Source: Methanobrevibacter sp.
GTDB taxonomy: Archaea > Methanobacteriota > Methanobacteria > Methanobacteriales > Methanobacteriaceae
NCBI RefSeq assembly: GCF_017468685.1
Contig: NZ_JAFUHT010000031.1
Coordinates: forward strand, 1 to 64,000
DNA: 64,000 bases
Direction of reading: 5' to 3'
Shown here in pieces: positions 1-64,000 of the stretch. A program made the translations under genes and the position numbers. The notes beneath the pieces are model-generated. The model saw nothing but the letters and a program-made list of their open reading frames with translations, made no database searches and was not told the origin of the DNA. Numbering within the stretch: the stretch's first letter is position 1; each line of letters begins with the position of its first letter.

Positions 1-132
1 ACAATCATCATCAGTACAAACATCTACTTTTTCATGCTCATGCTCATCATGACAACCACAATCATCATCAGTACAAACATCTACTTTTTCATGCTCATGC
101 TCGTGATCATGCTCATGCTCATCATGACAACC
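1..132 (-). repeat. 57-nt in-frame tandem repeat
   Basis: Bases 1-57 recur at 58-132 almost exactly, except that the second copy carries 18 extra bases coding for more His/Glu residues. A degenerate third copy starts near 133. The repeats are in frame with the His/Cys-rich protein and encode its metal-binding units. The array may continue beyond the left edge. Confidence 0.8.
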
Positions 133-465
133 ACAATCAGGGTCAGAGCAGGTATCTTTTTCTTCATGCTCATGGTCGTGGTGATGATGGTCATGATCGT
201 GGTCGTGATCATGGTCATCTGCACAATCTGGGCATCCGCAAATGTTTATGTCAACATCTTCATCGTAGTCTATCTCTTCTCTGTGATCATACACACTTAA
301 ATCTGCATTTTCTTGATAATCTTTAAGTAACTGTTTATCATAATGATTAGAATTTTCACAGTGAATCTCTTCACAATTTGGGTCAAAACAGATGTAATTG
401 TAATGTTCGGGGTTGTGACAGTTTTCATCTGCACAATCTGCATCATAGCATCTATTTTCTACCAT
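1..465 (-). CDS. His/Cys-rich metal-binding protein, C-terminus beyond the window
   Basis: The reading frame starts at the ATG at 465-463, behind a GGTGAT ribosome-binding site, and stays open to base 1. The visible 155 residues have a Cys-rich head with many Cys pairs spaced 4-5 apart. An acidic His-rich stretch of Asp-His and Glu-His runs follows, and then repeats of the type CTDDDCGCHDEHEHEKVDV. Such sequences bind Zn, Cd, Ni or Cu. It lies 18 nt downstream of an ArsR/CadC-like gene in the same direction, so it is probably co-transcribed and metal-induced. It may be a stand-alone metal-storage protein or the N-terminal extension of a heavy-metal P-type ATPase or efflux protein. The window ends before a membrane domain could appear. 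Confidence 0.75.
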   Translation of the reverse strand, partial: MVENRCYDADCADENCHNPEHYNYICFDPNCEEIHCENSNHYDKQLLKDYQENADLSVYDHREEIDYDEDVDINICGCPDCADDHDHDHDHDHHHHDHEHEEKDTCSDPDCGCHDEHEHDHEHEHEKVDVCTDDDCGCHDEHEHEKVDVCTDDDC

Positions 466-483
466 AGTATCACCAATTAAAAA

Positions 484-867
484 TTATTCTAATATATGTT
501 CTAAACCTACTTTGTAAATCATTTCAATGTGAAGGTCTGTAAGTGAGTATCTTGCCATTTTACCTTCTTTTTGATATTTGACTATGTTGTTTGCACGCAA
601 TATCCTGAGTTGATTTGAAACTGTTGTCTGGTTTAAATCTAGTGCTTCGCAGATATCGCATACGCATAAGTCTTCTACTGAAAGCAGGGAAATAATTTTT
701 AATCTTGTGGGATTACCGAATATTTTGAAGAATTCAGACAGCTCAGCGTATTCTTCCTGTGATGGCATGCGTCCTTTGACACGTTCTACCGCATCTTCAT
801 GAGGATTGCATACTTCACACATATCTTCATTAGTATTTTCAAGATTATTTTTTTCCATATTCATCAC
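484..867 (-). CDS. ArsR/SmtB-family metal-sensing repressor (CadC/CmtR-like)
   Basis: The 127 residues form a winged-helix ArsR fold. The region around residues 46-62 (FFKIFGNPTRLKIISLL) is typical of the family. It is followed by DLCVCDICEAL (67-77) and the recognition helix LNQTTVSNQLRILR. The Cys-x-Cys in DLCVCD is the alpha3 metal site of ArsR/CadC proteins. A second pair in the N-terminal arm (MCEVC, Cys17 and Cys20) matches the alpha3N Cd/Pb/Zn site of CadC. It is therefore probably a soft-metal-responsive repressor of itself and of the His/Cys-rich gene 18 nt downstream. Inverted repeats sit in its own promoter. The exact metal cannot be read from the sequence. Confidence 0.88.
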   Translation of the reverse strand: MMNMEKNNLENTNEDMCEVCNPHEDAVERVKGRMPSQEEYAELSEFFKIFGNPTRLKIISLLSVEDLCVCDICEALDLNQTTVSNQLRILRANNIVKYQKEGKMARYSLTDLHIEMIYKVGLEHILE

Positions 868-882
868 ATATATTATATATTT

Positions 883-939
883 ACATATTATGATATGTTT
901 ATGTATTTAAAGGTTTTCATATCATGATATTATGATATG
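883..939 (-). promoter_or_regulatory. Palindromic operators upstream of the ArsR gene
   Basis: Two inverted repeats lie just upstream of the repressor start. ACATAT-N4-ATATGT is at 883-898 and CATATCA-N8-TGATATG is at 918-939. Both contain the direct repeat TTATGATATGTT. ArsR-family repressors bind imperfect AT-rich dyads overlapping their promoter, so these are likely autoregulatory operators. The position supports this, but binding is inferred. Confidence 0.6.
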
Positions 940-965
940 TTAATTTAAAAAAATAAAGTAATTGA

Positions 966-1421
966 CTATGCCAAACCCATGTCAATTACATCTTCTCCCA
1001 AATATTTGACATTTTTAACAAGTATCACATCCCGAGGATACTCAGTATCCCCCAGTGAATGAGTTTCCAAAACATCACATTCAATATGCTCAATTATAGT
1101 CACATCTGTAACGTATTGGGAAGGAATTTTGCCTGCTTCATCAGCATCCATTATCACAAATGTTCCATTTCCACTGAAAACTTCTTTATCACCAAGTGAT
1201 TTCATCCAGTTCAAAGTATCATTGTCATAACCTTCATAATATGAGGCAGTTTCAATATCCTCAATGACATCACTTAACTCAATCGGCCCTTCAGAATACA
1301 CATCTAAAGTTGCAGAGGAAATATTGTTGTTGATTGGAGTTTCTTGAATATTATATACCATAACCAATGCCAAAACAGCTACAAGAACCATCACTATTGC
1401 AATAACACTTTTTCTAGCCAT
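966..1421 (-). CDS. Small secreted or membrane-anchored protein, function unknown
   Basis: The protein has 151 residues. One N-terminal hydrophobic segment (residues 4-23) acts as a signal peptide or membrane anchor, and an acidic extracytoplasmic domain follows. AAGAGGTG precedes the ATG. It starts 11 nt downstream of the C_GCAxxG_C_C gene and is probably in the same transcript. The outer domain ends in a region of mixed charged and hydrophobic stretches (VTDVTIIEHIECDVLETHSL). I recognise no family. Confidence 0.6.
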   Translation of the reverse strand: MARKSVIAIVMVLVAVLALVMVYNIQETPINNNISSATLDVYSEGPIELSDVIEDIETASYYEGYDNDTLNWMKSLGDKEVFSGNGTFVIMDADEAGKIPSQYVTDVTIIEHIECDVLETHSLGDTEYPRDVILVKNVKYLGEDVIDMGLA

Positions 1422-1432
1422 AAAAACACCTC

Positions 1433-1846
1433 TTAATGAATTATTTCATCAGTGATTTTAGCTGCTGATTCAACCATTTTTGGACAGAAATCCTTAAACA
1501 GATTATTGTCCTTTGCATACTTGACTCCTTCAGGAGTGTTTATATCACAATTCAGCAAATCACGACAGATGAAAGACTCATTTTCATTTTTAAACTCATT
1601 CAAAAATTTATCACAAACCTCATCACATTTAGCCTTACTGTCACCATATTTCAGGTCCAAAGCCATGAGCGCACCAGTACATTCTCCGCAAACTTCACCT
1701 TTTCGCATCCCACTTCCAAAACAGGCCCCAATTTTTAAAGCATGATTTTTAGAAAGTCCAAATTCTTCTGAAAATGCTGCAAAAACAGCCTGCGAACACA
1801 TGTAACCCTCATTAAATAGTTGAACTGATTCCTCAATTGAATTCAT
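1433..1846 (-). CDS. C_GCAxxG_C_C family redox protein
   Basis: The 137-residue protein carries the signature of this family: a first Cys in YMCSQAVFAAF (near residue 17), then GACFGSGMRKGEVCGECTGALMAL (residues 41-64), and further Cys residues in the C-terminal half (CDEVC, ICRDLLNC). Members are small cytosolic proteins with conserved Cys residues, thought to bind a metal or FeS cluster or to act in redox reactions, often beside oxidoreductases. The gene heads a two-gene unit with the secreted protein downstream. No Shine-Dalgarno is obvious before the ATG, so it may be leaderless. Confidence 0.85.
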   Translation of the reverse strand: MNSIEESVQLFNEGYMCSQAVFAAFSEEFGLSKNHALKIGACFGSGMRKGEVCGECTGALMALDLKYGDSKAKCDEVCDKFLNEFKNENESFICRDLLNCDINTPEGVKYAKDNNLFKDFCPKMVESAAKITDEIIH

Positions 1847-2322
1847 GATTAATTATTTTATTAATCTCATTAATTAATTTATTTAAATGAAAAATATTAT
1901 AACATTTAAAAAAAAACGATGAATTCAGTAAAAACCAATATATTGAGTATTTCCAATCCAATCCTTGAAAAATGCAGTGCAAAAATAGAAAATAATCTAA
2001 CTTTCCTTTAAATTCGTTATTTTACTAAAACAACTGACAGAAATTTTTAATCTATCGCCACAAAACAGAATCAGAAGAGAAATTATCTTAAAAAATGAGA
2101 TTGATTTAGACATATTTTTCTCTAAATTTTGTTTAACATGCTCACAGCATTTACAAATAAATTGCAATATTGATATGAACTTATTTTTATTAAATTCAAG
2201 CAAATATTGCTTTAAACTTGTTAAAAGTTTATATACTTTCAAAATAAAGAATAATATGTGCTAGTACAAGTTTAATTTAGATTTCATGAAATCTCAATAA
2301 AATAAATTTTGAGGTTAAATGT
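1847..2322. promoter_or_regulatory. Divergent intergenic region with the Rpn-gene promoter
   Basis: This stretch of 476 AT-rich bases separates divergent genes. A good archaeal TATA box, TTTATATAC, lies at 2228-2236 on the + strand and would serve the Rpn-like gene. A perfect 16-bp palindrome, AGATTTCATGAAATCT (2279-2294), falls in its predicted 5' leader and may be an operator or a hairpin. GAGGT at 2311-2315 is the ribosome-binding site. An 81-codon open frame on the minus strand (1997-2242) has no supporting evidence. Confidence 0.5.
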
Positions 2323-3213
2323 ATGATTTTAAGACCAACTGTACATCACCCCAATGATGTGACAATTAAATACCTGATTGATGTGATGCCCGAAAAGCTA
2401 CATCATCGATTAGGATTACCTGGAAAATTTGTCAAGAATTTTCCCCCTAATATAATCAAAAGAGACGGTAGCGAACGTGAAATGGATTGGTTAATGCTGG
2501 TTGAACCGGATAATGTGACATTATTTGAAAAAATATTAATCAATGTAGAGTTTCAATCCTCACTTGTGGATGAAGATAAAATAGAAGTTTTTGCAGACTA
2601 CAAAGACTATGCAAAAACTTACTATGGACTGCCGGTTCTTACAGTAGTTGTTATAACCAACGGATATGAAAATTCCAAAAAAGAATACATAAGAGTTACT
2701 TCAGATATTTTCAAACCATTCTATATCCACATGGACGAAACTGAAGTTATCGAAAGATTAAATAACATCAAAAATAATATAGATAACTTAAGTGATGATG
2801 AAGCAATTGATATGGTATTGCTTCCCATGTTTGCTTCAAAAAAACAAGCCTGTCATGTAACTGAAGAATTAGTGAAGTTATTTAGAAAAAACAAGTCCAT
2901 AATAGGAATATTTAGAAATGACATTGCTTTTGCATTATCTATAATGGTAAAAAAATATTTTGATTTAACAGATAAGGGAAAGGAGTTGCTAAAAATGATG
3001 GAACGGGAAGTAATTAATAACAGATTAAGAGAAGTAATTGATTTCGAAATCGATTACGAAAGAAAAGCTTTAAGAAAAGAACTAAAAGAAAAAGACGAAG
3101 AACTAACTAAAAAAAATAATGAACTATCTAAAAAAGATAGTGAATTAACTAAAAAAAATAATGAAAATAAAAAGTTAAAAGCCATACTTAATCAACACAA
3201 TATTGATTTTTAG
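2323..3213 (+). CDS. Rpn/PD-(D/E)XK nuclease-like protein with coiled-coil tail
   Basis: The protein has 296 residues. The N-terminal half looks like the Rpn / PD-(D/E)XK transposase-associated nuclease family. MDWLMLVEP supplies an Asp (Asp55), and ILINVEFQSS supplies the ExQ catalytic pair (Glu76, Gln78), as in other Rpn proteins. The middle is helical. The last 60 residues are a charged coiled coil built of 21-nt heptad units (EELTKKN, ELSKKDS, ELTKKNN). GAGGT precedes the ATG. Rpn proteins are DNases linked to recombination and phage defence. Here a strong internal start (position 2995) and a duplicated 3' end suggest that the C-terminal part is also made alone. The family assignment rests on motif recognition. 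Confidence 0.7.
   Translation: MILRPTVHHPNDVTIKYLIDVMPEKLHHRLGLPGKFVKNFPPNIIKRDGSEREMDWLMLVEPDNVTLFEKILINVEFQSSLVDEDKIEVFADYKDYAKTYYGLPVLTVVVITNGYENSKKEYIRVTSDIFKPFYIHMDETEVIERLNNIKNNIDNLSDDEAIDMVLLPMFASKKQACHVTEELVKLFRKNKSIIGIFRNDIAFALSIMVKKYFDLTDKGKELLKMMEREVINNRLREVIDFEIDYERKALRKELKEKDEELTKKNNELSKKDSELTKKNNENKKLKAILNQHNIDF
2995..3213 (+). CDS. Possible internal in-frame C-terminal product of the Rpn-like gene
   Basis: Inside the Rpn-like gene, GAAAGGAG at 2978-2985 lies 9 nt before ATG-ATG at 2995-3000, in frame with the main gene. This is a better ribosome-binding site than the gene's own. Initiation here would give a 72-residue coiled-coil protein lacking the nuclease domain. In E. coli Rpn genes, intragenic C-terminal products of this kind are known to act as antitoxins. 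That the archaeal gene does the same is inference. Confidence 0.45.
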   Translation: MMEREVINNRLREVIDFEIDYERKALRKELKEKDEELTKKNNELSKKDSELTKKNNENKKLKAILNQHNIDF

Positions 3214-3237
3214 TTAATTTACCTACATTCCTAACTG

Positions 3238-3504
3238 AAATATTTAGAAATGATATTGCATTTGCATTATCAATAATGGTAAAAAAAATATTTTGATTTA
3301 ACAGATAAGGGAAAGGAGTTGCTAAAAATGATGGAACGGGAAGTAATTAATAACAGCTTAAGAGAAGTAATTGATTTCGAAATCGATTACGAAAGAAAAG
3401 CTTTAAGAAAAGAACTAAAAGAAAAAGACGAAGAACTAACTAAAAAAAATAATGAAAATAAAAAGTTAAAAGCCATACTTAATCAACACAATATTGATTT
3501 TTAG
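3238..3504 (+). pseudogene. Tandem partial copy of the Rpn-like 3' end; stand-alone tail reading frame at 3328-3504
   Basis: From about 3238 the sequence repeats 2905-3213 of the preceding gene with few changes. The A-run after GGT is one base longer, which breaks the original frame. The coiled-coil part has lost 42 nt, equal to two 21-nt heptads. The internal ribosome-binding site (GAAAGGAG, 3311-3318) and ATG-ATG (3328) are kept, so a 58-residue tail-only protein ending at the same NQHNIDF can still be made. It is either a decaying duplication or a maintained stand-alone antitoxin-like copy. Confidence 0.75.
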
Positions 3505-3550
3505 TTAAATCAACTCTATTAAATTTATTTAAAAGAACATAACCCATACT

Positions 3551-3690
3551 ATTGGACAAGTTTTATTCTATACAACATAATAATTATGCAATTGGACATA
3601 TCCAATTTAATAGAACATGTTCCATTTAATGAAACATAAGGTAAATAATTATTTGATTGGACAGGTTCGATTCAATAGAACACATTTTCA
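3551..3690. repeat. Three degenerate ATTGGACA...AGAACA repeats in noncoding DNA
   Basis: The noncoding stretch 3505-3801 contains three related units of about 29 nt, starting at 3551, 3591 and 3656. Each begins ATTGGACA and continues as roughly GTTnnATTnAATAGAACA. The second contains the palindrome GAACATGTTC (3613-3622) and runs into a partial further copy. Spacing is irregular (40 and 65 nt), so this is not a CRISPR. No gene is visible here. Confidence 0.55.
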
Positions 3691-3801
3691 TGAAAAAATT
3701 TTCAAAATAATCTGAAAACAGATTTACATAAACCAAGTAAAAAAAGTTATTGAGTGCAAAAAAACACAAAAGCACACTTCCAAAACATTTAAATAGAATT
3801 A

Positions 3802-6060
3802 TCACTCAACATCCTTCAATGCTTCAACCATATTCAAATCATTAATCTTATCTGAAAACATTAAATTAACACCGATCGATATTGCAAAGGTTATAACAGC
3901 CACCAATAACAGATTGCCCCAAGTCAATGTCGCAACATAATAAAGAGAATCACCTGCAGCATTCATCATAAGAGTCATGAAATAAAAGCCCAATGGAATT
4001 CCCAAAAGATATCCAATTGCTGTAAAAATCACATTTTGTGTCAGCAATAGCTTTCTTAAGACATTTGTCTTAAAGCCCAGAACCTTAAGGGTTGCGATTT
4101 CCCTTTCCATTTCTGTAAATGACAATATGCCCAGATTATATAAAACCAGAATGGCCAATGCTCCAGCTACGAATGTGACCACGTAAACCATCATCATCAC
4201 TGCTGTTGTCATCTGATCCCAGCTTTCCTTCATATCATCAATGCTTGTAACGGACTTAATGGAATCATAATTCTCACCGAACTTGTCCTTTGTTACAATA
4301 TTGGTTGGAGTGAAGTTCAATCCCTCATCTTCAATAGTGTCCGGAGACATTATCAATCCCTGTGATATCGGTTCTGCATGAATCTGACCTATTTTAGATG
4401 TCACCCATTCATCACTTCCAACAATATGCCATCTGATCTTATCTCCAATGCCCAGATTGAATCTTTCGGCAAGTTTAGTGGAAATTGAAACATCCCCCTC
4501 ATCAATATCGATAGGATTTCTGCTGCTGTCAGTGTATGATATCAAATCAGTATCGTTTGAAACCAGAAGCGATGCCGTATCCTCCATATCATTTGCCTTA
4601 AGCTCAATGGACTGCTGCATGATGAAACTTCCGTCAGTGTAATTCATAATGTAATATAGTTCCAATGGATTAGCTTCACTTGAAAGCAATAATTTTGATT
4701 CATAATGTGTTATATCATCATATTCCCATGATTTCAGCTCATCCATACTGTCATTCATTCCGAATGCCGCAATCAATAATGCAACACAACCCATAACACC
4801 CACTATTGCCATTAAAGCTCTGAACTTATTTCTTCTTGCATCTCTCCAGTTCCAACGAATATTGAAGCTTAAACGATTCCAGATTCTTGATTTTTCAATT
4901 AATGATTTTGAAGATGCACTAGGTGCTTTAGGCCTTAAGGTATTGGCCGGATTTTCCTTTGAGATTCTTCTGCATGATAAATATGTTACAACAACAGAGG
5001 AGAGAACCATCAGTGCGGCAATGTATATGAAGCTCATGTCAAAGCCCGGATGCCAGCTTGGCATACTGTAGTTTGTAGCCATTGTAGGATAAAACATCTG
5101 AGGAATTATCATTGGCCCCATTATCACTCCTAAAATGGCACCTGCCAAAACCGGCCAGAAAGCATAAGATAGATAATGCAGAATAATAGTCTTATCTTTA
5201 AATCCAACTGCCTTTAAAATACCTATTTGAGTCCTCTGATGAGTTACGATTCTTGTCATTGTTGTCAGAAGTGTTAAAAATGTTACCAGAATGAATACTA
5301 TTGGGAAAACGTCCCCGATCATTTTGTGCTGTGCCATTTCATCAGAGAATTTCGAAACACTAATCTGGTCTTGTTTTTTGGTGAATGACAAATATTCAAT
5401 TGCATCATCCAATTTGTCTGTAAAATCATCATCTGAAGTGTCATACTTAACAAGCATGGTGTCGTATTTTAAATCCTCTGGATATGCCTTATATGACAGG
5501 TATGCAAAGCCCATCTGGGAAAAATCAGGTGTCAGAGATGATGGAGAAAGCTCATAAATATATTCCGGAGAGTACCCTATTCCCCTGATTTCTTTTGTAA
5601 ATTCAATATCATCAAACTCGAAAGTGATGTTGTCTCCAACTTCCAGGTCTCTTTCATCTGCAAAGCGTGCATCCAGCCAGACTCCAGAGGAATCTGATGG
5701 GTTGAAATCCTCACCTTCCGTTGTGTAGAATTTCGACAGGACTCCCTTTTCAACAAAGTGCAGCGTAATGTCGGGACTGTTTTCAAGGTCTGCCCGTGAC
5801 TGGACAACCAATTGCCTGTCAGTCTGTGTTGTAAATTCACTTATTTTTTCAACCGATGTATCATCAAAATCAGTATTGTAAATCCATCCATCAGCCATAT
5901 TGGTATCTGCATAGTACTCATCGGAAGTCTGCACTAACCCATAGTACTCAGCATAAATTCCAGTATATGCAAAAATACCTAAAAATGCCATTAGAAATAT
6001 TGCAATGAACTGTGTCTTGTTGATTTTAATATCCCTCAGCATTTTTTTAGATAAAGACAT
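3802..6060 (-). CDS. FtsX/MacB-type ABC transporter permease (copy 1)
   Basis: The protein has 752 residues. An N-terminal membrane helix (about 16-37) is followed by a large extracytoplasmic domain and a first FtsX block (about 250-370) with the coupling motif HQRTQIGILKAVGFKDKTI. A linker of the RWNWRDARRNKFRALM type comes next, then a second helix with an outer domain, and a C-terminal FtsX block (about 630-740) with FTEMEREIATLKVLGFKTNVLRKLL. This double-FtsX form is usual for archaeal and Gram-positive permeases that act with LolD/MacB-type ATPases on lipids, peptides or surface proteins. It is paralogous to the genes at 6550 and 8821 but separated from them by a small gene, so it may have its own promoter. 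No ATPase is adjacent, so it presumably shares the one at 11096. Confidence 0.88.
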   Translation of the reverse strand: MSLSKKMLRDIKINKTQFIAIFLMAFLGIFAYTGIYAEYYGLVQTSDEYYADTNMADGWIYNTDFDDTSVEKISEFTTQTDRQLVVQSRADLENSPDITLHFVEKGVLSKFYTTEGEDFNPSDSSGVWLDARFADERDLEVGDNITFEFDDIEFTKEIRGIGYSPEYIYELSPSSLTPDFSQMGFAYLSYKAYPEDLKYDTMLVKYDTSDDDFTDKLDDAIEYLSFTKKQDQISVSKFSDEMAQHKMIGDVFPIVFILVTFLTLLTTMTRIVTHQRTQIGILKAVGFKDKTIILHYLSYAFWPVLAGAILGVIMGPMIIPQMFYPTMATNYSMPSWHPGFDMSFIYIAALMVLSSVVVTYLSCRRISKENPANTLRPKAPSASSKSLIEKSRIWNRLSFNIRWNWRDARRNKFRALMAIVGVMGCVALLIAAFGMNDSMDELKSWEYDDITHYESKLLLSSEANPLELYYIMNYTDGSFIMQQSIELKANDMEDTASLLVSNDTDLISYTDSSRNPIDIDEGDVSISTKLAERFNLGIGDKIRWHIVGSDEWVTSKIGQIHAEPISQGLIMSPDTIEDEGLNFTPTNIVTKDKFGENYDSIKSVTSIDDMKESWDQMTTAVMMMVYVVTFVAGALAILVLYNLGILSFTEMEREIATLKVLGFKTNVLRKLLLTQNVIFTAIGYLLGIPLGFYFMTLMMNAAGDSLYYVATLTWGNLLLVAVITFAISIGVNLMFSDKINDLNMVEALKDVE

Positions 6061-6257
6061 AATATACTATTAGAAAAAGGACATATAAAAAACAATAAGT
6101 TGATTGATTTAAATAAGATTTGAATTAGAAAACTACTGAATGGTGAAACTTAATTTACATTAACATCACCAAATTAGCAATTATAAGTTATCTGAAAATA
6201 AGAATATATATGAAACGGTTGATTTAACTTCAAATATAAAAATATTTGATGTTAATG

Positions 6258-6479
6258 TTAGTACGAACAGATTAGTTCATTAAACAAATCAACTGTTTCA
6301 TCAACACTCATTTCAGCACACTCACTGACCTCTTCAAGATTTGCTTCCCAAAGAGAAAGCTTACCCATTGGAGTGACCAGAAACTTGAATTTATAGTTCC
6401 TTTTCACAAGGTCAGTTTTGAGCAAGGGATATTCGTTCAGCAAATCCATATATTTTAACTCAGCAGTTACTTCAACCAT
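6258..6479 (-). CDS. Small conserved-looking protein, function unknown
   Basis: The start is placed at the ATG at 6479, behind GGTGATATT, giving 73 residues. Longer in-frame alternatives lack a ribosome-binding site. The protein is acidic and probably a small helical/strand cytosolic domain (LLNEYPLLKTDLVKRNYKFKFLVTP). No signal peptide or membrane helix is present. It lies between FtsX permease copies 1 and 2 on the same strand. I do not recognise a family. Confidence 0.55.
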   Translation of the reverse strand: MVEVTAELKYMDLLNEYPLLKTDLVKRNYKFKFLVTPMGKLSLWEANLEEVSECAEMSVDETVDLFNELICSY

Positions 6480-6549
6480 AATATCACCTAATTTATAATT
6501 TGAAATGACTATTTTTAAAGGTTTTGTCACTTAATGAGTGTCAGAAAGG

Positions 6550-8820
6550 TTATTCATTGTCTTTCAATGATTCAACCATATCCAATTTCTTGATTTTTCC
6601 TGAAAACATGAGATTGACAACAACAGAAACCACATATGTAATCAGAAATGTTATCACCAGTGTTTTAAGGGATAATGTTGCTTTCAGGTAAAATGAATCA
6701 CCCATTGTTCCCCATAAGTATTGTAATGTTTCACGACCCAAAGGAACACCTATGATGAAACCTACTGTTGTAAACCACAGGTTTTGAGTGAGCAATAGCT
6801 TTCTTAAATAGGAGGACTTGAATCCCAGTACCTTCAGGGTTGCAAATTCACGTTTGATTTCGGTAAATGACAACAGTCCAAGATTATACAATACAATCAG
6901 TGACAATAATGCTGCAAAGGCTGCCAACAGATATATTGCAGTCATTGATGATTCCATCATCTCATCCCAACTGTCTGTCAGTGAATCCATTGAAAATATT
7001 GTTTTAACACCAGTAAAGTTATCATCAACTTCCTTTGATGAAATCACACTTGTTACAGTGTAATTCAATCCCAAATCATCCAGTTTTTCTTTTGTTATAA
7101 TGATTCCCTGAGATGTCGGATCTGAATGCAAGCTAGTGACTTTTGTTTTAACCCATTTATCAGAGCCCATGATGTGCCATTTAATTGTATCACCCACTTT
7201 AACATCCAAAAGTTCAGCCATCTTTTTGGATAATGAAATCTCATCATCCCCTATTTCAATTGGATTTTTATCATCATCAGTTGGAGTGTAAAGCTCATTA
7301 TCATCAAGCACAGTTATGACACCCGATTTTTTAACATCCCCTGATTTAATCTCAATAGCTGATTCCATTAGTTTTTCACCGTCAACCTCATCAACCACAT
7401 GATCGATTTGTGATGATGTTGCATCATCCTCCAGAACCAGTTTTGATGAATAATGGTTGATGTCAGTGTAGGACCATTCCTTCATCTCATCAAAACCATC
7501 CATGCATCCGAATGAAGCGACAATGATTAATGTGCAGGCAAGCACTCCTGCAATGCTCATTAATGCACGGAACTTGTTTCTTTTTGCATCCCTCCAGTTC
7601 CATCTTGCATTGAAAGATAATTTCTTCCAGATTCCCAATTTTTCTACAAAACCGGAAGTTGAAATTTTAGGAACTTTTGGTCGTATTGCACTGGATGGAG
7701 ACTCATTGACAATATTTTTACATGCCAAATATGAAATCAGCACTGCAAGAGCAACCATCAAAACAGTTACGATGATGAAGCTAGTGTCAAAACCTGTCAG
7801 CCAGTTAGGTATTGAGTACAACTGTTTCATCTCATCAAACATTATCGGAGGCAGTGTCAACGGTCCCAGGATAAAGCCCAATACGCTTCCAGTTAAAACC
7901 GGCCAGAAACCATATGATATATAATGATACATTATTGTGCGATTTTTAAATCCTAAAGCCTTAAGGACTCCGATTTGTGTTCTTTGGGCATTGATGATTC
8001 TTGTCATTGTTGTCAATAGTGTCAGCATTGCAATGATAATGAATATGACTGGAATCACATCAGTCATCATCTTGTGCTGTTCTGTTTCATCCTGAAATTC
8101 TGCAAAGCTTGGATGCTGTGATCTTGGAAGAAATGATGAATAATCCCTATCCAAATCATCATCCAGTTGTTTTTCATAATCTGCAGAATCCCCATCAAAT
8201 TTCACAAGCAAAACATTATATGGAACATTATCCATTGGAAATGCCTTATGAGACATGTAAGCAAAGCCCATCTTGTCATAGTCAGGTATCATTGATGAAT
8301 CAGAGGTTTGATACAAATGCTCAGGGGAATATCCAAGTCCCCTGATTTTCTTTGTGATTTCAATTCCATTAAACTCAAATGTAATCTCATCACCTATATC
8401 CAAGCCTTTGGACTGTGCAAATCGACTATCAAGCCATACCCCTTCACCATCATCCAGGTCAAACTCATCACCCCTGATGAGATAGAATTTTGATATATCA
8501 TCATCTTCCAGAAAGTGCAATGTAATGTCCGGGTCGTTTTTAAAGTCTGCTATCGAGTTAACGACTAGTTGTCTTTCTGAATCTTTAGTGAGAGTTAAAT
8601 CATTCACATTATCTACAAAATCACTGTCAAGATTTGATGTGTAAATCCAACCGTCAGCAAGGTTGGTTTCACCATAATATGCGTCTGCAGTCTCTTCAAA
8701 ACCAAATGATTCAGCTCCAAATCCTACAAATACATAAACCCCTAGAAAGGCCATTAAAAAGATAGATATGAATTGAATCTTATGGTTTTTAATATCTCTA
8801 ATCATCTTTTTTGCTAACAT
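6550..8820 (-). CDS. FtsX/MacB-type ABC transporter permease (copy 2)
   Basis: The protein has 756 residues with the same layout as its neighbours. It has an N-terminal membrane helix, an outer domain, a first FtsX block with AQRTQIGVLKALGFKNRTI, a NARWNWRDAKRNKFRALM linker, a second outer domain and a C-terminal FtsX block with FTEIKREFATLKVLGFKSSYLRKLL. The start codon directly abuts the stop codon of copy 3 upstream. GGTGAG lies within the end of the upstream gene, so the two are translationally coupled. Together with the ATPase at 11096 they form one operon. Confidence 0.88.
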   Translation of the reverse strand: MLAKKMIRDIKNHKIQFISIFLMAFLGVYVFVGFGAESFGFEETADAYYGETNLADGWIYTSNLDSDFVDNVNDLTLTKDSERQLVVNSIADFKNDPDITLHFLEDDDISKFYLIRGDEFDLDDGEGVWLDSRFAQSKGLDIGDEITFEFNGIEITKKIRGLGYSPEHLYQTSDSSMIPDYDKMGFAYMSHKAFPMDNVPYNVLLVKFDGDSADYEKQLDDDLDRDYSSFLPRSQHPSFAEFQDETEQHKMMTDVIPVIFIIIAMLTLLTTMTRIINAQRTQIGVLKALGFKNRTIMYHYISYGFWPVLTGSVLGFILGPLTLPPIMFDEMKQLYSIPNWLTGFDTSFIIVTVLMVALAVLISYLACKNIVNESPSSAIRPKVPKISTSGFVEKLGIWKKLSFNARWNWRDAKRNKFRALMSIAGVLACTLIIVASFGCMDGFDEMKEWSYTDINHYSSKLVLEDDATSSQIDHVVDEVDGEKLMESAIEIKSGDVKKSGVITVLDDNELYTPTDDDKNPIEIGDDEISLSKKMAELLDVKVGDTIKWHIMGSDKWVKTKVTSLHSDPTSQGIIITKEKLDDLGLNYTVTSVISSKEVDDNFTGVKTIFSMDSLTDSWDEMMESSMTAIYLLAAFAALLSLIVLYNLGLLSFTEIKREFATLKVLGFKSSYLRKLLLTQNLWFTTVGFIIGVPLGRETLQYLWGTMGDSFYLKATLSLKTLVITFLITYVVSVVVNLMFSGKIKKLDMVESLKDNE

Positions 8821-11091
8821 CTACTCACCACTCTTAAGGGATTCCACCATGTCCAATTTCTTGATTTTACGTGAAAACATCAGGTTTACAACAATTGACA
8901 GTGCAAATGTTATCACCAATGTCAAAAGGAAGTTTGTAAGGGATATTGAAGGCAGGATGTAGAATGAATCACCTGATGATTCCCACATTATCGCAAGAAT
9001 ATAATATCCTACAGGCAATCCCAGTATAAATCCGATAGCTGTAAACCACAGGTTCTGAGTCAGCAATAGCTTTCTCAATGCTCTTGTCTTAAATCCGAGA
9101 ACTTTCAATGTTGCAATTTCCCTTTCAATTTCTGTAAATGACAACAAGCCCAAATTATACAGTACGACAACTGCCAAAAGGCATGCGAAGAATATTAAAA
9201 TGTAGATTAAAAGCCACATTGACTCGGTCATTTCATCCCAGCTTGAAGTCATGTCTTTCATTGAATTGGCTGCCTTTACGCCATCATACTCTTTTGTAAC
9301 GTGTTCAGATGTTATTATGCTTGTTGGAGTGTAGTTTAAATCCAAATCCTCAAGCTTATCTGAAGACATTATGAATCCCTGTGATATTGGATCTGCATGG
9401 ATTTTATCTATTTTTGTTTTAACCCATTTGTCTGAACCCATTATGTGCCATTTGACAGTATCTCCAATGCCCACATCAAGCATGTCCGCCATTTTTTGTG
9501 AAATTGAAACCTCATCATCATCTATTTCAATCTTGTTCCAGTCATAATCTGTCGGTGTGACCAAATCAGTGTCGTTTAGCACCAGCAGCGAACCTGATTT
9601 TTTAGCCGAATCCGATTCGATTTCAATGGCTCCCTCCATTATTTCATCACCGTTGACCTTGTCTGTAATGTCATCAATTTCAGATTGCGCAGTATCCTCT
9701 TCAATCACAAGCTTTGAGTCATAATGATTGATCTGTGAATATTCCCATTCCTTAAGGTCATTCATTCCATCATACATTCCAAATGCACATACCAGAAGTG
9801 CACTGCATCCGATTACACCTACAATTGTCATTAATGCTCTGAACTTGTTTCTTTTAGCGTCCCTGTAATTCCAGCGTATGTTAAATGATAAGCGTTTCCA
9901 GATAGCGAGTTTTTCAACAAATCCTGATGAGGAAATCTTAGGCACCTTCGGCCTGATAGTGTCTGCCGGTTTTTCATCGGAAATTCCCTTAACTGAATAG
10001 TATGAAACCGCAAGTGACATTAAAACCATCAATGCAGCCACATAAACGAAATTCATGCTCCATGCAGGATTCCATGCCGGCAACTTATATGTTGCACTCA
10101 TTGACGGATAGAATAATTGAGGCAAGGTCATTGGCCCTAAAATCAATCCTAGAATAGAACCTGCCAAAACCAGCCAGAACCCGTATGAAACATAATGCAG
10201 AATAATGGAACGGTTTTTAAATCCGCATGCCTTTAAAATACCGATTTGTGTTCTTTGATGTGTTATTATTCTTCTCATTGTTGTTAAAAGAATCAGCATT
10301 GCAATAAGTATGAACACTACAGGGAAAATATCTCCCATCATGCGATGCTGATCCATTTCATCTGCAAACTGGCTTACACTGGTGTGTTCGGATCTTTCAA
10401 CAAATGAATTGTAATAGCCGTTCATGTGATAATCAAGAATATCATTGTAGTTTTCAGGTGTTCCTTCAAACTTAACGTTCAATACATTGTACGGCACAGT
10501 ATCTGTTGGAAATGCCTTGTAGGAAAGGTATGCAAAACCAATTTTGTTAAAATCAGGTATTATGGATGAGCTTGATGCATGATAAACATATTCCGGTGAG
10601 TATCCAAGTCCCCTGATTTCCTTTTCTATAGTGTAGTTTTCAAACTCGAACTTGATTTTATCTCCGACTTTCAAGCCCTTTGCATCAGCAAAGCTTTTGT
10701 CCAGCCATACGCCATTCTTATCATCAATATCTAGTTTTTCACCTTCAAGCAGGTAGAATTTGGATATTGTATTGTTTTCCACGAAATGCAGTGTAACGTC
10801 AGGGTCATTGTCAAAATCAGCCACCGAATCCACTACCACTTGCCTTTCCATTTGAGTGGTTGCACCCAAACAGTCTACCTGATACATAAAAAGGTCATTG
10901 ATGTATGCTGAATAAATCCAGCCGTCAGCCAAGTTGGTGTCCTCATAAAAGTTATCACTGTTTACTTCAAGGCCGACTGATTCTCCGCCGACACCTGCAA
11001 ACACAAATACTCCCAGAAATGCCATTAAAAAAATTGATATGAATTGAGCCTTGTGCTTGCGGATGTCTCTCAACATCTTCTTTATAAGCAT
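8821..11091 (-). CDS. FtsX/MacB-type ABC transporter permease (copy 3)
   Basis: The protein has 756 residues, the same length as copy 2, and clearly arose by tandem duplication. It has two FtsX blocks, around residues 255-375 (THQRTQIGILKACGFKNRSI) and 640-745 (FTEIEREIATLKVLGFKTRALRKLL), separated by large extracytoplasmic domains. It begins 4 nt after the ATPase gene. Its ribosome-binding site (GGTGAG) lies in the last codons of the ATPase. It may form homodimers or heterodimers with copy 2 around the shared ATPase. The substrate is unknown. Confidence 0.88.
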   Translation of the reverse strand: MLIKKMLRDIRKHKAQFISIFLMAFLGVFVFAGVGGESVGLEVNSDNFYEDTNLADGWIYSAYINDLFMYQVDCLGATTQMERQVVVDSVADFDNDPDVTLHFVENNTISKFYLLEGEKLDIDDKNGVWLDKSFADAKGLKVGDKIKFEFENYTIEKEIRGLGYSPEYVYHASSSSIIPDFNKIGFAYLSYKAFPTDTVPYNVLNVKFEGTPENYNDILDYHMNGYYNSFVERSEHTSVSQFADEMDQHRMMGDIFPVVFILIAMLILLTTMRRIITHQRTQIGILKACGFKNRSIILHYVSYGFWLVLAGSILGLILGPMTLPQLFYPSMSATYKLPAWNPAWSMNFVYVAALMVLMSLAVSYYSVKGISDEKPADTIRPKVPKISSSGFVEKLAIWKRLSFNIRWNYRDAKRNKFRALMTIVGVIGCSALLVCAFGMYDGMNDLKEWEYSQINHYDSKLVIEEDTAQSEIDDITDKVNGDEIMEGAIEIESDSAKKSGSLLVLNDTDLVTPTDYDWNKIEIDDDEVSISQKMADMLDVGIGDTVKWHIMGSDKWVKTKIDKIHADPISQGFIMSSDKLEDLDLNYTPTSIITSEHVTKEYDGVKAANSMKDMTSSWDEMTESMWLLIYILIFFACLLAVVVLYNLGLLSFTEIEREIATLKVLGFKTRALRKLLLTQNLWFTAIGFILGLPVGYYILAIMWESSGDSFYILPSISLTNFLLTLVITFALSIVVNLMFSRKIKKLDMVESLKSGE

Positions 11092-11095
11092 CTGC

Positions 11096-11800
11096 TCACC
11101 AGTCTAAATCATTAACCTTCTTCGGATTCTCATTTACTACAATGTTTTCGATTTGACCGTTTTTGATTCTGATTACCTTGTCGGCTGCTTCAGCAAGTAT
11201 TGCATTGTGAGTTACAATAATCACAGTGGTATTTCTGTTATTGCTCATGACTTGAAGTAAATTTAAAATTAGCACGCCTGTTTTTGAGTCAAGTGCTCCT
11301 GTCGGCTCATCGCATAAAAGCATTGTTGGCTGTTTTGCAACTGCACGTGCAATTGACACCCTTTGCTGTTCCCCACCTGACAGTTGTGCAGGAAACTGAT
11401 TTGCATGGTCTTTCAGACCAACTGAGTCCAGCACACTTAATCCGTCAATATTAACATCCACAATATCCTTCATCAGTTCAACATTTTCAATTGCAGTTAA
11501 ATTTGGAATCAGATTATAGAACTGGAAAATGAAACCAACATTTTTAGCACGATACTCTGTTAATTGATTATCCTTAAATGATTCAACATGATTGCCATTT
11601 ACAATGATTTCACCTGAGGTTACAGAATCAAGTCCCCCTAAAAGATTCAAGAGTGTTGATTTACCTGCACCTGACGGGCCCAGAATTACAACGAATTCCC
11701 CTTCATCTATTGTGAAATTAACATTATCCATAGCTTTTAAAATGTGATCTCCAGATTTATATTCCTTGTTCACATTTTTAAATTCAATAATTGTACTCAT
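11096..11800 (-). CDS. LolD/MacB-type ABC transporter ATPase
   Basis: The start is set at the ATG at 11800 ([10 protein letters not shown]), behind AAGGTG, giving 234 residues. All ABC motifs are present: Walker [10 protein letters not shown] (about 42), Q-loop [13 protein letters not shown], signature LSGGEQQR, Walker [13 protein letters not shown] and switch VTHN. This class powers FtsX-type permeases in mechanotransmission or lipoprotein/peptide export. It is the first gene of the operon with permease copies 3 and 2, and probably also serves copy 1. A TTTAGG-N4-CCTAAA palindrome upstream suggests metal-linked control. Confidence 0.92.
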
Positions 11801-11859
11801 GTACACACCTTCTTAGAATTAATTATATATTTACATATTATATTTAATAAAGTATTTAA

Positions 11860-11879
11860 AATTTAGGCAAACCTAAATT
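11860..11879. promoter_or_regulatory. TTTAGG-N4-CCTAAA palindrome upstream of the ABC operon
   Basis: AATTTAGGCAAACCTAAATT is a perfect inverted repeat with 8-nt arms around CAAA, 60 nt upstream of the ATPase start. The same core (TTTAGG-N4-CCTAAA) precedes the two-gene ABC exporter at 16785-16800. Its form resembles DtxR/IdeR-type iron boxes (TTAGG...CCTAA). The regulator is not in this window. Confidence 0.6.
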
Positions 11880-12009
11880 ATCTGAGTTTGTAAAATTGAC
11901 CCCACTTTGAAATATTGCCATAACCTTGTAAAATTGCTTTAAACCTATAAAATTGCATTTAAAAATAATTTTAATAAAATTTAAATACTTTAAAATCAAA
12001 ATAAGATGT

Positions 12010-12663
12010 ATGAACACTAAAAACAACAAAACAACCAAAACTATTCGAAAAAATGACAATATGAACGAAACCAAAAAAGAAGCATTTTCCTATTCAATTT
12101 ATAATAAGGAAAATTTTGAAAGCTTTAAAAAACTAAAAGTAGACACAACTGCCAAATCAATTAATAGAAATGATTTGCCCTCAGAATTAAGTGATGAAAC
12201 ATGTGAATTTATTGAGTTATTTAGAAGAAAAACAGCAAATGAATCAATTGAATGGAATTTTTACATTGATTATGCGGAAAATGAGATAATCCATTGTATT
12301 CTTGGCGGTTCTAACCAATCACTTGGTTGGATAAACACTGAAGAAATGAAAAATAGAAAAATATTAAGCATACATAATCACCCAAAGAATACATATTCTG
12401 CACCTTCTGCAGCTAATTTCGAAATATTAGAATATGAATTTGAAGATTATGAAATAATCTGTTCACAAGAAGAATTTTGGATTTTAAAAGCAATAGGAAA
12501 ATATGAAATACGTGAAAAAATTCATAAAGACATATCTATAATATTTGAATCCATCAAAAATTCAAATTCAAAAAATAAGAATAATATATACTCCGAAATT
12601 GTCATAAATTATATTAACAATTTAAATCAAAAAATAGTATTAACTAGAAAGGAATATCGATAA
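12010..12663 (+). CDS. JAB/RadC-like domain protein, possible toxin
   Basis: The ATG at 12010 gives 217 residues. No ribosome-binding site is seen, and a TATA-like TTTAAATAC at 11980-11988 lies at the right distance for a leaderless transcript. The core residues 76-140 read like a JAB (JAMM) metallopeptidase fold. They include a Glu-rich strand, then ILSIHNHPKNTYSAPSAAN, which matches HxHP-x7-S-x2-D except that the last Asp is Asn. Histidines 122 and 124 would bind Zn. Such domains occur in RadC-like proteins and in polymorphic or phage toxins. It is followed 2 nt later by a 62-residue protein, a toxin/antitoxin-like arrangement. An alternative start is the ATG at 12061. Confidence 0.5.
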   Translation: MNTKNNKTTKTIRKNDNMNETKKEAFSYSIYNKENFESFKKLKVDTTAKSINRNDLPSELSDETCEFIELFRRKTANESIEWNFYIDYAENEIIHCILGGSNQSLGWINTEEMKNRKILSIHNHPKNTYSAPSAANFEILEYEFEDYEIICSQEEFWILKAIGKYEIREKIHKDISIIFESIKNSNSKNKNNIYSEIVINYINNLNQKIVLTRKEYR

Positions 12664-12664
12664 T

Positions 12665-12853
12665 ATGAGCAAAAATGTTAATGGATGGGAATTATCAAAA
12701 AGAGATGGTGGAAATAGGTTCATTAATGATGATTATCCCAATGAATTAATTGAAAAAGAAAATGAAATAATAAAAGAAAGACTTAGAAAAGATTTTGAAA
12801 TTATGGGATTACCAGAAGAACTAAAAAAAATGTATCCTGAAATTTTTGAATAG
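12665..12853 (+). CDS. Small acidic/helical partner of the JAB-domain protein
   Basis: The 62-residue protein starts one base after the stop codon of the JAB-domain gene, so the two are co-expressed and probably coupled. It is mostly charged helix (ELIEKENEIIKERLRKDFEIMGLPEELKKMYPEIFE), with GLPEELKKMYPEIF at the end. It could be an immunity or antitoxin protein for the upstream product. I recognise no family, and the role is inferred only from layout. Confidence 0.5.
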   Translation: MSKNVNGWELSKRDGGNRFINDDYPNELIEKENEIIKERLRKDFEIMGLPEELKKMYPEIFE

Positions 12854-13227
12854 ATTTAAACTTCTTTCATCTTTTTAAACAAACCATCAACTCATCAGAT
12901 AACCCTACCCGCAGTTTCCATATACAAAACACACATCCAAAAATAATGTTACTTTAAAAAAAATATTTAAATTTTCAAGTAAATAGTTTTAACCACCAGA
13001 TTACCATTCACAGTTTTCATCGATTAGTGTATATACTACCTATCAGAAGTTTTTCAACAAACATCACTTATTCAACAGTTTTTTCATCTTCAATCATCTT
13101 TTAATCTGTTTATCGTTAAGATGCATAAAGAATTAGGGAGACAATATAAACTTAAAAGAGGAGTACCCATATTTGTTTTGAAAATTTAAAAAAGATAATA
13201 CTCCTCTTGATGAATGAATGTGGAAAA
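12854..13227. other. Noncoding region with a long-loop inverted repeat
   Basis: These 374 AT-rich bases lie between convergent genes. The only structure seen is a 10-nt inverted repeat, AAGAGGAGTA (13156-13165) and TACTCCTCTT (13199-13208), with a 33-nt AT-rich loop just past the end of the exporter gene. It may be a transcript-end hairpin. No reading frame looks real. Confidence 0.4.
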
Positions 13228-14973
13228 TTAAATCTCCCATTCTCCACTTAACTTCTGCAGTTCAACCATTCTTTTAAACAATCCTTCATGAGCCATTAAC
13301 TCGTCAGGTGATCCCTGCTCAGCAATTTTACCTTCATCCAAAACAATAATCTTATCTGCATTTGCAATTGTACGCATTCTGTGCGCTATAATAATCACCG
13401 TCTTATTCTTAATCAATGTGGACAATGCCTTTTGGATTTTTGTTTCATTTTCAACATCCAGAAATGAAGTTGCCTCATCTAAAAGAATAACATTAGCATC
13501 CTTAAGCAATGCCCTTGCAATTGAGATTCTCTGCCTTTGACCACCAGAGAGCAGTTCACCGTTTTCACCGATGACAGTATCATATCCATCTGGAAGTCTT
13601 TCAACAAATTCATCGCATTCGGCAAGTCTTGCAGCTTCAATCACCTCTTCTTCTGTTGCATTCTTTCTTCCAACACGTATGTTTTCCAAAATGGAATTGT
13701 TAAATAGTATAACATCCTGGAAAACAATTGAGAAGTTTTCAAGAAGTTTTTCAGAATCAAGTTTTGATAAATCCTGACCGCCCAAACTAACGCTTCCGGA
13801 TACCGGATCCCAGAATCTTGCAGCGAGCTTTGAAACTGTTGATTTTCCTCCACCTGAAGGACCTACAAGTGCTGTGACTTCACCTTGTTTGGCTGTGAAG
13901 TTTATATCAGATAAAACATCCTTCAAATCATCATAGTTAAAGTTCACATCCTTAAATTCAATGTCATATCCTTCAAGAGAGTAATCCTTTAATCCTTCAG
14001 GAATTACCTGGGACTCTATTTCCTTGCTTCTGTCAATCTTAATGTCCATCATCAGTATTTCAGCTAAAAATGTCAATCCGTTTTCAACAGGTGCGTAAAT
14101 CGATGCAGATGCAATCAGGAATATTAAAAGATTATATATGGATACCTGACCATTCATAATCAAATAGGAACCCAGTAAGATTACGGATACGATTCCAAGC
14201 TTTAAAACCACAGTACCAGTAATTACTCCAGCAGATGCCATCAGTTCAGATTTTATTCTTGATTTTTCAACATTACGGGTAAGACCAGATAATTTTGATA
14301 GATATTCCTGTTCATGATAGTATGACTTTAAATCCCTTATTGATTCAATGCATTCCTGCATGGAATCTCCGCAGTCAAGCAAATCATCCATAACGATTTT
14401 TGAACCTTTTTGAACCATGTTTCTTGAGATATACATTATTGCAAATGCCACAGGCACAACCCATAGGAGTGCAATGGCCAGTCTCCAGTCAAAAATCAGA
14501 AGTCCTATTGCTACAAGAATTACTGACACTATTGAACCGAGCAATTGAGGGATTGCATGAGAGAATACATGCTCCAAATCTGTGCAGTCATTCATTATTG
14601 TTGAAGTCAAATCTGCAAGGTCTCTTTTTTCGAAAAATGACAACGGCAGTTTTCTCAGGTTTTCACCAAGATTGATTCTTCTGTTTTCGCTTTCAACATA
14701 AGTGGTATTATAAACAAAATGGTATTGTTTCCATGAAAATGCAAATATTATTCCTAAAATTACCAGAATGGCCACTATAAACATTCCAAGATTTGCATCA
14801 ACTATTTCACCACCCATTAATGGCCCAATCCAGATATATAAAAGCAATGCGTATAATCCTACAGGAAACATGAATGAAATGTTTTGAAGTGCAGTGTAGA
14901 CTATTCCCTTAATCAGATTATCGGAACCGTCCTTTGTAAGTCCGAATCTTTCGGTGAAATATTCTGACAACAT
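13228..14973 (-). CDS. ABC transporter, fused permease-ATPase (IrtB/YbtQ-like half transporter)
   Basis: The start is set at the ATG at 14973 (MLSEYFTERFGL), behind AGGTGATATA, giving 581 residues. Residues 1-320 form a six-helix ABC exporter fold. Residues 340-575 are the ATPase with GPSGGGKST, the Q-loop FSIVFQDVILFNN, signature LSGGQRQR, VILLDEATSFLD and a switch histidine in IIIAHRM. Its ATG overlaps the TAA of the upstream paralogue by one base (TAATG), so the two are co-translated as a heterodimer. Paired fused ABC proteins beside an AraC regulator resemble the YbtP/YbtQ and IrtA/IrtB siderophore importers. A multidrug-type exporter is the main alternative. Confidence 0.85.
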   Translation of the reverse strand: MLSEYFTERFGLTKDGSDNLIKGIVYTALQNISFMFPVGLYALLLYIWIGPLMGGEIVDANLGMFIVAILVILGIIFAFSWKQYHFVYNTTYVESENRRINLGENLRKLPLSFFEKRDLADLTSTIMNDCTDLEHVFSHAIPQLLGSIVSVILVAIGLLIFDWRLAIALLWVVPVAFAIMYISRNMVQKGSKIVMDDLLDCGDSMQECIESIRDLKSYYHEQEYLSKLSGLTRNVEKSRIKSELMASAGVITGTVVLKLGIVSVILLGSYLIMNGQVSIYNLLIFLIASASIYAPVENGLTFLAEILMMDIKIDRSKEIESQVIPEGLKDYSLEGYDIEFKDVNFNYDDLKDVLSDINFTAKQGEVTALVGPSGGGKSTVSKLAARFWDPVSGSVSLGGQDLSKLDSEKLLENFSIVFQDVILFNNSILENIRVGRKNATEEEVIEAARLAECDEFVERLPDGYDTVIGENGELLSGGQRQRISIARALLKDANVILLDEATSFLDVENETKIQKALSTLIKNKTVIIIAHRMRTIANADKIIVLDEGKIAEQGSPDELMAHEGLFKRMVELQKLSGEWEI

Positions 14974-16763
14974 TATATCACCTCGCTTTTTACTTTCCAT
15001 TGAATTGACTTGTTAAATTCATCCCACATCCTTGAGTATAAACCGTCATTATCAACCAATTCATCATGACAACCTTTCTCAACAATGCGGCCGTTTTCGA
15101 CGACAAATATATTGTCAACGTTTTTAACTGTGGAAAGCCTATGTGCAATCATTATTACTGTTTTTTCCTTGGTAATCTCTGAAATCGCTTTTTGGATTAG
15201 GTATTCATTTTCAGGATCTGCCAGTGCAGTTGCCTCATCTAAAATGATGATTGGTGCATCTTTAAGTATTGCCCTTGCAAGTGCTATTCTTTGCTGCTGG
15301 CCTCCTGAAAGGTATGTTCCTTCACTGCCTATTACTGTATCAATTCCCTGTGGCAACTCATTGATAATATCATCACATTGTGCAAGGCTCAATGCTTTTA
15401 AAACCTCGCTTCTTGTGGCTCCTTTTCTTCCTATTGCCACATTGTTGTAAATGGAATCTTTGAATAACTTGGTATTCTGGAAAACAAATGAAATGTTTTC
15501 CATCAGCTCTTTTGTTGAAATGTCACGTACATCAACACCTCCAATCCTAATTGATCCTGATTTCACATCCCAGAATCTTGGAATCAATGATGCAATAGTG
15601 GTTTTGCCCCCTCCTGATGGTCCGACCAATGCAACGGAATCATTTTCATTAATTTTTAGATTAATATCATTTAGGATGTGTTCGTCTGATTCTGTTTCAT
15701 CGTAATCAAATATCACGTCTTCAAACTCTATTGAGTGATTTTTTGGTTTTTGAGGATTGACCGCTTCAACCAATGGTTTTTCATTAAGGATTTCTTCAAT
15801 GCTTTCAAGTGCATATCCTGCCAGCATCCAATCCTGTGATACTGACATGATTTTATTCATCATTACTGCACAAATTGGTGTGAAAATCACATAGAAGAGG
15901 AAATCCGCTAAAAATTTAACCTCAACGACAGATCCTGCAAGCAATATTCCTGCCGGAATCAGCAATGCGAAAAATCCGTTTATGGATACTGTAAATGCAG
16001 TCATTGGAAGTTGAGTTGACAAGGCATAGTTTGCAGAGAATTTTCCATAATTTCTGATAGCATCTATGAAGTTCTTGAATGAGTAGACACTTTGCTGGAA
16101 TGCTTTTGTAACTGGAATTCCACGCACATATTCCACAGCTTCAGCATTCATCTTTTCCAGATACATCTGATATTGTGCCATTACGTTTTGTGATTCCTTG
16201 GAAAACATCGGATACATGAATATGAAACATAATATTATCGGTATCAGACATATTAAGCCTAAAACCCAGTCAAAACTGAACAATAATATTAGGAATGCTA
16301 TTGGTGTGACGATTGCACCAACCAGGTCAAATAAGTTGTGTGCAAGAAAGCCTTCAGTTTTTCCTGTACTGAAATCAATGACTTTCCTAAGGCCTCCGCT
16401 TGTATGGTTTGAAAAGTATCCAAGCGGCAATTTAAGCAAGTGGTTTAGGGCAGCATCCTTCATGTTCTTTTCATTTTTAAAAGCAGACAAGTGAGTGCAC
16501 ATCAGTCCGCAGAAATTAAGTGCAATTCCTAAAAATGCAAAGAGAAATGCGTTAAAAGCATAGTCACTTATGTTTTGTGCTTTTGCAAAATCCGGAGCTA
16601 CCATCAAAAGTGCATTAACCACATCCCATATATAGATGAATGGAATCAGCAAACATACAGCACTTATTGCTGATAATATGCAGCCTAAGATTGTCAGATA
16701 TTTGTAGTTTCCAGAATAGTTCAATAATCTGATAAATTTATTTTTATTTTGAGTATTTGCCAT
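14973..16763 (-). CDS. ABC transporter, fused permease-ATPase (IrtA/YbtP-like half transporter)
   Basis: The protein has 596 residues, and the ATG is preceded by GAGGAG. The N-terminal half is the exporter-type membrane domain (helices from about residue 20 to 310). The C-terminal half has GPSGGGKTT, ISFVFQNTKLFKD, LSGGQQQR and IIILDEATALADPENE, where Ala replaces the usual Ser/Leu in the D-loop region. It is the first gene of the two-gene operon, behind a DtxR-like box at 16785. An AraC regulator gene follows upstream on the same strand. An iron- or metal-siderophore uptake role is suggested by context and not shown by the sequence alone. Confidence 0.85.
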   Translation of the reverse strand: MANTQNKNKFIRLLNYSGNYKYLTILGCILSAISAVCLLIPFIYIWDVVNALLMVAPDFAKAQNISDYAFNAFLFAFLGIALNFCGLMCTHLSAFKNEKNMKDAALNHLLKLPLGYFSNHTSGGLRKVIDFSTGKTEGFLAHNLFDLVGAIVTPIAFLILLFSFDWVLGLICLIPIILCFIFMYPMFSKESQNVMAQYQMYLEKMNAEAVEYVRGIPVTKAFQQSVYSFKNFIDAIRNYGKFSANYALSTQLPMTAFTVSINGFFALLIPAGILLAGSVVEVKFLADFLFYVIFTPICAVMMNKIMSVSQDWMLAGYALESIEEILNEKPLVEAVNPQKPKNHSIEFEDVIFDYDETESDEHILNDINLKINENDSVALVGPSGGGKTTIASLIPRFWDVKSGSIRIGGVDVRDISTKELMENISFVFQNTKLFKDSIYNNVAIGRKGATRSEVLKALSLAQCDDIINELPQGIDTVIGSEGTYLSGGQQQRIALARAILKDAPIIILDEATALADPENEYLIQKAISEITKEKTVIMIAHRLSTVKNVDNIFVVENGRIVEKGCHDELVDNDGLYSRMWDEFNKSIQWKVKSEVI

Positions 16764-16784
16764 AATAAACTCCTCATAATTTAA

Positions 16785-16800
16785 TTTAGGTTTACCTAAA
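16785..16800. promoter_or_regulatory. DtxR-like box upstream of the YbtPQ-like operon
   Basis: TTTAGGTTTACCTAAA is a perfect inverted repeat (arms TTTAGG and CCTAAA, 4-nt centre), 22 nt before the ATG at 16763. It matches the element at 11860-11879. The position close to the start fits a repressor site. A metal-responsive regulator is inferred. Confidence 0.65.
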
Positions 16801-16983
16801 AATTTAAATTAATCTAAAAAGACAATTACTTTAAAATAATCTAAAAATAAAATAAATGAGTGATTTAAAGTATTTTTAATTAAAAAAATTAAATAAACCT
16901 ATTTTCAATTATAAGGTTAATTTTAATAAGTATATAAATATATTTGAACTAAAAAGACAAAAAATATACCAAAAAGACAAAAA

Positions 16984-17931
16984 TCATTTATTGTACTCTG
17001 ACGGAGTGCATCCCACATAATCCTTAAATGCCTGGCCGAATTTTGAAGGTGAGGAATATCCTACCATTTTGGATATATCAGAAATTGAATATTGACTTTC
17101 TTCGATTAGTCTGCAGGCATAATCAAGCTTATACTCCTTTCTCCATTTGAATATGGGTTTTCCGTAGACTTCCTTAAAACAGTTTTTCAAAGTGGTCTTA
17201 CTGACATCATACTTAACTGCAAGCTCATCTATTGTGATTTTACTTTCCAAATCACTAATCAAATCATTTTTTACATTTTCAACCATCTCAACTTGCTTTT
17301 GGGAAAGGATTGATTCATTTTCACTGAATTTTGTAATCGAGAAAAAGAGCAACAGTTCAATGCACTTCAACTTGAAATAGGATTCCTTGATTCTTTCATC
17401 CACGCAATAGAGTTCTCCAATTACATGGTCGATTTTTTCATTGGCCCTTGCCAAAACATAACCCTTATTCCTTTTTAAATCCTCATAAAACTCAATCAAA
17501 TCAAAATCAGGAATATACTCCTTAACATAATCATTTGCAACATCAACATCAATGAAAATCTCCAAACCCTTGTAATATCCTAATGGAAAATCAGATAATG
17601 TTTTGGTAAGCTCATAGATGCTGACACTCAAATCGCCTTTTCCAAAATAGATTATTTTGTCATCACCAACCATATACGCATATCTTCCGTCACTACAATG
17701 ATTGATTTCCAGAAGACGATGAGTGATTTTTTCTTCAACAAAAACATCTCCAATGTTATCAATGGTCATATCCATATATGCAATGACAATGCCTGGAAAT
17801 ATTGAGTAGGTTTCCATTTTTCCATATTTAGCATTCTCACCTATCTCAACAATGCTTTTATCATTATCCTTTTTGATTGAAAAATCAGACAAAAGCACAC
17901 TGTTAAACAATTCATAGAGATTTTCATTCAT
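16984..17931 (-). CDS. AraC-family transcriptional regulator (PchR/YbtA-like)
   Basis: The start is placed at the ATG at 17931 (MNENLYELF), giving 315 residues. A start further upstream at 17970 is possible. The last 90 residues hold the two AraC helix-turn-helix motifs: ITIDELAVKYDVSKTTLKNCFKEVYG, then SISDISKMVGYSSPSKFGQAFKDYVGCTPSEYNK. The N-terminal half resembles the sensor region of siderophore-responsive PchR/YbtA regulators. AraC proteins are uncommon in archaea, so acquisition from bacteria is likely. It lies just upstream of the ABC exporter pair on the same strand and probably activates it. Confidence 0.85.
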   Translation of the reverse strand: MNENLYELFNSVLLSDFSIKKDNDKSIVEIGENAKYGKMETYSIFPGIVIAYMDMTIDNIGDVFVEEKITHRLLEINHCSDGRYAYMVGDDKIIYFGKGDLSVSIYELTKTLSDFPLGYYKGLEIFIDVDVANDYVKEYIPDFDLIEFYEDLKRNKGYVLARANEKIDHVIGELYCVDERIKESYFKLKCIELLLFFSITKFSENESILSQKQVEMVENVKNDLISDLESKITIDELAVKYDVSKTTLKNCFKEVYGKPIFKWRKEYKLDYACRLIEESQYSISDISKMVGYSSPSKFGQAFKDYVGCTPSEYNK

Positions 17932-18015
17932 ATTTTTAATTATATGAACAATACATATAAAACATTTCAAAACATATATTTATATTATAATAAAAGTTTA
18001 CAGGAAAAATCCGAA

Positions 18016-18762
18016 ATGTCATTCAATAAAGATGAAATGTTAATTATGCCTGCAGTGGACATCAAAGATGGAAAATGTGTCCAGTTAGTTCAAGGCAAAC
18101 CTGGAAGTGAAATGGTTGAAATAGAAAATCCTGAGATGGTTGCTTCCCACTGGGAGGAATTAGGAGCTAAAAATATCCATGTCATTGATTTATCCGGAAC
18201 AATTGACGGTGAAACCAGCTTCAATGTTATCAAAAAGATATTAAATGAAGTCAGCGTTCCAATTCAATTGGGCGGAGGAATAAGGGATATTGATTATGCT
18301 AAAAAACTCCTTGATTTGGATATTGAAAGAATAATCATCGGAACAATGGGAATTGAACACCCGGAAACAATAGAAGAGCTGTCCGATGAATACGGATCAG
18401 ACAGGATAATGATTTCACTTGACAGCAAAGACAATAAGGTAGTAATCAAAGGATGGCAGGAAAAGATTGACAAAAGCCCCACTGAAATCTCACAGGAGTT
18501 CAAGGAACATGGTGCGGGAAGCATATTATTCACAAATGTTGACGTTGAAGGGCTTTTAGGCGGATTTTACACAGAACCTGTAGAAGAGTTGAAGAAATCT
18601 GTGGATTTACCTATTGTTTATTCCGGTGGAATAACCACAATAGATGACATTAAAAAATTGAATGAAAGTGGTGTGGAAGGAGTTGTAATCGGTTCTGCAC
18701 TTTATAAAAATAAAATTGATTTAACTGAAGCTTTAAAATACCAGAAGAGGATTGTAAAATGA
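18016..18762 (+). CDS. hisA: Phosphoribosylformimino-AICAR ribotide isomerase
   Basis: The ATG at 18016 gives 248 residues, close to the family norm of 240-245. A longer frame starting at 17944 would overlap the AraC gene. It is a TIM barrel with the conserved ends MPAVDIKDGKCVQLVQG (first catalytic Asp), QLGGGIRDID, TNVDVEGLLGG (second Asp) and VYSGGITTIDDI. It converts ProFAR to PRFAR in histidine synthesis. It overlaps ribL by four bases and begins a biosynthetic operon-like run through pyrI. Confidence 0.95.
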   Translation: MSFNKDEMLIMPAVDIKDGKCVQLVQGKPGSEMVEIENPEMVASHWEELGAKNIHVIDLSGTIDGETSFNVIKKILNEVSVPIQLGGGIRDIDYAKKLLDLDIERIIIGTMGIEHPETIEELSDEYGSDRIMISLDSKDNKVVIKGWQEKIDKSPTEISQEFKEHGAGSILFTNVDVEGLLGGFYTEPVEELKKSVDLPIVYSGGITTIDDIKKLNESGVEGVVIGSALYKNKIDLTEALKYQKRIVK

Positions 18763-19220
18763 AAGTAATGGCAACCGGAACATTCGATATACTCCACCCA
18801 GGACATGGTGTTTACTTGGAAGAGTCCAGAAAACTCGGTGGAGAAGATGCTGAGCTTTATGTAGTAGTTGCAAGAGATGCAACAGTTGAGAGAAGAAAAA
18901 GAGTACCAATTGTTGGAGAAGACCAACGTTTAGAGTTAATAAAAATGTTAAAACCCGTAACTGACGCTTTTCTTGGTGATGCAAATGGTGATGTATTCAA
19001 GATAGTTCGTGAAATCGACCCAGACATAATCACTGTTGGAGCAGACCAGAATCATGACATAGCTAAACTGCAAGAGGCAATTGATAAAAGAGGCCTGAAG
19101 GCAAAGGCAGTTCGCATTGAAAAATATCGTGACTGTGAACTTGACAGCAGTTGCAAAATCATTCGTAAAATTCAAAATACTGACTTTAAAGGAAAAATAA
19201 TGGACCATTGTGAAGATTAA
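18759..19220 (+). CDS. ribL: Archaeal FAD synthase
   Basis: This 153-residue nucleotidyltransferase has GTFDILHPGHGVYLEESRKLGG (HxGH motif near residue 14) and, later, ERRKRVPIVGEDQRLELI and ITVGADQNHD. This combination is typical of archaeal RibL, which transfers AMP from ATP (or CMP from CTP) to FMN. A Cys pair in the CELDSSC stretch matches the redox-sensitive cysteines of the Methanocaldococcus enzyme. It overlaps hisA by ATGA. Confidence 0.9.
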   Translation: MKVMATGTFDILHPGHGVYLEESRKLGGEDAELYVVVARDATVERRKRVPIVGEDQRLELIKMLKPVTDAFLGDANGDVFKIVREIDPDIITVGADQNHDIAKLQEAIDKRGLKAKAVRIEKYRDCELDSSCKIIRKIQNTDFKGKIMDHCED

Positions 19221-19231
19221 GGAGGAGTTAA

Positions 19232-20254
19232 ATGTTTAAAGTAGCAATTATAGGAGCAAGTGGATATACTGGTGGAGAATTATTGAGGATGCTTTTAAAC
19301 CATCCAGAAGTTGAAGTAACAGACATCACTTCAAGACAATATGATGGAACACCTGCACATAAGATTCATCCCCATATAAGGGATTCAGGATTGGAGTTTA
19401 AAAATAAAAGCCCATCCGAATTGGATGCTGATGTTGTATTTACCGCAACCCCTCATGGCGCATCCATGAAAATTGTTCCTGAAATATTGGAAACTGGTGC
19501 AAAAGTGGTTGATTTAAGCGGAGACTACAGATACCGTGACACTGAAGTTTATGAAAAATGGTACGGCATGGAACACTTGGATAAAGAAAACAAAGGAGTG
19601 TTCGGACTTCCTGAACTATACCGTGATGAAATCAAAAAGACCAACCTTGTCGCTAACCCCGGATGTTTCCCGACAGGTGCAATACTGTCATCTTATCCAT
19701 TGGTTAAAAACGATTTGGTTGAAAGAATCATTATTGATTCAAAAACCGGTGTGAGCGGAGCTGGAGTTAACCCGTCAAGCACTACACATTACCCTAATAT
19801 TGCTGATAACGTTAATCCATATAAGATATCCTCACACAGGCACATGTCTGAAATTCAGCAGGAACTTCATGGATTTGATGATGTTAAAGTATCATTCACA
19901 CCACACCTGGTGCCTGTGATTAGGGGAATTCAAACCACTTCCCATAGCTTTTTAAATGATGAGAATCTGGATATTACACCAGAAGAAATTAGGAATCTTT
20001 ACAAAAAAGAATATGGTGAAGAATTCTTCATTAAACTGATGGATGAAGGAGAAATCCCTCATTTAAGTTCAGTACGCGGATCCAACTTTGTTCATATTGG
20101 AGGATTTGAAATTGATGATACCGGCAGAATCGTGATGTTATCCTGTATTGATAATCTTGTCAAAGGTGCATCAGGTCAGGCAATACAGAACATGAATATT
20201 CTGCTCGGAATTGATGAGACATTAGGTCTACGACACTACGGTCTTCACCCTTAA
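19232..20254 (+). CDS. argC: N-acetyl-gamma-glutamyl-phosphate reductase
   Basis: The 340-residue protein has an N-terminal NADP-binding motif, [14 protein letters not shown], and the catalytic Cys in NPGCFPTGA (about residue 149). The conserved block [21 protein letters not shown] and the late HLVPVIRG also fit ArgC. AAGGAGGAG lies before the ATG. It makes N-acetylglutamate semialdehyde for arginine synthesis, which supplies the arginine decarboxylase near 49.4 kb. Confidence 0.96.
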
Positions 20255-20266
20255 GGAGGGCAAAAA

Positions 20267-20755
20267 ATGAGAAGAATAATAATCTATTACTCCCAAGGCG
20301 GAACAACAGATTTAATCGCAAAAACATTAGCTAAAAACTTGAATGCAGACCTTGTAAGAATACATGATTTGAAAAATCGTGAAGGATTTAAAAACAGATT
20401 ATTAGCTTCAATCAATGCATTCAGAGAAACAAAAACTGATATTGTTCCCGCTCACGTTGATTTAACTCATTATGATACAATATACTTTGGAACACCAACA
20501 TGGAACGGAAATCCGACCCCTGCAATATTGACAATCATTGACAGGTGCGATTTAAGAGCAAAAGATGTTGTTTTATTTGCTACCATGGATGCAAATCGTG
20601 GAGATTCAAACATCGGCCGTCTTGAGGAAAAAGTCAAATTAAGAGGGGCAAGGGTCATTGAAACATTTACCATTCCAACCAAAGGCAAAGATACTGAAAA
20701 ATTAGTTAGAGATACCGAAGCAATAATTGATATGAAAGACTTGAAAATGTATTAG
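20267..20755 (+). CDS. Flavodoxin-fold protein
   Basis: The 162-residue protein has the flavodoxin phosphate-loop region [19 protein letters not shown] at the N-terminus and a second FMN loop, [15 protein letters not shown] (about 71-85). These fit a flavodoxin or flavodoxin-like NAD(P)H oxidoreductase that binds FMN. GGAGG precedes the ATG. It sits between argC and pyrI, and the electron partner is unknown. Confidence 0.85.
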
Positions 20756-20763
20756 GTGTTAAA

Positions 20764-21234
20764 ATGACAAAATCAGAATTGAAAATTAAAGCGATTGAAA
20801 ACGGTACAGTAATTGATCATATTACTGCAAATAAAGCATTGCACATTCTTAAAATACTGGGACTTCCGGATGCCGATACCACTAACGTTACTGTTGCTAT
20901 GAATGTTTCATCAGCAGAAATCGGAAGAAAAGACATTTTGAAAATTGAAAACCGAGAATTGGACCACGAAGAACTTAATCAAGTTGCTTTAATCGCTCCT
21001 AAAGCAACAATCAATATTATCAGAGATTATAAACCTGTTAAAAAAGACAAAATCGTTCTTCCGGAAAAGATTACTGGAATTATCAAATGTACAAATCCAA
21101 AATGTATTACAAATTATGAAAATGAACCTATAACACCTATTTTCAATGTTATTGAAACATATCCTCCTATTGTTAGGTGCCATTATTGTGAAAAATTAAT
21201 TAAAACAGAAGATATCGACAAACAATTCGAATAA
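20764..21234 (+). CDS. pyrI: Aspartate carbamoyltransferase regulatory subunit
   Basis: The 156-residue protein has the nucleotide-binding domain ([20 protein letters not shown]) and a C-terminal Zn domain. The four Zn cysteines are in CTNPKC and CHYC. It binds CTP/ATP and controls PyrB, the catalytic chain, which is not next to it. It ends the hisA-pyrI run and converges on the GMC oxidoreductase. T-rich sequence after the stop is the likely transcript end. Confidence 0.96.
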
Positions 21235-21253
21235 TCTTCCATTTTTTCTTTTT

Positions 21254-22456
21254 TTAAATTAAATAATCAGCCAATCTTTTTGCCAATGCAAGTATTGTTA
21301 ATATTGGAGGTTTTCCAGGTGATATCGGCAGAACACTTGCATCACATACATAGAAATTAGAAATTTCTGTTTCAAGATTGCTGTCAACTATCTTACCAAT
21401 TGGAGCGGTTCCTCCAGGATGTGCTCCACGATATACTGTTGAACCAATAGTATTAGGGTCAACTCCCATCTTTTCAAGAATCAAACCGGCAGTTGCAACA
21501 CCTTCTGCCAAATATCTGATGTCCTGGATAGTGTTGATTTTGCAAACATCCCCGTCTTCATCGACATATCCCTTACATTCATCAGCGGTTTTAACCATAA
21601 TACTGAATATATCATTATTTTCAACATCCCCATACGGAATGTTTCCTTTTAAAAATGATGAGAAGTGAGGTGATAAAACAAAGTTTTTACCTATAACCAA
21701 TCCTGCCATTTGAACTTCTGTGTTGAAATTGATGTCCTTGATGTATCCTCCAACTGATACGAACGGATCAAAGAAAATTTCTTCGCCAACACCAGTGAAT
21801 CCTGAATTTCTTAAAATCAGTGTTGAACCGATTGCACCAGCAGATAGAATTACTTTTTCAGCTTCAATGAACTGTTCTTCACCATCTTTAAGATATTTAA
21901 CTCCAGTTACAACATTATTTTCAGATGTGACTTCAGTTACTTCACTGTCACATATTAATGTTGCTCCTGCTTTTACTGCCTCATCAACAAAGTCTTTTCC
22001 AGACCATTTTGCATCTGCAGGACATCCGAATGCACATTTTCCACATTGTATGCAATCCTTTTCACGAATTGCCTTAGGCATTTTTAAGGTGTTCAAGCCC
22101 AGTTCATGACCTGCATCCAAAAACATTTGGGTTCCTTTGCCTATGTGTGAATCATCCAATTGATGAACATTCAGTAATTCTTCCACATCTTCATATGCCT
22201 GTGTCAGGTCAATGTCATAGTCAAGAAGCTCTTCATCAAGCGCCCTTACCATATTTGACATTGAAACGATTGTTGCTCCACCAATACATGTGGTGGTTAA
22301 CAAATCTACGCTGTCATTGTATTTATCATAATATTCAAAAGCATCTTTTGATTCTATATATGGTCCTTTTTCAATAATTGTTACTGGTAAATCATTTTTT
22401 GCAAGTTCACGAGCAATTATTGCTCCACCTGCACCAGTACCCACAATAACATACAT
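21254..22456 (-). CDS. GMC-type FAD-dependent oxidoreductase with a Cys4 ferredoxin-like motif
   Basis: The 400-residue protein begins with a Rossmann motif, MYVIVGTGAGGAIIARELAKND. It carries CIQCGKCAFGCPAD (Cys135, 138, 141 and 145), a 4Fe-4S-type cluster motif, then VILSAGAIGSTLILRNSG and an end block, HPGGTAPIGKIVDSNL...VCDASVLPISPGKPP. These are GMC family features. An FeS-containing GMC protein is a plausible alcohol or sugar-alcohol dehydrogenase passing electrons to a ferredoxin or F420 system. The substrate is not identifiable. The gene is monocistronic. Confidence 0.82.
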   Translation of the reverse strand: MYVIVGTGAGGAIIARELAKNDLPVTIIEKGPYIESKDAFEYYDKYNDSVDLLTTTCIGGATIVSMSNMVRALDEELLDYDIDLTQAYEDVEELLNVHQLDDSHIGKGTQMFLDAGHELGLNTLKMPKAIREKDCIQCGKCAFGCPADAKWSGKDFVDEAVKAGATLICDSEVTEVTSENNVVTGVKYLKDGEEQFIEAEKVILSAGAIGSTLILRNSGFTGVGEEIFFDPFVSVGGYIKDINFNTEVQMAGLVIGKNFVLSPHFSSFLKGNIPYGDVENNDIFSIMVKTADECKGYVDEDGDVCKINTIQDIRYLAEGVATAGLILEKMGVDPNTIGSTVYRGAHPGGTAPIGKIVDSNLETEISNFYVCDASVLPISPGKPPILTILALAKRLADYLI

Positions 22457-22623
22457 TCAATCACCAAAATTAAATTTTTTTAACAATTGTTATATAGTAT
22501 CTCATATTATAAAAAATTATTTTTTTGAATTATATTATTATAAATATAAAAATTCTAGTACAAACCTTTTATTAAATATGTAATCCAATATAAATATTAG
22601 ATTAATATTTCGGGTGATAACAA

Positions 22624-23994
22624 ATGGAAGAATACATTAATTTATTCGAAAAAATTATTGCAGAAACTACCCCAAAAGTAGATTACATGGATATTAGATT
22701 AGGCTTAGGCAGTAACACTTCCATATTAATGAAAGATAGGAATGTAGATGAAATAAATACTGGAATGAGCTTAGGCGCAAGAATAAGAGTACTGAACAAT
22801 GGAGCTTGGGGATTTGCATATACAACAGACTTATCAAAAATCAATGAAATTACTCAAACCGCTTTAAAATTATCTTCATCACTTAAAGGAGATGTTGAAT
22901 TAAGCGAAAATGAAGTAATTAAGGATAAAGTGGCAGTGGATGTTAAAATACCATTCAAGGATATTTCAATTGAAGAGAAAAAAGACATCATGAAAGATGC
23001 TGCTGATGCTGCTACAATTGAAAAAGTAAACAGTACAACAGTCAGCTATTCAGACAGCGAAATGAATGAACTTTTTATGAACAGCGAAGGCAGTGAAATT
23101 GAAGTTAAAACATCAAGAGTCAGAATGGCATTAAATGCATCTGCAACAAATGGAGAAATAATCCAGTTCGGACATGGGAGTCTCGGAGGGGTTAAAGGTT
23201 TTGAAGTGATTGCTGATGCAGATATTGAAGAATTTGGAAGAAATATCGGTCAAAAAGCTGTAAGATTACTTGATGCAAAACCTGCACCTTCAGGAAAATT
23301 CCCTGTTATTGCCGATCCCGAACTAACAGGAGTTTTGATTCATGAAGCGTTAGGTCATGCAGTTGAAGGAGATTTGATACTTCAAAACGATTCCATATTA
23401 AAAGGAAAATTAGGTGAGCAAATCGCATCAGATATCGTGAATATCTTTGATGATGCAAGCAGAAAAGATGGTTTCGGATACTTCCCATACGATGTGGAAG
23501 GTGTTAAGACCAAACCTAACCAGTTAGTGAAAGAGGGAAAACTGATATCCCTTTTAAATTCCAGATCAACCTCCTCAAAGTTAGGTATGAAATCTTCAGG
23601 AAATGCAAGGTCACTTATTGCAGACCAACCGATTGTTAGAATGAGCAATACCTACCTTCAACCGGGAGACATGGAAGTTGAAGAATTATTTGAAGGAATA
23701 AAAGATGGAATATATCTTAAAGGTTCAAGGGGAGGACAAGTGGATACTGGAAAAGGAATTTTCCAATTCAATGCTGCTGAAGGCTATTTAATCAAAGATG
23801 AGGAAATAAGCAATCCACTTAGAGACGTTTCACTTTCAGGAAATATCCTGGAAACCCTGAAAAATATTGATGCAATCGGAAATGATTTCAAATTAAGTGT
23901 AGGATTCTGTGGAAAAGACGGACAGACAGTACCTGTCGGTGACGGAGGTCCACATACCAAAATACTAAACGCATTAGTTGGAGGAATGGGATAA
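22624..23994 (+). CDS. tldD: TldD/PmbA-family metalloprotease
   Basis: The 456-residue protein starts behind CGGGTGATAACA. The Zn-binding motif is HEALGHAVEGD (HExxxH, about residues 239-249). The rest, including the glycine-rich GGQVDTGKG, follows TldD. TldD and PmbA (TldE) form a heterodimeric protease active on unfolded peptides. PmbA is not present in this window. The gene ends 1 nt inside the AMMECR1 gene (TAATG). Confidence 0.92.
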   Translation: MEEYINLFEKIIAETTPKVDYMDIRLGLGSNTSILMKDRNVDEINTGMSLGARIRVLNNGAWGFAYTTDLSKINEITQTALKLSSSLKGDVELSENEVIKDKVAVDVKIPFKDISIEEKKDIMKDAADAATIEKVNSTTVSYSDSEMNELFMNSEGSEIEVKTSRVRMALNASATNGEIIQFGHGSLGGVKGFEVIADADIEEFGRNIGQKAVRLLDAKPAPSGKFPVIADPELTGVLIHEALGHAVEGDLILQNDSILKGKLGEQIASDIVNIFDDASRKDGFGYFPYDVEGVKTKPNQLVKEGKLISLLNSRSTSSKLGMKSSGNARSLIADQPIVRMSNTYLQPGDMEVEELFEGIKDGIYLKGSRGGQVDTGKGIFQFNAAEGYLIKDEEISNPLRDVSLSGNILETLKNIDAIGNDFKLSVGFCGKDGQTVPVGDGGPHTKILNALVGGMG

Positions 23995-24551
23995 TGCTAA
24001 GTGACAAAGCAGGAGCATATTTGGTTAATTTAGCTAAAGACACAATCAAATATCATCTTGAAAATGGAAAAATTATGGTTAAACCAACCGATTATCCTAT
24101 TGAACTTAATGAGGAATTAGGGGTTTTTGTAACTTTAAATAAAAATCATAATTTAAGAGGATGCATAGGTTATGCCGAACCGATAAAACCTGCAATCGAT
24201 GCAACAATGGAGGTTGCACTTGCAGCTGCATTCAATGATCCGAGATTTCCTGAATTAAGTGATAAAGAATTTGATGATTTAGAATTTGAAGTGACCGTTT
24301 TAACAAAACCTGAAATTATTGAAGTGGCACATCCCGACCAATATTTCGATGAGATTGAAATCGGACGTGACGGACTGATTATTCAAAAAGGTTATGCAAG
24401 AGGATTGCTTCTCCCACAAGTTGCAGTGGAAAATGCATTTACAAAAGAAGACTTTTTAGAACACACCTGCATGAAAGCAGGAATAAGTGCAGACAGCTGG
24501 ATGGATGAAAGCTGTGATGTACTTAAATTCCAAGGACAAATATTTAAATGA
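23994..24551 (+). CDS. AMMECR1 domain protein
   Basis: The protein has 185 residues. The invariant AMMECR1 motif LRGCIGY is present (NHNLRGCIGYAEP), together with NDPRFPEL and GLLLPQVAVE. AMMECR1 is widespread in archaea, its biochemical role is unknown, and it is often near radical-SAM or dioxygenase-like genes. Here it overlaps tldD by one base and probably shares a transcript with it and with NOG1. Confidence 0.93.
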   Translation: MLSDKAGAYLVNLAKDTIKYHLENGKIMVKPTDYPIELNEELGVFVTLNKNHNLRGCIGYAEPIKPAIDATMEVALAAAFNDPRFPELSDKEFDDLEFEVTVLTKPEIIEVAHPDQYFDEIEIGRDGLIIQKGYARGLLLPQVAVENAFTKEDFLEHTCMKAGISADSWMDESCDVLKFQGQIFK

Positions 24552-24560
24552 GTGATAAAA

Positions 24561-25586
24561 ATGATGATACCTACAATACCAACGCCTGACGAATTATTGG
24601 ATAAAGGATTCAGCCGTGGTAAAAAACAAGCTGACTTACTTAGAAGTCAAAAGATACCGAAACACTTAAAAGGAAAAAGAATTGAAGAGCGAAGAGTAGT
24701 TACATCTTGTCAGGTTATTAAAGACAAATTGAAATCCATTCTTGATGCAGTTCCTGAAATTGAAAGCCTACACCCATTCTATCAGGACTACATCGACATC
24801 ACTGTTGGTGTGGATGACATGAAACAGGCACTTGGAGGCCTCAACTGGGCGTATGGAATTATTACTCAACTTGAAAAGGAATATGGTGCAAAGATTAGGA
24901 AAAATCCTTCTGAAAAGGCAACTGCAATCCAAAAACAGGCTTACGGAAGAATTGCATCTGTTGTAAATAAGATCAAACCTAACCTGGATTTCCTTGACTT
25001 TGCAAAACAAAACCTAAGGAACATGCCTACAATCGATTTTGATGCAACAACAATCGTTATTGCAGGTTTTCCGAACGTGGGAAAATCCACTTTGCTTACA
25101 CAGCTAAGCAGTGCAGACCCGCAAGTTGCAAATTATCCATTCACAACAAAAGGTATACAAATCGGACACACTGAAAGGCATTGGAAGCATATTCAAATCA
25201 TCGATACTCCAGGACTTCTGGACAGGCCCGTTTTAGAGATGAATGACATTGAAATGAACGCTATTGTTGCTTTGGAGCATTTGGCCGATGCAATATTATT
25301 TATTTTTGATGCATCTGAAACCTGCGGATTCCACATGGACAATCAGTACAATCTCTTAAAGCAGATTGAAAAGATCTTTTCAGAAGTTCCAGTGATTTAT
25401 CTGTTTAACAAAATGGATTTGATTGAAGATACCGAATATCTCAGTGAATATATTGACAATGAAGAAAATTCAATATTCATTTCCGCCATTGAGGGAGACG
25501 GAATTGAAGAAATCAATAAAAAAATCGACAGAATCAAAAAGATTGAAAGGAATTTTGATGAAGAAGATGATGACGAATATTACTAG
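24561..25586 (+). CDS. Archaeal NOG1-type GTPase
   Basis: The start is set at the ATG at 24561, behind AGTGAT, giving 341 residues. A GTG at 24552 abuts the preceding stop. The N-terminal helical domain is followed by an Obg/NOG1-type G domain: G1 GFPNVGKSTLL (about 170), G3 IDTPGLLDRP and G4 NKMD. The tail is acidic (EEDDDEYY). NOG1 proteins assist large-subunit ribosome assembly in eukaryotes and are thought to act similarly in archaea. It is last in the tldD-AMMECR1 run. Confidence 0.92.
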   Translation: MMIPTIPTPDELLDKGFSRGKKQADLLRSQKIPKHLKGKRIEERRVVTSCQVIKDKLKSILDAVPEIESLHPFYQDYIDITVGVDDMKQALGGLNWAYGIITQLEKEYGAKIRKNPSEKATAIQKQAYGRIASVVNKIKPNLDFLDFAKQNLRNMPTIDFDATTIVIAGFPNVGKSTLLTQLSSADPQVANYPFTTKGIQIGHTERHWKHIQIIDTPGLLDRPVLEMNDIEMNAIVALEHLADAILFIFDASETCGFHMDNQYNLLKQIEKIFSEVPVIYLFNKMDLIEDTEYLSEYIDNEENSIFISAIEGDGIEEINKKIDRIKKIERNFDEEDDDEYY

Positions 25587-25599
25587 ATTTTAAGAAAAG

Positions 25600-25624
25600 A
25601 AGTATGCGATTAAATCGTATACTT
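25600..25624 (+). terminator. Hairpin at the end of the tldD operon
   Basis: AAGTATGCGATT pairs with AATCGTATACTT (one G-T wobble) in a 12-bp stem just after the NOG1 stop codon. It is not followed by a T-run on the plus strand, so it may be a processing hairpin instead of a classic terminator. Confidence 0.5.
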
Positions 25625-25671
25625 ACCAAAACCATTACCACACATTTAATTTAAACCCAAAAGGACATGTT

Positions 25672-25703
25672 AAAAAAATTAGGGGGTCTGACTATTTGAC
25701 CCT
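25672..25703 (-). terminator. Minus-strand terminator after the CDF-like fragment
   Basis: AGGGGGTC and GACCCTA form a hairpin. On the minus strand it is followed directly by AATTTTTTT. It lies right after the stop codon of the CDF-like gene at 25716, so it is the likely terminator for that strand. Confidence 0.6.
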
Positions 25704-25715
25704 ACTATACCCTAT

Positions 25716-25946
25716 TCAACCATCAATTCCCTGATGATGGTCATAATCCAAACCGATTGGACAAGTGTGAACTATCACATATCGGATTTCTGATTTTTCC
25801 TCGCGAAGCTTGTCCTGGATCTCATGAGCAATCTTATGTGACTCGTTCACAGTCAAATCACCATCAACCTGAATGTATAATGCCACAACTGCATAATTTC
25901 CCATGTAATCCACTTTGACCTCATGTGCATTTTGAGCATTTGGCAT
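25716..25946 (-). pseudogene. C-terminal fragment of a cation-diffusion-facilitator transporter
   Basis: The 76 codons match only the cytoplasmic dimerisation domain of CDF transporters: HEVKVDYMGNYAVVALYIQVDGDLTVNESHKIAHEIQDKL. Reading upstream of the first ATG in the same frame gives FNIKDIANS, a continuation of the CDF helix, before a TAA. This indicates that the gene lost its membrane part. It could still make a soluble metal-binding domain, and an RNA hairpin with a T-run follows it. The next gene upstream on this strand is a TetR regulator. Confidence 0.65.
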
Positions 25947-26009
25947 ACTATTTGCAATATCCTTTATATTAAATGCTTTATTTTAAAAAAAATGGAAAAT
26001 AACTATGTT

Positions 26010-26612
26010 TCATTGGCATTCGATAGCCTGCCAAGTCATATCAAAGTTTTTCTCAAACATCAAATCAACATCATAATCCGGGAAAATCAACCAATAATAT
26101 TGAATTCCCATATACATGATATACAATGATTCCACAATGTTTTCAGTCGAGAAGTCCTGTCTGATTTCCTTTTGCCTTTTGCCCTCTTCGACAAGGTCAG
26201 TTAAAAACATTTTAACATCGTTCCCGGTTTGTGAAATTATCTGGTTAACTCTTTCATGGGCATATCCCACTGAGGTTAAAAGAAGTATTACGCTATTATA
26301 ATTGATTTTTTCGTTGATGCTTTCAATTTCCACACCGTTTATGTAATGATATAAAATGTAAAACAATGCATCATGGATTCTGTCCTTTGATGAACCTTCA
26401 AGGAAGATTTTATCAAAATCGATTTTAATATAATCCACCATATACTTTTGTAAAATTTCTTCAAATATGTCGTTTTTATCTGAAAAATGATAATATATGC
26501 CCCCGGTTGTCAGTCCAGTACAATTTCGAATTTCACTAATTGAAATGTCAATTGTGCCTTTCTTCAATATCAATTTTAGCGTTTTTTCAAGAATCAATTC
26601 TTTAGTATTCAT
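26010..26612 (-). CDS. TetR-family regulator (second of a tandem pair)
   Basis: The 200-residue protein has an N-terminal TetR helix-turn-helix, ISISEIRNCTGLTTGGIYYHFSDKNDIFEEIL (about 20-52), then an all-helical ligand domain. It is closely related in sequence and length to its neighbour at 26631 (both have the DFDxxxxxG... and IRQDFS blocks), so the pair arose by tandem duplication. It starts 18 nt after the other, in one operon. The ligand is unknown. Confidence 0.88.
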   Translation of the reverse strand: MNTKELILEKTLKLILKKGTIDISISEIRNCTGLTTGGIYYHFSDKNDIFEEILQKYMVDYIKIDFDKIFLEGSSKDRIHDALFYILYHYINGVEIESINEKINYNSVILLLTSVGYAHERVNQIISQTGNDVKMFLTDLVEEGKRQKEIRQDFSTENIVESLYIMYMGIQYYWLIFPDYDVDLMFEKNFDMTWQAIECQ

Positions 26613-26630
26613 CTAACCACATTGTTTTAA

Positions 26631-27242
26631 TTATTCTCTGAACCTTATCTTTTCCCATTCCAAATTAAAATTATCTTCAAAGACTGAACTCATATCATAA
26701 ATTAAATTTACTTCCCATCTATATTGAATTCCCATGTACATAAGAATTAATGATTCTGCAATATCTTCGCTTGAGAAGTCTTGTCGGATTTCCCCATTTT
26801 CTTGACCTTCCTTGATAATTTCAGTTAAAAATTCCCTTGATTCTTTTATGATACTTTGGCTAAGCTCCTCATTATTTTCATGAGCAAATCCATTTCCACT
26901 TAAAACCAGCAATATGGATCTGTAGTCTATTTCCTCATCAATGGATTCAATTGGGATTCCGGTTTCTTTTTGCTTAAAAATTTCAGCCATGACATTGTGG
27001 ATTTTCTCTTTTGCATTTCCCTTTATCTGCTGGAAGTTGTCAAAATCAAATTTATAATAGTTTATAAAATATCTTTCAGTAATTTCATTATATATCTCTT
27101 CTTTATTTGAAAAATGATGGTATATTCCACCGATAGCAATTCCTGATGCATTACTGATTTGTCTAATTGAAATAATGGAGTTTTGCTTTTCAATCATTAA
27201 TTTTAAAGTCGTTTCTAAAATTAATTGTTTTGTATTCATCAT
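26631..27242 (-). CDS. TetR-family regulator (first of a tandem pair)
   Basis: The 203-residue protein has a TetR DNA-binding domain, ISIRQISNASGIAIGGIYHHFSNKEEIYNEIT, and a helical C-terminal ligand domain. Its promoter contains two copies of the motif GRACG-N2-YGTTCTGTT. A third lies in front of the adhesin gene at 27692, which suggests that this pair represses both itself and the adhesin. GTATTC near the start is a weak ribosome-binding region, and MM or M starts are both possible. Confidence 0.88.
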   Translation of the reverse strand: MMNTKQLILETTLKLMIEKQNSIISIRQISNASGIAIGGIYHHFSNKEEIYNEITERYFINYYKFDFDNFQQIKGNAKEKIHNVMAEIFKQKETGIPIESIDEEIDYRSILLVLSGNGFAHENNEELSQSIIKESREFLTEIIKEGQENGEIRQDFSSEDIAESLILMYMGIQYRWEVNLIYDMSSVFEDNFNLEWEKIRFRE

Positions 27243-27280
27243 TTAATATTTTATATTTTTTACTTATTAAATGATGTAGA

Positions 27281-27331
27281 GAACGAACGTTCTGTTATGA
27301 TAAAAATAGATATGGGGACGAGTGTTCTGTT
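27281..27331. promoter_or_regulatory. Two operator-like repeats upstream of the TetR pair
   Basis: GAACGAACGTTCTGTT (27281-27296) and GGACGAGTGTTCTGTT (27316-27331) are direct repeats containing the dyad GAACG-N2-CGTTC. They lie 39 and 74 nt upstream of the first TetR gene. A related copy is in front of the adhesin (27642). They are probable TetR operators. Confidence 0.65.
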
Positions 27332-27500
27332 ATATTGGAAAATACAAATTAAACTCATATTTCTGTTCATTAAAACACCAAAAATTTTATATAACTATAA
27401 AATGAAAAATATTTGTGTTTTTTTCTATATATTTAATTTTATTTTAAATAATTATAATTTTATTTATTTTTTTAATCATAATTTTAGTTTTTGTATATAA

Positions 27501-27691
27501 ATATCGTATCAATAATGTAAATTCATAGAAAAAATTTCCACTTTACATTCGCCAAAAGATAGTAATTCATATATATTAGTTAAAAATAAAGATTATAGTA
27601 TAATAAAGGATGTATGCTCTTTAAAAAGCATATAAGTAACCGAACGTTCGTTCTGTTCAATTACTTTATTAAAATATGAGGTATTTTAAAA
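27501..27691 (+). promoter_or_regulatory. Adhesin promoter with TetR-type operator at 27642-27657
   Basis: The AT-rich region ends in GAACGTTCGTTCTGTT at 27642-27657, the same motif as the TetR-pair promoter. A TATA-like CATATAAG is immediately upstream (about 27629-27636), so bound repressor would cover the transcription start. GAGGTATT is the ribosome-binding site before ATG 27692. The rest of 27243-27500 holds no supported gene. Confidence 0.6.
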
Positions 27692-30600
27692 ATGAAGAAA
27701 AAAAGGATAGGAATATTGCTGATAATATCCCTTGTAATGATCATGAGTATCGGAGCAATTGCAGCGGCCGATACGAATGAAACATTGCTTGAGGACGTTA
27801 GCGATACAGATATTGAAATGACGTCAATTGCTTATGAGCAAGAAGACAATGCCACTCCAGTTTATCAGAGTGAAAGTGTCAATGACGTTGAAGAAATAAG
27901 TGAAAGCGATACTTCAATAGAAGTATCAAATCAGAAAGAGGTGAAAGCAGCTCCTAGTGCAAAAGGAGAATTGCTTTCCGCTTCAAACGATGATGTGCTT
28001 AAAGCCGACACGGATTGTTTTTACTATGTTGAGGCAAGTACATGGCACACAGATTTACGTGACGCTATGGATGAAATCGCAGACAGTGATACCAAAATAG
28101 GAACAATATTGGTTAAAGGCGGTACATACACTGAACGTGACGCTACAACTGATGGTGACATATATATTCATTTTTCAGATGAAGCGACAATAACAATAAG
28201 ACCATTTGATGGTCAACAGGTTATTTTCGACGGAAGTAATAATGATTACCTGTTTTGGTTTGAAAATGCTAACTGTAAAATTACATTCAATGACATATCC
28301 TTCACAAAAGGGAAAGCAACAAAAGATGGTGGAGCTATTGAAATTTCCGAAGGACAATTGACATTGAACAACTGTGTACTGACTGGTAATGAAGGAGGCC
28401 GTTATGGTGGAGCCATAAGTGTGTCCGATGGAGGTTCATTTATAGCCAACAATTGTGTGTTCACAAATAACAAGGCAGCTAAAACTGGTGGAGCCATTTC
28501 CTGTGAGGATGACGGTAGTGTTACCCTTAATAATTGTTATTTCGAAGGCAATAAAGTGGGTAATGATGAAGACGGTTATGAAGAAAACGATTTTGGATAT
28601 GAAGACGGTGAGGGTGCACCTGGAGAGTGGGAGTTTAACGATTGTCGCTTTAAAGGACATGGTTCCCTTGATATCGATGTTGATGCTACTGTTAAATCAG
28701 TGGAAATAACACCTGACATTGAAGAGGACGTAAATTTAGTGGTTTTATATAAAGATGATTCTTATTATGCGGAAAAACCTTGGGCTAGTCTCCATTCTGT
28801 CGAATTCACAGATCTTGAAAAAGGAACATATACAGTTTACATGATGAAAGATGGTGAAAAAAGATACTCATATCCTGGAAATACTTTTACAATTGTAGAA
28901 CCTAATTTTGTTTTGACTATGGGTGAAGATGTTAAAGTATTTGAAACTTTAAAAGACGCAGTAAACGCTATTCCATTTGGTGGAGCTGGTGAAATTGCTG
29001 TTGAAGGTGGAACCTGGACTGGAAGTGATAATTTTAATGTGGATATTGTAAATAAGATGGTTTCAATCAGCCCTAAATTAGATACTACTGAATTAGCTGA
29101 AGATGTCATCTTTTCATCAGATTCACAAAATTATTTGTTTTCTGTAGGGGCTAATGGGCAACTAGACATGGAAGATATAACTGTAATCGGTAAATTTATA
29201 GATGCGGCATTAAAATTCAATACTGCTTTGGAATGTACAATTACAGATTGTGTATTTAACAACACTGTCAATTCCGAAGATGAACCCGGAACTCCTATTA
29301 AGGCAGAAAATTCAAACTTAGGACTTTATGAATGTACTTTTGAATCAAATGGTCAAACACTCTTGAAAAACACTATTGCAAACATATATGATTGTACTTT
29401 CGATTCCAATTCAGGCAGTCAAGGTGGAGCAATCAATGCAGATTCCTCTTCTTATTTAAACATTACTGACTCAGAATTTACAACTAATGTGGCTACTGGT
29501 GAAGGTGGAGCAATATATGCAAGCAATCTTGAGGTTCATGACACCTTATTTATCGAAAATATTGCTGAAATTGGAGGTGCTATTTATATAACCGACCTCG
29601 CAGACAGTCTCATAAATATTACTGAATGTGTTTTCGATACAAATGTTGCAACCACTTACAGGAACATATACTCTGAATCACTCACAAGGAAAATTAATTT
29701 GGAGTATAATGAATATGATTTGAACTTAACAATAAATGTAAAAGACAGCGTCTATGGTGTTGAGTATATTTTTGATGGTATTTTTGATTGGGGATCCAAT
29801 TTGAATAACAATTATACCCTTTTATCAGGACTTTTAGATGATGATATTATTGGGGATGTAGTTACAATTGAAGATAATAAATTCAATATGAGTATGGGAT
29901 TACTTTCCGGAGGAACACATGAAATCGATATGTCCGGAAGTGATACACAATCCGACAGTAATGATCATTTCTTTGGACATAACTATTACTCCGATATAAA
30001 TGGAAACGAATTCTATTTGGATAATTACCCATATGCAAAAATATTTATTGAAAGAGCTAAAATAATAATGAAACTTGAAGTAAAAGATGTATTAATACCT
30101 GAAATACCTGTTTTAAATGTTTATGCAAATTGGGATAAAACTTTCACAATTTTCATTGGAAACACACAATATCAGGTTGAAGTTGTAGACGGTAAAGGCA
30201 GTGTACAATTGACTGGCCTTGATTTAGGTAATTATACAGTCCTTGGTATGAGCGGTAGTGATGAGAACTTCACTCTTGCATTGAATTTCACAACATTTTC
30301 AGTAAGCAAAACCTACAGCAACTTCGTTGTAGTGAGCACAAATGCTGAATATGATACTTTAAAAGAGGCTATCGTAAATTCCAATGATGGAGATACAATT
30401 TTCATTAAAAAAGGAACTTATAGTGAAACCGGAATTGTAATATCCAATAAGACTTTAGACCTCATTGCATTGGAAGGTGCAGTCTTTGATGCCCAAGGCC
30501 ATGACGGCAATTTCATTATAGTTCAGGAAACCTCTGAAGTCACCATATACGGAATAACATTCAAAGGAATCCGCAACAGAAACACCAATTATGGAGCTAT

Positions 30601-31279
30601 AGTCAATCATGGAGATCTTACAGTGGATTCATGTAACTTTACTAACAATATGATTACTAAGACATCATTTGCCGAAAATGGTGGAGCAGCTATATTCAGT
30701 GATGGGGAATCATTAGAAATTGAGAACTGTAATTTCATAAACAACGTCGCTCCTTTAAAAGCAAGCACTGCAGCAGTCACATCACTAGGTTATAGTGATG
30801 TTTCAATCACATCTTCCAAATTCATTAATAACACTGCACGTGAAGGCGGAGCATTGCACTTCAAAAACTTAATTCAAATTGAACCAGCAGTTGCTTCATG
30901 TGACTTTGAACAGAATACTGCTGTTAAAGGATCTGCAATATACATCGGAAATAACTCCATATATGTGAGCGCCACATTATCAGAGTTCATTAAAAACGAC
31001 ATCAAAAATGATGCAGGCGAAGATGCAGAACTTGAAGGTGGAGTAATTTATGTCAACGCAAACGATGCGGAAGTAACCTTTAATATTGACTCATCCAACT
31101 TTGAAAGCAACTCCAACAAGGATGTTAATGGTGGAGTCATTTGCCTTGACGGAATTTCAAACGCAAACATCGACACCTGTACTTTCAATAACAATAAAGG
31201 TAAAAGGGGTTCTGTTATTTTAATCAAAACCCTAATAATGAAAAGCTCAGGTTATTTATTGACAGCAGCCTCATTATGA
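27692..31279 (+). CDS. Adhesin-like surface protein, N-terminal part (frameshifted)
   Basis: The frame encodes 1195 residues. A signal peptide (KRIGILLIISLVMIMSIGAIAAAD) is followed by an acidic region and then right-handed beta-helix repeats with motifs such as GGAI and NNxAxxGGAI. The last 20 or so residues (KTLIMKSSGYLLTAASL) do not fit the repeat pattern. A shift of one base near 31218-31221 joins the frame smoothly to the next reading frame (FNQNPNNEKLRLFIDSSLIMNNEAT), so this and 31276-38007 are one gene of about 3,440 residues. It is a large extracellular protein anchored to the pseudomurein or held by its basic C-terminus. Adhesin-like proteins are abundant in gut Methanobrevibacter and may bind partner cells. 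Confidence 0.85.
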   Translation: MKKKRIGILLIISLVMIMSIGAIAAADTNETLLEDVSDTDIEMTSIAYEQEDNATPVYQSESVNDVEEISESDTSIEVSNQKEVKAAPSAKGELLSASNDDVLKADTDCFYYVEASTWHTDLRDAMDEIADSDTKIGTILVKGGTYTERDATTDGDIYIHFSDEATITIRPFDGQQVIFDGSNNDYLFWFENANCKITFNDISFTKGKATKDGGAIEISEGQLTLNNCVLTGNEGGRYGGAISVSDGGSFIANNCVFTNNKAAKTGGAISCEDDGSVTLNNCYFEGNKVGNDEDGYEENDFGYEDGEGAPGEWEFNDCRFKGHGSLDIDVDATVKSVEITPDIEEDVNLVVLYKDDSYYAEKPWASLHSVEFTDLEKGTYTVYMMKDGEKRYSYPGNTFTIVEPNFVLTMGEDVKVFETLKDAVNAIPFGGAGEIAVEGGTWTGSDNFNVDIVNKMVSISPKLDTTELAEDVIFSSDSQNYLFSVGANGQLDMEDITVIGKFIDAALKFNTALECTITDCVFNNTVNSEDEPGTPIKAENSNLGLYECTFESNGQTLLKNTIANIYDCTFDSNSGSQGGAINADSSSYLNITDSEFTTNVATGEGGAIYASNLEVHDTLFIENIAEIGGAIYITDLADSLINITECVFDTNVATTYRNIYSESLTRKINLEYNEYDLNLTINVKDSVYGVEYIFDGIFDWGSNLNNNYTLLSGLLDDDIIGDVVTIEDNKFNMSMGLLSGGTHEIDMSGSDTQSDSNDHFFGHNYYSDINGNEFYLDNYPYAKIFIERAKIIMKLEVKDVLIPEIPVLNVYANWDKTFTIFIGNTQYQVEVVDGKGSVQLTGLDLGNYTVLGMSGSDENFTLALNFTTFSVSKTYSNFVVVSTNAEYDTLKEAIVNSNDGDTIFIKKGTYSETGIVISNKTLDLIALEGAVFDAQGHDGNFIIVQETSEVTIYGITFKGIRNRNTNYGAIVNHGDLTVDSCNFTNNMITKTSFAENGGAAIFSDGESLEIENCNFINNVAPLKASTAAVTSLGYSDVSITSSKFINNTAREGGALHFKNLIQIEPAVASCDFEQNTAVKGSAIYIGNNSIYVSATLSEFIKNDIKNDAGEDAELEGGVIYVNANDAEVTFNIDSSNFESNSNKDVNGGVICLDGISNANIDTCTFNNNKGKRGSVILIKTLIMKSSGYLLTAASL

Positions 31280-34200
31280 ACAACGAGGCAACAATTGGAG
31301 CTATTGCAACATCTCCTAAAGTTACAGCATTCATTGACGGTTGTGTTCTTGCAAATAACACCGGTGAATACAGAAATATTTACAACAATGGATTTACCGT
31401 AGCTCATGATACCATTTTTGATGTTAAAAATGTTGAATTAAAAGCATTGAATGTTAAATACGGTGAAAGCTCAATAATCAGCGGTACAGCAGATATTGGT
31501 GCTAATATCTATGCTGCAGCTAATTTAACAGTCGCTGGTGAAAACATCACTGTGGAAATCAAAGACAATGCATTCACCTATAATACAGACATATTGAATC
31601 CGGGCAAATATCATGCTGTTTTAAACGGTATTGTAGATTACAATGAAAATGCATATCATATGGACAGCATTACTAAAATGTTCAAAGTCAACAGTGCAAG
31701 CTTTGATTTGAATGTTTCCGTTGACAATATCACATATGGTGAAACAATAAAAGTAACTGAAACACTACCTGCAAATGCCATGGGTACAATAAGCTACCAG
31801 TTGAATGGAGTATATTATACAAAAGAGGAACTTGAATCATTGAAATTAGATGCAGGAAAATACTCTCTTGTAGCCTTCTATAATGACGAAGCTTTCGAGC
31901 CTACATATTCCATTATTGATTTTGAAGTGAAAAAGGCCAATCCAACCATATCTGTAGCGGATGTGGAAGTTGGATCTGACGAAAACATTACTGTAAACAT
32001 TGAAACAAATGTTCCATCAATCTACACAATAGAAATTGGTGATTACAAACTCATCACATTGATTAATGGCAGCAAATCCATTGAAGTGGATAAAACATTT
32101 GCTCCTGGAACTTACACAATCAAGGTCACTTCACAGGAACGTGTAAACTACTTATCAGGTTCTGCTGAGGCCACTTTGAATGTCAAAGGCGGATCATCAC
32201 TTGGCACTACCAGCAATGTTCTCGGCCAATCCTCAATTGAGGAAGTAGATGACGAAAACGTTAATAATTTCAATTGGAATTCCCATGATGATCTTCTTAT
32301 TGCCTCAAACAATGACCTACTTAGTGATGAAGATTCCATTTTCGATGACTATGAAGAAACTGGCAACTTCATATACCAAGAGGATGAAGATGATGAACCA
32401 CAATATTTCGACACCCTAGCAGATGCAATCGACGAAGCTTCACTAATGGGCGGTATCATTACAGTTAGAGGTGGAACCTATAAAGGAGAAGACTTCCGTG
32501 GCATTGACATTGAAGGAGAATTGGAAATAACAATCAGAGCTTATCCTGGCGAAGAGGTTATCTTTGACTGTGAAGGTGAAGATTACTTCCTGCATTTAAC
32601 ATATGATACTGAGGTGGAATGGATTGAAACAGTACCTCCTATTCCAGTTCCATATAATACCGAAGGTCCTACAATTACACTTGAAAACATTACAGTAATT
32701 AATGGATACAACTCTGAAGGTGGAGCTATTGAACTGGTTGCAGGTACCTTGACCATGACTAACTGTAATTTCTACAATAACATTGCTGAAGATTATGGTG
32801 GAGCAATATGTATCGGTTCAATGGATTCAGACCAGGATGCAACCCTCATTGCACTAAACTGTACATTTATAGACAATTTTGCAGGTGAAGAAGGTGGAGC
32901 AATTTATATTGAGGCCGATCTCGAACAATATTCATCAGCAACATTTGGATTCTGTACATTTTTAGATAACTTCCAGGGAGAAGGGGAAAACCGTAAGATG
33001 AATTACTTTGCAGGCCCTGAAGTTAGTGAAATAACCAGCAAATATTGTGTCTTCAACGGTACTGGTGAAATATACAATGTTACCATTGATAAAATCAACC
33101 AGACAGTCATAATTAACGGTACAACCCTAGATCAATTTGATTCAGTGGTTTTAATGTACTTCGACCAAGTACCAGCATACACAATGTACAATAACGGGTC
33201 CCAGAATTTCTACATCACTTTTGAAGAAGTATTGGGAGGTAACTATACAGTAGGTCTAATGAATGATCATAACTTCAATACTTATCTCTTTGGGTATAAA
33301 TTTGAAATGATTAATGCGAATTTCATCATATCAGAGGATGAAGTGTATGAAAACTTAACCGATGCTATTGATGCAGTTGTGGAAAATGGCATTATTTATG
33401 CAAATCATAATTACCATATTGAGGAGAATATGGAAATAGAAATCCGCAAATCCTTCACTCTTAAAAATTTCAGAGACCGTATTGTTATTTTCGATGGAAA
33501 CAGTACAAACTGGTTCTTTACAGTGAATGAAGGATACAATGTTGTGTTTGAAGGCATAAACTTTACCGATGGAATCATAAAAACCAATGCAGCATTTGAA
33601 AATAATGGTAATTTAACATTTAAAAACTGTATATTCACTGATTTTGAAACCGAAGCAATCATATACAATGCTGGTATATTGAACATATTAAACAGTGAAT
33701 TTTCCGACAATACAATTAACAGTGCAATTGTTTTAAATGAAGGAGAATTATCCGTTGATTCAACTGTATTTGCAAGCAATATCATTAATGCTAATTCCGT
33801 AATATTCAACAATGGAAATGCAGACATTATATCATCTAATTTCACAGAAAACATTAATTATGGAAATGGTGGTGCAATATACAGCACAAATTCATTAAAC
33901 ATTAACAACAGTGTTTTCACAGAAAATGAAGGTATTAATGGTGGAGCAGTTTACAGTACAGGAACATTACAAGTTATCAACTCCACTTTTGAAGACAACA
34001 CCGCAAACGGATACGGTGGAGCAATTTACAGTGAAAATGAATTAAATGTCTTTAATTCAACATTCACAGGAAACTATGCAGAAATTGACGGTGGTGCTAT
34101 TTACAATAATAATATTGCTACTGTGAATAATTCAACATTCGTTGCCAATACCGCAAACGGTAAAGGTGGAGCAATTTATAACAACAAATCTTTGGAACTT

Positions 34201-37200
34201 ACAGAATCTGTCTTTGGAATTAACTATGCCGACGAGTTTGCAAACATATACAATGCTGGAGATATTCAATTCAGTAAAAACATATTTGATTTCTATGATG
34301 TGATATTGCACATACCTGATGGTGAATACGGCGTCCCTGTAATAATTACCGGTACCCTTGACCCTCAATTCAACATGGATCTTCAACTTGTATTACCTGG
34401 ATTTGTCAACAATACTGATGCAACAGTCGACATTACAGAAGGCATATTTGAACACAATGTAGGAGTCATGCCAAAAGGCATTTATGACGTCATATTAAAT
34501 GAAATCATTTATGACAGCAACGGCAACATCTATTATGGTGAAGCAGTAATTGACAGGCTCATCATCCATAAGGCAAATGTACACATCACTCTTACTGTTG
34601 ATGACATTGAACTTAAGGATGCATTCGAAGCTGCACCTGTTTTAAAAGTCAATGCAAGCAAAGACGGAATCATCAACATTCTATTCAATAACAAGTTTAC
34701 AACTGCCAACATTACTGGTGGTTATGCTGAAATAACCTTGGAAAGTGTTGGGGAAGGAAACTACACTGTATTTGCAGTCCGTGAAGGTGATGAAAACTAT
34801 AATGACGCAGTGAACACAACCGCATTCAAAGTCAGTGAATATGAAGGCAATTTCATTGTCAACAGTACCGGTCATAAATTCGATTCATTACGTGAAGCAA
34901 TCGATGATTGTTCAGATGAAGACATCATTTATGTAAACGAAGGAAATTATACTGGTCCTGGAAATTTCGGAATATCAATTATAGGTAAGAAATTAACTAT
35001 TACTCCACTTGGAGATGTTGTTTTTGATGCGGCTTCAGCAGATTATAGCTTTTTGACTATTTATTCAACTTCCGATGTTACCCTAGAAGATATTGTAATC
35101 ACAGGTTTTAATACTGATGATTCAATTATTTATAATGAAGGTAATGTGACTGTTAACGGTTGTACATTTGTCAATAACACTTTAAGTAGCGGTTCAGATA
35201 AAGCCGTTATCTACAATAAAGGAAATTTAACCATTGTTGAATCTGGATTTAATGACAATATTCTTGACTCTCCTATAGTTTATAGTAGTCTTAAATCAAG
35301 CAATGTCATTATTAACGAATCAACATTTGAGAACAACACAAACAGTCCGGGAAACATGATTTTAATAAGAAATGCAGATTCAGTAAAAATCATATCAACT
35401 GAATTTGTTGAAAACAGATTAGCGGAAAATATCATTGATGTTATAGGCTGTGGAAATGTTCTCATTAATTCTGCATTTATCAATAACACTGAAGGTGCAA
35501 ATGTTATTCATGCAAGCGGAAATTCCAATCTACTCATTGAAGATTCAATATTCACATCCAATATCATGGATCGTGATGTGATCCAAACAATAGATAATAA
35601 ACAATCCATTATTTCAGGTTGTACATTCACAGATAATGCTGTTGAAAATGTTATTAAAATTAATGACAAAAACATATCTGTTCTTGAATCCACATTTACA
35701 GCCAACACACTTTCAGAAAACGGTGCATTATACATTGGAACAAATATAAATACAACTGTCGATGGCTGTGTATTTACAGACAATAATGCAGACAATTACA
35801 GAAACATCTATAGTGAAACTCCTAATGTAAAAATCACCAATACCGTGTTTGATGCTATAAACGTTGATTTTACTGTTAATGACATTGACTACGGACAAAA
35901 TGAAACAATTGAAGGTACTATCGATATCGGTACAAACCTAAACTTTACTGTTAATTTGAAAGTCGACTCCAAAACTTATTCAGTAAACGTAACTGACAAT
36001 AAGTTCACCCATAAATTAACACGTCCTAGCGCTGGAGACCATACTGTAGTATTGAATACCAAAGACAGTAATTCAAACAGTTACACTTTTGATAAAGTAA
36101 CTAAAATATTTACTGTCAACCAAGTAGAACAGCTATTAAACGTTACAATTAAAGACATTACCTATGGTGAGAAATTAAATGTTACCATACTCGCTAATAA
36201 ACCTAACAATGTTGTCTTTGAATTGAACGGCAAGACCTACACTAATGAGACTCTGCAAAATCTCACATTGGCAGCGGGTGATTATGTAATTGTTGCAAAA
36301 TCTAGCGGAGATAAAAACTACCTTCCGGCTACTGCATTCGTTCATGTGAAAGTTCACAAGGCCGTACCAAACATGACAGTAAGTGATGTTGAAGTCAACT
36401 ATGGCGATGAGATCAAAATACCTGTAAGCGCAAATGTTACTGATTATTACACCGTATTCATAGGTGATGAATCAGTTTCATTACTTGTTGAGGATACCTC
36501 AACATTCACATTCGACGGTACACTCTTCAAGCCAGGCACTTATGAAATCAAAGTTTATGTGTTTGAAAGTGAAAATTATACCGAAGCATATGCAAACGCC
36601 ACTTTAACAGTCAATAAATCTGATGATGGATTCTTCAGGTTATCAAACGATGTGATTGGTTATGGTGAAAATGCAACCATTAGAGTAACTGCTCCTGTCA
36701 ATGCATATGGAAACATTACATACACTGTATATCAAAACGAGGAAGTAGTTTACACTATCAAACAATCATGTCTTGAAGACCTTGTTGTCCCTAACTTGAA
36801 ACTAGGAACCTACATTGTCACAGGTACTTTTGAAGGCGACTCCTACTACACCAATAAGTCAAGAGTCAACTCCAGTGCAATAACCGTGATTAAAGGCGAA
36901 CCAAATATCGATATCGACCTTGAAAACATAACTGGCAGCACCCCTTCAATAACCGTGAGATTGCCTGCGGATGCCACTGGAAATGTAACTCTCTATGTAA
37001 ATGGCCAAGTGATACAAGTCGTTAACGTGACCAACGGCAGTGCAGTTGTCAACGTTACAGGCTTAAAACCTGGTAATAATACTGTTACTGTTGTCTACAG
37101 CGGTGATGATAACTATGATCCAGTCAATAAGTCAGCTGTCGTCAAGAACAATGCTTCAATTATTTCTTCTGACATGACCAGAGGTTATAATAGTGGCTTG

Positions 37201-38007
37201 GATTACACTGCAACATTATTTGATGCAGAAGGATCTCCACTTGCAAATGCAAAGGTAACCGTCAAGGTGGATACTAACACATACACTGTCCAAACCGATT
37301 CCAATGGTGTCTTGAGATTAAACAATAAATTGGCTGTCGGAAATCATGCTATTGTTATCATTAATCCGGTAACCGGCGAATATAAATTGAATAATTTAAA
37401 GATAGCTGCAAGGATTACAGGTAATAAGAACGTGAAAATCTTCTTTGCTGACAATTCCAAATATACTGTTAGAATTGTTGGTGACGACGGCAATTATGTT
37501 GGAGCAGGTGAAGTTGTTAAAATGAATGTTGGAGGCAAAACCTACTCTGTTAAAACCGATAAGAATGGTTATGCCACCCTTAAATTAAGCTTAAAAGTTA
37601 AAAAACACACTATTACTATAACATACAAAGGATTTACCACTAAAAATACAGTGACTGTTAAATCTGTTGTGAAACCTCTTAAAAAGTTAGTGAAACTTAA
37701 TAAGAAATCTAAAAGCAAATCTAAAAAGACTGCAAAAGCTAAAAAGAAATCTAAATATCTTAAAATCAAAGTTAAACTCAAAGGCAAAAAAGTCCTTAAG
37801 AAGAAAAGAGTTTACATGAAATTTAAGGGTAAAACATACAAGGCAAAAACCAATAAGAAAGGAATTGCAACATTCAAAGTACCTAAAAAAGTTACCAAAA
37901 AACTTAAGAAAGGTAAAAAATACAAAGCAACCTTTACCTACAAGGTAAAAGCAAACGGAAAAACACTTAAAAACACAGCTAAATGCTATGTTAAAAGATA
38001 CAGATAA
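31276..38007 (+). CDS. Adhesin-like surface protein, C-terminal part (frameshifted)
   Basis: The frame encodes 2243 residues, but its ATG has no ribosome-binding site, and the same frame carries homologous adhesin sequence before it. It is therefore the rest of the gene at 27692. In order it has an Ig-like repeat region (residues 50-300), an Asp-rich linker resembling a mature adhesin N-terminus (330-400), beta-helix repeats (400-1000), more repeats and Ig-like domains (1100-2080), and a lysine-rich C-terminal domain (2110-2243: KKLVKLNKKSKSKSKKTAK...). The basic tail probably binds cell-wall polymer. The strong terminator hairpin follows. A sequencing error cannot be excluded. Confidence 0.85.
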   Translation: MNNEATIGAIATSPKVTAFIDGCVLANNTGEYRNIYNNGFTVAHDTIFDVKNVELKALNVKYGESSIISGTADIGANIYAAANLTVAGENITVEIKDNAFTYNTDILNPGKYHAVLNGIVDYNENAYHMDSITKMFKVNSASFDLNVSVDNITYGETIKVTETLPANAMGTISYQLNGVYYTKEELESLKLDAGKYSLVAFYNDEAFEPTYSIIDFEVKKANPTISVADVEVGSDENITVNIETNVPSIYTIEIGDYKLITLINGSKSIEVDKTFAPGTYTIKVTSQERVNYLSGSAEATLNVKGGSSLGTTSNVLGQSSIEEVDDENVNNFNWNSHDDLLIASNNDLLSDEDSIFDDYEETGNFIYQEDEDDEPQYFDTLADAIDEASLMGGIITVRGGTYKGEDFRGIDIEGELEITIRAYPGEEVIFDCEGEDYFLHLTYDTEVEWIETVPPIPVPYNTEGPTITLENITVINGYNSEGGAIELVAGTLTMTNCNFYNNIAEDYGGAICIGSMDSDQDATLIALNCTFIDNFAGEEGGAIYIEADLEQYSSATFGFCTFLDNFQGEGENRKMNYFAGPEVSEITSKYCVFNGTGEIYNVTIDKINQTVIINGTTLDQFDSVVLMYFDQVPAYTMYNNGSQNFYITFEEVLGGNYTVGLMNDHNFNTYLFGYKFEMINANFIISEDEVYENLTDAIDAVVENGIIYANHNYHIEENMEIEIRKSFTLKNFRDRIVIFDGNSTNWFFTVNEGYNVVFEGINFTDGIIKTNAAFENNGNLTFKNCIFTDFETEAIIYNAGILNILNSEFSDNTINSAIVLNEGELSVDSTVFASNIINANSVIFNNGNADIISSNFTENINYGNGGAIYSTNSLNINNSVFTENEGINGGAVYSTGTLQVINSTFEDNTANGYGGAIYSENELNVFNSTFTGNYAEIDGGAIYNNNIATVNNSTFVANTANGKGGAIYNNKSLELTESVFGINYADEFANIYNAGDIQFSKNIFDFYDVILHIPDGEYGVPVIITGTLDPQFNMDLQLVLPGFVNNTDATVDITEGIFEHNVGVMPKGIYDVILNEIIYDSNGNIYYGEAVIDRLIIHKANVHITLTVDDIELKDAFEAAPVLKVNASKDGIINILFNNKFTTANITGGYAEITLESVGEGNYTVFAVREGDENYNDAVNTTAFKVSEYEGNFIVNSTGHKFDSLREAIDDCSDEDIIYVNEGNYTGPGNFGISIIGKKLTITPLGDVVFDAASADYSFLTIYSTSDVTLEDIVITGFNTDDSIIYNEGNVTVNGCTFVNNTLSSGSDKAVIYNKGNLTIVESGFNDNILDSPIVYSSLKSSNVIINESTFENNTNSPGNMILIRNADSVKIISTEFVENRLAENIIDVIGCGNVLINSAFINNTEGANVIHASGNSNLLIEDSIFTSNIMDRDVIQTIDNKQSIISGCTFTDNAVENVIKINDKNISVLESTFTANTLSENGALYIGTNINTTVDGCVFTDNNADNYRNIYSETPNVKITNTVFDAINVDFTVNDIDYGQNETIEGTIDIGTNLNFTVNLKVDSKTYSVNVTDNKFTHKLTRPSAGDHTVVLNTKDSNSNSYTFDKVTKIFTVNQVEQLLNVTIKDITYGEKLNVTILANKPNNVVFELNGKTYTNETLQNLTLAAGDYVIVAKSSGDKNYLPATAFVHVKVHKAVPNMTVSDVEVNYGDEIKIPVSANVTDYYTVFIGDESVSLLVEDTSTFTFDGTLFKPGTYEIKVYVFESENYTEAYANATLTVNKSDDGFFRLSNDVIGYGENATIRVTAPVNAYGNITYTVYQNEEVVYTIKQSCLEDLVVPNLKLGTYIVTGTFEGDSYYTNKSRVNSSAITVIKGEPNIDIDLENITGSTPSITVRLPADATGNVTLYVNGQVIQVVNVTNGSAVVNVTGLKPGNNTVTVVYSGDDNYDPVNKSAVVKNNASIISSDMTRGYNSGLDYTATLFDAEGSPLANAKVTVKVDTNTYTVQTDSNGVLRLNNKLAVGNHAIVIINPVTGEYKLNNLKIAARITGNKNVKIFFADNSKYTVRIVGDDGNYVGAGEVVKMNVGGKTYSVKTDKNGYATLKLSLKVKKHTITITYKGFTTKNTVTVKSVVKPLKKLVKLNKKSKSKSKKTAKAKKKSKYLKIKVKLKGKKVLKKKRVYMKFKGKTYKAKTNKKGIATFKVPKKVTKKLKKGKKYKATFTYKVKANGKTLKNTAKCYVKRYR

Positions 38008-38020
38008 AACACAAAATTTT

Positions 38021-38055
38021 TGAGGATTATCTAATCCTCACTTCTTCTTTTTTTA
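38021..38055 (+). terminator. Adhesin gene terminator
   Basis: TGAGGATTATCTAATCCTCA forms a strong hairpin at 38021-38040, followed by TTCTTCTTTTTTT. It lies 14 nt after the stop codon of the adhesin gene. Confidence 0.8.
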
Positions 38056-38240
38056 AATTGGATGTTTTTCAAAAATGAAGAACATGTATAAAAATAATCT
38101 TATTTAATTCTAACCAATATGAGATTTCAATTAGTCATATAACCATGATATTTTAATCATTAAATAAAATAAACTACTTCCAATACAATAAAAGGAAAGT
38201 TCAATAGTATTACTTTTTAATAACTTTTAGTAAATTTAAT

Positions 38241-38304
38241 AGAAAAGTATATATACTAACAAAAAGTAACTAATATATACTTATAGAGATTCATCAATAA
38301 GGAG
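38241..38304 (+). promoter_or_regulatory. Hsp20 promoter
   Basis: AAAGTATATATAC at 38244-38256 contains a perfect dyad AGTATATATACT (38246-38257) and looks like a BRE/TATA element. AGTAA and AATATATACT repeats follow. The dyad may be the target of an archaeal heat-shock regulator. GGAG (38301-38304) with 10 nt spacing selects ATG 38315 over a GTG at 38306. Confidence 0.5.
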
Positions 38305-38314
38305 CGTGAAAAAT

Positions 38315-38908
38315 ATGGTAGATTCCGAAACCATTGAAGAAAAAATTTCTGATAAAAAAGAAAAACTTGATGAAAAAGTCGAAGAAGTAAAAGAAAAGTT
38401 CGATGAAAAAAAAGAAGAACAAAAAGAAAAATTTGAAGAAAGAAAAGAAAAAGGTAAAAACATTGCAGACAATGTAATCAATGATTTATACAAAAGCATT
38501 GATGAATTCAAAGAAAACATTAAAAACATGCAAAAAACAGCTGATCAGAAATACGCTGATTACAAAAAATCAACTGTTCAAACATTAGACATTGATTTAG
38601 TTGAAACCAAAGACATTTACTACATCAAAGCTGCAGTACCCGGCGTTGAAAAAGAAGACGTATTAATCGAAGCAGGCGACAACGATATCACTATCGAAAC
38701 TACCTTCAAACCTTACATTGAAGAATTTGAAGAAGACGAAACTGCAGAAGTAATCTCATCATCCATCAAATCTGGAAGATGCGTAAAAACAGTTAGATTC
38801 GAAAACAGCCTTGATTTGGAAAACATCACTGCTAAATTTGCAAACGGAATCGTTACTATAACCATTCCAAAATTAATTATACCAAAACATAAAGTAAATG
38901 TGGAATAA
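38315..38908 (+). CDS. Hsp20/alpha-crystallin small heat-shock protein with charged coiled-coil arm
   Basis: The protein has 197 residues. Residues 1-75 are an unusually long, Lys/Glu-rich helical arm, predicted coiled coil (EKLDEKVEEVKEKFDEK and similar). Residues 85-197 form the alpha-crystallin domain: IDLVETKDIYYIKAAVPGVEKEDVLIEAG... FANGIVTITIPK, ending with the IPK-containing tail. Small heat-shock proteins hold unfolding proteins. The long coiled arm probably changes oligomer assembly. It is monocistronic and ends with a hairpin. Confidence 0.9.
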   Translation: MVDSETIEEKISDKKEKLDEKVEEVKEKFDEKKEEQKEKFEERKEKGKNIADNVINDLYKSIDEFKENIKNMQKTADQKYADYKKSTVQTLDIDLVETKDIYYIKAAVPGVEKEDVLIEAGDNDITIETTFKPYIEEFEEDETAEVISSSIKSGRCVKTVRFENSLDLENITAKFANGIVTITIPKLIIPKHKVNVE

Positions 38909-38925
38909 ACTCCACATTTTTTATC
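38897..38925 (+). terminator. Terminator shared between Hsp20 and the SIS gene
   Basis: AATGTGGA (38897-38904) and TCCACATT (38911-38918) form a hairpin that includes the Hsp20 stop codon. It is followed by TTTTATCTTTTTTT. The convergent SIS gene ends at 38940, so this probably terminates the + strand transcript. Confidence 0.7.
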
Positions 38926-38939
38926 TTTTTTTAAAAAAA

Positions 38940-39950
38940 TCAGTATCTAACCTTACCGATGTGTCTTGTAGCACCAGGATCTTCACCATTGTAATGTGCT
39001 AAATAATAAATAAACCATTCAAGCGGAATTACCAATACGAATGGAGATAATAATTTATCAACATCAGCATAGTCTTTCAATTCATAAATTATTGATTTTA
39101 ATTTGAGATTTTCTGAAAACTCAATTGCCTTATCAGTAATCTCATCAGATTCAAAGTCAGATCTTAAGAATATGATAGGAACATCCTTTTCAGCTCTTTC
39201 AATCAAACCATGTCTGAATTCAGCTGAATATTCCGGACAAGCATGCTTGATTGCACCTTCCATAAGCATGGTCATAGCTAGTTTATATGCAAGACCAAAG
39301 TTAGGACCGCTTCCAAGACAATAGAAGATGTCTTCTTTTTTAAAGTCCTGTGCAAGCATACGATTATCATACTCAGTTGTTTTTAATAAGTCTTCAATTA
39401 TATCAGGCATTTCTGCCAATTGTGATAACAATTCATCTTTAGCTTCATAATCACTTGCACTGAAAAGAATCTGATATAAACATGCAAGTTGAGTAATATA
39501 AGTTTTTGTTCCAAGAATTGCTGTTTCTGTTTCGCATTTTGTGACAATTGGAGTTTCAGCTTCTTTAATCATTGAACTGTCAGGTTCATTTGAAATAGAA
39601 ACAGTATGTATATTAAATTCATTAGCCCTTCTAAGTGAAGCGAGAGTGTCAGCAGTTTCACCTGATTGTGAAGTGAAAATGGCTATAGAGTTTTCATTTT
39701 CAACTAATCTTTTATTATAGTAAAATTCATAACCAGTATATACTTCAAGGTCAATATTTGTACTTGACATTCTTATAGCGTCCCTAACACTATAACAAGT
39801 TGAAATAGAACTTCCACAACCGATTAGATAAACTTTATCCTTATCTGAAATTAATTTTGAAACTTCATCCATAGTAGACATTTCACTTTCAAAAGTTTTT
39901 CTAAGTGAGTCTGGTTGTTCCATCATTTCATCATACATTTTATATTTCAT
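38940..39950 (-). CDS. SIS-domain sugar isomerase (GlmS-like, no glutaminase domain)
   Basis: The 336-residue protein consists of tandem SIS domains: the first has [15 protein letters not shown] and [20 protein letters not shown], and the second has the long helix ...[45 protein letters not shown] precedes the ATG. It resembles the isomerase half of GlmS and AgaS-type enzymes without the N-terminal amidotransferase. It could interconvert amino-sugar phosphates, for example for cell-wall or glycan sugars. The exact substrate is open. It is monocistronic. Confidence 0.82.
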
Positions 39951-40023
39951 AAGCTTAAACTCCTTAAAATTAAATATTATAATTTATATATTGTTAATCA
40001 ACATATAAAAAGGTTTTTTGAAA

Positions 40024-40659
40024 ATGTCGATTAAAGAAATTAATTTATCAACAATCGGAATGCAGAAAGGAAAACAATATGAAACAATTGTGAGCACTGA
40101 AAATTCACAAAATGTCAAAAATGCTGCACCAATTGGAATCATATGTTCAGGTATTGATAAAGTTGTATGTAGAATTTTTAAAGGTGGAAAAACTTTGGAT
40201 AATATCCTGTCACAAAAAAAGTTTATTGTCAATATTACCCATGACCCTGAATTATTTATGCTGTCGACAATTGGAAATCTTCCTGAAGATTATTTTGAAG
40301 ATGATGGATCTGTAAAAAATGTTGATGCCTATTTCAAATGTGAAGTGGTTAGTTTCAAGGATGCTGTAAAGCAAAGCGACCCGATTAAAAAGAAAGGCGA
40401 AGCGATTGTAATTAAATCTGAAGTAAAAGAATTAGTTATCAAAAACAACACCAATGCATTGAATAGAGGTTTCGGTTATGTTGTTGAAACACTGGCAAAT
40501 CTTACACGTTTTGATTTGGTTAGTAATTCACAAAAGAAAGAGTATTTAGACAGATTTAGAGAAGCGAATAGAGTCGTTCGAAAAATCGGTTATCCTGAAG
40601 ACATTCAGGCAATGAATGAAATAAAAAAAGAATTAATGAAAAAAGGTTTTAAACCTTAA
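40024..40659 (+). CDS. DUF447-family protein, FMN-binding split-barrel type
   Basis: The ATG at 40024 is behind AAAGGT with 9 nt spacing, giving 211 residues. A TTG at 40018 is less likely. Archaeal DUF447 features are [19 protein letters not shown] and the helix [20 protein letters not shown] in the second half. The family has an FMN-binding split-barrel-like fold, and I know of no demonstrated reaction. The 3' end overlaps the adenine deaminase gene by four bases in a convergent arrangement. Confidence 0.75.
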
Positions 40660-42371
40660 TTTCTAATAACATCAATAAATTCAAATGCATCTCCATCAAA
40701 TAATCCCAAATCAGATATTTTAAGTGAAGGAATTACCAACAATGCCATAAATGCCATTGTCATAAATGGAGAATCGAGTTTACATCCTAATGCTGAAGAC
40801 ATCTTATGCAAGGTGTTTAATTTCTTGGCCACACCATATGCATCCTCATTGCTCATAAGACCTGCAATCGGAAGGGACAATGAGTCGCTGAAGTCTTCGC
40901 TCACCACTGCAAATCCACCTTTATTATCAATTATCTTGTTTACAGCCTGAGCCATCATTTCAGTGTCATAACCTACAACAATAATATTATGTGAGTCATG
41001 CGCTACTGATGATGCAATTGCTCCTTTTTTAAGACCGAATCCTTTAATAAACGCATTTGCAACATGGTTTTGACCATATCTTTCCACAACTGATATCCTT
41101 AAAATGTCATCATAAATATCGGACATGACTTTTCCTTCACAGCACTTTAGTTTTGCAGTGGTCTTTTGAGTTAAAAGTTCCCCATTGAAACATTCAATGA
41201 CATTAACTTCACATTCATCGCCATCATAGTATATCTCAAAGTCTTTGGAGGTCTTTTTGGTTGCGTTAATTGAGTTTTCAGCCTCAACTTCCGGAACATC
41301 AAATAAAACATTTTTACCATCAAAGACACATTCCCCTGCAATGAATGTTTTCAGGATATTGAAGTCCTTTAAATTATCAATGATTATATAATCGGCTTTT
41401 GCACCGGTTACAATTACTCCTGCATCCAATCCATAGTGCGCTGCAGGATTTATTGTAACCATACCAATGGCTTTTATGACATCTATTCCAAGGTCTGCTG
41501 CCTTTTGGACAGATTTATTTAAATGTCCTTTGATTAGGTCATTTGGATGCTTATCGTCACTTACTATGAAGTCAAATATTGGTGAGTGGATTCTTCTCTC
41601 CAATACTTCAGTTGGGATGATGCCAAAACTGTCCTGATTTTTCAAATGGTCAATACGTTCAGAGAAATCAAATAGAGCTTCCATATTTTTAGCAGATGAC
41701 CCATCACGAACCATAATTTTCATGCCTTTCTGTTTTTTCTCAATAGCTTCAGAGAAATTACTGCATTCATGATCAGTTACTATATACTGCTCCATATATT
41801 TATCCAATTCTTTACCTGAAAGCAGTGGAGCATGACCATCGATAGGTTTTTTGTACTGCCTTGCCAAATCCAATTTCCTGATTACTTCCTCATCCCCACT
41901 TAAAACACCAGGGAAATTCATCATTTCACCCAATGCCACAACCTCATCCTTTTTAAGCAAGTATTCAATGTCAGAGGAATCCAAAACACAACCTGCTGTT
42001 TCAAATGAAGTGGCAGGAACACAGGAAGGTGCAGTAAAGTAAAAGTTAAATGGAACTGTTGAAGCATTATCAATCATGAATTCAATACCCTCAATTCCGC
42101 AAACGTTAGCTATCTCATGAGGATCGCACACTACAGAAGTAGTACCATGACGAACTGCAATTTTAGCAAATTGTGCAGGAGTAAGCATACTGCTTTCAAT
42201 ATGAATATGAGAATCAATGAACCCCGGAAGCAACAATCCTTCAACATCGATTTTAGTTTCTTCAGTAACTTTAATTGGTATGATTTCCTTAAAAATTCCA
42301 TCAGCAACTGTTATTCTTGCAGGATAAACAGAATCTGTCAAAACGTCAAGAATATAAGCTGTAAATGACAT
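40656..42371 (-). CDS. ade: Adenine deaminase
   Basis: The 571-residue protein starts behind GGAGG. The amidohydrolase metal site includes [16 protein letters not shown] (HxH) and [18 protein letters not shown]. The C-terminal half has [14 protein letters not shown], as in Ade. It converts adenine to hypoxanthine plus ammonia for purine salvage. Three nt separate it from the TIGR00300 gene upstream, so the two are co-transcribed. A purine permease (45429) lies 3 kb away on the same strand. Confidence 0.93.
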
Positions 42372-42374
42372 TGC

Positions 42375-43595
42375 CTAATCCTCCTTCAAAGCATTGAAAA
42401 GCAATGGCAAGAAGGTTCCAATGTCTGTAACAATACCAACCACCTGAGCACTACCTCTGTCAGATAATTTTGTAACAGTAGAAGGATTAATGTCTACACA
42501 GATACTTTTAACTCTTGAAGGCAGAAGGTTACCTGTTGCAATTGAATGAAGCATAGTGGCAATCATAATAACCATATCAACTTCCTGAGCATAATGTCTC
42601 ATTAACTTTTGTGCTTCAGCAGTGTCAGTTATGACATCAGGAAGTGGCCCGTCGTCACGAATGGAACCTGCTAAAACATATGGAACATCATTTTTGACAC
42701 ATTCATACATTATACCACCAGTCAAAGTGCCGTCTTCAACAGCATCCTTTATGGAACCTGAATTGTTGATTCTGTTGATTGCCCTCATATGGTGAGTGTG
42801 ACCGTGAGCGACAATCTTACCTGTTTCAACTTCAATACCCAAAGAAGTTCCAAAGAGGTTAGATTCGATATCATGAGTAGCTAATGCATTTCCAGCCATG
42901 ATAACATCAATATAACCCTGTTTGACAAGTTCTGCCAGATATTTTCCGGAACCGGTGTGAACTATTGCAGGCCCACCAACAATACCTATTTTTCCGCCTT
43001 TGGCTTTAATTTCCTTCATTTCAGAAGCAATTCCATTAATAAGATTCATTAAAGGCTTTTCAGAAGACACTTCACTGTTCATGAACTCGAAAACTTGCTG
43101 TTCTTCTCTTGATCTGTGAGGTGGAGTGACTCTTACACCGTCAAGACCAACAATGACCTTATCTCCAGCTTTTAAATCAGCAATTGGTTTTACAAATGCG
43201 CGTTTAGCTTCCTCATCAACAACAACAAGACAGTCCATTTCAATGTCCTCAACTAAAATCCAATCCCCATCAAAGAAAATATGGGTTGTGTGATTGGATG
43301 ATGAATAAAAACCTTCAGGAGCAACTTTGTCCTTAGGTGCCGCAACAAGATTAACTTCCTTAATCTCATCAATAGATGCACCAAGTACAGACAGTTCATC
43401 TAAAATAGATTCCAATAGTTCAGGAGAATCAGCTGACACTTGAATTTTCGCATGACTTTCGTCTGATTTTTTACGTCCAACATCGATTTCTAAAATATCA
43501 AATTCTCCTCCTTTGTCCATAATTATACCCATTGTCTTAGTTAACATCAATGAGTCAATAATATGGCCTGAAAGGTCAATAGTTCTTTTATTCAT
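42375..43595 (-). CDS. TIGR00300-family enzyme (archaeal ornithine cyclodeaminase-like, LOR/SDH domain)
   Basis: The start is set at the ATG at 43595, behind GGAG ([15 protein letters not shown]), giving 406 residues. The N-terminal domain is LOR-like ([31 protein letters not shown]). The central part has [21 protein letters not shown] and the C-terminal Rossmann part has [29 protein letters not shown]. Archaeal members of this family are ornithine cyclodeaminases making proline. The gene is upstream of ade in one transcript. Substrate is inferred from the family. Confidence 0.82.
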
Positions 43596-43716
43596 AACAA
43601 TATGCTCCATTTTTTAGTTAATATAATAATTATATTTTTGGTGATATTTAATGGTATTGTTATGTTAAAAAAAGAGAAAGATAATAAAAATAAATTTATT
43701 TTAAATAGAATTCTAC

Positions 43717-44022
43717 CTAATAATTGTTTTGTACAACTTTACCTATATATCCTCCAAATAAACCTATTATAATAAATATTGGTATTGAAAATACAGTAAA
43801 CATTAAAAAACTACTTACAAAACCAACAATAGCCCCATAAATTAAAGCATGCGTTGTTGAATTATTAGTTAAAAATCCAGAAATTGCCGAACCAATAATC
43901 AACCCCAAGATACCTATAACTCCAATTCCTGTTGACATTCCTACCAACAAACATACAATTGAAATAACAGCTCCTACAATAACAGGCTTTAATTCAAAAT
44001 TGCTTGCAATATCTTCAGTCAT
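43717..44022 (-). CDS. DUF5518-like membrane protein
   Basis: The 101-residue protein has four hydrophobic stretches rich in Gly (VIVGAVISIVCLLVGMSTG..., ALIYGAIVGFVSSFLMF...). AAGGAG precedes the ATG. This pattern matches the DUF5518 small membrane proteins often seen in Methanobacteriales. It starts 9 nt after the secreted protein at 44032, in the same operon. Confidence 0.65.
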   Translation of the reverse strand: MTEDIASNFELKPVIVGAVISIVCLLVGMSTGIGVIGILGLIIGSAISGFLTNNSTTHALIYGAIVGFVSSFLMFTVFSIPIFIIIGLFGGYIGKVVQNNY

Positions 44023-44031
44023 AATATCTCC

Positions 44032-44502
44032 TTATTTTATTATTTCCCCAAGAAGTTCATCATATTTCATAAAATTATCTCCATATTTGTCATAGGTAAA
44101 TGGAACTATAATAGAAACAACTTTATCATTATCTATATAAGCAAACTCCACATCAGTTGACAAATACATTTTATAAAATCCATCTTTTCCAGCTATATTT
44201 TTTTGTTGAAATCCTTTTTTAATTAAGGAATTACTTATTGCTGAGTCATCAGCTACCTTATTATCAACTGCAATATCAACTGTATCTCCAGTTTCAGTAT
44301 TTTTATAAACCATATTCTCATAGGCATCATCAATGTCAGATTTTACGGGATTATCAACATCAAAACCGTCAGGCAAATGGAAATTAACCCCATTAACAGT
44401 AACATCATTTCCACCACCAAAAATCCACCAAGCACTAACACTAGATACAGAAGCAATAGCTACACATAAAATTACTAGACCCAAAATAATCTTTTTATTC
44501 AT
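44032..44502 (-). CDS. Small secreted protein, related to the 44544 product
   Basis: The 156-residue protein has a signal peptide (NKKIILGLVILCVAIASVSSVSAWW) and a soluble acidic domain. AGGTGATC precedes the ATG. The domain resembles the neighbouring 44544 protein in length, signal and overall pattern (HLPDGFDV..., IDIAVDNKV...), so they are probably distant paralogues. It forms an operon with the DUF5518-like gene. Function is unknown. Confidence 0.6.
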   Translation of the reverse strand: MNKKIILGLVILCVAIASVSSVSAWWIFGGGNDVTVNGVNFHLPDGFDVDNPVKSDIDDAYENMVYKNTETGDTVDIAVDNKVADDSAISNSLIKKGFQQKNIAGKDGFYKMYLSTDVEFAYIDNDKVVSIIVPFTYDKYGDNFMKYDELLGEIIK

Positions 44503-44526
44503 TAAAGATCACCTTAAAAATAGATA

Positions 44527-44544
44527 AGTAAGCAATTGCTTACT
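44527..44544. promoter_or_regulatory. 18-bp perfect palindrome before the secreted-protein operon
   Basis: AGTAAGCAATTGCTTACT is a perfect palindrome 25 nt upstream of the ATG at 44502 and at the end of the next upstream gene. It may be an operator for the two-gene unit or a hairpin between genes. Confidence 0.5.
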
Positions 44545-44993
44545 CATTTAAATTCAATACTATCCATAGCATCTTGGAGATAAATATCTCTACCTTGAAT
44601 AAGCACTACCTGTGTATCATCATCTGAAGATATTAAATATCCATTATCACCACTATCTTCATAAACCCAAGTTGGAGTGCCATTTTCAATAGTTACGGTA
44701 TAATTTTCTTTAATTTTCTTTAAAGCAAAATCAGTTACATTTTTAGTTCCATTTACATGAGTTATGTTGATATAGTCCACATATGCAAAAAGAGTAAGAT
44801 CAGAATTTGGAATTTCATATATAGGATGATTTCCAGTACCACCCTGAGTTTCATTTATTTCAAGATTTGAGGCATTAGGAATATCCATTTTAAATTGTCC
44901 AAAATTATGAGACTCAAGTCCTTCAGCATATACAGTAGCTATTGAAACCGCTACAAAAAATACAACCAACAAAGTTAAAATTTTCTTGTTCAT
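44544..44993 (-). CDS. Small secreted protein
   Basis: The start is chosen at the ATG at 44993, behind AGGAGGTTCAAT, giving 149 residues. A longer frame adds 14 residues without a ribosome-binding site. The signal peptide is KKILTLLVVFFVAVSIATVYAE. The outer domain is beta-rich and asks for Ca- or polymer-binding comparisons, but no family is recognised. It is divergent from the winged-helix gene at 45112, with a palindrome between them. Confidence 0.6.
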   Translation of the reverse strand: MNKKILTLLVVFFVAVSIATVYAEGLESHNFGQFKMDIPNASNLEINETQGGTGNHPIYEIPNSDLTLFAYVDYINITHVNGTKNVTDFALKKIKENYTVTIENGTPTWVYEDSGDNGYLISSDDDTQVVLIQGRDIYLQDAMDSIEFK

Positions 44994-45051
44994 ATTGAAC
45001 CTCCTTATTTTTGTAATGATATTTTTAGTAAACACATAATATAAACATTGC

Positions 45052-45067
45052 TATTAGCATGCTAATA
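45052..45067. promoter_or_regulatory. Palindrome in the divergent intergenic region
   Basis: TATTAGCATGCTAATA is a perfect 16-bp palindrome between the secreted-protein gene (start 44993) and the winged-helix gene (start 45112). It is a candidate operator for the regulator. Confidence 0.5.
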
Positions 45068-45111
45068 TCATATAGATATCTATTAAATAGCTAAAATTAA
45101 AATTTTTAAAT

Positions 45112-45390
45112 ATGAGTAAAAAGGATGATATGAGCATTATATCACTGCTAGCTCGCTCTAAAAAAAGAATCAACGTGCTAAAATCTCTTGAAAAAGAAGA
45201 TAAAATTCCATCAAAGATTAGTAAAGATATTGATGATAACAGCAACCACGTTTCAAAATATCTGAAAACATTAAAAGAAGCGGAGTTAGTGGAATGTCTT
45301 AATGAAGAAGACAAAAGATATAGATTCTACAGCATCACCGATAAGGGCAAATACTATCTTGACAAAGTAGAAAAAGACTATAAAGAATAA
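45112..45390 (+). CDS. Small winged-helix transcriptional regulator
   Basis: The 92-residue protein has a winged-helix pattern: ISLLARSKKRINVLKSLEKEDKIPSKISKDIDDNSNHVSKYLKTLKEAELVEC, then a wing (KRYRFYSITDKGKYYLDKVEKDY). This fits the small archaeal ArsR/MarR-like regulators with the HVSKYLKTL recognition helix. A second possible start is the ATG at 45130. The palindrome at 45052 suggests control of itself and the divergent secreted-protein genes. Confidence 0.75.
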   Translation: MSKKDDMSIISLLARSKKRINVLKSLEKEDKIPSKISKDIDDNSNHVSKYLKTLKEAELVECLNEEDKRYRFYSITDKGKYYLDKVEKDYKE

Positions 45391-45432
45391 TTTTAAAAAA
45401 TAAAAAAAAGTTAGACTCAAATTTGAGTCTAA
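45391..45432 (-). terminator. Terminator of the purine permease gene
   Basis: TTAGACTCAAAT and ATTTGAGTCTAA form a long perfect palindrome (45411-45432). On the minus strand it is followed by CTTTTTTTTATTTTTT. It overlaps the stop codon of the gene at 45429 and is its likely terminator. The convergent winged-helix gene ends at 45390. Confidence 0.75.
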
Positions 45433-46766
45433 AGTCCGAAGAACAAGTATATTACAAATACTATAACCATTAACCAGATAGCCCAACCTAACTCTTTTGC
45501 TTTTCCAGTAGCTAAGCTTGCAACTGCATAAACTACGAATCCCCAAGCGATACCTAATGAAATGGAGTAGGTTAAAATCATCATTACAATGGTCATGAAT
45601 ACAGAAGCTGCTACAATTAAATTATCCCATTCAATTTCTTTTAATTGACCAATCATTAGTATACCAACAATCACTAATGCAGCACAGGTAACTGGAGAAG
45701 TGAATAATCCTAACACTAATGGTGCAAAGAATATTGATAATATGAATAATATACCAGTTACTACAGCAGTTAAACCAGTTTTACCACCAAGACCAATACC
45801 TGTTGCACTTTCAACATAAGCAGTTACAGTACTGGTACCGAATATTGCACCTACAATACCACCAACAGCATCAGCTAAAAATGCATTTTCAATTCCAACA
45901 GCTTGACCTTCTTCATCTATAAACCCACATTGTCTACCTAATGCCATTAATGTTCCTGTTGTATCAAAGAATGTTACAAATACAAGAGAGAAAAGCATCA
46001 TAATCAAGTTTGGAATATTTGAGAACAGCTGTCCAAATCCTTTAGTAAATCCTGCAAATAATGATAAATCAAAATTAGTAGTAATGAATTCAGCTGGAAC
46101 AGCAGGCATTAACATGTCTCCTGCACCGAATCCTAAAGCTGTAAAGATTACACCAATTATTGCAGTAATAACTAATCCGACAAATACTGCAGCAGGCACT
46201 TTTCTTACATATAATACTAAAGTAATTATAATACCGATTAATGCTAAAAGTGCTGGTGCTGACATGAGTGATCCCATTGCAACTAAAGTGGAAGGATCAT
46301 CAACAATGATTCCTGCACCTTTAAGACCTAAAAATGCAAGGAAAAATCCGATAGCTGCACCGATACCCAATTTCAAGTCAATAGGAATAGCATTCAAGAT
46401 AGCTTCCCTAAGACCAGAAATAGTGATTATTAAAAAGATTATACTTGATATGAATACTGCTGCAAGTGCAGTTTCCCAAGTGTTTCCCATTCCTAAAATT
46501 ATAGTATATGTAAACAGTGCGTTCAGTCCCATTCCCGGAGCTAATCCGACTGGATATTTAGCAACTAGCCCCATAATTATACAAGCTACACCGGATGCAA
46601 CAGCTGTTGCAAAAAACACTCCGGTAACAGGCATTCCACCATCACCCAAGATTACTGGGTTTACACCTAAAATGTAAGCCATAGCAAGGAATGTGGTGAT
46701 ACCTGCAAGAATTTCAGTTTTAAAATCTGTACCATTTTCCTTAAATTTAAAAAAATTATCCAACAT
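45429..46766 (-). CDS. NCS2-family purine permease (AzgA-like)
   Basis: The 445-residue protein has 12 or more hydrophobic segments. Typical NCS2/AzgA features are EILAGITTFLAMAYILGVNPVIL at the start, GLAPGMGLNALFTYT, a QCGFIDEEGQ region and VGGIVGAIFGTSTVTAYVESATGIGLGGKTGLTAVVTG. GAGGTG precedes the ATG. It probably imports adenine, guanine or hypoxanthine and works with the adenine deaminase at 40656. No purine riboswitch is visible in its leader. Confidence 0.9.
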   Translation of the reverse strand: MLDNFFKFKENGTDFKTEILAGITTFLAMAYILGVNPVILGDGGMPVTGVFFATAVASGVACIIMGLVAKYPVGLAPGMGLNALFTYTIILGMGNTWETALAAVFISSIIFLIITISGLREAILNAIPIDLKLGIGAAIGFFLAFLGLKGAGIIVDDPSTLVAMGSLMSAPALLALIGIIITLVLYVRKVPAAVFVGLVITAIIGVIFTALGFGAGDMLMPAVPAEFITTNFDLSLFAGFTKGFGQLFSNIPNLIMMLFSLVFVTFFDTTGTLMALGRQCGFIDEEGQAVGIENAFLADAVGGIVGAIFGTSTVTAYVESATGIGLGGKTGLTAVVTGILFILSIFFAPLVLGLFTSPVTCAALVIVGILMIGQLKEIEWDNLIVAASVFMTIVMMILTYSISLGIAWGFVVYAVASLATGKAKELGWAIWLMVIVFVIYLFFGL

Positions 46767-46861
46767 ATAACACCTCTTACGAAAAAAATAGTTTTCGTTA
46801 GATAGTATTATTTTTTTAAAAAAACAGTATTAAATTTATCTATAATTTTTTACTTTATCCT

Positions 46862-46896
46862 GGAAAAATAATCTAAGCTCAGATAAGATTATTTCC
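46862..46896. other. Inverted repeat downstream of the 41-residue gene
   Basis: GGAAAAATAATCT (46862-46874) and AGATTATTTCCC (46885-46896) form a hairpin between the 41-residue gene and the purine permease promoter. It is not followed by a T-run on either strand. It may be a transcript end or a leader structure. Confidence 0.4.
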
Positions 46897-46933
46897 CATA
46901 GGAAAAAATGGCAATAAAATACAAAGAATTTAT

Positions 46934-47059
46934 TTATTCTTTATTATTGAGGTCTAAAATGTCTTTAACCATATATGCTCCAATGAAAGCCTGTGTTAGG
47001 CATTTATATCCTATTCTTTCTATTGGATTTAAAGACCATACTTTTTTATCATCAGACAT
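46934..47059 (-). CDS. Conserved-looking 41-residue protein with a metal-box promoter
   Basis: ATG at 47059 follows GAGGTGAAATC, an excellent ribosome-binding site. The product MSDDKKVWSLNPIERIGYKC... ends in DILDLNNKE and has one Cys. It is too short for usual gene finders. A TATA box, TTATATATAA (about 47091-47101), and two TTTAGG/CCTAAA-like boxes (47118-47133 and 47147-47162) lie upstream, so transcription under a metal regulator is plausible. I recognise no family. Confidence 0.55.
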   Translation of the reverse strand: MSDDKKVWSLNPIERIGYKCLTQAFIGAYMVKDILDLNNKE

Positions 47060-47117
47060 GATTTCACCTCTAAATAATAATAACTAATAAGTTATATATA
47101 AATTTAAGCATTTTAAA

Positions 47118-47162
47118 ATTAGTTTAACCTAAAAAAAGCACAGAAATTTTGTTAAACCTAAA
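47118..47162. promoter_or_regulatory. Two imperfect TTTAGG/CCTAAA boxes upstream of the 41-residue gene
   Basis: CCTAAA at 47128-47133 is preceded by ATTAGT-N4, and CCTAAA at 47157-47162 by TTTTGT-N4. Each gives 4 of 6 matches in the left arm to the boxes at 11860 and 16785. They sit upstream of the TATA box of the small gene. Weaker than the other two sites. Confidence 0.45.
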
Positions 47163-47163
47163 T

Positions 47164-47985
47164 TTAAAAATCAATCGCATTTTTAGGACAATTTTTGATA
47201 CATTCGGCACATAAAATGCATTCGGTACCATTGTGTCTTGTTCGTGATGAATCTAACAAATCGACATCCATAGAACAATTTTTAACACAAAGCCCACATT
47301 CATTGCATTTATCCCCATCAACACTGACCCTTAAAAATGAAAAATAACTGGCAGGCTTTAAAAAGACTGTAATAGGACATACATACTTACAAAATGCACG
47401 ATTATCCTTTAAAATATATGCTAAAGCAATACCAATAATATAATACGCCAGATTACCAAATATAAATAGATAAAAAATTATATCATCCAAATTATTAACT
47501 TTAACCACCAATAAACCTATAAACGCTGTTAAAATCACTGCAAAAAGAATATATCTCACATATCCCCAATTTTTTTGCTCATGTTGAGGAGTTTTATACG
47601 GAAGCAAATCCAAAATCATAGCAGTCCAGCATGCATAACCGCACCAACCACGGCCGAAAATAAACGGTCCAATAATCTTTGCAATTAAAAAATGAATTAC
47701 AGCTGCCTCAAAAACACCTAATGACAGATAATACCAAAATCCGAAAAGTGACAAGTTTTCATGCCCCAAAATTCCTACATAGAATAACAAATAGGATCCA
47801 ATTGCAAGCATAATAAAGTTTCTTGCATATTTATAGCCATTTCCAATCAGATACACTCCTACAGTGATTGCAGAACCAATATAAAGAAAATTGAATATAA
47901 AAAATATATTTGAAGTCAAATAGTATACTAAAATGGCTATTGCCACAAAAACTAGCTCAATAATAACTGGCGATTTTTTAATCAT
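47164..47985 (-). CDS. NapH/CcoG-like membrane protein with two 4Fe-4S clusters
   Basis: The 273-residue protein has about six membrane helices, then GRGWCGYACWTAMILDLLPYK and a C-terminal pair of 4Fe-4S motifs, CNECGLCVKNCSM and CILCAECIKNCPKNAIDF. An additional Cys-rich motif, FCKYVCP, lies between. This is the NapH/MauN/NosR-type ferredoxin membrane protein, an electron carrier between the membrane and a soluble partner. It is translated 7 nt after agmatinase. The partner enzyme is unknown. Confidence 0.78.
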   Translation of the reverse strand: MIKKSPVIIELVFVAIAILVYYLTSNIFFIFNFLYIGSAITVGVYLIGNGYKYARNFIMLAIGSYLLFYVGILGHENLSLFGFWYYLSLGVFEAAVIHFLIAKIIGPFIFGRGWCGYACWTAMILDLLPYKTPQHEQKNWGYVRYILFAVILTAFIGLLVVKVNNLDDIIFYLFIFGNLAYYIIGIALAYILKDNRAFCKYVCPITVFLKPASYFSFLRVSVDGDKCNECGLCVKNCSMDVDLLDSSRTRHNGTECILCAECIKNCPKNAIDF

Positions 47986-47992
47986 GTGAATC

Positions 47993-48859
47993 TTACTTGA
48001 TTAAAGTTAAAAAGTCATAAATAATCTTAGCTGCCACAACTGCAGTTGCATCACCCAATTTATCACTGGCAGTTTCGACAACATCCAAACCCACGACATT
48101 TTTATGACACAATGTTTCAAGAATTGTTTCAATATCATGAACAAACAATCCTCCAGGAGTAGGATTTCCAACATTAGGTGCAATAGCAGGATTAAATACG
48201 TCCATATCAATTGAAATATAAATCGGACCGTCAATATTCACCAAATAATATTCAATTGCATCCATATGTTTGTGGACATCCCTATTCTTAAATGTCTGAA
48301 TATTATATGTTGATTTGACAAATTCCTCTTCATCTTTTGATGATGATCTGATTCCAATCTGAACTAAATCAACCCCCATTTCATGAGCCCTTCTCATAAC
48401 AGTCGCATGAGAGTATTTCTCGCCGATAAATTCAAATGCAAGGTCTCTGTGAGCATCAAGATGAATAACAGTTAATTTTTCATACTTGTCAGTTAATGCA
48501 TTAATCGCTCCGATAGATGCGGAATGCTCACCGCCAATTATTATCGGTTTGATTTTTAAGTCCAACATTTCCCTAACAGTATCCTCAATGATATGGCAGG
48601 TTGACTCACAGTTTCCCGGGACAACATTGACATCCCCGAAATCATAAAAAGTAGTTGTTAAATCTTTATTAAAAACAGTATTGTATTTTTCAAAACCAAA
48701 TGATGCTTCACGTACAACAATTGGTCCCAAACGTGAACCGGAATGATAAGAAGTAGTGCTGTCAAATGGAACTCCGATTATTCCAAATGAATCTTCAACA
48801 ATTTCATCATTTTCAGCAGAAAATGCAAATTTCCACGGTTCATAAGTATTTAAAAGCAT
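47993..48859 (-). CDS. speB: Agmatinase
   Basis: The 288-residue ureohydrolase has GGEHSASIGAI, IHLDAHRDLAFE, and SIDMDVFNPAIAPNVGNPTPGG, the Mn-binding His/Asp motifs of the family. It hydrolyses agmatine to putrescine and urea. It lies 38 nt downstream of the aIF-5A gene, and arginine decarboxylase is divergent on the other side. Together they provide putrescine, and through spermidine the precursor of hypusine. Confidence 0.92.
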   Translation of the reverse strand: MLLNTYEPWKFAFSAENDEIVEDSFGIIGVPFDSTTSYHSGSRLGPIVVREASFGFEKYNTVFNKDLTTTFYDFGDVNVVPGNCESTCHIIEDTVREMLDLKIKPIIIGGEHSASIGAINALTDKYEKLTVIHLDAHRDLAFEFIGEKYSHATVMRRAHEMGVDLVQIGIRSSSKDEEEFVKSTYNIQTFKNRDVHKHMDAIEYYLVNIDGPIYISIDMDVFNPAIAPNVGNPTPGGLFVHDIETILETLCHKNVVGLDVVETASDKLGDATAVVAAKIIYDFLTLIK

Positions 48860-48897
48860 AATAAATCTAAAAAAAAGGAAAAAATAAAAAAGAGAAC

Positions 48898-49293
48898 TTA
48901 TGATCCTCTAGTTCTCATTATTTTCATATTTCCCATAGCAACAATGTATTCGACTTCTCTGCCTTCAGTAATTTCATCTTTTAAGTCTTCAGGCATTGGT
49001 AAGTCGATAGTGTCATAGTTTTCCATATCCATGATTTGTACGTTGTCACCTTGGATAGAGATAACTTGACCTAATCTTTTATCAATAATAGGAATATCTA
49101 CTTTGTTATCTACAGGTTTTACAAGACTTCTTTTTTGATTATCGAAAACACCAACAGCTTCAATTCTTGCTTTTGCTGCTCCGTGTTTACCAGGAGATGA
49201 AGTAGTGTAACTAATGATTTTACAAGCTTCTCCACCTAAAACAATATATTTTCCAACTTTTAATGTTTTGATTTCTACAACTTTTGTTGACAT
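48898..49293 (-). CDS. eif5a: Translation initiation factor aIF-5A
   Basis: The 131-residue protein has the hypusination loop [14 protein letters not shown], with the modified Lys at residue 36, and an N-terminal SH3-like and C-terminal OB domain. GGAGG precedes the ATG. It helps ribosomes at stalled sites. It is clustered with agmatinase and pyruvoyl-dependent arginine decarboxylase, the polyamine pathway that feeds hypusine synthesis. Confidence 0.96.
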
Positions 49294-49448
49294 TAATTTT
49301 CCTCCATTTTATATAAAAACCGGTTTTTAATCTTATAATAAGGAATATTATTAGATTACTATTAACTATCTTTTCCATTTTATTTAAAGTATTCGCTTAT
49401 TAATAATATTAAATACATTAAATTACATATTAAAAAATAAGTGATAAC

Positions 49449-49910
49449 ATGAGAATAGCTATTGTATCTGGAAATGATGAAGGTCCAACAAAACTTAATG
49501 CATTTGATAATGCTTTAACCCAGGCAGGAATTGGTGATGTAAATCTTATAAAAGTTTCTAGCATGCTGGCAGGCAATGCAAAAATAGAAAAGTTGCCAAA
49601 ACTCAAAGCCGGAGCCATGGTGAATTGTGTTTTATCTGAAGTCACTTCTGACAATCCTGGTGATGAAATCACAGCAGTCATCGCGCTAGCTATTGGAGAA
49701 AAACTAGGCTGTGTTGTTGAAACAAGTGGAATCAATAAAGATAATGACGAGCTTATAAAAGAAGCTGAAGAAATGGTCAGATATATGATGGAAAAACGCA
49801 ATGTGGAGATTAAGGAAATGCTGGTTGAATACTCCACAACAAAAGTCAAAAACATTGCATCCGTAGTTTCTTCAGTTGTTTATTTGAATGATGACATTAT
49901 CGAGGGATAG
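49449..49910 (+). CDS. pdaD: Pyruvoyl-dependent arginine decarboxylase
   Basis: The 153-residue protein has the self-cleavage region LIKVSSML, where the second Ser (about Ser38) would become the pyruvoyl group, and the GGD-like ...NPGDEITAVIALAIGEK region. It is somewhat shorter than its Methanocaldococcus homologue at the N-terminus. It makes agmatine from arginine, which SpeB converts to putrescine. The last bases are next to the NAD kinase start. Confidence 0.92.
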   Translation: MRIAIVSGNDEGPTKLNAFDNALTQAGIGDVNLIKVSSMLAGNAKIEKLPKLKAGAMVNCVLSEVTSDNPGDEITAVIALAIGEKLGCVVETSGINKDNDELIKEAEEMVRYMMEKRNVEIKEMLVEYSTTKVKNIASVVSSVVYLNDDIIEG

Positions 49911-49911
49911 G

Positions 49912-51753
49912 ATGGATAAGGAAACTAGAAAAATCGCAAGACATTTGGCAAATAAAATTATCAAAGAAGTCGGACCTGCAGTAAGAGAATATGTCGGAAC
50001 AGATTTGGGAGGAACAGAAGTAAAGACCGGTGCGGACGGAACCCCAACATCATTTATAGATCAGGTAGCTGAAGAGAAAATCATAAACATATTGAAAAAT
50101 GCAGAAGTCTATTCCTACCTAGTCAGCGAAGAAGTTGGAGAGTTAAAGTTAGGAAAAGGAACAAAAAGAAGCATAAATTTAACTCAGGAATTAAGACGTA
50201 CAGATTTAGCTGATGAAGAGACACCAAAATTCATATTTTTAATCGATCCTGTTGACAGAACAAGCAATGCAATTAAAGAAATTCCTGCATATGCAATTTC
50301 TGTAGCAATAGCTGATGTTAATCAGGGACGTGTTGCAACAATAAATGACGTGGAACTAGGATTTTTATACAATTTGGCAAACGGTAACTTTTTTGAAGCC
50401 GAAAAAGGAAAAGGATGCAAATTAAACAATGAAGCAGTAAAACCTAGTGATGTGATTAAAGTCAATGAAATGACATTGGGAGGATTTACAAAAACAGGAA
50501 CTTCAGAAGCTTCAAAACTGGTTGACAGTGCACGTCGTATGAGGGTGCTTGGAAGTGTTGTTTTAGAGCTTTCTTATGTGGCAAGCGGAAAATATGATGC
50601 ATTTCTTGATTTGAGAGGAAGCCGAATAATAGACATTGCAGCTGGAAAATTAATACTTGAAGAAGCCGGAGGAATAATTACCGACAAATACGGCCAGAAA
50701 CTTGATAACGTATTGAGTATTTATGAAAAGGCAATAGTTGTGGCTGCAAATAATAAAATAATGCACAAACAGATTATTGATATTCTAAATGACAATCAAG
50801 CTGAAATAATTGGAAAAATCGGAGTGATTTCAAGAATTGACCAAGACTCTCCGATAGTGTTTGCTGCAAAGATTATTGATTACATCTTCACAAATGGACG
50901 CGAAGTGGTAGTTGAAAAACAGCTGGCACATAAATTACTTGAACTAAAAGAAAATCCCGATTTAAGCAAAATTATTCAGGAAACTAAAGATAATTATCCT
51001 GAAATCGCTTCTGAATTGGATGAAATCGACTTCAACATCGATTATGATAAAATTTCTGAAAATCTCTTTGATTTTGATTGCGATATGGCAATAATTTTAG
51101 GAGGAGATGGAACCCTTCTTAGAGCCCATAATAAAATGAAGGACGAAATTCCAATTTTTGGAATTAACATGGGAACAGTAGGATTTTTAACTGAAATCGA
51201 AGTTAAACACACTTTCGATGCATTGGATGACATATTAAGAGGAGATTATTATAAAGAAAAAAGAACCCGTCTTGTCGTGTCTCACGAAAATCATAATTTC
51301 AAAGCAATGAATGAAGTTGTTGTAATGACTGATAAACCTGCAAAAATGCTTCATTTCCAGATATTAGTTGATGGAGAGATAATTGAAGAAGTCAGAGCAG
51401 ACGGATTAATCATATCAACACCAAGCGGATCTACAGCTTATTCAATGTCTGCCGGAGGACCTATTGTCGATCCGAAAGTTGAAGGATTCATCATAAATCC
51501 AATTTGTCCATACAAGCTAGGAGCAAGACCATTTGTCGTATCAGACAACAGTGAAATAACTGTAAAACTACTTAAAAAAGGTAAAAATGCAGTGTTTGTT
51601 ATGGACGGTCAAATTAATGAAGAGGCAAAATATGAAGAGGAAATCAAATTTAAAAAATCAAGAAAAGATGCGCATTTCATAAGAACCTCTTCAAAATACT
51701 TCTATGAAAAGGTTAAAGACAAATTAAACGAAGGCGGCATTGACAGCAAATAG
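49912..51753 (+). CDS. Bifunctional NADP phosphatase/NAD kinase
   Basis: The start is set at the ATG at 49912 (MDKETRKIARHLANK), behind GAGGGATAGG, giving 613 residues. The N-terminal half is an inositol monophosphatase/FBPase fold: SEEVGE (72-77) and IDPVDRTSNA (111-120), where an Arg replaces the usual Gly of DPxDG(S/T). The C-terminal half is an NAD kinase with GGDGTLLRAHNKM, GTVGFLTE and ISTPSGSTAYSMSAGGP. This fusion matches the Methanocaldococcus MJ0917-type enzyme, which sets the NADP/NAD balance. The Arg in the phosphatase motif is a point to check. Confidence 0.9.
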   Translation: MDKETRKIARHLANKIIKEVGPAVREYVGTDLGGTEVKTGADGTPTSFIDQVAEEKIINILKNAEVYSYLVSEEVGELKLGKGTKRSINLTQELRRTDLADEETPKFIFLIDPVDRTSNAIKEIPAYAISVAIADVNQGRVATINDVELGFLYNLANGNFFEAEKGKGCKLNNEAVKPSDVIKVNEMTLGGFTKTGTSEASKLVDSARRMRVLGSVVLELSYVASGKYDAFLDLRGSRIIDIAAGKLILEEAGGIITDKYGQKLDNVLSIYEKAIVVAANNKIMHKQIIDILNDNQAEIIGKIGVISRIDQDSPIVFAAKIIDYIFTNGREVVVEKQLAHKLLELKENPDLSKIIQETKDNYPEIASELDEIDFNIDYDKISENLFDFDCDMAIILGGDGTLLRAHNKMKDEIPIFGINMGTVGFLTEIEVKHTFDALDDILRGDYYKEKRTRLVVSHENHNFKAMNEVVVMTDKPAKMLHFQILVDGEIIEEVRADGLIISTPSGSTAYSMSAGGPIVDPKVEGFIINPICPYKLGARPFVVSDNSEITVKLLKKGKNAVFVMDGQINEEAKYEEEIKFKKSRKDAHFIRTSSKYFYEKVKDKLNEGGIDSK

Positions 51754-51761
51754 GTGGATTA

Positions 51762-52208
51762 ATGAACAATCTTGTAATTGACCTGACCCATGGTGGAGTA
51801 AAAATAGCCATTAGCCTGGCAAAAAAAGGCAAAAATGTTTTAGCATTTGACCTGTATGACACCCTGAAAGGCATTGATGCCAAAATGCTACAAGTTTATG
51901 ATGTGGAATTAATTCAACTGAAAGATTTGATTAATTTTAAAGGAGATATGAATGTAATTTACCCAATTCATATGCCGTTGTCTTTTGAAGAAATAAAAGA
52001 AAACAATCCTGACTTGAATTATACTTTTCAAACCCATCATGAATGCATCAGGGACCTTCTCAATGATTGGGGAGATGACATTCCAAAAATAGAAGTGACC
52101 GGAGTTAAAGGAAAAACCACTTCAGTTTTTATGCTTAAAGAAATTTTAATTGATGAAAATCCCCTTATTTTATCCAGTCTTGGTGCAATATTATATGAAG
52201 ATAAATAA
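51762..52208 (+). pseudogene. cfbE: Coenzyme F430 synthetase-like Mur ligase, 5' part before an in-frame TAA
   Basis: The 148 codons begin LVIDLTHGGVKIAISLAKKGKNVLAFDLYDTL, characteristic of CfbE. They contain the Mur ligase ATP-binding loop EVTGVKGKTTSVFML and end at TAA (52206-52208) in the middle of the ATPase domain. The same frame continues without a break after the stop, so this is one gene with a nonsense codon (or an error), and not two genes. CfbE joins the last step of F430 synthesis, the nickel cofactor of methyl-coenzyme M reductase. The neighbour hemC fits the tetrapyrrole role. Confidence 0.7.
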
Positions 52209-53180
52209 GAAATAATCCTGAAAAAGGATATTTCAATAACTCCTGCAAACATCAAAGAAACTGTCGATTTGGCTTATAAAATCGCTAATCCAATCTGTAA
52301 AATAGCAGACGGAGTTGTTGAAAGTGAAAATTTAAGAAAATATAACTCTACCATTTTTGAATCATCCCTTGGCGTTAGCGGAATCGGAGATGTTGGACTA
52401 TTATTAAACATTGCTGAAAATTATCCTATCGCAAGAAATAAAAGCTGTGCAAGTGAAGCTAAAAAGCAGATATTCCGATGTCCTTGTGTTTGCATACAAA
52501 AGGAGGCATTGGATGAATATTATAAAGATGTAAAACATGACAAAATCAATACGTTTTCATTAAGTGATTTATCATCAAACCTATTTGTTAAAAAAGCAGA
52601 GTATGATTTAAATCAAACAGAACTTGAAATAATATACAATAATGTCAAAACGATTAATGATCAGATTATTTCAGGTGAAATCAAATTAAAAACATTTGCA
52701 CCAGGACCGCATCATGTAAGCAATGTTTTAGGAGTTGTTTTAAGCTGCCTCAGCTTAGAAATTGATGTCTGCCGAATCATCAAAGGCCTTGAAAATTACA
52801 GAGGAATTCCCGGCAGAACAAATAAAAAGACTGTTGAAAATTCAATAATTATTGAAGAAATAAATCCTGGACTGAATACAGAAGCCATAAAGGAATCTAT
52901 CAATATGATTAATAATTTAAACGATTATTACATTTCAGTTGGAGGAGATTACGGCATAACCTGCGAAGAAATTGATGAAGAAAAATTAACAAAATTCCTA
53001 AATACACTGCAATGTGAGATAATTTTAACTGGAGATTTAGGTTTGTCAATTTCAAAAAAAATAACTAAACCTTATACATATATTGAAAAATACACAGATG
53101 TTTACGATTTAGCTATAAAAACTAATAAGAATCTTCTTTTTATTTATAGATCAGATTACCGTAAAGTTTCACAAAGATGA
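52209..53180 (+). pseudogene. cfbE: Coenzyme F430 synthetase-like Mur ligase, 3' part after the in-frame TAA
   Basis: Reading straight on after the TAA gives EIILKKDISITPANIKETVDLAYKIANPICK and then the rest of the central and C-terminal Mur ligase domains, including SLGVSGIGDVG, KTFAPGPHHVSNVLGVV, RGIPGRTNKK and IEEINPGLNTEAIKESI. The first usable start downstream is a TTG at 52269 with no good ribosome-binding site and it would miss conserved residues. It is therefore the other half of the interrupted gene. The reading frame is otherwise intact, so the mutation is recent or the base is wrong. Confidence 0.7.
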
Positions 53181-53290
53181 TATATTCAAAAAATTGAAAC
53201 ATTTAATATATATTAATTCTAAAAATTAATAATGTAACAAAATATTGTAAGGTCATCTTACAAAACAAATTTTAAAAATGGAGATAATTA

Positions 53291-54160
53291 ATGATTGTAG
53301 GAACACGCGGTAGTCAATTAGCTTTAGCACAAACAAATCAAGTATGTGCAGATTTATCTAAAATAACCGGCGAATCAATTGATGTAGAAATTATTAAAAC
53401 CAAAGGTGATAAGATTACTACATCCCAACTGTACAATATGGATTCCAAAGGACTTTTTACAAAAGAATTGGATATTGCCCTTTTGGAAGAAGAAGTTGAT
53501 TTTACTGTTCACAGTTTTAAAGATTTGCCTACAGAATTAGATGAAGATTTGGAAATTGTTGCTGTTCCTAAAAGAGAATCTCCAAATGAAGTGCTAATCT
53601 CAAAAAAAGACTGGAATGATTTAGGTCCCGGATCAAAACTTGGAACCAGCAGTCTTAGACGAGAAGCTTTTTGTAATCATTACAACAAGGAATTTGAACT
53701 CAAACCTATCAGAGGAAATATTGAAACCAGAATTCAAAAAGCCTTAGAAAGTGATTTGGATGCGACCATAATGGCACAGGCAGGACTGAAAAGATTAAAT
53801 CTAACCAAATATATCAAGAATGTATTTCCACTGGATTATATCACCCCTCCAGCAGGCCAAGGTGCATTGGCAATTATTACTAGAAAAGACAGTGATAAAA
53901 AAGAGGCAATTTCAAAATTAAATGATTACTATTCCATGCAGGAAGTTCTTGCTGAAAAAAAAGTGCTTGAGGAACTTGGCGTTGGTTGCCAATGGCCAAT
54001 AGGTGCAATAGCACGAATGAATGATAATAAATTTAATATTTATTCTATATTATTAACCAAAGAAGGAGAAATCCTAAAAGAACAAAGTGAAAAAGGATCC
54101 ATCAGAGATGCGGTTGAACTTGGCAGACGTATCGGAAAAATTTTCACAGATTATGTTTAG
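53291..54160 (+). CDS. hemC: Hydroxymethylbilane synthase (porphobilinogen deaminase)
   Basis: The 289-residue protein has MIVGTRGSQLALAQTNQV, TKGDKI, HSFKDLPTELDEDLEIVAVPKRESPNEVL, LGTSSLRREA and RGNIETRIQKAL. The cofactor Cys is in ELGVGCQWPIGAIARM. It joins four porphobilinogen units into hydroxymethylbilane for uroporphyrinogen III, the source of F430, corrinoids and siroheme. It directly follows cfbE. Confidence 0.96.
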   Translation: MIVGTRGSQLALAQTNQVCADLSKITGESIDVEIIKTKGDKITTSQLYNMDSKGLFTKELDIALLEEEVDFTVHSFKDLPTELDEDLEIVAVPKRESPNEVLISKKDWNDLGPGSKLGTSSLRREAFCNHYNKEFELKPIRGNIETRIQKALESDLDATIMAQAGLKRLNLTKYIKNVFPLDYITPPAGQGALAIITRKDSDKKEAISKLNDYYSMQEVLAEKKVLEELGVGCQWPIGAIARMNDNKFNIYSILLTKEGEILKEQSEKGSIRDAVELGRRIGKIFTDYV

Positions 54161-54174
54161 ACGGAGGAATTAAA

Positions 54175-55131
54175 TTGAAAACTATTAACGTAGGAGTTGT
54201 CGGAGTAGGTGCGATGGGTGAAAACCATGTTCGTGTCTATCACAAAATAGAAGAAGCAAATTTAGTCGCTGTAAGTGATGTAAGTGAAAGAGCACTTAAA
54301 AAAATCGAGAAAAAATATGGTGCTAAAGGATATACGGACTACAACGAACTATTGGAAAATCCTGACATAGAGGCAGTGAGTGTTTGTGTACCAACCACAT
54401 TTCACCATGCAGTGGTTATGGAAGCCATTAAACATGGAAAACATGTTTTAGTCGAAAAACCTATTGCATTTACAGTGCAGGAAGCTGAAGAAATGATTGC
54501 TGCTGCTAAAGAAGCAGGAGTCATGCTTGCAACCGGACATGTTGAGAGATTTAATCCTGCTGTTCAAAAGGCTAAAGAACTTATTGATGATGGAGTTATT
54601 GGAGATATTGTATCCGCATTTGCAAAAAGAGTAGGACCACTCCCACCAAGAATAAAAGATGTTGGAGTATCAATAGATTTAGCTATTCACGATTTAGACA
54701 TTATGAACTATTTATTTGAAGAGGAAGTGACTCAAGTTTACGGTACCATGAACAGTAGTTTTGATGACAGTGAATTTGAAGACCATGCAGAGATTATGGT
54801 TAACTTTGACAACGAATCTACTGGAATAATTGAAGTAAACTGGTTAACCCCATACAAACGTAGAGAATTAGAACTTACCGGTACCGCTGGAATCATTTCA
54901 GTCGACTATATCAAACAGAGTATTGAGGTATACGGTAAATTCGCCCAAGATATTCAAATCAAACATGAAGAACCACTCAAAAGTGAATTAACTTCATTCT
55001 TAAATGCAGTAATGAACGGAGACGAACCAGAAATAACTGGTGAAGATGGATTAAAAGCTCTTAAAATGGTTATTGCTGCAAATCAATCCTCCAAAGAACA
55101 TAAACCAATTAGCTTTGAAGAACTACAATAA
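54175..55131 (+). CDS. Gfo/Idh/MocA-family NAD(P)-dependent oxidoreductase
   Basis: The 318-residue protein starts with TTG behind GGAGG. A Rossmann motif, VGVVGVGAMGENHVRVYHKI, and the family block VLVEKPIAFTVQEAEEMIAAAKEAGVMLATGHVERFNPAV (EKP with the catalytic Lys) identify the family. The C-terminal substrate domain follows. The substrate, probably a sugar or cyclitol, cannot be read. It is followed 9 nt later by the GfcR-like gene. Confidence 0.88.
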   Translation: MKTINVGVVGVGAMGENHVRVYHKIEEANLVAVSDVSERALKKIEKKYGAKGYTDYNELLENPDIEAVSVCVPTTFHHAVVMEAIKHGKHVLVEKPIAFTVQEAEEMIAAAKEAGVMLATGHVERFNPAVQKAKELIDDGVIGDIVSAFAKRVGPLPPRIKDVGVSIDLAIHDLDIMNYLFEEEVTQVYGTMNSSFDDSEFEDHAEIMVNFDNESTGIIEVNWLTPYKRRELELTGTAGIISVDYIKQSIEVYGKFAQDIQIKHEEPLKSELTSFLNAVMNGDEPEITGEDGLKALKMVIAANQSSKEHKPISFEELQ

Positions 55132-55140
55132 GGTGATAAT

Positions 55141-55752
55141 GTGAAACAAAAATTAATTCAAAAAGCTCAAGAACTTAGAAGCCACGGATTTACAACTGGT
55201 GAAATTGCAGATGAACTTAATGTAAGTATGGACACTGCAAGATGGTTAACACTTCAAAAAACCGCTGAAGTAAAAGCTGAAGCACCAGTGGATTTTGCTA
55301 TTAATTGGAAAAGCATCGGTGGAAACTCAACACGTTTAAGTTATGTTTCAGGTGCTTTAAGTGACATGGCATTATCACACGGAGATGTTGACACTATTGT
55401 CGGTATTGCAGTAAGTGGTATTCCTTTTGCAACTGTCATGGCAGAGCATGTTGAGGATATGACCGGTGAAGATACATCCTTAGCTATTTTCCACCCTCAA
55501 AAACACAGAAAAGACGTTGATGAAAGTAATGATGAAGGTACCATCAGTACTAACTTCGGAACCGTTGAAGGTAAAAAAGTTGTAATTGTAGACGACGTCA
55601 TTACAAGTGGAAAAACTGCAAAAGAAGTGATTCATACAGTTAAAGACTTAGGTGGAGAACCTACCTGCGTTACCGTATTAATCGATAAAGCAGGACTTTC
55701 TGAAATTGAAGGTGTGCCTGTTGAATCTTTAATTAAAGTAAGTAGATTATAA
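55141..55752 (+). CDS. HTH plus orotate-phosphoribosyltransferase-like protein (GfcR-like)
   Basis: The 203-residue protein begins with GTG. Residues 1-45 form a helix-turn-helix ([34 protein letters not shown]). Residues 65-200 are a PRTase domain with the PRPP loop [18 protein letters not shown]. Haloarchaeal GfcR, with this layout, is a sugar-metabolism regulator. Methanogen members may instead be orotate-like PRTases with a regulatory domain. It follows the Gfo/Idh gene in the same operon. Confidence 0.8.
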
Positions 55753-55807
55753 ATCTACTACCATTTCTTATTTTTTCCAATAACACCACATTAAAGGAAC
55801 ATTAACC

Positions 55808-57748
55808 ATGAATATACTATTGCTACAGAACATGTCAATAATACTGATTACAGCAGTGATCGTATTGTTGATATTTAACAAATTAAAATTACCCACAATG
55901 ATAGGATTATTTATTACAGGCATTGTCCTCGGACATGTCGTTAATGATACAAGTATCATATCCACATTTTCAGAGTTAGGAGTGATATTTCTACTGTTTA
56001 TCATCGGCCTGGAATTTTCTGCTGAGAAATTCTCGGCAATTAAAAACTATGCCCTGATTGGAGGAATACTACAAGTAGTTTTAACAACAGTACTGATTAC
56101 ATTACTCGGATTAGTGTTAAGTCTCAGTTTAAACAGTGCAATATTTTTAGGATTTTTAGTTGCATTTTCATCAACAGCAATTGTTATGAAAGTAATGCAG
56201 CAAAGACACATTACCCATTCTGTTCAGGGAAGAGTGACATTAGGAATTTTGATATTTCAGGACATTGCAGTAATTATTGTAATTTTAATTACTCCATTAT
56301 TAGGTGGAGAATCAATTAATCTGAATACGATCCCCTTATTACTTATAAAAGCAATTGGTCTTGGGTTAATAATATTTGCCGGTGCCAAATGGTTCATCCC
56401 ATTGGCTTTAAGAGATGCAGCTCGAACAAAAAACAGGGATCTGTTTTTACTGTTAACCTTGTTCATATGTATGGGAACCACATTTGCAACCAGTTTAATT
56501 GGAATTGGTCCAGAACTAGGAGCATTCCTTGCAGGATTGCTCATATCAAATACCGAATATTCCCATCAGACATTAGGTTATATCCAGCCTTTCCAAGACG
56601 TATTCATGAGTTTATTCTTCATCAGTATTGGTTTAATGGTTAATTTGCATTTATTCCTTACAAACATTGGAATAATCCTCGTGTTGACTGCAGTTATTTT
56701 AATAATCAACTTTACTGCAACATTAATCACAGGAATGGTTTTGAAATTACCTACCAAAATATCCATCAGCATTGCAATTCTTTTAAGTCAAATCGGGGAA
56801 TTTTCTTTTGTTCTTGCAAAGGAAGGAATGAATTATGGATTAATGACTAATCAGTTTTTCAGCATATTTTTAGGAGTCAGCATTCTTACAATGTCCCTAA
56901 CCCCATTTTTAGAAAAGGCAACACCAAAAATTGTCAGGTTATTTGCACGATTGTCCTATTTCCAGATTGATAATGAATTAAAAACATTGCCTGAAGAATT
57001 GGAAGAAGAGCATGAAATAGAAGATCATGTGATTTTAGTCGGTTTGGGCCGTAATGGAAAACATATCGCCAAAGCCTGCAGACAGTTCAAAATACCTATT
57101 CGCATTGTGGATATGAATCCTGTCATTGTTGAAAATCAACAGGCATTGGGCTTGCCTATCATATACGGTAAAGCTTCAAATGAAAGTGTCCTAAAAGAGC
57201 TGAACATTACTTCAGCACAGTGCATTGTAATTTCCGCCTCAACATATGAGGAGACTTTAAAGACAATTGATACTGCAAGACGCCTGAACCCTGACATACA
57301 CATTATTGTACGTACACGTTATTTAAGAAGTATTGATGAAGTTATTGAAGCCGGTGCAGATGAAGTAATACCAAAAGAATTTGAAACCAGTATTTTGATG
57401 TTTACAAGATTGATGAATTACTATAACAAAGATCTTAATGAAATTACCGATGCCGTAAATGACTTAAGGTCAGATAACTATGATGCATTTAGAACCGTGA
57501 CTTCAGAAGACATCTCAAGCTATCTCAACTATAAGTACACAGATTTAGAAATTGATTCATTAAGAGTGTCTGAAAATACTCATATTGATGATTTGCCGTT
57601 TGAAGAGAACAATTTAAAAGTAACAGGAGTAGTTCGTGGTAAAGATACTTTTATTGATGTTAAATCTGATTTCAAATTTCTTGAAGATGATTTGATATTA
57701 TTCATTGGGCATAGGGAAAACATTAATAATTTCTTTGATGCCATCTAA
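55808..57748 (+). CDS. Kef-type cation:proton antiporter with TrkA domains
   Basis: The protein has 646 residues. About 12 membrane helices (residues 1-375) have the CPA2 features LKLPTMIGLFITGIVLGHV and FLGFLVAFSSTAIVMKVM. A cytosolic TrkA-N (RCK) domain around 400-520 starts HVILVGLGRNGKHIAKACRQF, and a TrkA-C domain comes at the end (560-640). It probably exchanges K+ or Na+ with protons and is gated by nucleotides. AAAGGAAC precedes the ATG. It converges on the HsdM-like gene with a 4-nt overlap. Confidence 0.9.
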   Translation: MNILLLQNMSIILITAVIVLLIFNKLKLPTMIGLFITGIVLGHVVNDTSIISTFSELGVIFLLFIIGLEFSAEKFSAIKNYALIGGILQVVLTTVLITLLGLVLSLSLNSAIFLGFLVAFSSTAIVMKVMQQRHITHSVQGRVTLGILIFQDIAVIIVILITPLLGGESINLNTIPLLLIKAIGLGLIIFAGAKWFIPLALRDAARTKNRDLFLLLTLFICMGTTFATSLIGIGPELGAFLAGLLISNTEYSHQTLGYIQPFQDVFMSLFFISIGLMVNLHLFLTNIGIILVLTAVILIINFTATLITGMVLKLPTKISISIAILLSQIGEFSFVLAKEGMNYGLMTNQFFSIFLGVSILTMSLTPFLEKATPKIVRLFARLSYFQIDNELKTLPEELEEEHEIEDHVILVGLGRNGKHIAKACRQFKIPIRIVDMNPVIVENQQALGLPIIYGKASNESVLKELNITSAQCIVISASTYEETLKTIDTARRLNPDIHIIVRTRYLRSIDEVIEAGADEVIPKEFETSILMFTRLMNYYNKDLNEITDAVNDLRSDNYDAFRTVTSEDISSYLNYKYTDLEIDSLRVSENTHIDDLPFEENNLKVTGVVRGKDTFIDVKSDFKFLEDDLILFIGHRENINNFFDAI

Positions 57749-59418
57749 AAATTAATATTCAAATCATCCATCATTTTTTCAATTTTTAAATTCAGTTCAT
57801 GAATATTGGATTCTATTTCCCGTTTTTCACCAACCAGCTCTTCAAGTGTTATGAATTCACCCTCAAAAGTATCAACATATCGTGAAACTGACAAATTGAA
57901 ATTATTCTCTTCAATCTCTTCGATGGAAATCAGATTGGAATATTTTGGAAGTGATAATCTGTTTGCAAATACATTTTCCATTTTAGACATTGTCTTTTCA
58001 TCAAGAATAAAATTCTTTCTAAAAAGTCCAGGATATACCAATCCGCTTTTTTTGGTTTCATAATCCGCAGACATATCAATAAATAGAATATTATCACTTT
58101 TTTTGTTTTTTCTAAAAACAATGACTATTTCCGGCCTTGAACGAATAATTTCACTTGGAATTCTGATGATTGCATCGATGTAGTTTTTCTCTTCTGTCAA
58201 ATACTTTCTTAAAAGCTCCAGTGAATTTTTAAAAAGGAAGTTTTCTGAAATGCTTACTGCCATGATTCCGTCTTCCTTAAGGGAATCTATGAGATTGATT
58301 AAAAATAAAAATTCACTATCCATTAACTGTGCATACTGACCTGTGAAATCAATGCCAGAATCATTAAAATCAATCTTGTCAACAAGATTTTCCAATGCCT
58401 GATTCAATTCACTGTCCTGCTTGAATGAATCATCATCAATTCCCAAGTTATTCATCAGGAAACTTTCAAGCTCACTTCGCCTATTTCTTTTAGCAATTTC
58501 CCTGCCTTGATTGTAATTTGAAGAATAATAGTTTTTTATGGCAATCGGAATTTTTGATATGATTGCATCAAATGATGCACCATTTATGTCTATGGAATCA
58601 AGTGCATCCTCCTGCTTTATGAATACATCATTCAATGACACACTGTTTATGAATAGTTTTACTAGAACATGACATAAGTTTATTCTGCTTTGGTCTTTTC
58701 CATAGCAGTACTTCAGACCAAAACCAAGATGTTCATACAGGCGCATGATTGAAGATCCGTCTTTCATGAAAGGGTCATAGACCGAACTGATATGTTTCTT
58801 TTCACTTAAAACAATTGCAATCAATATCTGAGTAACAAATTGCGGATTTGAATTGACATGCATAAATCTTGATGATGCAACTATGTCATATACTTCTCTA
58901 AATTCAAAATCACTGTCAAAAACATTTAATTTTGAAATCAAACTGATGATTTCAGATATAGCACTATTCAATTCCTCATCAAACTCAGAAGTGTCAATTT
59001 CATCATCAATTGTTTTAAACAGCAGATTAAAGTACTTGATATTATGATATTCTGAATTGAATATTACGCTTTCAGGAAATATCTTTAAAAAATCAGCCAA
59101 AAAACCCGGCTTATCAAAACCATCGTTAATTACATCCTCAATGAGAGCGTCAGATTTTTTAATATAAAATCCATTCATTTTCAGTGAATCAAAAACAAGT
59201 TCCGCCTGAAATTCACTGTTTTTATAAGCCTCATCAATTGTTAGTTCCTTGTCCTTTAATGCAAAATCCAAAAAATCCCTGACAGTATCTGAGCAATACT
59301 TGTACAGGAAAGTGTAGAGGATAATGTAGTCTGCTTGGGGAGGGAAATTGATGGTTCTTGATTTGGACATAATCCGTCTTAGAATAGTATAGTTGCTGGA
59401 TTTTTTATTTTTCATCAT
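57745..59418 (-). CDS. HsdM-like DNA methylase homologue with lost catalytic motif
   Basis: The start is placed at the ATG at 59418 (MMKNKKSSN), giving 557 residues. A GTG at 59424 is also possible. The fold follows type I methylases: an N-terminal helical domain, VYDPFMKDGSSI (215-222; usually DPxCGSG), FDAIISKIP (284-291; usually ANPPF or DPPY), and LFLINLIDSLKEDGIMAVSISENFLFKNSLELLRKYL...YIDAIIRIPSEI. A helical C-terminus typical of HsdM follows. Without NPP(Y/F) it is probably not an active N6-adenine methylase. It overlaps the HsdS-like gene and has no HsdR partner in the window. Confidence 0.75.
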   Translation of the reverse strand: MMKNKKSSNYTILRRIMSKSRTINFPPQADYIILYTFLYKYCSDTVRDFLDFALKDKELTIDEAYKNSEFQAELVFDSLKMNGFYIKKSDALIEDVINDGFDKPGFLADFLKIFPESVIFNSEYHNIKYFNLLFKTIDDEIDTSEFDEELNSAISEIISLISKLNVFDSDFEFREVYDIVASSRFMHVNSNPQFVTQILIAIVLSEKKHISSVYDPFMKDGSSIMRLYEHLGFGLKYCYGKDQSRINLCHVLVKLFINSVSLNDVFIKQEDALDSIDINGASFDAIISKIPIAIKNYYSSNYNQGREIAKRNRRSELESFLMNNLGIDDDSFKQDSELNQALENLVDKIDFNDSGIDFTGQYAQLMDSEFLFLINLIDSLKEDGIMAVSISENFLFKNSLELLRKYLTEEKNYIDAIIRIPSEIIRSRPEIVIVFRKNKKSDNILFIDMSADYETKKSGLVYPGLFRKNFILDEKTMSKMENVFANRLSLPKYSNLISIEEIEENNFNLSVSRYVDTFEGEFITLEELVGEKREIESNIHELNLKIEKMMDDLNINF

Positions 59419-59974
59419 ATTCACCCCATAAATCGTTCAGTATTGCCTCCTTTAGACGTCTGTCATATTCTACCTGACGTGAATCTTCAATGATTTTATC
59501 ATTGATTGTGTTTAGAAGTTCACCGTATTTCTTTTGAGTTTTAGAATCCGGCATGACAAGTTCAAGCTGCTTTATATCCTTTAGTGATGTATGGGGCAGT
59601 TTTCCACTTCCTCCAAGTTCATGGAGCTGTTTTTTGATATGTGCATTTGTCAGCAGGTGTGCAATGAACTCTGCATCATAGCCAGTGTTGAGTCTGATTA
59701 TGGCAATCCTGTCACTGATAAGAAGTTTATCCTCTTTTACACAAACGACATCATAAGGATAAGTCATTTTCATGAGGACATCATTTTTTTGTGTGAAATA
59801 TCTGTCCTTAATGTCATGGTTAAGGGAAACCTCTTCGAAATCAGACAGTTCTCCATCTTTTTTGATGGATCTTTGAACTATGATTTTGAAGGAATCACCC
59901 TTTTCATCTAGATATCTTCTGTATGATAAGCCAGAGATAATCTCCGCCATATCTTCAAGTTTTATTTTTTGCAT
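59405..59974 (-). CDS. Half-size HsdS-like DNA specificity protein
   Basis: The start is set at the ATG at 59974, behind AAAGGGAT (MQKIKLEDMAEI), giving 189 residues. It contains one target-recognition domain (LEDMAEIISGLSYRR... QLHELGGSGKLPHTSLKDIKQLELVMP) and one conserved helix (KKYGELLNTINDKIIEDSRQVEYDRRLKEAIL). Full-size HsdS has two of each, so two copies may dimerise. It is the first gene of the pair with the HsdM-like gene, whose start overlaps its end. Confidence 0.8.
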   Translation of the reverse strand: MQKIKLEDMAEIISGLSYRRYLDEKGDSFKIIVQRSIKKDGELSDFEEVSLNHDIKDRYFTQKNDVLMKMTYPYDVVCVKEDKLLISDRIAIIRLNTGYDAEFIAHLLTNAHIKKQLHELGGSGKLPHTSLKDIKQLELVMPDSKTQKKYGELLNTINDKIIEDSRQVEYDRRLKEAILNDLWGEYDEK

Positions 59975-60025
59975 TTTAATCCCTTTCAAAGAAAGTAATT
60001 ATTTAATGGTGGTTGAATGAGCATT

Positions 60026-60048
60026 AGTTTTGGTGGTGAGCCAAAACT
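60026..60048. other. Hairpin between the 60052 gene and the HsdS-like gene
   Basis: AGTTTTGG (60026-60033) and CCAAAACT (60041-60048) form an 8-bp stem just after the stop codon of the gene at 60052. No T-run follows on the minus strand. It could be a transcript end or a processing site. Confidence 0.4.
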
Positions 60049-60051
60049 GGA

Positions 60052-60396
60052 TTACTGGTAAAGACCTGAAACATCATCAAGCAGCGGTGTTTCATCACGT
60101 ATTTCTGACGGGTCGACTTTTTCTGCTGAAACTCCTCCGATTACTCCAATGCTTTGGATGTTGTCTTTTATGACAGCTGTAGAAGTAACTCCTGGTCCTT
60201 GTGGAGATAAAACAAACAAATCAAGGAATGTTTCATCTTCCCCCACAATGAATGCAGGTTCGATTGACTCTGCAGATTTGGTTTGAACCCTAATCAGAAT
60301 GTGTTTTGCATCATTTTCTTCATCAATACCAATTTCTTTTCTTATTGTTTCATCTAAATTTTTTACTTTTTCGCTCCAATTAATTTTTGAGTTCAT
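60052..60396 (-). CDS. Conserved-looking cytosolic protein, function unknown
   Basis: The start at the ATG at 60396 follows GAGGTAATGAT, giving 114 residues. A longer frame reaches 60504 but lacks a ribosome-binding site. The sequence is acidic, with a beta-rich middle (DAKHILIRVQTKSAESIEPAFIVGEDETFLDLFVLSP) and a Gly-rich VIGGVSAEK segment. No membrane helix or known family is recognised. It precedes the HsdS/HsdM-like pair on the same strand. Confidence 0.6.
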   Translation of the reverse strand: MNSKINWSEKVKNLDETIRKEIGIDEENDAKHILIRVQTKSAESIEPAFIVGEDETFLDLFVLSPQGPGVTSTAVIKDNIQSIGVIGGVSAEKVDPSEIRDETPLLDDVSGLYQ

Positions 60397-60504
60397 ATCA
60401 TTACCTCTTTTTATTTTCTTATATATCACCTTAAAATACAATGGTGTGGATTTTTTGTAAATTAATGTATTTATCCAAAAGTTTTGACTTTTGTAATAAT
60501 ACAT

Positions 60505-60675
60505 TAATTTTTATAGTATATAAACTTAACTGTTTTTATAATATTTTTTAAAAAATTACAGTTATTAAGCTGTAAAATATCATTTATTTCTTATACAATA
60601 TAAAGTTTTTGTATTTTTTAAAAAAATGCAAAAAAATGCAAAAACACAAATGCACAAAAACATAAAGTATTTATG
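60505..60675. other. AT-rich divergent intergenic region
   Basis: The region between the minus-strand gene and the TetR gene is almost entirely A and T, with runs such as TTTTTTAAAAAA and repeats of AAAAATGCAAAAA (60620-60650). It must hold the promoters of both flanking genes. No reading frame or RNA gene is seen. Confidence 0.4.
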
Positions 60676-60697
60676 AATGTAAGTGCTTACTTACATT
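60676..60697. promoter_or_regulatory. 22-bp palindromic operator touching the TetR start codon
   Basis: Arms AATGTAAGT and ACTTACATT flank GCTT, giving a perfect-arm inverted repeat at 60676-60697 that ends one base before the ATG at 60698. A bound repressor would block transcription of the TetR-YhgE operon, so autoregulation is expected. Confidence 0.75.
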
Positions 60698-61297
60698 ATG
60701 GAAGTTAAAAGTGGAAGTATTGAAGAGAGAATCATCAATGCTTCATTTCATATTCTAGAAAAAGAAGGAATATCTGGAGCAACAACTAAAAAAATAGCAA
60801 CACAAGCAGAAGTAAGTGAAGTTACACTATTCAGAAAGTTTGAAAACAAACAAAAACTAATAGAAGCTGCAAAAGATTACTACTGCAACAATCTAATAAG
60901 CAAGCTCGAGGAAATATTTGAATCCACTCCCGAAACCAGTGTTGAAGAATATTTAACCAGTTGCTTTTACAAAGTTGCTAATTTAACTGATTATGAATTA
61001 AATATCATAAAAGTCGGACTGGAAGAAGTTAGAAACATTCCAACCGAAAATAAAGTATTCTTAAGAATTTCAGAAACAATTATCCTAAAATTGAAAAATT
61101 TCTTTTCATTAAAAATCCAACAAAACGAAATAAGAAAAATAAATCCAGAAATTCTTGCTCTAAATATGTTCAGTATTCTTTTTGAATCAATAATTCTATG
61201 GAAAGTGTATGGTAAAACCCCACAGTATCCTATTGACAAATATATTGAAGACTTCCTAGACATTATCTTAAACGGAATAAAAAGTGATATAAAATGA
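60698..61297 (+). CDS. TetR-family regulator of the YhgE/Pip operon
   Basis: The ATG at 60698 gives 199 residues. No leader is seen, because the operator abuts the start codon. The N-terminal HTH is GSIEERIINASFHILEKEGISGATTKKIATQAEVSEVTLFRKFENKQKLIEA. The C-terminal domain is helical. It overlaps the downstream YhgE/Pip gene by four bases, so it is co-expressed with the transporter it probably represses. The inducer is unknown. Confidence 0.88.
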   Translation: MEVKSGSIEERIINASFHILEKEGISGATTKKIATQAEVSEVTLFRKFENKQKLIEAAKDYYCNNLISKLEEIFESTPETSVEEYLTSCFYKVANLTDYELNIIKVGLEEVRNIPTENKVFLRISETIILKLKNFFSLKIQQNEIRKINPEILALNMFSILFESIILWKVYGKTPQYPIDKYIEDFLDIILNGIKSDIK

Positions 61298-63171
61298 GTG
61301 GAAGAGACATCAACAACATTGTTGAAATAATGAAAAAAGATTTAAAAGCATCTTTCTCTAATCCAATTGTAATAATTGTATTAGTGGCCATTATAATCTT
61401 ACCTTCCTTATACGCTCTTATTAATATCCAAGCTTGTTGGAATCCATATGAAAATACAGGAGAAATACAATTTGCAATAGCAAACCTAGACAAAGGAGCA
61501 TCCTATGAAGGATCCCAACTAAATGTTGGTAATGAACTTGTTAAAGAGTTGAAAAACAATACTGACTTTGATTGGGTTTTTGTGACAGAAGATGAGCTGA
61601 GACAGGGAGTTCATGACGGAAAATACTATGCAGGAATGGTTATACCCGAGGACTTAAGTGAAGATGTAATCTCCATTACAAGCGATAACCCAAAATCCGC
61701 AAAAATCGATTATGTAGTGAACATTAAAGCAAATCCCGTTGCAAATAAATTAACCGACACTGCATCAAATGCAGTTTACAGAACAATGAATGCAAAAATT
61801 GTTGAATTTATTAACTTAGCAGCATATGGGAAATTGGGAGAACTGCAATCCGGATTATCCTCAGGAGCAAGCCAGCTTTCAAGTGGAGCAACAAAATTAT
61901 CCAATGGAGCAAGTCAAGTATCTTCAGGAGCAGATAAAGTATCTTCAGGAGCTTCAGATTTAAGCAATGGTGCAGATAAAGTAAAAACTGGTGCTTCAAA
62001 AGTTAATGATGGAGCAGATAAAGTAAAATCTGGTTCTAAAGCCATTGACAATGGTGCAAGTGAAGTGTCTTCAAGTGCAGACAAAATCAAATCTGGTTCA
62101 CAACAAGTTCAACAAGGAGCCAGCAATTTAGAATCCTCAGTTGACCCCTCAGTGCTGCCAAGCCCAGTTAAGGATGTTGTCGAAGGTTCTGTGAGTCTTG
62201 CAAATTCAAGTTCACAATTGGCTAGCGGATCAAGTGAATTAGCTGAAGGTTCTGTCAAACTTGCAAACAGTTCATCAAAACTTGCCAATGGAGCAGGAGA
62301 TGTTGCAAGTGGAGCTAAAGATGTGGCTAACGGCGCAGGTGATGTAGCAGACGGTTCCAATGAATTAGCTGAAGGGGCTTTAAGTCTTGCAGCAGGTTCC
62401 CAATTGTTATCATCTTCAGCATCTCAGGCATTATTCTCTGCAGCAAGCGCATTATCCGGAGCATCAACTTCACTTTCCGCTGTGACAGGAGTTAATGAAT
62501 CCCAAATCGGAGATTATATTTACTCCCCTGTAAAATTGGAACGTGAAGAAATATTCCCAGTTGAAGATTACGGATCAAATGTTGCGCCATTCTATCTTGT
62601 TTTATCAATGTGGGTCGGAGCAGTCATTACATGTGTAATGCTTAAACCAGGAACCAGTACTGGAACAAAATATTCTCCTTTAGAGATGTATTTCGGTAAA
62701 CTACTATTATTCATAGTAATGAGTTTACTTCAGGCGGCAGTCACAATTTCTGGAGCATTCCTGTTAGGCGTCGAAATTAAAAATCCGTTGCTGTTTACAT
62801 TTTCAGCAGCACTTGTATCGGTAATTTTCATGGTGCTCATGTATTCTTTAATATCCGCATTAGGTCAAGTCGGCAAAGGAATTGGAGTTGTTCTTTTAGT
62901 GCTTCAAATTTCCGGAACTGGAGGAATTTATCCAATTGAGATTATGGAACATATATTCCAAATAATTTATCCTTACCTGCCAATGACATATGCAATCAAT
63001 TTAGTCAGGGAAGCTCAATTAGGCATAGTTTGGTCTAATTACATGCCTTCACTAGCAGTTTTAATGGGAATTGGTATTATAACCGTTATTGTTGCAGTAA
63101 TTATTAAAGAAAAAGCAGAAGACGCATCACATTACTTTGAAGAGCGTTTGGAAGAAACAGATTTATTTTAA
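61294..63171 (+). CDS. YhgE/Pip-type membrane protein (ABC-2-like)
   Basis: The protein has 625 residues. An N-terminal helix (about 20-42) precedes an outer domain with many heptad-like repeats of the type SSGASQLSSGATKLSNGASQVSSGADK (residues 185-390), likely a long coiled coil. A C-terminal block of five or six helices follows (about 430-610). This is the YhgE/Pip layout (phage infection protein, ABC-2 related), linked in bacteria to phage receptor or type VII-like export. In archaea the role is unknown. The operon has a dedicated TetR operator and a strong terminator. Confidence 0.88.
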   Translation: MSGRDINNIVEIMKKDLKASFSNPIVIIVLVAIIILPSLYALINIQACWNPYENTGEIQFAIANLDKGASYEGSQLNVGNELVKELKNNTDFDWVFVTEDELRQGVHDGKYYAGMVIPEDLSEDVISITSDNPKSAKIDYVVNIKANPVANKLTDTASNAVYRTMNAKIVEFINLAAYGKLGELQSGLSSGASQLSSGATKLSNGASQVSSGADKVSSGASDLSNGADKVKTGASKVNDGADKVKSGSKAIDNGASEVSSSADKIKSGSQQVQQGASNLESSVDPSVLPSPVKDVVEGSVSLANSSSQLASGSSELAEGSVKLANSSSKLANGAGDVASGAKDVANGAGDVADGSNELAEGALSLAAGSQLLSSSASQALFSAASALSGASTSLSAVTGVNESQIGDYIYSPVKLEREEIFPVEDYGSNVAPFYLVLSMWVGAVITCVMLKPGTSTGTKYSPLEMYFGKLLLFIVMSLLQAAVTISGAFLLGVEIKNPLLFTFSAALVSVIFMVLMYSLISALGQVGKGIGVVLLVLQISGTGGIYPIEIMEHIFQIIYPYLPMTYAINLVREAQLGIVWSNYMPSLAVLMGIGIITVIVAVIIKEKAEDASHYFEERLEETDLF

Positions 63172-63172
63172 G

Positions 63173-63210
63173 GGATTGAAAAATATTTCAATCCTAAATT
63201 TTAATTTTTT
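63173..63210 (+). terminator. Terminator after the YhgE/Pip gene
   Basis: GGATTGAAA and TTTCAATCC form a 9-bp stem with a 4-nt loop at 63173-63194, followed by TAAATTTTAATTTTTTT. It ends the TetR-YhgE transcript. Confidence 0.75.
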
Positions 63211-63234
63211 TAAAAAAAAAGTTTAACTGAGACA

Positions 63235-63798
63235 TTAGGCCTCAGCTTTTTTCTTGGAATTCTTTTTGTCAACGATTACTAATTTTTCCTCTTCTTCGTC
63301 AACTTCCATTACTATTGGGTCAGCTTCAAGTGCCCCAGGGTCTTTTTCTACACATTCATTGATTTTTGATTGAATTGCAGCAATATCTTCAGTATCGATT
63401 AAATCAACAATTTCCAATTGCTGTTGGAATCTTTCAACACCGTCGAGAGGAACGTTTTCAACGAATGGAATTGCCCCAGTAGCTCCGATAATTTTCTTTT
63501 TATCCGGATCTGCTCCGTTTTCATGCAATGCCTTAAAACTTTGACCAGTAATATGTCCCTGCACTTCTGCACCAGCCAAAATCAGGAATCTAATATTCGG
63601 ATTAGATATGATATTTGCAACTACTTTCTCAATACCTAAATTTTCTGTTTTACATGGTCCTGCAATAGCTGCTCCTGATAATTCGGCTTCAATGTGAGAA
63701 GCAAGAGTAGTTACTGCAACAGGACTTTCTGGATCTCCTACAATATAGTCTCCACTGATTACTGGCCAACCATCTGCAGGAGCTTTTTTATCAGCCAT
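63235..63798 (-). CDS. mtrA: MtrA-like corrinoid protein without membrane anchor
   Basis: The 187-residue protein starts behind GGAGG. It has the corrinoid domain of tetrahydromethanopterin S-methyltransferase subunit [22 protein letters not shown]..., and the axial His (His82) in [15 protein letters not shown]. The usual MtrA is about 240 residues and ends in a membrane helix. Here the C-terminus is charged ([14 protein letters not shown]), so the protein is soluble, like the CmtA-type MtrA homologue of Methanothermus fervidus. It may be a second copy outside the main mtr operon. Methyl transfer to coenzyme M is the family role. Confidence 0.85.
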
Positions 63799-63870
63799 GA
63801 TATTTCCTCCTAATTATATAATTGAGATTTTATTTGAAAGTATATTTAAATATTTTGTAACTAAATTTGA

Positions 63871-64000
63871 TTAGTAGTATAACTCGGAAGGTTTTCCGAT
63901 GTATTCAAAGTCATCCTTGTTTTCAAGATACTTTACACCGATGACTTTTCCATCAGGGAATTTTGTAACAACACTCATTCCATCGGTAACGTCAATGAGA
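63871..64000 (-). CDS. Partial unknown protein at the right edge
   Basis: The frame is open from base 64000 to the TAA at 63871-63873. The visible C-terminus (MSVVTKFPDGKVIGVKYLENKDDFEYIGKPSELYY) looks like a real end of a cytosolic protein and uses the same codon style as its neighbours. It precedes the MtrA-like gene on the same strand. I do not recognise it. Confidence 0.5.
   Translation of the reverse strand, partial: LIDVTDGMSVVTKFPDGKVIGVKYLENKDDFEYIGKPSELYY

What the first reader, a model, noticed from the sequence alone, without database searches (positions are those of the whole stretch)
51762..53180. In-frame TAA inside a coenzyme F430 synthetase gene
The two halves are in the same frame, and conserved sequence runs straight through the stop (LYEDK-stop-EIILKKDISITPA). 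One base change (AAA or similar to TAA) would explain it. The gene is expected to be essential for methanogenesis, so a real loss is surprising. Options are a sequence error, a second cfbE, two complementing fragments, or readthrough. UAA readthrough would be new.
Basis: partly seen in the sequence, partly recalled or inferred. Interest (0 to 1): 0.8.

Follow-up and report, generated by a model that had tools for sequence, protein, structure and literature searches.

The report
Lone stop codon in methanogen cfbE
A gene that a methane-producing archaeon needs to make its key nickel cofactor carries one misplaced stop codon in this draft genome, most likely a base error or a rare broken copy in the assembly rather than a new way of reading stop codons.

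Summary
cfbE (coenzyme F430 synthase), window 51762-53180, carries one in-frame TAA at 52206-52208; read through, it matches NCBIfam F430_CfbE at 372 bits, above the 250-bit cut-off, which neither half reaches. The host is a gut Methanobrevibacter draft (94 contigs, 96% complete). No second cfbE was found in the assembly. Among 152 genomes of the phylum, no other full-length cfbE has an internal stop. The stop replaces a freely varying residue at the tip of a beta-hairpin inside the ATP-binding domain. Both halves show no decay, so the change is very recent or not real in the population. No recoding is seen: TAA ends 60% of ORFs, no other conserved gene of about 320 compared has an internal TAA at a coding position, and no UUA-anticodon tRNA was found. 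Downstream reinitiation has no ATG and no Shine-Dalgarno site. Such drafts do carry lesions in indispensable genes: a 1-base frameshift elsewhere here, a 46-base deletion in a relative's mcrA, an mcr operon cut at a contig end here. Best explanation: consensus error or minority nonsense allele in a mixed-population assembly (about 0.72). A recent real nonsense mutation rescued by leaky readthrough is not excluded; reads are needed. Low interest.

The parts
51762..53180 (+). cfbE, coenzyme F430 synthase (Mur-ligase-like), interrupted by one in-frame TAA
   Evidence: NF033197 372.6 bits read through; AlphaFold model of the Mur-ligase fold, mean pLDDT 89.9
51762..52208 (+). upstream ORF (148 aa): N-terminal domain plus P-loop VTGVKGKTTS; start preceded by GGTGGA
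52206..52208 (+). in-frame TAA at residue 149, tip of the beta-hairpin 141-146/149-154
52209..53180 (+). in-frame continuation (323 aa), fully conserved, no ATG/GTG/TTG before 52269
52269..53180 (+). longest ORF with an allowed start (TTG) after the stop; no Shine-Dalgarno-like sequence, and it would lack the conserved LKKDISITPA strand and motif
49888..51753 (+). upstream neighbour, fused phosphatase/NAD kinase, intact (context; named from its sequence)
53291..54160 (+). downstream neighbour, hemC (porphobilinogen deaminase-like), intact (context; named from its sequence)

Best explanation
The TAA is a single-base lesion in the assembled consensus of a draft Methanobrevibacter genome from a mixed gut community: either a consensus error or a nonsense allele carried by a minority of cells. 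The living population carries an intact cfbE that makes F430 in the ordinary way. Shown: the stop, its isolation, the lack of decay, the absence of a second copy in the assembly or of recoding, and lesions of the same class in this and sister drafts. Inferred: that the genome is a metagenome assembly, and that reads or the population would show a sense codon.
For: The stop is the only defect: at the 135 columns invariant in 41 congeners the window departs at none, in either half, and its nonsynonymous distances to relatives equal those between relatives. No other full-length cfbE among 152 genomes of the phylum has an internal stop, and the closest ones all have sense codons there. No second cfbE lies in the assembly, the only other hit being a 27%-identical partial match over 102 residues, E 6e-6. 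In about 320 conserved genes of this draft compared with a complete congener there are two clear single-base interruptions, cfbE and a 1-base frameshift at C4:~16488; a reverse scan of the complete genome gave none in 307. Sister drafts show artefact-type lesions in indispensable genes: mcrA with a 46-base deletion in G008. In the window's own assembly the mcr operon is cut off after mcrC at a contig end and mcrA is missing. Random substitutions make a stop 5.1% of the time in these genes, half of them TAA.
Against: No reads or coverage could be inspected. Two interruptions against none is not a significant difference between draft and complete genome. The stop sits at a variable loop codon (among the 16% most variable columns), which is where a real change would be best tolerated.
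Confidence: 0.72

Rival explanations
1. The nonsense mutation is real, fixed and recent. Low-level misreading of UAA at a permissive loop position yields enough full-length CfbE, because little of this enzyme is needed.
For: Many residues are tolerated at the site, and the downstream half is not decayed. PMC11267899 summarises earlier work as showing that a modest drop in F430 has no effect on growth and only a drop of about fivefold or more does.
Against: UAA is the main terminator in this genome (333 of 556 ORFs). No UUA-anticodon tRNA was found. No relative shares the stop.
Confidence: 0.13
2. A real loss: a recent pseudogene in a strain that takes up F430 or is on its way out.
For: The gene as assembled cannot give a full enzyme. 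mcrA is not in the assembly.
Against: mcrB, mcrD and mcrC are intact and end at a contig edge, so the missing mcrA is an assembly gap; 11 of 28 congeneric assemblies searched, G000 included, also show no mcrA match. No decay in cfbE.
Confidence: 0.06
3. An intact second cfbE lies in the few per cent of the genome that was not assembled or binned.
For: Completeness is 96%, and the assembly has real gaps.
Against: Relatives with an assembled gene have one full-length cfbE. A redundant copy would also have to be younger than any decay.
Confidence: 0.05
4. Two separately translated fragments assemble into an active enzyme.
For: The break is at a hairpin tip, a place where split proteins can sometimes reassemble (general knowledge).
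Against: The first ATG/GTG/TTG after the stop is a TTG 61 bases on with no Shine-Dalgarno-like sequence, and it would drop the conserved LKKDISITPA segment. A genuine in-frame split elsewhere in this genome (L230 ~10.1 kb) has stop-ATG coupling with GGAGG.
Confidence: 0.03
5. UAA is recoded to an amino acid in this lineage or at this site by a dedicated signal.
For: Only the open frame past the stop.
Against: No other internal TAA at a coding position in about 96,500 aligned residues, apart from a coupled TAA-ATG gene boundary; TAA is the commonest stop; no suppressor tRNA among 34; no conservation of the stop in relatives.
Confidence: 0.01

Closest known systems
CfbE, coenzyme F430 synthase (NCBIfam NF033197)
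   Same: Full-length match, invariant residues and P-loop kept, same neighbourhood as in other Methanobrevibacter
   Different: One in-frame TAA at residue 149 in this assembly
Single-base or assembly lesions in draft genomes (e.g. mcrA of G008, cfbE of G134)
   Same: Isolated disruption of an otherwise fully conserved, indispensable gene
   Different: Those are a 46-base deletion and a frameshift at a run of eight A; this one is a clean nonsense codon
Stop-codon recoding in methanogens (UAG pyrrolysine, UGA selenocysteine; own knowledge)
   Same: In-frame stop within a conserved gene
   Different: UAA is not involved in either; no suppressor tRNA or recurrence found here

Membership tests
CfbE / F430 synthase (NF033197) | Whole-protein score above the curated cut-off (250 bits) | tested here: met
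   372.6 bits read through; 128 and 231 for the separate halves
CfbE / F430 synthase (NF033197) | Mur-ligase-like fold with ATP-binding P-loop | tested here: met
   Invariant G114-T119 (GVKGKT); model pLDDT 89.9, best matches are MurC, MurF and MurE structures, E down to 2e-18
CfbE / F430 synthase (NF033197) | One uninterrupted reading frame | tested here: not met
   TAA at 52206-52208
CfbE / F430 synthase (NF033197) | Converts seco-F430 to F430 with ATP | not testable with these tools
   needs an enzyme assay; reaction described in PMC7242693
Programmed stop-codon readthrough/recoding | In-frame stop conserved among relatives | tested here: not met
   No other full-length cfbE among 152 genomes has it
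Programmed stop-codon readthrough/recoding | Cognate suppressor tRNA (UUA anticodon) | tested here: not met
   None among the 34 tRNA genes found; the draft may lack a few
Programmed stop-codon readthrough/recoding | Other genes with the same recoded codon (code change) | tested here: not met
   No other internal TAA at a coding position in about 320 conserved genes
Decayed pseudogene | Relaxed constraint or further lesions | tested here: not met
   0 of 135 invariant columns changed, nonsynonymous distances normal
Assembly or consensus error / minority allele | Reads show a sense codon or a mixture | not testable with these tools
   no reads available

The most novel reading that the evidence does not exclude
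The TAA is fixed, and CfbE, an enzyme methanogenesis needs, is made by unprogrammed UAA readthrough (or from two fragments) in a living methanogen.
Probability: 0.06. Interest if true: 0.7.

Novelty: not a real feature. Interest (0 to 1): 0.13.

Why it matters
If the stop were real and fixed, it would be a natural test of how little CfbE a methanogen needs and of UAA readthrough in archaea. As it stands, it mainly warns that lone nonsense codons in draft genomes from mixed communities should not be read as gene loss or recoding without reads.

Tried and rejected
1) Second cfbE in the genome: only a partial match of 27% identity over 102 residues. 2) Loss of methanogenesis: mcrA is absent from the assembly, but mcrB, mcrD and mcrC are intact and the contig ends just past mcrC, and 11 of 28 congeneric assemblies (this one included) show no mcrA match, so this is an assembly gap. 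3) Code change: rejected by stop usage and the lack of other internal TAA. 4) Suppressor tRNA: none; the intron-bearing tRNA at C12 reads as a CAT anticodon by eye. 5) Shared stop in relatives: none; stops flagged in the neighbouring kinase gene belong to alignments that mostly begin in the first residues of the query, so I took them as upstream of the real start and did not use that survey as a rate. 6) Ka/Ks ratios: synonymous sites are saturated, so I used invariant columns and nonsynonymous distances. 8) Literature searches for pseudogenes in Methanobrevibacter and errors in drafts gave nothing useful.

Full report
Observation. The stretch 51762-53180 reads as one frame with a single internal TAA at 52206-52208. 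Upstream are 148 codons beginning with ATG after GGTGGA; downstream are 323 codons to a TGA. The halves match consecutive parts of NCBIfam F430_CfbE, and together they score 372.6 bits, above its cut-off of 250. The other two forward frames hold 47 and 58 stops.

Host and context. The window is bases 1-64000 of an 81,766-base contig of a draft genome with 94 contigs and 2.28 Mb, 96% complete with 2% contamination. The nearest named relatives are uncultured Methanobrevibacter of ruminants and other animals. The gene neighbours (phosphatase/NAD kinase upstream, hemC downstream) are intact, and the order agrees with relatives.

Comparison. Against whole genomes of the phylum, 138 of 152 have a cfbE above cut-off, and among those only the window's has an internal stop. 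One Methanosphaera-like genome, G134, has the gene split by a frameshift next to a run of eight A. Aligned with 54 relatives, the stop column holds K, R, Q, N, E, V or Y, with indels in distant ones; the flanks SSLGA.LYE and LKK.ISITPA are conserved. Five more relatives also have sense codons. The site is thus a permissive loop, among the 16% most variable columns.

No decay. At the columns invariant in 41 congeners the window departs at 0 of 41 before and 0 of 94 after the stop. Its nonsynonymous distances to neighbours (0.11-0.16) are like those between neighbours. The stop is therefore very young, or not present in the population, or harmless.

Structure. A model from the alignment (pLDDT 89.9) has a Mur-ligase fold; residue 149 lies at the tip of a hairpin of strands 141-146 and 149-154, between the P-loop (114-119) and the invariant S158-I159-P161 motif. 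Truncation there cuts the ATPase domain. The first ATG/GTG/TTG afterwards is a TTG at 52269 without a Shine-Dalgarno-like sequence, while cfbE, hemC and other neighbours have GGTG- or GGAG-type sites. A separate gene in this genome that appears to be really split in frame (L230, about 10.1 kb) has stop-ATG coupling with GGAGG, which shows what a functional split looks like here.

Recoding. TAA ends 333 of 556 sampled ORFs. In a comparison of 895 kb of this genome with 1.27 Mb of a complete congener, 322 orthologues and about 96,500 residues, the clear interruptions are cfbE and one 1-base frameshift at C4:~16488. Other flagged stops lie before the real start or in the tail, or are the coupled split just named. 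The reverse scan of the complete genome showed no clear case in 307. Two against none is not significant. No tRNA with a UUA anticodon was found among 34.

Quality of such drafts. mcrA gives no match in this assembly. mcrB, mcrD and mcrC are present and intact on contig C90, which ends 54 bases beyond mcrC, where mcrG and mcrA should follow. Of 28 congeneric assemblies searched (this one included), 11 show no mcrA match at all, several more have only its ends, and G008 has a 46-base deletion in it. Methanogens cannot do without MCR (own knowledge), so these are most simply assembly faults, and they set the standard by which a lone stop in cfbE should be judged.

Judgement. A consensus error or minority nonsense allele is the best explanation (0.72). 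From one nonsense in about 96,500 codons, and 5.1% of random substitutions making a stop, the implied substitution error is of the order of 1 in 10,000 bases; this is inference from a single event. A real, recent nonsense mutation that is tolerated because F430 demand is low is possible: PMC11267899 summarises earlier work as showing that only a drop of about fivefold or more in F430 harms growth. Reads would settle it.

Noticed in passing
L229 (G000:C90) 1-2602: The mcr operon of the window's genome is cut by a contig end: mcrB, mcrD and mcrC are intact, mcrG and mcrA are missing; 11 of 28 congeneric assemblies searched (this one included) show no mcrA match.
   Followed up: yes
L228 (G008:C14) ~1600-1650: mcrA of a sister draft is broken into two frames by a 46-base deletion relative to a complete congener, probably an assembly junction.
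   Followed up: yes
L227 (G134:C2) ~1490-1512: cfbE of a Methanosphaera-like genome is split into two overlapping frames next to a run of eight A; sequencing slip or real slippage not distinguished.
   Followed up: partly
G000:C4 ~16473-16488 (L086): One-base frameshift in a small conserved Cys-rich protein of the window's genome, 89% identical to the congener up to the break.
   Followed up: partly
L230 (G000:C13) ~10863-9610, minus strand: A membrane protein that is one chain in G028 is two coupled genes here: TAA directly followed by ATG with GGAGG upstream; looks like a natural split.
   Followed up: partly
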